From the IMG/VR virus record IMGVR_UViG_3300034283_001726, positions 1 through 25,627 of that record: a stretch of DNA of 25,627 bases; one strand, written 5' to 3'. Numbering within the stretch: the first letter of the stretch is position 1; each line of letters begins with the position of its first letter. Source of the stretch: a virus. The position numbers were made by a program, and so were the translations under genes. Below are positions 1-25,627 of the stretch, piece after piece. The notes beneath the pieces are model-generated. The model was not told the origin of the DNA. It did no database searches and worked only from the letters and a program-made list of their open reading frames with translations.

Positions 1-336
1 TAGATATTTACTAAATAGATTTTCATTTTCTTCCAGAAGGTCAAAAAGGTAGTCCTTGGCATCAGCAATGCCAATAGTCTCTTTAATTTCCAGAAATGAC
101 ATATATGCTTTGTTTTCGCAGAAATGCGAAAGGCTTAACGAATCCAATTCAAATAGCTTCAATTTCCACCAATTGGAACAAGTCAAGGTTGAGCGAACAT
201 ATACCAGTAGTCCTCCCATGTCGGAAACTATCTCTAAGCAGTTGTTGAAAATTTCCTCTGCTCTTTCCGTCAAGGAAATGTCTAATTTCCCGACCATGAC
301 TTTGTTTTCTTTCAAAAAGTATATTGATATTTCCAT
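1..336 (-). CDS. Partial unknown early gene, cut by the window edge
   Basis: An open frame runs leftward from an ATG at 336 to base 1 without a stop (112 codons), so the gene continues outside the window. Its start overlaps the stop of the DnaD-like gene by one base (TAATG), which argues for translational coupling and for this frame rather than the competing ORFs in the same stretch. The visible protein starts MEISIYFLKENK, contains the segment LTCSNWWKLKLF, and ends in an acidic helical stretch (DLLEENENLFSKYL). I do not recognise a family. By position it is a leftward early gene following a replication protein. The start is well supported by the overlap; the function is unknown. Confidence 0.7.
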   Translation of the reverse strand, partial: MEISIYFLKENKVMVGKLDISLTERAEEIFNNCLEIVSDMGGLLVYVRSTLTCSNWWKLKLFELDSLSLSHFCENKAYMSFLEIKETIGIADAKDYLFDLLEENENLFSKYL

Positions 337-1097
337 TACTGTATTTTTTCGCCTGGTACAAAAATGTTATGGTTCTTCTTTGGAATTATTTGTGTTTGCT
401 CTTGGGCTTCCTTGATTAGCCACGAATACTTAAATCCTCCCCAGCTTTTTACGATGCATTTTTTTAGCACGTCATTGATGTTCATGTTTGACTTTTCAAC
501 CTCGTGGATAAAGTCGTCCATTGCAGTTTGTGTGTTTGCAAGTTTTTTGAGTTTCCGAACTTCAATCCATTCAGTAGCGAGTTTTTTATCTGCACCTTGA
601 AATTCCAAAAAATCAGTAATATTAAATTTTGTTTCTTTTTTTAAAAGAATATTCTTTCCTTCTTTACTTTCTTTACTTTCTTTACTTTCTTCTATTGCGT
701 TGGGTTGCGTTTTGATTGCGTTTTGATTGCGTTTTGATTGCGTTTTGATTGCGTTTTCAAAACCTTGATAACTTTCATATTTACAGATAGTTATCCGTGT
801 AGTTTTTAATAAATTTTCGTGCGTAATCATACCGTCATTTTCAAGCAATACAAAAAAGTTACGAACCTTGTTTTTATCCACTTTCCAACGCAATCCCCAT
901 GACTGTAAACTCAGTACTGACTGCCCTCTTTTACAGTCAATAAGTTGGTTTCCAATATTCACTTTACCATCTTTAAAATTGACGGTAATGAGCATATCAA
1001 GCCACCATTGGAACTTAATCGGGTCTTTCCAAATCCAATGTTCATTAATTCCTCTGCTTATTTTAATCCATCCTTCTGATGACATATTTGTAAACAT
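336..1097 (-). CDS. DnaD-like phage replication initiation protein
   Basis: A 253-aa protein with the two-part build of phage replication initiators. Residues about 8-110 hold a tryptophan-rich segment (WIWKDPIKFQWWLDML) and a winged-helix-like region (about 60-100, including SWGLRWKVDKNKVRNFFVLL). A low-complexity linker follows (112-150), then a DnaD-like C-terminal part (about 160-230) ending in the typical 'Ile-Val-x-Ser-Trp-Gly-Gly-Phe' stretch. Such proteins bind the phage origin and help load the replicative helicase; the origin itself is not identified here. The linker is encoded by an 11-bp tandem repeat and a 9-bp repeat, listed separately. The start could instead be Met5 (base 1085), which would leave a TGTAAA motif upstream of the gene. 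Fold-level assignment is good; the exact family is uncertain. Confidence 0.7.
   Translation of the reverse strand: MFTNMSSEGWIKISRGINEHWIWKDPIKFQWWLDMLITVNFKDGKVNIGNQLIDCKRGQSVLSLQSWGLRWKVDKNKVRNFFVLLENDGMITHENLLKTTRITICKYESYQGFENAIKTQSKRNQNAIKTQPNAIEESKESKESKEGKNILLKKETKFNITDFLEFQGADKKLATEWIEVRKLKKLANTQTAMDDFIHEVEKSNMNINDVLKKCIVKSWGGFKYSWLIKEAQEQTQIIPKKNHNIFVPGEKIQ
663..689. repeat. 9-bp in-frame tandem repeat (TTTACTTTC, 3 copies)
   Basis: Three perfect copies of TTTACTTTC lie in the linker of the DnaD-like gene. On the coding strand each unit gives Lys-Glu-Ser, so changes in copy number keep the frame and only lengthen a charged linker. Confidence 0.9.
709..752. repeat. 11-bp tandem repeat (GTTTTGATTGC, 4 copies) inside a coding region
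   Basis: Four perfect head-to-tail copies of GTTTTGATTGC, followed by a partial fifth (GTTTT, 753-757). Because 11 is not a multiple of three, the copies are read in different frames (NAIKTQ, SKRNQ, NAIKTQ). Gain or loss of one unit would shift the frame of the DnaD-like gene in the linker between its two domains. Confidence 0.9.
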
Positions 1098-1121
1098 TTA
1101 TTTACTTAGTACCCAAAATAA

Positions 1122-1277
1122 TTACTTGGTTAACTCAATTATCTTTGACTTAACATCTTCCGGCGTTTCTCTAATTTTAGAGAGATACTGAGACAATGCG
1201 GTCTTATGAATTCCCAGTCGTTGGGCAACCCACCCATGCTTCAATCCTTTGTCGTCTATTCGTTTTCTTAAATCCAT
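1122..1277 (-). CDS. Small Xre/Cro-like helix-turn-helix protein (51 aa)
   Basis: A 51-codon frame begins at ATG 1277 and stops at TAA 1122. The protein is essentially one helix-turn-helix: the segment GWVAQRLGIHKTALSQYL (residues 15-32) fits helices 2 and 3 of the Xre/Cro fold (small residue at the turn, 'LGIHKTALSQ' as recognition helix). It lies in the leftward early operon, upstream of the DnaD-like gene. In front of it is a 94-bp intergenic stretch carrying four TGTAAA/TTTACA sites. By size and position it could be a Cro-type regulator acting against the S24 repressor. Neighbours on both sides are coding on the same strand, and no competing ORF is plausible here. Confidence 0.75.
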   Translation of the reverse strand: MDLRKRIDDKGLKHGWVAQRLGIHKTALSQYLSKIRETPEDVKSKIIELTK

Positions 1278-1279
1278 GA

Positions 1280-1356
1280 TGTAAAATTATAAACTTTTGT
1301 TTACAAAAAAAGTATTAATTGTAAAATAATATTACTTACTGTCAATTTTATTTACA
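1280..1356. promoter_or_regulatory. Putative operator cluster upstream of the Cro-like gene
   Basis: The 94-bp gap between the winged-helix gene and the Cro-like gene holds four copies of one hexamer. TGTAAA occurs at 1280-1285 and 1320-1325, and its complement TTTACA at 1300-1305 and 1351-1356. The first three start 20 bp apart, and the first and second form an inverted pair. No exact TAnnTTTG promoter is seen on the minus strand; the nearest is TACTTTTT. It is interpreted as a binding region of the same regulator that acts at 2313-2409. Confidence 0.45.
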
Positions 1357-1371
1357 AAACAAAACACAAAA

Positions 1372-1662
1372 TCACTCCACAATGCTTTTATAAACTGATA
1401 TTGCCTTTTCAACTTCTTCGTCTGGTAGTTTGTGGATCACATAAGAAATCTTTCGGCCGTGCTTATTGACCGACTTAATACGCTCATTTGAATCGAAATT
1501 TATTCCGTAAATCAATTTAAGGTTTGATACTCTTGTTCTGAATCCTGATAAGTAAGGAAAGTCCATCAGTGAAACTCTCCCAGTCTGGATTGCCTTATAA
1601 AGTACTTCCTGACAGTTGTTTGTTGGCCTGCTTAATTCGGTGTTTATGCTTAATTGATTCAT
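1372..1662 (-). CDS. Winged helix-turn-helix protein (HTH_39-like)
   Basis: A 96-aa protein whose central part GFRTRVSNLKLIYGINFDS (residues 40-58) resembles the recognition-helix pattern 'sRIsxLRkxYGIxI' of small phage winged-helix proteins of the HTH_39 type. It is followed by a wing-like stretch (KHGRKISYVIHKL). Its start overlaps the stop of the excisionase-like gene by four bases (ATGA), so both belong to one coupled early operon. A likely role is DNA binding in early regulation; no target can be inferred. The motif match is by eye. The 82-aa protein at the head of the operon has a related string (NIKYGVNF), noted there. Confidence 0.55.
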   Translation of the reverse strand: MNQLSINTELSRPTNNCQEVLYKAIQTGRVSLMDFPYLSGFRTRVSNLKLIYGINFDSNERIKSVNKHGRKISYVIHKLPDEEVEKAISVYKSIVE

Positions 1663-1931
1663 CTTGTTTTTAAAATATTAGCGTTAATAACCTTTTCCCA
1701 AATTTCCGATTCTTTGTACCTAATAGTTTTTTCAGACAAAACCACTGCCGGCACCTTGTATTTTTTTATAAACTTTTTGGCGGTTTGGAGTTCAATATCA
1801 AGCATTTTGGCCACGTCTTCAATAGACATTACACGCTCCTTTGGCTTTTGTAGAACCTCTTTTAATTGGCCGATACAGGCATTAAAAGCATCAAAATCAA
1901 GTTTTTTGATTAGTACGAAATCGTCCATCAT
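1659..1931 (-). CDS. Excisionase-like / MerR-type helix-turn-helix protein
   Basis: A 90-aa protein. Residues 35-80 (MSIEDVAKMLDIELQTAKKF, then a YKVPAVVL turn and RYKESEIWEKV) match the HTH_17/excisionase pattern: 'eva~~Lgis..tv~~~i~~~~ipa....g~~~r~~~~dl~~~'. Such proteins bind bent DNA at att sites (Xis) or act as early regulators. The integrase is on the opposite strand about 1.4 kb away, so a role in excision is plausible but not shown. The start overlaps the stop of a 30-aa membrane peptide gene by ATGA, and its own stop overlaps the next gene by ATGA. ATG occurs twice in a row at the start; the first is used here because it forms the overlap. Confidence 0.7.
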   Translation of the reverse strand: MMDDFVLIKKLDFDAFNACIGQLKEVLQKPKERVMSIEDVAKMLDIELQTAKKFIKKYKVPAVVLSEKTIRYKESEIWEKVINANILKTR

Positions 1932-2020
1932 GGCATATTATGTTTATTCCTATCCTCAAAAAATAAAATCAAAAACCACAAAATGGCAATTGCTAAAAAT
2001 ATAAGTCCAATTGTTTTCAT
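1928..2020 (-). CDS. 30-aa single-span membrane micropeptide
   Basis: ATG 2020 to TGA 1928 encodes 30 residues: a short N-terminus (MKTIG), one hydrophobic helix (LIFLAIAILWFLILFF, residues 6-21), and a charged tail (EDRNKHNMP). The frame is tied at both ends by four-base ATGA overlaps, with the stop of the 82-aa gene upstream and the start of the excisionase-like gene downstream. Two such overlaps flanking a plausible membrane helix make translation likely. It sits directly after the first gene of the early operon, so it would be made very early. The function is unknown; early small membrane peptides in phages are sometimes superinfection or host-takeover factors, but nothing here shows that. 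Confidence 0.55.
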   Translation of the reverse strand: MKTIGLIFLAIAILWFLILFFEDRNKHNMP

Positions 2021-2265
2021 CTGGCATGGTGGCGTTTAATGGTTTTGTCTAATTTAAGCCCTAACTCCAAAATCATTGTTTCTAAAAGTAGTCGTCTGCC
2101 CGGATTAAAATTTACACCGTATTTGATGTTTAAGTAAAGCCTATTGCTTAGGCCTTCGTTTTTGAAAAATTCAATGAACTCTGGCTCTTTGTCTCTGTAA
2201 GTTTGCACCAGTTGGTACAACGAATCAGCATCAACCATAAGGGAATCTCTTATTTTTTTAGACAT
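2017..2265 (-). CDS. First gene of leftward early operon, 82-aa unknown protein
   Basis: An 82-aa protein, mostly helical by appearance, with no domain I can name. It is the first gene to the left of the divergent operator region, the position a Cro or anti-repressor gene often takes. The stretch LYLNIKYGVNFNPGRRLL (residues 43-60) resembles the 'NLKLIYGINFDSNERI' region of the winged-helix protein at 1372-1662, so it may also be a small DNA-binding protein. The flavobacterial-type promoter at 2356-2387 points into this gene. Its stop overlaps the next start (ATGA). Confidence 0.65.
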   Translation of the reverse strand: MSKKIRDSLMVDADSLYQLVQTYRDKEPEFIEFFKNEGLSNRLYLNIKYGVNFNPGRRLLLETMILELGLKLDKTIKRHHAR

Positions 2266-2312
2266 TTTTTTATAGTTTTTGTGTTAATAAATTCATTTTT
2301 ATTACAGTTTTA

Positions 2313-2409
2313 TGTAAAATATTACTAATATTGTACATGTTTATGTAAAGAGATACAAATATAAACTGAAAACTGTAAAGTTTACAAGTTTATGTAAAAA
2401 TAATTTACA
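2313..2409. promoter_or_regulatory. Repressor/early divergent operator region
   Basis: The 171-bp gap between the divergent repressor and early operon carries six copies of one hexamer. TGTAAA occurs at 2313, 2344, 2374 and 2393, and TTTACA at 2381 and 2404. Three of the copies sit in a longer word, TTTATGTAAA. The copies at 2374 and 2381 form the palindrome TGTAAA-G-TTTACA (2374-2386). The starts at 2313, 2344 and 2374 are 31 and 30 bp apart, about three helical turns, which suits cooperative binding on one face of the DNA. This is read as the operator set of the S24 repressor. Confidence 0.6.
2356..2387 (-). promoter_or_regulatory. Early leftward promoter (flavobacterial type)
   Basis: On the minus strand a TTG (2387-2385) is followed by 21 bases and then TATATTTG (2363-2356). 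This fits the known Flavobacterium consensus TTG-N17-23-TAnnTTTG. It lies about 90 bp before the 82-aa gene. The palindrome at 2374-2386 covers the spacer and the TTG, so a repressor bound there would block sigma contact. Confidence 0.55.
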
Positions 2410-2436
2410 CTTTTTAACAAAAAAAATTACAACGTC

Positions 2437-3138
2437 ATGATAATAAAAGATTTAGATTCATTAGAGGTTATCAAGAACGAACTTGGTATGAATATTTCAG
2501 AATTGGCGGATTTCTTAAATGTTAGTCGTCCGACCATTTACAAGTGGGAAAAAGAAGGAATTCCCGAATCCAAAAAACCGATGGTTCGTTTTAAAATGGA
2601 AAAGCACAGGCCTTTTGGAAGTTCTGACCTTATGAGCATGGTTCAGGAAAATTCTTCCTATTACATTAATAAGAACGGAAACACTTTTGACAAAATAAAC
2701 AATCAGTTGTTTATTACCGTGCCGTTGGTGCCTTTTCCTGCATTTGCTCAATACCTACATTTAGCAGAATCGAATGCTTCACAATTTGAGGAATTTGAGC
2801 GAATGACCTTCCCGGTTGATCACTTGGGTAAAGGAAACTACATGGCCTTTAAAATTTCTGGAGACAGTATGAACGGTGGCGGCATTGATGACGTGCCTGA
2901 TGGCTCAATCGTGTTGGCTCGTGAAATTGGTATGCACCTATGGAAAGATGGGTTTAGAAAAACAAAGCATGGTTTTGTGATTGTGACTACCACTAATATA
3001 ATGGTCAAAGATATTATTGAACAAGTAGATGCCGAAATAACTTGCCAAAGCAGAAACAAAAGCCCAGAATTTACCGAATTTGTTTTGTCTCTGGCGGACG
3101 TTCGAAAAATTTTTCATGTAGTCAAAAGGGTGATGTAA
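2437..3138 (+). CDS. Phage repressor, Xre HTH fused to S24 (LexA/CI-type) domain
   Basis: A 233-aa CI-type repressor. Residues about 16-43 form an Xre helix-turn-helix (MNISELADFLNVSRPTIYKW). Residues about 130-230 form the S24 domain, with the serine nucleophile S144 in FKISGDSMN and the general base K191 in IMVKDII. It should hold the prophage silent by binding operators in the adjacent intergenic region. In related Bacteroidota repressors I recall an Ala-Gly cleavage dipeptide in a segment like 'Y-A-G-Y-L'. Here the matching stretch reads FPAFAQYL, with A104-Q105 in that place, and no Ala-Gly or Cys-Gly occurs between residues 60 and 145. The gene is followed by a strong terminator. The ATG at 2437 starts right after an A-rich leader. 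Confidence 0.9.
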   Translation: MIIKDLDSLEVIKNELGMNISELADFLNVSRPTIYKWEKEGIPESKKPMVRFKMEKHRPFGSSDLMSMVQENSSYYINKNGNTFDKINNQLFITVPLVPFPAFAQYLHLAESNASQFEEFERMTFPVDHLGKGNYMAFKISGDSMNGGGIDDVPDGSIVLAREIGMHLWKDGFRKTKHGFVIVTTTNIMVKDIIEQVDAEITCQSRNKSPEFTEFVLSLADVRKIFHVVKRVM

Positions 3139-3172
3139 TTCGCCTTTTTTTTAACTAATATTTAACTAAAAT

Positions 3173-3210
3173 AAAAACCCTGACTTAAATTGCTTTAAAT
3201 CAGGGTTTTA
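3173..3210. terminator. Strong bidirectional terminator after the repressor gene
   Basis: A long stem, AAAACCCTGA(C)TTAAA then loop TTGC then TTTAA(A)TCAGGGTTTT, is flanked by an A run upstream and a T run downstream. It ends repressor transcription from the left and can also stop antisense transcription. Confidence 0.85.
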
Positions 3211-3220
3211 TTGTTTATTG

Positions 3221-3240
3221 TTGTGATCCCAGCAGGATTA
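3221..3240. other. Putative attP core resembling a tRNA 3' end
   Basis: The sequence TTGTGATCCCAGCAGGATTA reads on the minus strand as AATCCTGCTGGGATCACAA. That is what the 3' end of a tRNA gene looks like: end of the T-loop (AAT), 3' half of the T-stem (CCTGC), 3' half of the acceptor stem (TGGGATC), then the discriminator base A. The rest of a tRNA is absent: the next bases (TTAGTAA in place of TTCGAAT) break the T-loop. It lies between the repressor terminator and the integrase start, where attP is expected. The isotype cannot be told from this half. Confidence 0.55.
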
Positions 3241-3250
3241 CTAACAAACC

Positions 3251-3296
3251 ACCGCAAATATAGGCATTTATAGTTTATTTATACTTTTGTTGCGGT
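3251..3296. repeat. Inverted repeat ACCGCAA...TTGCGGT before the integrase
   Basis: ACCGCAA at 3251-3257 and TTGCGGT at 3290-3296 are perfect complements 32 bp apart, between the putative attP core and the integrase start. A TAnnTTTG match (TACTTTTG, 3282-3289) lies just before the right arm, but no TTG sits at the right distance upstream. The repeat could be an integrase/Xis arm site or an operator. Confidence 0.4.
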
Positions 3297-3374
3297 TTTT
3301 GATGGTGTTTTAAATTTTTTCACTGACATTTGAATATATAAAATACTGTCTATTTCTTTAACTATAATTTAACC

Positions 3375-4532
3375 GTGTCAATATCCATTTACTTGCACCC
3401 CAAAAAATACAGCGATGGCACCAGACCCGTTATGGTTCGGGTTATAAAGGACAAAACGGTTTATAAGACTATTTGCAAAGTACCTGATAAAGATTGGGAT
3501 TCCAAAAATAAGAAAGTCAAGCGTTCGCATGGTTCTTACATTAACTTAAACGCGTTAATTTCGGAGGAATTTCAGAAGTACGAAAAACGGTACTTTGATT
3601 TATTGGCTAAAAACAAAAACTTTAAAGCCTCTGATGTTTTCGAAGATGAGAAACTAAATGATGAAAACTTGGTTTCGGCTTTTGATAGATACCTGGTCCA
3701 CATTTCACAAAATCTTGAATTAAGCACAATCGAAAAATATCGATCATTTTATTATTTTCTGCAGTCGTGTTTCAATACTGAAAATGTAACTGACATTGAC
3801 GATGGTTTGGTTATGAAGATAGTTGGTAAACTCAAAGCCAATGGCAACAACCAAAACAGTATTTTTAGGCGTATTTCTTTTTTCAAGTCGTTTGTAAAAT
3901 GGGCAAACAAAGAATTTAACCTAAGAATTGACGTTGAAAACCCAGCCAAAAAGCATAAATCCAAAAAAGAAAAACTATCTGTTGAGGAAATTACACTGTT
4001 GGCACAATTTGACTTGTCAAAATTTGGTAAAAAAACTCAGGTTGCACGTGATATTTTTTTGATGCAATATTATTTGTATGGCTCGAGAGTTTCCGATGTT
4101 TTACGGCTTAGGCTTGACGATGTTAAGCCCGACCGAATCAATATAGTACAACACAAAACAAAAGCGATTGTGAGCGTTAAATTAAGCCAAAGCATTAAAG
4201 ATATTATTGATAAATACAAAGGCCAATCGCTTTTCTTTGTATTTCCCGAACTTGACCGATTTATGCCTGATGTTACCCACAAAAACATTGATTCTGTGGT
4301 GGCTTTAATGAATAAAAATCTGCGGATTGTAGCCCATGCCTGCGGTATTGAAAAACATATATCAACCCATGTAGCCCGGCATTCTTTCGCTACCAATGCG
4401 GATAAGGTGGTAATGGACAAACGGCATATTTCAAAGGCTTTAGGACATAGCACCTTTAAAATGACAGAAAATTACCTTTCAGATTTGCGAGATGATGAAA
4501 TAGACGATTCAATGAGTGAGCTTTATAATTAA
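3375..4532 (+). CDS. int: Tyrosine-recombinase integrase
   Basis: A 385-aa phage integrase of the tyrosine recombinase family, which joins attP to the host attB. An N-terminal arm-binding-like part (1-90) and a SAM-like core-binding part (about 97-185) precede the catalytic domain (about 200-375). All catalytic residues are visible: R238 (YGSRVSD), K263 (HKTK), H332 and R335 (THVARH), H358 (LGH) and the nucleophile Y367 (TENYLS). The start is a GTG: an in-frame TAA lies at 3339 and no ATG occurs between it and 3375. Without the GTG the first ATG would be Met20, cutting into the N-terminal domain. The gene follows the repressor on the same strand but behind a terminator, so it probably has its own promoter. 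It ends convergent with the lysis operon. Confidence 0.95.
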   Translation: MSISIYLHPKKYSDGTRPVMVRVIKDKTVYKTICKVPDKDWDSKNKKVKRSHGSYINLNALISEEFQKYEKRYFDLLAKNKNFKASDVFEDEKLNDENLVSAFDRYLVHISQNLELSTIEKYRSFYYFLQSCFNTENVTDIDDGLVMKIVGKLKANGNNQNSIFRRISFFKSFVKWANKEFNLRIDVENPAKKHKSKKEKLSVEEITLLAQFDLSKFGKKTQVARDIFLMQYYLYGSRVSDVLRLRLDDVKPDRINIVQHKTKAIVSVKLSQSIKDIIDKYKGQSLFFVFPELDRFMPDVTHKNIDSVVALMNKNLRIVAHACGIEKHISTHVARHSFATNADKVVMDKRHISKALGHSTFKMTENYLSDLRDDEIDDSMSELYN

Positions 4533-4557
4533 AAAAACCTCCCGAAAATTCGAGAGG
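4531..4557 (-). terminator. Terminator of the leftward late/lysis operon
   Basis: Read on the minus strand, CCTCTCGA-ATTT-TCGGGAGG forms an 8-bp stem with one U-G wobble and is followed by seven Ts (4537-4531). On the plus strand the same pair is a C-A mismatch and the T run is short, so termination should be stronger for the leftward operon than for the integrase transcript. Confidence 0.75.
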
Positions 4558-4576
4558 CCTTTAACAATAAACTAAT

Positions 4577-5002
4577 CTATTTCCTGATTAAACTATCGCA
4601 ACTGATTTCAACCAATTTTCGCTTTCCTAAAAACCATTCCTTTTCATAAACAAAGCAAGCACCGTTTTTTTTATATTCAGCGTTTTGCCTGCTTAGCGTT
4701 AACATTGTTTTTTGATTGGCTTGGTTTATACTTCGAAACATCAAACTATCAGATTTTATTTTTTCGTCCAGATTGGCATTTTGCATTTGTAACGAATCGG
4801 ACAAATTTACGCAATTACCCAGCAAATAAGTTTTTAAACTGTCCGATGCTTGGATAGATTTATAATCCTCGTGAGCGTGTGTAATTCTTGTTTTAATGTT
4901 TCTTATCGTTTTGTTTACCAAAGCGATTCCTAACCAAACTATCGCCACAATTAAGCCAATTTTTGCCCACCAAGGCATGATGTTAATTCTTGGAAATCTC
5001 AT
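4577..5002 (-). CDS. Membrane-anchored coiled-coil protein, possible spanin-like lysis factor
   Basis: A 141-aa protein with one N-terminal membrane helix (about residues 11-30, WWAKIGLIVAIVWLGIALV) followed by a polar, heptad-like region outside the membrane and three cysteines (in GNCVNL, GACFVY and ISCDSL). This build, a single anchor plus periplasmic coiled coil near an endolysin gene, resembles inner-membrane spanins, but no sequence family is recognised. It is the last gene before the terminator of the leftward operon. The start is either ATG 5002 (overlapping the previous gene by 20 bases) or ATG 4978 (four bases after its stop, protein beginning MPWWAK); both keep the membrane helix. 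Confidence 0.6.
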   Translation of the reverse strand: MRFPRINIMPWWAKIGLIVAIVWLGIALVNKTIRNIKTRITHAHEDYKSIQASDSLKTYLLGNCVNLSDSLQMQNANLDEKIKSDSLMFRSINQANQKTMLTLSRQNAEYKKNGACFVYEKEWFLGKRKLVEISCDSLIRK

Positions 5003-5282
5003 TTTTCTTATTTTTAAGTTCGAGTTCTTTTAATTCTTTTTCAATCTTAGCCTTTTTTAACATTTCCTGCTCTTTCTGGAATTTAACCCACAAATTCAGC
5101 AGATTAAAAATCGTCCACATGGCCAACAATACGAAATAAAGCAAATTGGCATTTGATGTAAATAATTCAACCTTTGCCCTTATTTCGTCCTTTGCCATGC
5201 TTTGCAAGTTCAAATAAATTACAAAAGGCAATAACATATTTGAAAAATAGGCAAATAGACTTTTTAGCGATAATGCTGCCAT
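4983..5282 (-). CDS. Small membrane protein with C-terminal charged coiled coil
   Basis: A 99-aa protein with two hydrophobic segments (about 8-25 and 46-66), then a strongly charged Lys/Glu helix (about 67-97, KELKELELKNKK). It overlaps the preceding membrane-protein gene by 19 bases. Part of the overlapping chain of lysis-type genes below the endolysin. Two membrane spans plus a charged cytoplasmic tail is a common holin or antiholin layout, but a structural role cannot be excluded. No family is recognised. Confidence 0.55.
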   Translation of the reverse strand: MAALSLKSLFAYFSNMLLPFVIYLNLQSMAKDEIRAKVELFTSNANLLYFVLLAMWTIFNLLNLWVKFQKEQEMLKKAKIEKELKELELKNKKNEISKN

Positions 5283-5593
5283 TTCTTTGTTCCAACGATT
5301 ATGATTCCAACGGTTATAAATGAAGGAACAAAATATTTTGCACCTACTTGATTAAATTCGAAAATGTCCATGTACTGCAGCACAAAATAAAGATTGCTAC
5401 CAATTGAGCCAAGTAAACCCACCAACCTAAACGATTTATTTCTTTTGCTGGAATAAATTAAAATTACAACCAAGAAGCTTTCAATTACAAAATATGCATC
5501 ATTGAGCCATTGTGGAACTACATCAATAAAGTTGTAGTACAACCGCCATACGCAAAACAAAAATATTCCGAATTGAAAACTTCTTTCTTTCAT
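5264..5593 (-). CDS. Small polytopic membrane protein in the lysis block
   Basis: A 109-aa, very hydrophobic protein with about four membrane segments (approximately residues 8-25, 32-48, 57-75 and 87-101), short loops and a basic end (GTKKWQHYR). Its ATG overlaps the stop of a 41-aa Cys-rich peptide gene by four bases (ATGA). It could be a second holin or antiholin; there is no recognisable signature to decide. Its membrane character and the overlap with both neighbours support it as a real gene. Confidence 0.55.
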   Translation of the reverse strand: MKERSFQFGIFLFCVWRLYYNFIDVVPQWLNDAYFVIESFLVVILIYSSKRNKSFRLVGLLGSIGSNLYFVLQYMDIFEFNQVGAKYFVPSFITVGIIIVGTKKWQHYR

Positions 5594-5715
5594 GGTTTTG
5601 GTGGTTTGCCTGGTCCATTTTCACCACGTGTTTTTACCTCTTCTTTCGGTTTAACTGGTTTGTCTTTTACTTTCTTAGCCATTTTGCATTTACATTTTAT
5701 ACATTGATCACACAT
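5590..5715 (-). CDS. 41-aa cysteine-cluster micropeptide
   Basis: ATG 5715 to TGA 5590 encodes 41 residues. The N-terminus carries a compact cysteine cluster (MCDQCIKCKCK: Cys at 2, 5, 8 and 10), followed by a Lys/Pro/Glu-rich, probably unstructured tail ending PGKPPKP. The start overlaps the stop of the upstream membrane protein by one base (TAATG) and the stop overlaps the next start by four (ATGA), so it is framed by coupling on both sides. The Cys spacing (C-x2-C-x2-C-x-C) could bind a metal or take lipid modification, but it is not a classical lipobox and no signal helix precedes it. It fills what would otherwise be a gap in an overlapping operon. Confidence 0.5.
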   Translation of the reverse strand: MCDQCIKCKCKMAKKVKDKPVKPKEEVKTRGENGPGKPPKP

Positions 5716-5933
5716 TATTTTAAAGTATCAGATTTAGCCAATTTATGCTTCAAAGAATCTTTATTTACGCCCAGTTTTAGGGCTTCCTGTAGAGTGACTT
5801 TGAAATAGCTATCTTTTTGTTTTAGCTGGTGTTGTGTATAGCTTAAATAAGCCAATAACACCAATATTGAAATAAAGAAAAAAGCCAAAAGCACCATAAA
5901 TGGCGGAATTTCTTTTTTAAGTAACTTAATCAT
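5715..5933 (-). CDS. 72-aa single-span membrane protein (possible inner spanin)
   Basis: The chosen start is ATG 5933, giving MIKLLKKEIPPF..., a basic N-terminus, one membrane helix (about 11-31, FMVLLAFFFISILVLLAYL) and a short Lys-rich, helical outer part to residue 72. A longer frame starts at 6026, but it would overlap the holin-like gene by 101 bases and add an unconvincing extension. The start at 5933 gives an eight-base overlap instead. The layout (anchor plus short helical ectodomain, directly after endolysin and holin) fits an i-spanin or a holin partner; this is inference only. Confidence 0.6.
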   Translation of the reverse strand: MIKLLKKEIPPFMVLLAFFFISILVLLAYLSYTQHQLKQKDSYFKVTLQEALKLGVNKDSLKHKLAKSDTLK

Positions 5934-6321
5934 TCCCGTACTTTTTTTTAAGGTGACCAATAAATAATTCAACTGTCGTATCGTATAGTTCCGGAAGTGC
6001 CTGAGCAAAGAAACCAATGCCAACACCTACTATTAACTCGTTAAAATGTATTTTTTCAGCCACCCATCCGGTGGTTAAATAACTCAATACCGCACCCAAT
6101 ACAGTAACCGAAATCAGAAACAACAATGTTTTCCTTTTTACCTCTATGCCTGATTTTTGAGACCTTACATACTCCATCAGCAGATACAGCCATTGACCAA
6201 CCGCTCCAATTACACCGTGCCAGACATTAAAGCCCGAAAAGAACACTATTGCCGATGATCCAGATAGCAATATGGCCGCATAGGTGAATAATGAATCTAA
6301 AAAATTTTCCTTTGGTATCAT
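5926..6321 (-). CDS. Putative phage holin
   Basis: A 131-aa protein with several hydrophobic segments (approximately residues 11-29, 33-50, 65-85 and 94-112), a basic cytoplasmic loop (VRSQKSGIEVKRK, 52-64) and a charged end (HLKKKYGND). It directly follows the M15 endolysin gene with a four-base ATGA overlap. Holins make the membrane lesion that lets the endolysin reach the peptidoglycan. The call rests on topology and position rather than a recognised family. The frame continues eight bases into the next membrane-protein gene. Confidence 0.6.
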   Translation of the reverse strand: MIPKENFLDSLFTYAAILLSGSSAIVFFSGFNVWHGVIGAVGQWLYLLMEYVRSQKSGIEVKRKTLLFLISVTVLGAVLSYLTTGWVAEKIHFNELIVGVGIGFFAQALPELYDTTVELFIGHLKKKYGND

Positions 6322-6773
6322 GCTTTTGAATATTGAGTTCTTCTTCCTTTTTTTACTGCTCTTAATGCTTCACGCCTGTTTTTTTTGTCGTCAAACGATA
6401 AATGAATCCAAGAATCAAATTCCTGTATCAATTGGTCAAACGGCAAATCTGTCTTTAAAATTTCCTGAAATAATTCCTCGGTGGTAAACCCTGCAACCCG
6501 AATGTCCACCGCTTTGCCTTCCATGTGCTGACTTGTGACCGCTCCGCCAATCAACTTGTTTAACCGCTTGCTTCTGTACCCGCTTGTGATTGTTATTGGT
6601 TTGCCCAAAATTTCCCTTAAAGGCTCTAAAATGTGAGTTGACAATTTTTTAAGATTGTCAACTATGGCATTTGAAGGGCTGAATTGTTCCTCAACATTCA
6701 ACCTTACCGCCGTTTGACTTGCGGTAAATTCCTTTAAGGTAAAATTTTCGGTTACTTTCATTTTTTTAAACAA
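6318..6773 (-). CDS. Endolysin, zinc peptidase of family M15 (M15A-like)
   Basis: A 151-aa peptidoglycan peptidase. The zinc ligands and catalytic frame of the M15 family are present: TITSGYRSKRLNKLIGG (61-77), H83 and D90 in SQHMEGKAVDI, and H124 in WIHLSF. E118 or D120 upstream of the last histidine may be the catalytic acid. M15A enzymes cut peptide bonds in cell-wall peptides, and in phages they serve as endolysins. The N-terminal FTLKEFTASQTA segment is the usual lead-in of this subfamily. The length is that of a single-domain enzyme with no wall-binding module and no signal peptide, so export depends on a holin. It overlaps the upstream gene by eight bases and the holin-like gene by four. 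Confidence 0.9.
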   Translation of the reverse strand: MFKKMKVTENFTLKEFTASQTAVRLNVEEQFSPSNAIVDNLKKLSTHILEPLREILGKPITITSGYRSKRLNKLIGGAVTSQHMEGKAVDIRVAGFTTEELFQEILKTDLPFDQLIQEFDSWIHLSFDDKKNRREALRAVKKGRRTQYSKA

Positions 6774-7131
6774 TAAATCCTTTTTCTATCAGAAAATCTA
6801 TAATTCCGTGAGCATTTGCGAATCTTTCCACCTTGTCGCCCATGGTGTACGGAATGGACACGTTGGGAATATCGTCAAACCATTGAAGCGAACACCTATC
6901 AAATGGTACTTCAACTTCTTTCTCTAAAAACTCCAACCTTTCAGCTTCAATTTCTTCTTCCGGAGTGTTTTTCTCTGCTCCTAACTCCGTTATTTCTTTG
7001 AGTTTGAGATAAACACTTTCCGCAATCTTGCCTAAATCCTTAACCCTTCTGACAATTTTAAAGGGAACACTTTCAACCGAACACAATAAATTTGCATTTG
7101 AAAATACAATTTGAATCTCTTTGTTTTGCAT
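6766..7131 (-). CDS. Unknown 121-aa protein heading the lysis block
   Basis: A 121-aa soluble protein with an acidic, helical middle (EKNTPEEEIEAERLEFLEKE) and the motif SLQWFDDIPNVSIPYTMGDK. I do not recognise a family. It is the first gene after a 76-bp gap carrying TGTAAA/TTTACA sites and overlaps the endolysin gene by eight bases. It therefore probably starts the lysis transcript or is the hinge between tail and lysis genes. It could be a virion protein made last in the tail block, or a lysis regulator. Confidence 0.6.
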   Translation of the reverse strand: MQNKEIQIVFSNANLLCSVESVPFKIVRRVKDLGKIAESVYLKLKEITELGAEKNTPEEEIEAERLEFLEKEVEVPFDRCSLQWFDDIPNVSIPYTMGDKVERFANAHGIIDFLIEKGFIV

Positions 7132-7146
7132 AAATTAGTTTTTTTA

Positions 7147-7193
7147 TGTAAAAATAAGTAAATAATTATTACAACCTGTAAATGTTATTTACA
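7147..7193. promoter_or_regulatory. Putative operator upstream of the lysis block
   Basis: The 76-bp gap between the GH99-like gene and the 121-aa gene holds TGTAAA at 7147-7152 and the palindrome TGTAAAT-GTT-ATTTACA at 7177-7193. The 15-mer TTTATGTAAAAATAA at 7143-7157 is identical, on the same strand, to 2389-2403 in the repressor operator region. No exact TAnnTTTG promoter was seen; TATTTTTA is the nearest on the minus strand. Confidence 0.45.
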
Positions 7194-7207
7194 AATTCAA
7201 GCGTTTA

Positions 7208-8887
7208 TTATTTTTTACAATACTGCTTTACCTTATCCAATGTACTTCTGTTTACTCCTGCGGTTGCTCCTGAAACATTAATTGTAGAAACATTTACGCT
7301 ACTCGTTCCGGCTGCTAATGTCGGGCATATAGGGTTTCCTGATTCGTGGTTTTCGTTCCAGCTGTAATACACTATTGTTTTGCACCTTGGGTTTGAATTG
7401 ATAAAAGAAATCAATGCCTCGTGCTTGGCATCCATGTCGGCATTTGATGCTTTCTCAGTCCAATATTCTACCGGAGGATTGTTTAGACTGCTCCGTTTCC
7501 AATAGTTTTCAGCACCTGTTGTAATGCATGGAATAATGTCTCTATCCGAATTCCTCATAAATTTGTTTCTCTCCGCAATTTCGGCATTGGTAATCCTTGA
7601 ATGTGGCAATTGAGACTTAAAGCCATCTGCAGACTCTCTAAATCCAAAGGTAGCATAAACACTTGATGCATCATGTGATGTGTTTGGATATGTGTTGTAT
7701 TCTCCAAGTTCACAAACGTATAACTGACCACCTCCCGATTTAGCTGCATAAGACGCTTTTACTGCACTTAAATGAGGCCATGCCGTACTTACAAAAAACA
7801 ACGGCTTACCATCTATTTTTTGATAATAATCCTTCATCATCTTATCGGTCATGTAGTCAATATTTTGAGCCACATTCCAGCCTATTGGACCCGATGTGTA
7901 GCACATTTTTAAACCTTGCTTGTTTGTCGTTTGAATAAATTTGTGTGCAGCTTCGCCCACTGGTGAATCATAAGGGCTATACCATAGAAACGCCCAGTAA
8001 TCTATTCCAGCATCTTTTGCATAACCAATTTCCTTTTCCATTGCCATTGGAGTAAGGTTGAATTTACACGTCACGTTTTTGTTTATTGTTGTAAAATCGT
8101 TTTTGTCTGTAATTGGATTGTATGTGAGTGAGTTTATAATTGGAATGCTTGTAGGTGCAAGATTTTGCTCACCAAAAAAAGGAACTACATTGGCACTTGC
8201 AAATTCTGTCAAATCCACTCTGATTCCGCTTGTTACGTTTATGCCTTGGTCATAAGTTTTACCACCGACACTTTGTCTTGGTTTTAGTAAGTAATCATCA
8301 TAATAACCATCCCAGCGAAACGCACCTACCGGAACTGTTATTTTACCCGTTTTTGGTGGTGTTGGATTAATAGCTTTTGGGATATATTCTCCTGCGTCGT
8401 TTTTGTAATATCCAAGTTTTAAAATTTCTGCTTCAGGAAAATTGCTTGGCGAATATAAGCCACCAAGTTCGGATTTGGTGCTTACTATATTACTTGGAAT
8501 AGGTGCATTTACTTTGGTTTGATCGTTTTGTAAAAGGTTAATCCCTCGTGGTACATAGTAAGTCCTTGATGCGTTTGTTTGTAATAAATGGTATTGGCCG
8601 CCTAACATTTTCGCTACCAAAATACGCTCAGGTACAACCCAGTAACCCAATTGTATTTCGTCTTGGTTACTTGGGCCTACAGGAAAGACCGGTGGAATAG
8701 TTACCGTTGGCTTGGTTATTGGCTTTGATATCTCCACAAATGTATTGCGATACAAGTATAAGCCTTTGTCTTTTAGCGAATAATAGAGTTTTCCTTCTAA
8801 TGGTTTTCTGACATTAGAAATGTCTTGAACAACGTTTTGAGCATAAGAGCCAAACGAAATGAGTAATAGAACAAACAGTTTTTTCAT
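7208..8887 (-). CDS. Secreted GH99/WbsX-like putative glycoside hydrolase
   Basis: A 559-aa protein with a Sec signal peptide (MKKLFVLLLISFGSYA, likely cut before Q17). A linker and fibre-like N-terminal part (about 20-185) precede a probable TIM-barrel domain (about 185-525). That domain shows landmarks of GH99-like/WbsX proteins: 'GAFRWDGYYDD' (188-198), 'EIGYAKDAGIDYWAFLWY' (286-303), 'YYQKIDGKPLFFVST' (354-368) and the C-terminal 'YYSWNENHESGNPICPT' (507-523), resembling the family's W-N-E-W..G..I-P box. Family members act on mannose-type and other cell-surface glycans. It lies between tail and lysis genes, where depolymerases are expected, yet a cleavable signal peptide is unusual for a virion part. 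It may be exported by the lysogen or during lysis. Which acid is catalytic is not certain (E512 is a candidate). Confidence 0.65.
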   Translation of the reverse strand: MKKLFVLLLISFGSYAQNVVQDISNVRKPLEGKLYYSLKDKGLYLYRNTFVEISKPITKPTVTIPPVFPVGPSNQDEIQLGYWVVPERILVAKMLGGQYHLLQTNASRTYYVPRGINLLQNDQTKVNAPIPSNIVSTKSELGGLYSPSNFPEAEILKLGYYKNDAGEYIPKAINPTPPKTGKITVPVGAFRWDGYYDDYLLKPRQSVGGKTYDQGINVTSGIRVDLTEFASANVVPFFGEQNLAPTSIPIINSLTYNPITDKNDFTTINKNVTCKFNLTPMAMEKEIGYAKDAGIDYWAFLWYSPYDSPVGEAAHKFIQTTNKQGLKMCYTSGPIGWNVAQNIDYMTDKMMKDYYQKIDGKPLFFVSTAWPHLSAVKASYAAKSGGGQLYVCELGEYNTYPNTSHDASSVYATFGFRESADGFKSQLPHSRITNAEIAERNKFMRNSDRDIIPCITTGAENYWKRSSLNNPPVEYWTEKASNADMDAKHEALISFINSNPRCKTIVYYSWNENHESGNPICPTLAAGTSSVNVSTINVSGATAGVNRSTLDKVKQYCKK

Positions 8888-8897
8888 ATTTTGTATA

Positions 8898-9263
8898 TTA
8901 ATTATTATTGTTTTGTAATAAAGAATAACCGTACATTTCGGCTAATTTTTGAGCATTAAGTTCTATTTCGTCAAGCGTTCCGTAGTCAAGCCCTTTTAAA
9001 ACAGACTTAACAGTGAACGTTGCCTCCTCTTCTGTTTTTCCTCCTGCTACCAATTTTTGCACCAAGTCATTACTTGAAAAATATCTTGCGTTATAAAGCG
9101 AACCTGAATCTTGCACAAATGCAATCCATAAATCCCTTACTTTAAATTCGTTTCTGCTGTATTCCACTGCTGAAACTGCACTGCACATTATGCCGACTAT
9201 TGTTCTTGTTTCTCCTACCTCGTCAGTAAAAGATTTCGGCTCTACATCCCAAATGTAACCCAT
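8898..9263 (-). CDS. Unknown 121-aa protein following the tail fibre
   Basis: A 121-aa soluble protein starting MGYIWDVEPKSFTDEVGE and ending in four asparagines. I recognise no domain. It sits between the giant tail protein and the secreted GH99-like gene with very short spacers (32 and 10 bases), so it is co-transcribed with the tail genes. Small proteins in this place are often fibre chaperones or tip accessory proteins. Because the giant fibre lacks the usual C-terminal S74 self-chaperone, a chaperone role is worth considering, but nothing in the sequence proves it. Confidence 0.6.
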   Translation of the reverse strand: MGYIWDVEPKSFTDEVGETRTIVGIMCSAVSAVEYSRNEFKVRDLWIAFVQDSGSLYNARYFSSNDLVQKLVAGGKTEEEATFTVKSVLKGLDYGTLDEIELNAQKLAEMYGYSLLQNNNN

Positions 9264-9295
9264 GTTTTTTCTTTGTTTAAATTGTTTTTTTTTAA

Positions 9296-12200
9296 TTATA
9301 TTAAATATAATACTTCATAGCCAAAAAGAAATGTAGTCCCAACTTGCCTGTTTCCAATTCTTAAAGTTTCTGTCCTTAAAGACCCATCTACAAAAAGCTC
9401 GTTAGAATTTAATTCTGCACTGTTCCATGCTTTTGAATTTGGGCTTTGTCCGATATAAACATGCCCATTTTGTCTATGTATAGCAACTCCACCCATCACC
9501 GTACCACCGTTAACAGTCTGCATTGTCAGCATTGTTGGGTCAGCAGCTCCATCTACTCCTGCTCTAAATCCTACAAAACCACCGTTGTTGGTTAGTCCAA
9601 CTTCAGCAAAAAATATGTTCCTATCATATCCATCTTGTCCATTTATCCGAATAATGTTAACATTTGAGGCTAAATTATTAGTCATCACGACTGAACCATT
9701 GGAATAAGTAAAATCAGCACTACTTGTTACTGTATTGCTTCCACTTCCAAATGCTATTTGTGTAGCTGCTAATGTACCACCGCTTGGTATTGCTTGCGTA
9801 GATAAAACACCAGTTGCATCAGCTACAACCATTCTTGTGCCTGTTCCTGACAAACTACCAATAATTGTACTTGTTCCATACAAACCTACGGACTGCGAAT
9901 TGGCGTCTATCTGTATTTTCTTCGAGGATTCTATTCTAAGCCTCTCAATAAATTCATTGTCGTAATAAATTGAAGCCATAGTTGTCCCGTTCTTTTGAAA
10001 CCTAAGTGCGGCACTATCAGAAATACCAGTGGCACTATTTAAGATAAGTTCAGTTTTATTAGTTTCCGCTCCATTGGCTGTTAAGATAATATTTTTGTTG
10101 AATGCAGTATTACCAACGTCCAAAACCGTATCTAAATCCTGTGTTGTCCATGTCGGATTTGCTCCTGAGCCTTGACTTGTCAAAACTTGACCTGCCGTTC
10201 CTGCAAGATTATTGAGCAAAATACGACCCTGAAAACTGTGGTTTGACTGTGAAAATATATTACCACCGCTAATTACTTGCAATTCGAGATTTCCACCGTG
10301 AACATATAGCCCGTAGTTGCTTGAACCAACATATCTGGCTACTTCCATTTTGCTTGTAGTACCTTCTTTGATAGCGATAATCCTGTCGGATTCAAATACA
10401 AAGTTTTCACTGCTTGTCAAAAGGTTTGAGCCACTTCCAAACCCGATTCTTGTACTTGTAAGTGTAGGTGCTGGCAATGTCGCCCAAGTTTGGTCTCCTC
10501 TCAAGAACGTTGTTGCTGATGCCGTACCCGAACCCAAGCGAGCCGTTGCAATGACACCCGAAACAATATCCACTGCTGCGTGTGTGTGTGCTGCTGGTGC
10601 AAACGTTGCAGGTACTCCGCTAAGTTTTGTCCAAGCCAATGATGAAATCCAAGTCGGGTTTGCGTAACTTCCAGCCAAAGCCACAAATCTTCCGTCTGAT
10701 TCTGTTTTTGTATAAGCATCCGTTATGGCATAACCTGCTAAAGTTGTTGGGTTAGTTCCTGATGTTACTAATCCTTTATTGTTTATAGTAACGCTCCTAT
10801 ATGTTCCTGCGGTGGCTACATTTGCAAGTGTCAAAGCTATTGATGTCGTTCCTGACCCAGTAGCATCACCAGTTATTGATATGGTTTGGTTGCCACTTAT
10901 AAATGTAGGAGTAAAATATTCTAATGCTGTTGCTCCTGCATTAACCCTAAGCAATTGGTTTGCCGTACCTATCGCTGATAATCCTGTTCCGCCCCTTGTT
11001 GTTGCTATTGTCGTACCGTTCCATGCTCCTGCCGTTATAGTTCCTAATGTTGTTATGCTTGTAGAACCTGCCCAACTACTAAGGTTTGATATATCGGAGG
11101 TTGTTATTAAACTCCAAACGCTTGTGCCGTTTACATTAGTACACTTTAAGAAATTACCAACTGTCGCACCGCTTGTAATAAGTATGCTTGATGTTCTTAT
11201 TGTTCCTGCAACGTCTAAAGTATAAGCTGGGCTTGCTGTATTGATTCCTACAAACCCACTATTTGCAATCCTCATTACTTCCGTTCCTACTGCTTTAGTT
11301 CCGTATGTTCCAACGTAAAACTGGTGTTGTGTTGCTGGTTCTGCCAATCCTGTACCTCCTCCGTAATTAATCTGATTGATGCCATTAATAGCATTAAACA
11401 TTAAACCAGTCATACCGTTATTGGTATAACTACCTCCTATAATTCTGAATGCTCCAGTTGTGTTAATTGTTTCCGAATGTCTTAATATAATTCCTGTTGC
11501 ATTAACAATGTCAATTTTATAAGTAGGACTTGTTGTTCCTATTCCTATATTAGTTCCGTTATCAAATATTTGGCTATTTGCAAAAGCTGAACCTCCCCAC
11601 TTTGAAACATAATTAGTAGTTAATGCTGTCGGAGTAACAAAATAAGAAGCCGTATCTAATGACCAAGTATTTAATGCTGTCTTCCTTAATATTCCACTTG
11701 TGCCTGCTAATGCAGCTATGGCTGTTAAATCTGCATCAAGCGGTTGATACGTTGTTGATGCCGTACTTGCTAATAAATACCCTGCACTTGCATGATTGCC
11801 CCAGCCAAAAGCCGTATTCCAATTAGCTGAATTGTTAGTAACATAAGTTATTGTTCCAGCAGTTGACAATACTAATCCTGTTCCGCTTAATGTTGCTTGT
11901 TTACTATCTAATGCGGTTTGCAATCCTGACGTCTTAGCAATACTTAAAGCTGCATCGGCTATTGCTGTGGTTATTGCAGTCGTTCCCGAACCTGTTACAA
12001 TTCCTGTTAGTGTAATGGTTTGGTTACCCGAAATCCTTGCATTTATTTGCCCTTGCAACTTTTCCAAAGCAACTTCCAACGAATCTGTATCTAATACAGT
12101 TGAATTTGCACCTGTAACAAAACCACTAACTATTTGAGCATAAAAATCAGTAATTCCATACCCTGAAACCGTTGTCGGGTTTGTTCCTGCGGTTACTAAA

Positions 12201-15200
12201 CCTTTGGCGTTGACCGTAACACTTTGATAAGTGCCTGCGGTTGCTACGTCTGCCAAAGTCAAAGCCCCTGACACGTCCGCACTTCCGTTGAAACTAACCG
12301 ACCAAGTACCATCGCCAGTTGCAGATATTGTTCTTGCAGTCGTTAATATAGGTGAACTTGCAACACTTACAACACCACTGCCATCTATTGTTAATCCCGT
12401 TCCTATTTTGATTCCACCCAAAACAGAAGCTGTTGCTATTGGTAAGGTTAAGAAATTAGACCTCTTTAGCCATGCAGTTCCATTCCAATATATTTCATCT
12501 CCTGCTGCGTAAGTAATTCCAAGATATGTTCCTGCGGTGTTTACCACATAATAATCTCCTGTTGTAGGACTTGCACTTGGTGCTACTCCACTATTTGCTG
12601 CCCATTCTCCAATGTACCTTTCAGAAGTCAAAGGAGTGACCCATTCACCAGCTCCATTAACATTATTGCACTGCCAAACTTTACCTACCGCAGCACCGTT
12701 CGTAATTCTTAGGTTTGTGGTTCGTGTAACTCCCAAAACGTCTAATTCGGTCGTTGGTACTGTGCTTCCTGCTCCTATTCCTACATTTCCTCTGAAATGG
12801 TTTTGAGCTGTTCCATCAAAATAAGCTCCGTACCTATTAGTGCCAGACGCAATAGTACTTTGAAATCCGTAAACATTCGTAAATCCCGCATTGGTTGCCC
12901 TTGCCCTAAAATTAATTAAGTTTGTTCCAGTACCGTTTATAGTACCTACTTGTGATTCATAACCTATTATAGAAGCAATTGCATAGTTTGCTTGATTAAT
13001 AACGGCTCTAAAAAAGAATCCACTTGTTGTAACAACTGATTGTAGTTGTCCACTTGACCTTATACCAGAAGCCTCGGTGTCTCCTGTAATACTTTTATTT
13101 ACAATCAAAGAGTTAGTCCCTGCACCTGATCCGATATTAACATCACCTCCACTTGATATATTAAGTCTATTAACACCGTTTGTAACTAAAGCTAAAGCAT
13201 CCGCACTTGGACTGTATAATCCTGTGTTTAAGTCTCCAATAAACGAATATGATGGATTAGCTAAACTTCCCAAGCTTGCTGAAACCTGACCTACCACGTG
13301 CAATTTTGTTGCAGGGCTTATTGTTCCTATTCCTACGTTGCTATCAAATATAGCATTGCCTGTGCTGTGCAATGTTCCTGTTATATCTAAATTATAAGTA
13401 GGCAAAATATTGTTTATTCCTACGTTTGTGCCGTTGTCAAATATTAGGCTATTAGTTAGCCCTCCAGTTGCGTTTGACCACTTAGTTACAAAGTTGGTTG
13501 TTCCGCTTCCGTTGGCCTTAGCGTTTAATTGGGTTTGTATTGGACTTGTGACGCCCTTTAAATATGTGAGTTCGGTCAAACTTGGATAGGTAGCAGTATC
13601 AAGCGATACAATGTTTTTGCTTGCATCCGTGGCCGTTAATTGGCTTACGTTTAAGCCCGAAATGTTTAATGCCGGAACAGTAAGCCCACCACTACGCCAA
13701 CGCCCCACCTCTACATTATTGCGAAGTATCGGAATGTCAAAGTTTCCGGCAATTGTTCCAAATGGTTTTTCAGCGGTTACGGTGTTTCCGCCTTGCATCC
13801 ATGCGTTTGCAGTTACCCATTCCTCCAAGGCATAAGTTCCGTTTGCTGCTGGCTTTATGTGTGTGTAATCGTTTTCGGTGTCTTCGGCTTCTGTGGTTAT
13901 GATTCCTCCTGCTACCGATTTTGAATAGAAAACATCGGCAAATGCTGAATCCATCCTCATGTCGGAATTCATCATGATTACAGATTTACCACTTGGCAAA
14001 ACCTTTTTAGCAAAGTTTACGCTGCTGAATTCTGGAATATCAATTCTATTAACTGCCCGGTCAATTTTTTCTTCAATTAGCTTTTCATCCTCATTGGGCT
14101 GTAGTGTTTCTTCGTCTATGCCTGATGTGCTATTGGTTGCAAGTTCTACGGCCTTTACTTCGGTATTGTGCATTCTGGCATTATACTTGGCATTGTGAAG
14201 CCTGTATTTTACGCCCATAATGCCCACCAAATCGCCAAAACCTAATGATTCCCAAATAGTACCTTGGTAGGTTTGCAAACGCTTTCCAAGTACCTTTAAA
14301 TAGCTATTACTTACAAACACATCAATAGCTTCCCCTGCTATTACATTGCTTTTACTGTAAAACTTCACCAAGGAACTATCAGCGGTGGTTTTAAACAATG
14401 AATCTGTACCCGTTGGATAACTCGGCCAACCAATACCAAGGTCAACCGTTAAATCTGTTTCACGGTCTTGGGTGTCCTCTAAGGTAAATTTCCTTTCAAA
14501 ACCTTCCGAAATGTTGGCATCAAGATTTCCAACTTTAATATTTATGTTGTCGATGAATAATCCATAAGCAGCATCTGTCGCACCTGGTCCCGCTGATTCT
14601 GATTCTCCCCTTTCAGGAAAAAATATTCTGATAATCAAATAATACTCTGCATTTTCAGGGAACATTTCCATCAAAAACGGATTGTTCCAAAATCCAAAGT
14701 TACCAATCTGATTGAGTTGGTTTATAAACTCGTTGTTTGCGTGGTATGGTGGCCTTGGTATCTCAATTTTTAGTTTGTCTCCGCTTGGTTTAACCTCATA
14801 AATTGGACTTCCGAAAAAATTGCCACCTTCATAGTCGGGAACTTGGTCATTTTCTACACTATACCAATTTCCATCTGTACTCAAAAAATTAGGTATTCCC
14901 CCCGGACCATTAAAGCCCGTGATAATTTGCATTCTTAGGTTAGTAAGAACGCTACCCATTTTTACATCGGCTTCAATGGTTAGCTTTTCGTTTTCTGCAA
15001 AGGTTTGGAATGGTGTATAAAGGAACTGCGGTGATTGGAGATAACTCTGGTCAACCCCTACGGCTTCTGCTGAACTAAAACTTGCCTTTGAATTATAAAG
15101 CTGACCCCCATTTATAACATAAAAAAGTCCTGCAGCCCCCGAAAACGTCCACCCGGTAAGGTTGTCCATTTTGCCCCAACTGTTGCGGATAGGCATATTA

Positions 15201-16045
15201 GATTTGGCTTTCTTAACAACAACACTCTGGTGGCTAAACATCCGCCCAAAATAACCGCTCTGCCTATCTACATAAGCTTTGGTTGGTCGATTGTACGACA
15301 ACTCGGTAAAAGATAAATCAGTCCAATTGTAGGTCGTAATGGTGCTATTGTGCGAACTTACCTCATCCACATTACGAACAAACCAACATCCGTTAACGTG
15401 GTCAAAGAAAACTTGGTTGTACGGCTTACGGATTCGGTCTATTACTTCATAGCAATTCAGGCCTTCAAAGTCTATATCATCGCAGTAGGCCTCCCAATAC
15501 TTTATCGGTGCTGCATCAAAAATACTTCCATCATAGCATTTAGTATTATCAATAACTTTAATCGGGAAATTATCAATAAATCCGATTTGAGCCAAACAAG
15601 TTTTTAAAACTGAAATTAGCTTTACCCTTGTGCTGGTAGGTACGTATTTCTTATTTTTAAGGTTTCGAAGTCCGCATTCAGCACTTAGCGTTATTGGATA
15701 ACCACCGTTTCTGTCCAAATCATTAGCTTCAAACGGTGTAATGATAGCGTTTGACCTTAATGCTCCGTTTACCCTGAATTTCAGAATGTAGTCACCGTAC
15801 TTTTGCTTTGAGAAATACGAACTATTGAACGTCTCGGTGGCTGACATCATTACCGTGGCCACCGTTGGCACTATTCCACCAAGATATTTTTCGGCTACAT
15901 CGTTGTTATTTTCGGTCACAAATGGTTCGGCACCTGCTTGAAGTTCAATGGTGTCGGTGGTTGTTCCTTCCTCCCAAATCTCCACACGGTGGGTTTCCTC
16001 TAATAAAGATTGGTACTCGAAAAAGAATTTTAGAAATTTTGCCAT
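9296..16045 (-). CDS. Giant tail tip/fibre protein (2249 aa)
   Basis: The largest gene, 6.75 kb. Residues 1 to about 700 are non-repetitive and probably form the tail-tip hub and carbohydrate-contact region. The remainder is fibre-like, rich in Gly/Thr/Ser/Asn. It carries several copies of the Bacteroidota fibre motif 'N-[VI]-G-I-G-T-x-S-P-x-x-K-L-D-V' (near residues 875, 903, 1088, 1498 and 1597). It also has two copies of a longer block: 'TLADVATAGTYQSVTVNAKG' near 1262 and 'TLANVATAGTYRSVTINNKG' near 1739. It directly follows the tape measure, the place of Dit/Tal proteins, which have no separate genes here. The C-terminus ends FLFGYEVLYLI without the peptidase S74 chaperone domain often found in such fibres. 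It should determine host binding. Confidence 0.85.
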   Translation of the reverse strand: MAKFLKFFFEYQSLLEETHRVEIWEEGTTTDTIELQAGAEPFVTENNNDVAEKYLGGIVPTVATVMMSATETFNSSYFSKQKYGDYILKFRVNGALRSNAIITPFEANDLDRNGGYPITLSAECGLRNLKNKKYVPTSTRVKLISVLKTCLAQIGFIDNFPIKVIDNTKCYDGSIFDAAPIKYWEAYCDDIDFEGLNCYEVIDRIRKPYNQVFFDHVNGCWFVRNVDEVSSHNSTITTYNWTDLSFTELSYNRPTKAYVDRQSGYFGRMFSHQSVVVKKAKSNMPIRNSWGKMDNLTGWTFSGAAGLFYVINGGQLYNSKASFSSAEAVGVDQSYLQSPQFLYTPFQTFAENEKLTIEADVKMGSVLTNLRMQIITGFNGPGGIPNFLSTDGNWYSVENDQVPDYEGGNFFGSPIYEVKPSGDKLKIEIPRPPYHANNEFINQLNQIGNFGFWNNPFLMEMFPENAEYYLIIRIFFPERGESESAGPGATDAAYGLFIDNINIKVGNLDANISEGFERKFTLEDTQDRETDLTVDLGIGWPSYPTGTDSLFKTTADSSLVKFYSKSNVIAGEAIDVFVSNSYLKVLGKRLQTYQGTIWESLGFGDLVGIMGVKYRLHNAKYNARMHNTEVKAVELATNSTSGIDEETLQPNEDEKLIEEKIDRAVNRIDIPEFSSVNFAKKVLPSGKSVIMMNSDMRMDSAFADVFYSKSVAGGIITTEAEDTENDYTHIKPAANGTYALEEWVTANAWMQGGNTVTAEKPFGTIAGNFDIPILRNNVEVGRWRSGGLTVPALNISGLNVSQLTATDASKNIVSLDTATYPSLTELTYLKGVTSPIQTQLNAKANGSGTTNFVTKWSNATGGLTNSLIFDNGTNVGINNILPTYNLDITGTLHSTGNAIFDSNVGIGTISPATKLHVVGQVSASLGSLANPSYSFIGDLNTGLYSPSADALALVTNGVNRLNISSGGDVNIGSGAGTNSLIVNKSITGDTEASGIRSSGQLQSVVTTSGFFFRAVINQANYAIASIIGYESQVGTINGTGTNLINFRARATNAGFTNVYGFQSTIASGTNRYGAYFDGTAQNHFRGNVGIGAGSTVPTTELDVLGVTRTTNLRITNGAAVGKVWQCNNVNGAGEWVTPLTSERYIGEWAANSGVAPSASPTTGDYYVVNTAGTYLGITYAAGDEIYWNGTAWLKRSNFLTLPIATASVLGGIKIGTGLTIDGSGVVSVASSPILTTARTISATGDGTWSVSFNGSADVSGALTLADVATAGTYQSVTVNAKGLVTAGTNPTTVSGYGITDFYAQIVSGFVTGANSTVLDTDSLEVALEKLQGQINARISGNQTITLTGIVTGSGTTAITTAIADAALSIAKTSGLQTALDSKQATLSGTGLVLSTAGTITYVTNNSANWNTAFGWGNHASAGYLLASTASTTYQPLDADLTAIAALAGTSGILRKTALNTWSLDTASYFVTPTALTTNYVSKWGGSAFANSQIFDNGTNIGIGTTSPTYKIDIVNATGIILRHSETINTTGAFRIIGGSYTNNGMTGLMFNAINGINQINYGGGTGLAEPATQHQFYVGTYGTKAVGTEVMRIANSGFVGINTASPAYTLDVAGTIRTSSILITSGATVGNFLKCTNVNGTSVWSLITTSDISNLSSWAGSTSITTLGTITAGAWNGTTIATTRGGTGLSAIGTANQLLRVNAGATALEYFTPTFISGNQTISITGDATGSGTTSIALTLANVATAGTYRSVTINNKGLVTSGTNPTTLAGYAITDAYTKTESDGRFVALAGSYANPTWISSLAWTKLSGVPATFAPAAHTHAAVDIVSGVIATARLGSGTASATTFLRGDQTWATLPAPTLTSTRIGFGSGSNLLTSSENFVFESDRIIAIKEGTTSKMEVARYVGSSNYGLYVHGGNLELQVISGGNIFSQSNHSFQGRILLNNLAGTAGQVLTSQGSGANPTWTTQDLDTVLDVGNTAFNKNIILTANGAETNKTELILNSATGISDSAALRFQKNGTTMASIYYDNEFIERLRIESSKKIQIDANSQSVGLYGTSTIIGSLSGTGTRMVVADATGVLSTQAIPSGGTLAATQIAFGSGSNTVTSSADFTYSNGSVVMTNNLASNVNIIRINGQDGYDRNIFFAEVGLTNNGGFVGFRAGVDGAADPTMLTMQTVNGGTVMGGVAIHRQNGHVYIGQSPNSKAWNSAELNSNELFVDGSLRTETLRIGNRQVGTTFLFGYEVLYLI

Positions 16046-16049
16046 TTTA

Positions 16050-18062
16050 TCAACCGAATTTATAATTTGCTACATCAATCGCCCCTTTCAAAGCTGAACC
16101 TTGGGCTTCTAATACAACAGGATTAAAAGTTATATTAAGACCATTTGAACCAAAGCCTGGTCCATTACTTGCACCACCACGAGTATTTCTTTGTGTTGAT
16201 GCTCCAAGATTGCTATTTGCACTCATGGCCATTCCACCGCCTTTTAATGCAGCTCCAAAAGCTAACATTTTACCACCTCCTAACATTTTTGTTGTACCTG
16301 AGCCGGGCGTTGCAATATTCATTAAAAGTCCTGCGGTTAATTCGGCTGCACCTATCCTTAGCATCATATCGCCTAATGCTGCTAAGAATCCAGCAATGAT
16401 TTTAGAAAAATCAAATTTGATGTCTCTATTAAAAATTGAAGCAAAACCAGTGGCCAAAGTATCACCAAGCATTCCAAAACCCTGCTGCATGTTACCACTT
16501 ACTTCTGCAAAATTTTCACTTGTTATATCTCCAAAAATTGTAGATATTTTTTCCATTCCTGTTGCTACAATAGGCTGTATTCTTTGGGCTAATGCTTTGT
16601 ATCTTTGTTGTATGTTTGTTGCGAATTCTTCTTCTCCAATACCGATTTGCTTTATTTTTTCCTTTGAAGTAGAATCGTTTTGTTTTGCCTTTTCAGGAGT
16701 AAATCCGTTTCGACGAATCTTTTCTGTTTGTTCTTGTAAAGCAGCGATTCTTTTACGAGTTTCTTCTGTTTCAAGCCCTAAAAGCGTCATTTCAAAAGTG
16801 TAGTCTTGAACGGCCTTATTTGCATTCTTCATTTTAGGCTCACCGCTTTGCAACTCATTGAAAAAAGCCATGATGTCTTTACTTGCGGTTTTCATCGCAG
16901 CCACAATTTTGGCCATTGGATTTGATGTGGTTTTTTGCCATCTTGTGACTTTTTCAATAGATTTATCCATGTCACCAAATGCACTTACAGCGGTTGCCCC
17001 CATTGAAAAAGCAGCAATATTAAAAAGTACTTTTAGTTTTAAGATTTGCGTTTCTAAATCAACAAAGAAGTTTTTTACTTCTTCCCAATGTGTAAGCACA
17101 TAAGCAGCGGCGGCTACTAATCCAACGGTAAAAAGGCCGATTGGTGTCATTAATCCCGTGAGTAAAACGCCAATGTTGGTAATTGCAGTAGCAATAGAAC
17201 CAATTGCAATCAATGCAGGGCCTATAAGAATTGCCAAACCGCCACCTATCAAAATGTTTGTTTTTGCGTTTTCGTCCAAGGCCAGAAATTCTTTGGATAG
17301 TTCGTTTACTTTGTGAACTACTGAATTGAAAATGGGCAACATAATTGAACCTAAAGAGGTGCTGACTTCTGAAACCAAACCTTTAAATTTTCGCATTTGG
17401 TTGGCTGCTCCGTCTTGGGTTCTTACAAAATCGCCTTGAGCGTTTTTGGTTACGTCCATTATATAAGCGTATCTTAGTGACACCTTTTGGGCTTGTGTCA
17501 TGTCTTCCATGTTGGTCTTGATACCTTTTGAAAGAGCAAAAGCCTTTAAATTAGCTTCGGTCATCACGATACCAAGTTCTTTTAAAGACTCCGTTTCTCC
17601 TGAAAAAATACCTTTTAATGCAGTTGAAGCTACTTGCTCATTTACGTTTTTGAAAGACATCAAATCCCCTTGTAGTCCTACCAATTGTTTTGACATTTCG
17701 GCTGCACTTTTTGTAGAAAAGCCCATTGACGTAGCCATGTCCCCAAACAATGAAGCCGCTTCTAATGCCGCAGCTTGTGAAATACCGAAAGATTCTAATG
17801 ATGTTTTGGCAAAAGCCTTGACTGATGCGGAAGATTCTTTAAATGCTACATCTACCTTGTTGATGGATTCCTCCATATCAGATGCGGACTTTACCATTGT
17901 AAAACCCAAAATTGTCAAAGGAAGTGACACCGCTAATGATAAATTTTTTCCCATATCCACGGCCTTGTTGTCAAAATCTTGCAACTTGCCCATGGCAGCA
18001 TCAATTTTCTTATTGTACTCTGTGGTAAGTGCATCGAGGTTTACATATAACACATCAGACAT
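16050..18062 (-). CDS. Tail tape measure protein
   Basis: A 670-aa tape measure protein, setting tail length and occupying the tail lumen. The N-terminus (VLYVNLDALTTEYNKKIDAA) is heptad-like. Residues about 55-230 match the TP901-type tape measure core: GIFSGETESLKELGIVMTEA at 151-170, preceded by the Ala-rich 'DMATSMGFSTKSAAEM' stretch. Strong hydrophobic segments lie at about 275-325. The C-terminus is Gly/Ser/Asn-rich and ends NPVVLEAQGSALKGAIDVAN. Together with the tube and frameshift chaperone this marks a siphovirus-type long flexible tail; 670 residues suggest a tail near 100 nm if the usual rule of about 1.5 Å per residue holds. Its ATG lies eight bases inside the end of the chaperone extension. 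Confidence 0.9.
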   Translation of the reverse strand: MSDVLYVNLDALTTEYNKKIDAAMGKLQDFDNKAVDMGKNLSLAVSLPLTILGFTMVKSASDMEESINKVDVAFKESSASVKAFAKTSLESFGISQAAALEAASLFGDMATSMGFSTKSAAEMSKQLVGLQGDLMSFKNVNEQVASTALKGIFSGETESLKELGIVMTEANLKAFALSKGIKTNMEDMTQAQKVSLRYAYIMDVTKNAQGDFVRTQDGAANQMRKFKGLVSEVSTSLGSIMLPIFNSVVHKVNELSKEFLALDENAKTNILIGGGLAILIGPALIAIGSIATAITNIGVLLTGLMTPIGLFTVGLVAAAAYVLTHWEEVKNFFVDLETQILKLKVLFNIAAFSMGATAVSAFGDMDKSIEKVTRWQKTTSNPMAKIVAAMKTASKDIMAFFNELQSGEPKMKNANKAVQDYTFEMTLLGLETEETRKRIAALQEQTEKIRRNGFTPEKAKQNDSTSKEKIKQIGIGEEEFATNIQQRYKALAQRIQPIVATGMEKISTIFGDITSENFAEVSGNMQQGFGMLGDTLATGFASIFNRDIKFDFSKIIAGFLAALGDMMLRIGAAELTAGLLMNIATPGSGTTKMLGGGKMLAFGAALKGGGMAMSANSNLGASTQRNTRGGASNGPGFGSNGLNITFNPVVLEAQGSALKGAIDVANYKFG

Positions 18063-18803
18063 GGCTCTCTAATTTAAACGTGCTTTGAAATATTCCCTTG
18101 TAATAATCGTCTGGGAGGTTCTGTTTTTTTCTTTCTTCGATGTATTGCTCGAAGGATATTTCTCTAAACTCCTTGTCCATCTCTAACGGCCAAAAATCTT
18201 CCTCTTTGGTCATTTTGCCACCTCCAAAACTTGTGGCGAAATTATAGATTAGTGTGGCCGTTCTGCGGTGGAGAAATGCGTTTCGCTCCATTTCCTCACG
18301 TATTTTCTTGTGATACCCTTGGATTATATTATTGGTTTGTCGCCAATTTAATCCGTACCAGAATTCGTGAGGACTGTATCCAAGTTCTCCGCAGAAGAGT
18401 TGTTCGAGTTCGTCATCGTTGGGTTCGGGTTGTTCTTTTGGAACTCCTCCACCTTTTTTTTTACATTGTCAAGTTCAACCGTGAAATAAACCTTAATTGT
18501 TTCTCCTGCTTTGTCGAAAATGTCTTTTAGGTTGCTTTCAGTCTCGGGAACTTCTGCGGTGGTTATGGCTTCATCAAAATCAATGAAGTTTATTTCAACC
18601 GATTTACCCTCGTTTTTGCAAGCACTCACATAAGAGTGATACAAGTACGAGATTAAGAAATTTACCTGACGAACGGCATCCTCTAAGTCCGTAACTGAAA
18701 AGAGATTACCTAACTCATGTCTTGAATCTCTATAAGCACGATTACAAAATAGTAACCGTGCCTTTAAAGTACCGTGTTTTAGTTCTATTGCTTGGTTCAA
18801 CAT
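18055..18803 (-). CDS. Tail assembly chaperone, -1 frameshift fusion (G-T type, about 249 aa)
   Basis: The frame ending at 18055 has no good start of its own: its first ATG (18291) lies inside a longer open frame. That frame runs without a stop from 18453, inside the upstream chaperone gene, to the TGA before the tape measure. The two frames meet at the slippery heptamer A-AAA-AAG (18459-18453). Slipping back one base joins 117 residues of the short product to 132 extra residues, which begin GGVPKEQPEPNDDELEQLF. This is the arrangement of lambda G/GT and of most siphoviruses: chaperones that load the tape measure. The extension (for example YSPHEFWYGLNWRQTNNII) is not encoded in any other plausible way. 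It overlaps the tape measure start by eight bases. Confidence 0.85.
18348..18803 (-). CDS. Tail assembly chaperone, unshifted product (G type, 151 aa)
   Basis: A 151-aa protein between tail tube and tape measure. This is the frame-0 product of the chaperone gene, expected to be made in excess over the frameshifted form. It begins MLNQAIELKHGTLKARLLFC and is helical to about residue 117 (DNVKKKVEEF at the slip site). Beyond that the frame-0 tail (NNPNPTMTNSNNSSAEN) is low-complexity, as expected for a region whose coding constraint lies mainly in the other frame. Assignment rests on position, the slippery site and the long overlapping -1 frame rather than on family similarity. Confidence 0.8.
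   Translation of the reverse strand: MLNQAIELKHGTLKARLLFCNRAYRDSRHELGNLFSVTDLEDAVRQVNFLISYLYHSYVSACKNEGKSVEINFIDFDEAITTAEVPETESNLKDIFDKAGETIKVYFTVELDNVKKKVEEFQKNNPNPTMTNSNNSSAENLDTVLTNSGTD
18453..18459 (-). promoter_or_regulatory. Programmed -1 ribosomal frameshift site A-AAA-AAG
   Basis: Nine A residues followed by GG on the coding strand include the canonical slippery heptamer A-AAA-AAG in the correct phase (frame-0 codons AAA AAG). This is the same heptamer used by E. coli dnaX. After slipping, reading continues GGT GGA GGA GTT. A Shine-Dalgarno-like GGTGGAGGAG stretch lies immediately downstream rather than upstream; its role is unclear. Confidence 0.8.
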
Positions 18804-18808
18804 ATCAA

Positions 18809-19282
18809 TTAAACAGTGGTTGTAACAATAGCGGAAACAGGCTGGATATTGAACGAAAATTCAATCTTGCCCATGTTTGGTGTTGGCTTTGAAAGACTAT
18901 CCACAAATCCGGTGAATGTTTGAACGGTGTCACCAGTTGTCACTGATACCAATCTGATTTCAAAGTTTCCACCGCCTACACCATTTCCGGTAGTACCTCC
19001 GGTAGATCCTGCGGTCATTTGGAAAATTTCGTTGATTTCTTTGTAAGACAAGAAATTGGCTGATGGAGTGAAATCATCATAAGCTTTGCATGAGAGCGTT
19101 GCATCTTTTAAAGTTTTTAAATACTTCTTTGAAGTACCCGTGTCTTTGCTCGAAACCTCTTCTTTATCGGCCGATTGCTCGATGCTTGTCTCTATTTCGT
19201 TTTGTAGTTGCTTCCACAATGGTACGGCAGTCGTTCCCATGTTGAATGCTATTCTTTGTACCTGACCTAATTTTTCTGGCAT
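18809..19282 (-). CDS. Major tail (tube) protein
   Basis: A 157-aa protein in the standard place before the tail chaperone and tape measure. The composition is that of a tube subunit: a mostly beta protein with Gly/Thr-rich loops (MTAGSTGGTTGNGVGGGNF) and the strand pattern 'FEIRLVSVTTGDTVQTFTGF' followed by 'KIEFSFNIQPVSAIVT'. Rings of this protein form the siphovirus tail tube around the tape measure. It is one of the more highly expressed proteins in such operons. No extra Ig-like domain is present. Call by order and general character. Confidence 0.75.
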   Translation of the reverse strand: MPEKLGQVQRIAFNMGTTAVPLWKQLQNEIETSIEQSADKEEVSSKDTGTSKKYLKTLKDATLSCKAYDDFTPSANFLSYKEINEIFQMTAGSTGGTTGNGVGGGNFEIRLVSVTTGDTVQTFTGFVDSLSKPTPNMGKIEFSFNIQPVSAIVTTTV

Positions 19283-19289
19283 TGTCGTA

Positions 19290-19718
19290 TTATTTTTGAG
19301 AAATTATAATTTCGAATTCTAAAACCTTTCGCATGATCATTTCGGTGTCGGTTCTCATAATAGGCATATTTCTTGACCTGATGTTATGAGTAGCCAAAAC
19401 CGCAAAGTCGGCACTATCAGCAAGTGCCTTTAACATTCTATTTGGACAAATAATGTCCAAAATTTCGTTTGAAATACCCACAACGGCTTCCCATGATTGA
19501 GCGTTGTCGGGTACTATGTCGTTTATGTCAATGTTTACATAATAATTTCCGTTAAAACGGTCTTTTGAACCTTCCTGCTCGTCAAATGAAGGACTAACAA
19601 CTACATATCTCAAAGCGTTGCTGTTGGTGTCTTTTTCAGTGCTAAATACAGGCACCGAAATAACGCCATTCAACAAGCGATAAAACTCTGTCAATATGTA
19701 AAATGTGGCATCTTTCAA
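19290..19718 (-). CDS. Tail terminator / tail completion protein (putative)
   Basis: A 142-aa protein between the HK97 gp10-like gene and the tail tube. Proteins here cap the finished tail and join it to the head (lambda gpU / SPP1 gp17 type). The general build fits: N-terminal helix (FYILTEFYRLLNGVISVPVF), central strands around 'RYVVVSPSFDEQEGS', a helix (SWEAVVGISNEILDIIC), and a final strand 'RKVLEFEIIISQK'. Its ATG overlaps the stop of the upstream gene by four bases (ATGA). Identification is by synteny, not by a diagnostic motif. Confidence 0.6.
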   Translation of the reverse strand: MKDATFYILTEFYRLLNGVISVPVFSTEKDTNSNALRYVVVSPSFDEQEGSKDRFNGNYYVNIDINDIVPDNAQSWEAVVGISNEILDIICPNRMLKALADSADFAVLATHNIRSRNMPIMRTDTEMIMRKVLEFEIIISQK

Positions 19719-20140
19719 TTTTGCGTTTGTTTAACGTCTTCAATTATTTTCTTTTTCAAGTACTCTTTGGCTTTATAAAATGCCGGAATCAAATGTGGCC
19801 TTGCTGGAAGGTTGATTTTCTTTTTGCCTTTGCCTTTAAACTTAATCGCTATATCTTGCCACCCATTCGGAACACTTACAGAACCACCCGTGCCAAACTC
19901 CAAAAATGGTGCATAAGTTGCGTTTGCAAACATTCTGATGGTGTGCCACGATATCGGCCTGAAACCAATGTTTTGTTTGTGATGACCAAGGTCGTGAGGT
20001 GCATTATTGGTGGCATCATTTTCATAAACCATTCCAGCTTCCAGAATCCTTGTAGTAATAGCTTGTTTCAAAGCAATTGATTTACGGTCTTTTGTAGCCT
20101 TGAACGCTGACCAATTACTGAATGCCCTCTGTGCTGACAT
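19715..20140 (-). CDS. HK97 gp10-like head-tail/neck protein
   Basis: A 141-aa protein with the recognisable HK97-gp10 pattern: 'NNAPHDLGHHKQNI' (45-58, the usual A-P-x-D-T-G-x-L motif), 'ANATYAPFLEFGTGG' (72-86) and the C-terminal 'LPARPHLIPAFYKAK' (111-125). Proteins of this family sit in the neck and complete the tail before joining. The start overlaps the preceding head-closure-type gene by 26 bases. The next ATG would be Met37, which would remove the N-terminal helix, so the long overlap is accepted. Confidence 0.85.
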   Translation of the reverse strand: MSAQRAFSNWSAFKATKDRKSIALKQAITTRILEAGMVYENDATNNAPHDLGHHKQNIGFRPISWHTIRMFANATYAPFLEFGTGGSVSVPNGWQDIAIKFKGKGKKKINLPARPHLIPAFYKAKEYLKKKIIEDVKQTQN

Positions 20141-20435
20141 GATATTTTATATTTCGTTCGTCCAACTTCAATGCATTAATTTTCAAAACTCCACTTTTGT
20201 ATCTGAAATAATGAGCCACCGTTAGCGTATAAGCTGGGTTAACCCATAATTCAAAGTCAAATATTTTGTTGAAAACCAACTTCCCTGTTTCATCTGTCCT
20301 TTTCAGCATCCGCTCCGAAATGTTAACCTTTACCGTTTCAAGTACCGTTTCAGCACCGTTGGATTTATTGCCACCGGCTGCATCTTTTGTTGTTGCTTGT
20401 ATGCAAACTTGTACTAATTCCGGGTAAAGTCTCAT
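20115..20435 (-). CDS. Head-tail adaptor / head closure protein (putative)
   Basis: A 106-aa protein lying between the connector genes and the gp10-like gene. It has the strand-rich character and order of head-closure proteins (SPP1 gp16 / HK97 gp7 type): 'VETVKVNISERMLKR'-like strands, 'FDFELWVNPAY', and 'HYFRYKSGVLKINALKLDERN', where such proteins carry an 'I-x-x-x-R.' pattern. These form a ring below the connector that holds DNA in the filled head. The call depends mainly on synteny and a weak pattern. The C-terminal 26 bases overlap the next gene. Confidence 0.6.
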   Translation of the reverse strand: MRLYPELVQVCIQATTKDAAGGNKSNGAETVLETVKVNISERMLKRTDETGKLVFNKIFDFELWVNPAYTLTVAHYFRYKSGVLKINALKLDERNIKYHVSTEGIQ

Positions 20436-20438
20436 TTC

Positions 20439-20663
20439 TTAGTTTTCTTTCAGTTTCACAAAACCACGGTTGATTAAATCTTCCTCGGCAATGGCTTTTT
20501 CTAACAATTCCACATCAACGCTCAGGTGGCTTCCAAACCCTATTCCTTGCGATGCAAAAGGAGTTAAGATAACATAAGGACAATCGGCATCTTGTGGAGA
20601 TACTAAGCCCTTGTTTTGTGGTGCCACTTTGAGCGTTTTGTTTTTGACTTCGTCTTTTTGCAT
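20439..20663 (-). CDS. Small unknown head/neck-region protein (74 aa)
   Basis: A 74-aa protein with a Lys-rich N-terminus (MQKDEVKNKTLKVAPQNK), a middle part 'CPYVILTPFASQGIGFGSHL' and an acidic helix (VELLEKAIAEEDLINRGFV). No family recognised. It is one base away from the connector gene on one side and three from the next, so it is certainly part of the structural operon. The ending 'AEEDLINRGFVKL' resembles the end of the 51-aa protein two genes upstream ('AELVEQGFIEEK'), a pattern seen in short connector-associated proteins. Confidence 0.6.
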   Translation of the reverse strand: MQKDEVKNKTLKVAPQNKGLVSPQDADCPYVILTPFASQGIGFGSHLSVDVELLEKAIAEEDLINRGFVKLKEN

Positions 20664-20664
20664 T

Positions 20665-21186
20665 TTAGTAAAATCTAAAGATTTTCACATTCTTTAAAAC
20701 CAACATACCCATGTCGGCAGTTGGGTTGCTAAACACCTCGGCCGCTATTCTGGCAATGGCCAGCTTTTGGGTCTCGGTGATTGTTAACTTTGAGGTTGTG
20801 TATGTGAGTTTGACACCATCGGGAAAATCCCCAACAAGACGATAAATCCTGCCGTTATTGACCAACTGATAATCGGCAACCGGATAATCAACCCCTTCAA
20901 GGTCTTTTACTGTTACGTTTGTTTCAGCTTTTATTGGGCAATACGGCAGGATTTCGTCATCAAAAAATGATTGCCAAATCACACTAACCTCCCTCTCGGT
21001 TATTAGTGTCGTTTCGGTTATCCGCTCAACTTCCGAAATTACAGATTTGCAGATGTGGTCTAAATTGGTATCGTGTGTATTAAATCCAATATTAAGCACG
21101 TTTTTAACATCAGCAGCAACTACCTGAGCCGTTCCGAATGTTTCGTTACTCAATACGATTGTCCTTCCCAAATTTAGACGCTCCAT
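20665..21186 (-). CDS. Head-tail connector protein, gp6-like
   Basis: A 173-aa protein with the hallmarks of the phage gp6-like connector family. It has an N-terminal helix pair ('DTNLDHICKSVISEVERITE'), the 'REVSVIWQSFFDDEILPYCPI' strand-turn, and a repeated strand pattern ending 'VKLTYTTSKLTITETQKLAI' before a long C-terminal helix. Twelve copies form a ring under the portal. It lies just downstream of the capsid gene as expected. The ATG overlaps the stop of the upstream 51-aa gene by one base (TAATG). Confidence 0.8.
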   Translation of the reverse strand: MERLNLGRTIVLSNETFGTAQVVAADVKNVLNIGFNTHDTNLDHICKSVISEVERITETTLITEREVSVIWQSFFDDEILPYCPIKAETNVTVKDLEGVDYPVADYQLVNNGRIYRLVGDFPDGVKLTYTTSKLTITETQKLAIARIAAEVFSNPTADMGMLVLKNVKIFRFY

Positions 21187-21341
21187 TACTTCTCTGTTTT
21201 TTCTTTGGTTTTTGTGTCTTTTTTCTCTTCTATGAAACCTTGCTCTACCAGTTCAGCTTGGTATTGGGTAGGCACATTTGTTAAAATTGTGCCTACCTCT
21301 ATTCCACAAAAAGATTTTTTCACTCTAAATGGCTTTTCCAT
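21186..21341 (-). CDS. 51-aa protein between capsid and connector
   Basis: ATG 21341 to TAA 21186 encodes 51 residues beginning MEKPFRVKKSFCGIEVGTIL and ending in a Lys/Glu/Thr-rich tail (KKDTKTKEKTEK). The frame fills the gap between the capsid and connector genes with a four-base spacer and a one-base TAATG overlap. The middle 'PTQYQAELVEQGFIE' resembles the short 'head fibre/connector-associated' proteins often found next to HK97-type capsid genes, but I cannot name a family. Good evidence as a gene, function unknown. Confidence 0.65.
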   Translation of the reverse strand: MEKPFRVKKSFCGIEVGTILTNVPTQYQAELVEQGFIEEKKDTKTKEKTEK

Positions 21342-21345
21342 GTTC

Positions 21346-22611
21346 TTACGCTTGTAATGCAGTAATTGCAGTCGAGAATGTACCTTTCACAAACGCTGGA
21401 ATCTCTGGAGTTTTCAAACGAGAAATGGCTCTCAATGATCCTGCAATGGTCAAGTAGTCTTTCAACACATCGTCCTCGTTTTGGTCGTATGTTTGGATTG
21501 AAAGGTTACGATACACAAACAAACCGTACTTCGTGAAGTCTCCCATCAAGAAGTTTCCTGCAGCCATGTTGTCGTCTTCCACAATTGGAATGCCGTTAAC
21601 ATCAAAGCCTGTATTTGACAAATACAAAGGCATGATGTATTGACCTGTTGAATCTTTTAAAGTTTTCAACTTAGTTACATCAACCGGGTTCATCAATACC
21701 GCATTTGGTCTGAATGAACCTTTGCCAGCAACTCTTACTTGTAGGTAAGCGTGTTCCAAAACGTCTCTCATCGTTACGCCTGTTAGCGTACCAACGCCTG
21801 TTTGTTTTGCGAATGCCGGTGCTTGAGTATAAACACCATTGTGGTTTTCTCCGGTGTTGTTGCCCAAAAGGATTTGAGTTCCCAACTGAATCAAGAAATC
21901 TTCTGACATTTCAGCAATGGTTTCAGTCAATGCGAAAGGCAAATCACCGTCCAAATGCTCTTTTGAAATCTTAGAATAACCAGTGGTTTTCTTAGCCACC
22001 GCTTGTTCCTTATCCCATTTGTACGAAACCTGATTGAATTTAACGCCCTCAGCCGTTTGACCAATTCCGCCTTCTGTCAAGGTTTTGATTACCCACTTCA
22101 ATATTTCGTTGTTGGTTGTTCCTGTTCTGATAAAATCCAAAACCGTTGGCTTTGCCTTTGGTGCTTTTGCTATGCCAGATTCCACGTTTGCGAAAATATC
22201 CAACAAGCCCGCTGTTGCAGAATAACCCGTTGTCATATCAGAAACCGCCTTCACATCAATGTTTTCAAAAGACATTTTCTGTCCTGATTTGATGTTTGGA
22301 ATGTTTTCATCTGTGAAAACCTGAGATTTCAATGCGTGCATCAATCCGCCTTTTTGCTTTTGGCCTTCGCCTTGCTCCATTCTACCCTCCAAGCGGTCTA
22401 ACTGACCTTTGGCTGCTTCGAGTGCTGATGCAGTCTTGGTTAAGTCCGCTTGCATATCGTTTAAAGACTTGGTGTCGGCCTTGTCTTTTACCATTGCTTC
22501 AAACTCTCCTTTTTGCTTTTCAAGTTGCGAGTTCAACTCTTTAAACTGCTCCTTTATTGGTGCGATTGCTTCCTCTGCAGCCGCTTTGATGTCTTTTACT
22601 TCGATTGACAT
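21346..22611 (-). CDS. Major capsid protein, HK97 fold with N-terminal scaffold (delta) domain
   Basis: A 421-aa precursor. Residues 1 to about 95 are a charged coiled coil (EEAIAPIKEQFKELNSQLEK and on) that acts as an internal scaffold and is normally removed by the neighbouring protease. The shell part begins around residue 100-125 and has HK97-type features: 'TVLDFIRTGTTNNEILKW', 'KKTTGYSKISKEHLDGDLPF' (E-loop region), 'GKGSFRPNAVLMNPVDVTKL' and 'PIVEDDNMAAGNFLMGDF' (the usual '.G.PV..d..mp.g..l.gDf' A-domain pattern). It is followed by the connector genes and preceded by the prohead protease 18 bases away. No separate scaffold gene is seen, as expected with a fused delta domain. Confidence 0.93.
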   Translation of the reverse strand: MSIEVKDIKAAAEEAIAPIKEQFKELNSQLEKQKGEFEAMVKDKADTKSLNDMQADLTKTASALEAAKGQLDRLEGRMEQGEGQKQKGGLMHALKSQVFTDENIPNIKSGQKMSFENIDVKAVSDMTTGYSATAGLLDIFANVESGIAKAPKAKPTVLDFIRTGTTNNEILKWVIKTLTEGGIGQTAEGVKFNQVSYKWDKEQAVAKKTTGYSKISKEHLDGDLPFALTETIAEMSEDFLIQLGTQILLGNNTGENHNGVYTQAPAFAKQTGVGTLTGVTMRDVLEHAYLQVRVAGKGSFRPNAVLMNPVDVTKLKTLKDSTGQYIMPLYLSNTGFDVNGIPIVEDDNMAAGNFLMGDFTKYGLFVYRNLSIQTYDQNEDDVLKDYLTIAGSLRAISRLKTPEIPAFVKGTFSTAITALQA

Positions 22612-22629
22612 TGTAATGATGTTTTGTGA

Positions 22630-23319
22630 TTAAAATTTAAAACCATTTTTGAATGCCTGACTTATATCTTCTAACTTCGGCTGAGTGGTGGCGTGCTTTT
22701 GCTCCGACTCAGTGATTTTGCTTTGAATGATCTCCGAAACGGCATCGTATTTCGGAAGTATAATTTCTTTGAATGTTTCGTCTGTGTAGGTGCCGGAAGT
22801 AATGGCTTTCTCTAAGGCATCCATTAACTGCAAAAGGTCTGATTCTGACTTTACGCCCGTTATTGGCGTGTATTCGTTGGCCGCCCAAAATTGAAGCCCT
22901 GAGCCTTCGTACAGGTGGATTTCTTTTAGGTACGTGGTTTTCATTTCCTCATTGCGTTCCCATTGCATTACCCGGTATCCGATTGAATGCTCGGTAATGA
23001 TACCGTCTTCCACCATTTTGAGATAATCAACTCCAAGCGTATGTGTTCCAACTTTGGCCTCATAGTATAGCCCGAAATCATCCTCTTTGAGCATTAAGAA
23101 TTTACCAACACCTTTGCGTGGGTCGTGGTCTTGCAGATATTTGATTCGATTCTTTGCAGATGGTCCGTTTTCCATTATGGATTTCTGGAAACAGCCTTTA
23201 ATAGTAATATCGTTGTCCGAATCTTTGACATTATATGCATTTAGATACCCGGTAACTATGCCCTCTTTTACAGATGCATCCTTAAACCCGCCTGAAAATC
23301 CTTTAGTCAACGTAATCAT
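22630..23319 (-). CDS. Prohead protease, HK97 family serine protease
   Basis: A 229-aa protease of the U35/HK97 prohead family. It shows the N-terminal 'GIVTGYLNAYNVKDSDNDI', the catalytic histidine H65 in 'YLQDHDPRKGVGK', and the serine nucleophile S112 in 'IITEHSIGYRV'. It cleaves the delta domain of the capsid precursor and then degrades itself. The C-terminal 60 residues are helical and polar. It is the first gene of the visible leftward structural block. On its right are the 132-bp region with TGTAA repeats and the oppositely oriented cargo genes, so the transcript must either cross the cargo antisense or start from a promoter at 23320-23451. Confidence 0.92.
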   Translation of the reverse strand: MITLTKGFSGGFKDASVKEGIVTGYLNAYNVKDSDNDITIKGCFQKSIMENGPSAKNRIKYLQDHDPRKGVGKFLMLKEDDFGLYYEAKVGTHTLGVDYLKMVEDGIITEHSIGYRVMQWERNEEMKTTYLKEIHLYEGSGLQFWAANEYTPITGVKSESDLLQLMDALEKAITSGTYTDETFKEIILPKYDAVSEIIQSKITESEQKHATTQPKLEDISQAFKNGFKF

Positions 23320-23350
23320 ACCACCTATTTTTATACAAAAAAAAACTAAG

Positions 23351-23439
23351 TGTAAATTTTATTTTCAAAAAATTACAATTTAATTTTCTTTTTCAGCGAA
23401 TAAGTGTAATATTTGTAAAGAAATGTAAATAATTGTAAG
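23351..23439. promoter_or_regulatory. Divergent control region with phased TGTAA repeats
   Basis: The 132-bp region between the protease gene (minus) and cargo genes (plus) contains TGTAAA at 23351 and TTACAA at 23373. It also has a run of four direct repeats starting at 23405, 23414, 23424 and 23434 (TGTAAT, TGTAAA, TGTAAA, TGTAAG). Their spacing is 9, 10 and 10 bp, about one helical turn. The last repeat ends 12 bp before the first cargo ATG. No exact TAnnTTTG promoter is seen; TAATATTTG is one base too long. Confidence 0.5.
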
Positions 23440-23451
23440 AACAACAAAAGC

Positions 23452-23811
23452 ATGAATGGACAATTTCAGGAGGTGATTTATAACTTAAATGGCGGAATTG
23501 GCATAATTACCGTAGGTCTGGATGAGGAAGAATTTATTGACAAAACAGTCATAACCGTTGGAGGCCAAATTCTTCAACCAAACCAACTTACAACGCTAAA
23601 TGGTTACTTCAACGAACCGATAAGATATTGCGGATTACAAAAGGAGCAGGAAAATAAAATAATGGTTTTTCATAGTGGAGAGAATGCCGATTTGTTCGAA
23701 ACCAAGAATTTTTATTATTGCGTGTACTGGATTAATGAAGACAGAATCGGCAATGTATATGCTCTTGGAAGTTTTAGAGACTTCCATTTTAAAAATGGAC
23801 AATGGAAATGA
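23452..23811 (+). CDS. Cargo gene 1, unknown 119-aa protein
   Basis: First gene of the plus-strand cargo, starting 12 bases after the phased TGTAA repeats. The 119-aa protein looks beta-rich (YNLNGGIGIITVGLDEEEF, DKTVITVGGQILQPNQ) with aromatic strands toward the end (NFYYCVYWINEDRIGNVYAL), suggesting a small compact domain. No family recognised, no signal peptide or membrane segment. It is oriented against the structural genes on either side, which is typical of morons carrying lysogen-expressed functions. A leader rich in A precedes the ATG, as is usual in this phylum. Confidence 0.65.
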   Translation: MNGQFQEVIYNLNGGIGIITVGLDEEEFIDKTVITVGGQILQPNQLTTLNGYFNEPIRYCGLQKEQENKIMVFHSGENADLFETKNFYYCVYWINEDRIGNVYALGSFRDFHFKNGQWK

Positions 23812-23830
23812 AATTTAAAAAGAAAGAACA

Positions 23831-24235
23831 ATGAAAGAAACAATTAAAGCAAGCGAATTAAGGATTGGGAATTTAGTAAGGAATAATCTAAGCGGAGAAA
23901 TCCTTAAGCCTTGCGATGTTTTATGTGACGGAATAAATACAGATAAAATTGAAGGATTAAATTATGGTTTTATTGAACCAATCCCACTAACCGAAGAATG
24001 GTTGTTGAAGTTTGGATTTAATAAAGATTACAAATCTGGCTATATTGGAATAGATGTGCATAATTCTGATTTTGTATTAACAGAGCCTAAAAAAATGGGT
24101 GAATGGCAAAATGGGTATGTGTTTCAGTTTACAGCTGGGAATGTACCAAAATTTAAAGAAATATTTTATGTCCACAAACTTCAAAACCTATACTTCGCAC
24201 TTACTGGAGAAGAGTTAACTATAAAAGAACAATGA
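23831..24235 (+). CDS. Cargo gene 2, conserved-looking Bacteroidota phage protein (134 aa)
   Basis: A 134-aa protein of a type I recall as frequent and unnamed in Bacteroidota phages. It has an N-terminal 'ASELRIGNLVRNNLSGEIL', a middle 'PIPLTEEWLLKFGF', and a C-terminal 'IFYVHKLQNLYFALTGEELT'. The function is unknown to me. It resembles proteins found as scattered single copies in phage and mobile regions, consistent with a movable cargo cassette. Its stop overlaps the next start by four bases (ATGA), so translation of genes 2 and 3 is coupled. Confidence 0.75.
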   Translation: MKETIKASELRIGNLVRNNLSGEILKPCDVLCDGINTDKIEGLNYGFIEPIPLTEEWLLKFGFNKDYKSGYIGIDVHNSDFVLTEPKKMGEWQNGYVFQFTAGNVPKFKEIFYVHKLQNLYFALTGEELTIKEQ

Positions 24236-24414
24236 ACGAAAACCAAGAAATTACCGCAACAATGGCATCAACGGTGCTGAATATGCAATACATGAAGGCA
24301 TACAGAAGAATTTGCAAGCTGCGAGCCAGAAAAGGCCTTACAGAACGAAAACCGACTGTTGCGGAGTTCTGCGAGTTTTACAAGTATGATATTAAGTTGT
24401 TTTTAAATAATTAA
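24232..24414 (+). CDS. Cargo gene 3, small basic protein (60 aa)
   Basis: A 60-aa protein, coupled to the previous gene by an ATGA overlap. It looks helical with a strongly basic middle (YRRICKLRARKGLTERKPTV) and an aromatic C-terminus (EFCEFYKYDIKLFL). The basic helix and following 'PTVAEFCEFY' turn could be a small DNA- or RNA-binding fold, but no known motif is matched. No membrane segment. Function unknown. Confidence 0.6.
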   Translation: MNENQEITATMASTVLNMQYMKAYRRICKLRARKGLTERKPTVAEFCEFYKYDIKLFLNN

Positions 24415-24416
24415 CA

Positions 24417-24575
24417 ATGGAAATTAAACTAAAAATTAAAAAGAAATGCCATTTATGCGATTCTGAAAATGTGAAAAAATACAAAGATTGGAATTATGGA
24501 TTCAAAAATGGAAAATATGTAGGAGCCTATCAAGGTACATATTATGCTTGTGATAATCATATACCTAATAATTAA
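24417..24575 (+). CDS. Cargo gene 4, 52-aa putative zinc-binding micro-protein
   Basis: ATG 24417 to TAA 24575, 52 residues. The ATG lies two bases after the previous stop. The sequence has the pattern C11-x2-C14 (KKCHLCDSENV) and, 30 residues later, C45-x2-H48 (YYACDNHIPN), four potential zinc ligands in a C2-CH arrangement like a small zinc ribbon or treble clef. The region between is Tyr/Gly/Lys-rich (YKDWNYGFKNGKYVGAYQGT). The position between two cargo genes on the same strand and the ordered Cys/His spacing support it as real. A nucleic-acid-binding or adaptor role is a guess. Confidence 0.6.
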   Translation: MEIKLKIKKKCHLCDSENVKKYKDWNYGFKNGKYVGAYQGTYYACDNHIPNN

Positions 24576-24586
24576 GTAAAAAAATC

Positions 24587-24823
24587 ATGTTAGAACCCAA
24601 GACACAATCAGAAGTAATTTTTTTCTTACTATGCAATATATCAAAATTAGATGATGAACATTTTACTGAACTGATGGATAAGTTAGGGCAATGGCATAAT
24701 GGAAGAAAAAAGGAGATTCTACTCAGCGATGCATACGAGATACTAAAGCAAAACGTGAGGTATTCAAGCGGAGATTGCGAAGGATTTGTTTATTTGAGTC
24801 AAATTGAGGAATTATTAAAATAA
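24587..24823 (+). CDS. Cargo gene 5, unknown 78-aa protein
   Basis: A 78-aa, mostly helical and acidic protein (VIFFLLCNISKLDDEHFTEL, then KKEILLSDAYEILKQNVRYS, ending SQIEELLK). The short hydrophobic stretch near residues 10-17 is too short for a clear membrane span. No family recognised. It follows gene 4 after 11 bases and precedes gene 6 after 28. The composition is markedly AT-rich. Confidence 0.6.
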   Translation: MLEPKTQSEVIFFLLCNISKLDDEHFTELMDKLGQWHNGRKKEILLSDAYEILKQNVRYSSGDCEGFVYLSQIEELLK

Positions 24824-24851
24824 TACGAGTAAAACAATAATAGTTAAAATT

Positions 24852-25208
24852 ATGACAAACGAAGAGATTAAGAAAAAGTACGGCATTGAGCCAATTATGA
24901 AAGAGATGTGGGTGTGGGATGTTGACCGAGAAAAAGCATTTTTTACTTTGGTTATTCATAGAAGAAACCAAGTAAATTACCCTTATAAAGTTGTGGATGG
25001 TACTATTTTCAGAAACGCCTCCGAAATCAACCCGAACGAGCCAAAACAGCCAAAGGTGGGTGACATAGGCTACTTCTGGGATGATGAGGAAAGTTATCTT
25101 TGTAGCGTAATTAAAAATATATTCCAAGATGGCAGACCGCCTTACTATTGTAGCTTAGGTTTGTGGTTTACCAATTTTTCAAAAGAGAAACAACCATGGA
25201 TGAAATGA
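24852..25208 (+). CDS. Cargo gene 6, unknown 118-aa protein
   Basis: A 118-aa protein. An N-terminal helix (MTNEEIKKKYGIEPIMKEM) precedes strands with 'WVWDVDREKAFFTLVIHR' and a second part 'QPKVGDIGYFWDDEESYLCS', followed by an aromatic end (CSLGLWFTNF). The 'VGDIGYFWDDE' stretch looks like a beta-barrel-type core of small phage proteins in this phylum, but I cannot assign a function. Its stop codon overlaps the start of gene 7 by four bases when that gene starts at 25205. Confidence 0.6.
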   Translation: MTNEEIKKKYGIEPIMKEMWVWDVDREKAFFTLVIHRRNQVNYPYKVVDGTIFRNASEINPNEPKQPKVGDIGYFWDDEESYLCSVIKNIFQDGRPPYYCSLGLWFTNFSKEKQPWMK

Positions 25209-25387
25209 ACAGAGAAACAAGAACTTGGATTATGGGCTTAATATATGTGCTTGTAGGTATATTAATATTGTCGTTTTGTCGTGATTACTTTGAAAGCAAA
25301 AAATACTTTTTGGCTTTAATAGAAGCAGTCTTAGGCTTTTTCATGTTAATCCACGGATTTAGCAAAATAAACAAAACGATCGATTAA
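25205..25387 (+). CDS. Cargo gene 7, small two-span membrane protein (60 aa)
   Basis: A 60-aa protein with two membrane helices: TWIMGLIYVLVGILILSFC (residues 7-25) and YFLALIEAVLGFFMLIHGF (about 34-52), joined by a short basic loop, ending KINKTID. The start at ATG 25205 gives a four-base ATGA overlap with gene 6, the pattern used elsewhere in this genome. ATG 25196 or a frame from 25163 would give overlaps of 13 or 46 bases. As the membrane protein of a lysogen-type module it might act in superinfection exclusion, but that is speculative. It ends only three bases from the convergent MuF gene. Confidence 0.6.
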   Translation: MNRETRTWIMGLIYVLVGILILSFCRDYFESKKYFLALIEAVLGFFMLIHGFSKINKTID

Positions 25388-25390
25388 TTT

Positions 25391-25627
25391 TTACAATACA
25401 CCTTTCCAAATCCCAATCTCTTTCAAAACGTCTTCCGTAGCGTATGTATGTTTACAACGGCAATTGATGACTTCACTCGCTCCGCCTGATGGGTCGCCCG
25501 GGTGTTTCATCATTTTGCCGTTTACATTAAATTTGTCAGACTTAGGTACATACTTTCGATTTAAGGCAGCGTGCGTATCTCGGTAATCCCTGCTAAGGTT
25601 ATGATACCAGACTTTAAACATCGGCTT
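25391..25627 (-). CDS. MuF/gp7-like phage head morphogenesis protein, C-terminal part
   Basis: The frame is open to the right edge, so only the last 78 residues are visible and the start lies outside. The pattern is diagnostic for the F-like head morphogenesis (Mu gpF / SPP1 gp7) domain: 'SRDYRDTHAALNRKYVPKSD', then 'FNVNGKMMKHPGDPSGGASE', then 'VINCRCKHTYA', matching R..H..l.G...... F...G..~~~P.DP...a...iNCRC. These minor head proteins sit near the portal vertex. Expected neighbours further right are portal and terminase. The gene reads leftward like all other structural genes. Confidence 0.85.
   Translation of the reverse strand, partial: KPMFKVWYHNLSRDYRDTHAALNRKYVPKSDKFNVNGKMMKHPGDPSGGASEVINCRCKHTYATEDVLKEIGIWKGVL

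Follow-up and report, generated by a model that had tools for sequence, protein, structure and literature searches.

The gene at positions 7208 to 8887 of the window, the complete 25,627-base IMG/VR record analysed here, may well encode a phage GH99-like glycoside hydrolase that is exported through the Sec pathway, probably made late, released at lysis and used to cut a surface or matrix polysaccharide; we place the probability of this reading at roughly 0.5. Across the relatives that we found, the enzyme is best read as a mobile phage glycanase module, predicted to be used in both exported and non-exported forms.

Reading frame, family and predicted fold

A single open frame of 559 amino acids fills 7208-8887 on the minus strand (8887 to 7208), while stop codons crowd the plus strand. 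The gene is real: a copy that is 97% identical and has the same signal peptide occurs in one viral contig, an 84% identical catalytic domain in another, and these together with the low dN/dS exclude a chance frame. Between the window and the second of these contigs (L002), the catalytic domain shows a dS of 1.25, a dN of 0.10 and a dN/dS of 0.08. The ratio is about 0.11-0.12 between the window and the first contig (L001), and the N-terminal part gives 0.14, a figure with few changes behind it. Such low ratios place the catalytic domain under purifying selection and imply that the protein is kept for function. The gene and its predicted parts are as follows.

7208..8887, minus strand: GH99-like protein gene, 559 aa (open frame; 97% identical full-length homologue in L001; dN/dS)
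8840..8887, minus strand: predicted Sec type I signal peptide, residues 1-16, MKKLFVLLLISFGSYA followed by Q (rule-based scan; kept in L001, absent from the L002 and L080 homologues)
8342..8839, minus strand: N-terminal module, residues 17-182, no known family (no Pfam match; shared only by L001, replaced in L002)
7211..8341, minus strand: GH99-like catalytic (beta/alpha)8 domain, residues 183-559 (hhalign against WbsX; AF2 model; Foldseek and VIA-align)
7979..8020, minus strand: AKDAGIDYWAFLWY, beta2 region of the barrel, residues 290-303 (aligns with AKAAGIHGFVYYYYWF of WbsX)
7793..7816, minus strand: IDGKPLFF, beta4 strand, residues 358-365 (compare DGKPLFF of Bacteroides GH99 structures and DGKP of WbsX)
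7319..7363, minus strand: SWNENHESGNPICPT box, residues 509-523, predicted catalytic pair E512 and E515 (invariance in 23 proteins; register with NEWHEG of 4acy)

All of the motifs quoted in the preliminary description are present, although the box that it called terminal lies 36 residues before the C-terminus and is better described as near-terminal.

No Pfam, PHROG or NCBIfam model recognises the 559-aa protein, and PADLOC also gave no usable match. The WbsX model (PF14307) does not reach the Pfam cut-off of 25.1 bits, with no match at E <= 10. A match to angiotensin-converting enzyme was due to chance, and Staphylococcus phage tail matches (E about 1) were dismissed for having no GH99-like family match. 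With a profile of three catalytic domains, the top PDB matches were all GH99 (E 0.24) and aligned on DGKPLFF, and the single plasmid tblastn match (E 0.8) was a WbsX-family protein (PF14307). When the window-type catalytic domains were aligned by hhalign with 15 WbsX domains, the probability was 96.7 and the E-value 4e-10, over a match that spans domain residues 96 to 352 and ends on the W-N-E box. As a control, we removed the WbsX alignment row that a search with the window sequence had turned up (a Bradyrhizobium protein). The match then stood at 6e-6, as compared to 0.005 for the best of 60 column shuffles and 0.67 for the reversed profile.

A more distant phage protein connects the two groups. 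The 71-kb viral contig L080 encodes a stand-alone 368-aa protein with a blastp E-value of 3e-13 to the window protein (P0001). By hhalign, the window protein matches it at 8.5e-9, the L080 protein matches viral WbsX on its own at 2e-7, and the three window-type proteins together with it match WbsX at a profile E-value of 7e-11. Against the PDB, the combined profile retrieved OpGH99A (8.5e-12), BtGH99 (8e-8) and human MANEA (7e-5). In these comparisons, the L080 protein is an independent, distant phage bridge from the window protein to WbsX, and homology to the GH99-like/WbsX superfamily holds up, with significant profile similarity over the domain under the controls described.

Canonical WbsX domains with a WNEWxEG box are encoded by 27 viral contigs (L051-L077). 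Several of these proteins are long and multi-domain, and others are stand-alone proteins of about 350 aa that recur near-unchanged in several contigs (L069-L076). Faecal 'Bacteriophage sp.' records with WbsX were set aside, as they are marked UNVERIFIED and give no proof of phage origin. On a Sphingobium plasmid (L047), the annotation splits the WbsX domain into three neighbouring CDS fragments, which hints at gene decay.

The predicted fold points the same way. An AF2 model of the domain, built from a 23-sequence alignment that included WbsX rows and thus not independent of the sequence homology, has eight alternating strands and helices in (beta/alpha)8 order (pTM 0.65; mean pLDDT 57.6, 70-94 in the core strands and helices). 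The region after beta8, which holds the catalytic box, falls below a pLDDT of 50 and is poorly modelled. An AlphaFold model of the full-length protein, made with three close sequences, reached a pLDDT of 29 and was set aside. When the domain model was searched with Foldseek, OpGH99A, GH99 and GH71 took the first 29 places (E 5e-9), and VIA-align gave Z-scores of 16.4-19.3 to these proteins, as compared to at most 14.8 for other barrels. The preliminary description had proposed a GH99/WbsX-like TIM barrel and had made this assignment depend on the fold and on the active-site acids. In agreement with it, the predicted structure is a TIM barrel most like GH99 and GH71, in a model whose input alignment held WbsX rows.

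Active site and relation to characterized families

According to PMC11025385, the catalytic glutamates of GH99 sit in EW[H/G]E (E404 and E407 in MANEA), the active-site motif of GH71 is DYGE, and the family placed next in relatedness after GH71 is that of the GH25 lysozymes. In the window protein, the box reads W510-N-E512-N-H-E515, in the same register as NEWHEG of BtGH99 (4acy), and W510, N511, E512 and E515 are invariant in all 23 aligned proteins. E512 and E515 keep the spacing of three between the two glutamates and are the predicted, retained counterpart of the GH99 catalytic pair, so that neither active-site acid is missing from the alignment with GH99-like structures. The complete EW[H/G]E motif is not kept, since the sequence here is ENHE with Asn in place of Trp; nor is DYGE of GH71, at whose position ENHE also stands. 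The GH99 substrate motif H[I/L]EPY (HLEPY) is likewise not kept, the aligned residues being TSGPI in a weak alignment (E 0.24). Given this replacement, mannan specificity should not be assumed. We therefore dropped mannose specificity, and the action on mannose glycans mentioned in the preliminary description is unsupported for this protein.

Compared with CAZy GH99 (BtGH99/BxGH99 and human MANEA), the window protein shares the predicted (beta/alpha)8 barrel, the colinear DGKPLFF and N-E-x-x-E motifs and both catalytic glutamates, but it is only about 15% identical, has Asn for the Trp of EWHE and no HLEPY, carries swapped N-terminal modules and lies among phage late genes. With the WbsX / GH99-like domain (PF14307), it shares detectable homology over most of the domain and the same catalytic box. 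It differs in lying below Pfam detection. In the portions examined, the canonical WbsX proteins, including those of L051-L077, lack an export signal at the N-terminus like that of the window protein, and several of them are long and multi-domain. OpGH99A (5ngw; from GH99-related proteins) is the best fold and combined-profile match; however, Robb et al. 2017 (cited in PMC13063451) describe it in their title as lacking catalytic machinery, and it reads NNWNIG at the catalytic box position in the combined-profile alignment, whereas the window protein keeps the pair. The GH71 alpha-1,3-glucanases have the same barrel (Z up to 18.9) and differ in DYGE versus ENHE.

Genome context and exchange of the gene

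The window carries minus-strand late genes, among them a prohead protease and a capsid gene (Pfam). The features that bear on the GH99-like gene are listed here.

16050..18062, minus strand: tape measure protein (phrog_1535, E 2e-35)
9296..16045, minus strand: 2249-aa modular tail protein, probable tail fibre or tip (PHROG matches including minor tail protein; N-terminal 755 aa conserved)
8898..9263, minus strand: 121-aa gene, constant upstream neighbour (in eight viral contigs)
6318..6773, minus strand: M15 peptidase endolysin (PF08291, E 1e-24; phrog_894, E 3e-48)
5926..6321, minus strand: small membrane protein in holin position (hydrophobic segments, directly after the endolysin; no family match)
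3375..4532, plus strand: tyrosine integrase (PF00589, E 5e-16; Arm-DNA-bind_5)

The order is tape measure, 2249-aa protein, 121-aa gene, GH99-like gene, another 121-aa gene, M15 endopeptidase and membrane protein, and the GH99-like gene starts 10 bp past its upstream neighbour. The placement between tail and lysis genes noted in the preliminary description is thereby borne out. On the plus strand, an HTH repressor and the tyrosine integrase together span 2437-4532 and indicate that the phage is temperate. Judging by the Arm-DNA-bind_5 integrase and the style of the signal peptide, the host presumably belongs to the Bacteroidota. The 2249-aa tail protein (9296-16045) is itself a mosaic: its first 755 residues are 96-99% identical in relatives, while the middle and distal parts are exchanged, the distal part being different in L002 and the last 196 residues being kept at 94% in L001.

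A scan of 2.9 million viral contigs yielded only two close relatives, L001 and L002, and there was no close relative among phage and bacterial genome records, including two scans of the bacterial genome collection that reach near relatives only. The L001 homologue is 97% identical over its full length, signal peptide included. The L002 homologue is 84% identical solely from residue 183 to the end; its first 215 residues are unrelated and lack a signal peptide, and its gene starts 10 bp after a tail-fibre gene whose product shares its first 755 residues with that of the window at 96% identity. The sharp join at about residue 183 implies that the catalytic domain is a movable module. The part that it replaces, residues 17-182, has no Pfam match and no phage tblastn match and is common only to L001. 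The contig L080 also encodes virion structural proteins; there, only 2 bp separate the homologue from the tail-fibre-like gene before it, which is repetitive and 427 aa long.

The gene as a whole is an optional late cassette. The 121-aa neighbour was found by scanning in eight contigs, and in six of them (L020-L025) the GH99-like gene is absent beside it: what comes directly after the 121-aa gene is a small gene, together with a second peptidase and membrane proteins. Between L001 and the window, the GH99-like gene is 97% identical in nucleotides and the neighbouring 121-aa gene 81%; this greater likeness of the GH99-like gene points to cassette exchange between phages.

Other genes occupy the corresponding interval elsewhere. 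Behind the GH99-like gene of L002 (L002:9212-10828) lie three ORFs, none with a PHROG match: one has a clear signal peptide (MKQLIMIALMLVGVPTFA followed by Q), one a lipoprotein-type signal (SCKAQ) and one an internal hydrophobic segment. At L018:4807-7824, in a phage that is further removed but has a related endolysin, two different genes of 472 and 528 aa, neither with a Pfam family, stand between the tail genes and the endolysin, and this pair is another possible cargo at the same slot.

Predicted export, possible delivery and alternative explanations

The signal peptide was called by a simple rule of our own that looks for an n-region, a hydrophobic core, an A-x-A-type cut site and the absence of a lipobox. 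By this rule-based scan, the N-terminus (MKKLFVLLLISFGSYA followed by QN) fits a Sec type I signal peptide cut after Ala16. There is no lipobox Cys after the predicted cut site, Gln being at +1, and a signal peptidase I site without a lipobox would make the mature protein a soluble, periplasmic one. The cleavable Sec signal of the preliminary description is thus plausible for residues 1-16 and, as L001 keeps it, export is likely for the window form. As a constant feature of the enzyme it did not stand, given the unsignalled L002 and L080 homologues behind tail-fibre-like genes.

In the exported-enzyme reading, the signal peptide would route the protein into the Sec pathway, leaving a mature protein composed of the 166-residue module and the (beta/alpha)8 domain, with Glu512 and Glu515 as a putative retaining GH99 catalytic pair. 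The position between tail and lysis genes makes late production probable. The mature enzyme would collect in the periplasm, be freed at lysis and hydrolyse a polysaccharide of the host surface or matrix, and this cutting may help progeny to leave or to reach new cells. Capsule or LPS, as suggested in the preliminary description, could be the substrate, although here we infer rather than observe. The L002 and L080 forms, with no signal peptide and tail-fibre-like genes ahead of them, count against the exported-enzyme reading, as do the loss of HLEPY, the Asn in place of the Trp of EWHE and the existence of non-catalytic GH99-like proteins such as OpGH99A.

The main rival is a virion-associated depolymerase, a domain in or on the tail tip that clears capsule or slime at adsorption, in which case the signal-like N-terminus would either serve as a hydrophobic peptide for attachment or reflect a recent fusion of little functional weight. 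This explanation suits the L002 and L080 forms better, since their genes lie 10 bp and 2 bp behind tail-fibre or tail-fibre-like genes, and tail proteins typically swap N-terminal modules while the enzyme part stays constant. For the protein as a whole it is a possible but clearly less probable account: both the window and L001 forms begin with a conserved, textbook Sec signal with an Ala-Gln cut site, which would draw the protein away from virion assembly in the cytoplasm, and neither Pfam nor phage tblastn revealed an anchor domain resembling any tail protein. A tentative proposal, to which we give slightly less weight, combines the two: a single phage GH99-like glycanase domain would have two delivery forms through exchange of its N-terminus, one unsignalled and beside the tail fibre, the other exported by Sec, stockpiled in the periplasm and freed at lysis as a soluble depolymerase.

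That the gene serves lysogenic conversion instead, as a moron expressed from the prophage whose exported product alters a glycan at the lysogen's surface or in its periplasm, for instance to keep other phages out, seems doubtful. The phage is temperate, the gene is optional in a variable slot and in L002 this interval holds other ORFs that carry a signal peptide or a lipoprotein signal; however, the gene shares the strand of the late genes with tight spacing, and its product has no lipobox to anchor it at the outer surface. Two further explanations are very improbable. An exported barrel that works beside the M15 endopeptidase by cleaving peptidoglycan or some other glycan of the envelope would fit the adjoining lysis genes, the predicted export and the relationship to GH25 lysozymes (PMC11025385), but six relatives have a full lysis cassette without the GH99-like gene, and the closest folds are GH99 and GH71, not GH25. 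A non-catalytic, glycan-binding protein like OpGH99A, its best single structural match, is equally hard to sustain, as OpGH99A has lost the pair whereas both glutamates here are invariant over a dS of 1.2.

In most descriptions, the enzymes with which phages degrade polysaccharides are domains of tail spikes. The window protein resembles tail-spike depolymerases in its probable polysaccharide-cutting role and its exchanged N-terminal parts, and differs from them in having a predicted TIM barrel rather than a beta-helix and, in the window form, a signal peptide. In the open literature that we searched, beyond which other papers may exist, GH99 is named in lists of virus-encoded carbohydrate genes and no study of a phage GH99-like enzyme was found. 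If the exported-enzyme reading and its module exchange are true, the signalled and unsignalled sister forms would be a natural pair for testing glycanase delivery from the virion versus the dying cell. The GH99-like superfamily would also extend into phage late modules through a sequence group that current family models miss, and similar genes are for this reason probably annotated as hypothetical.
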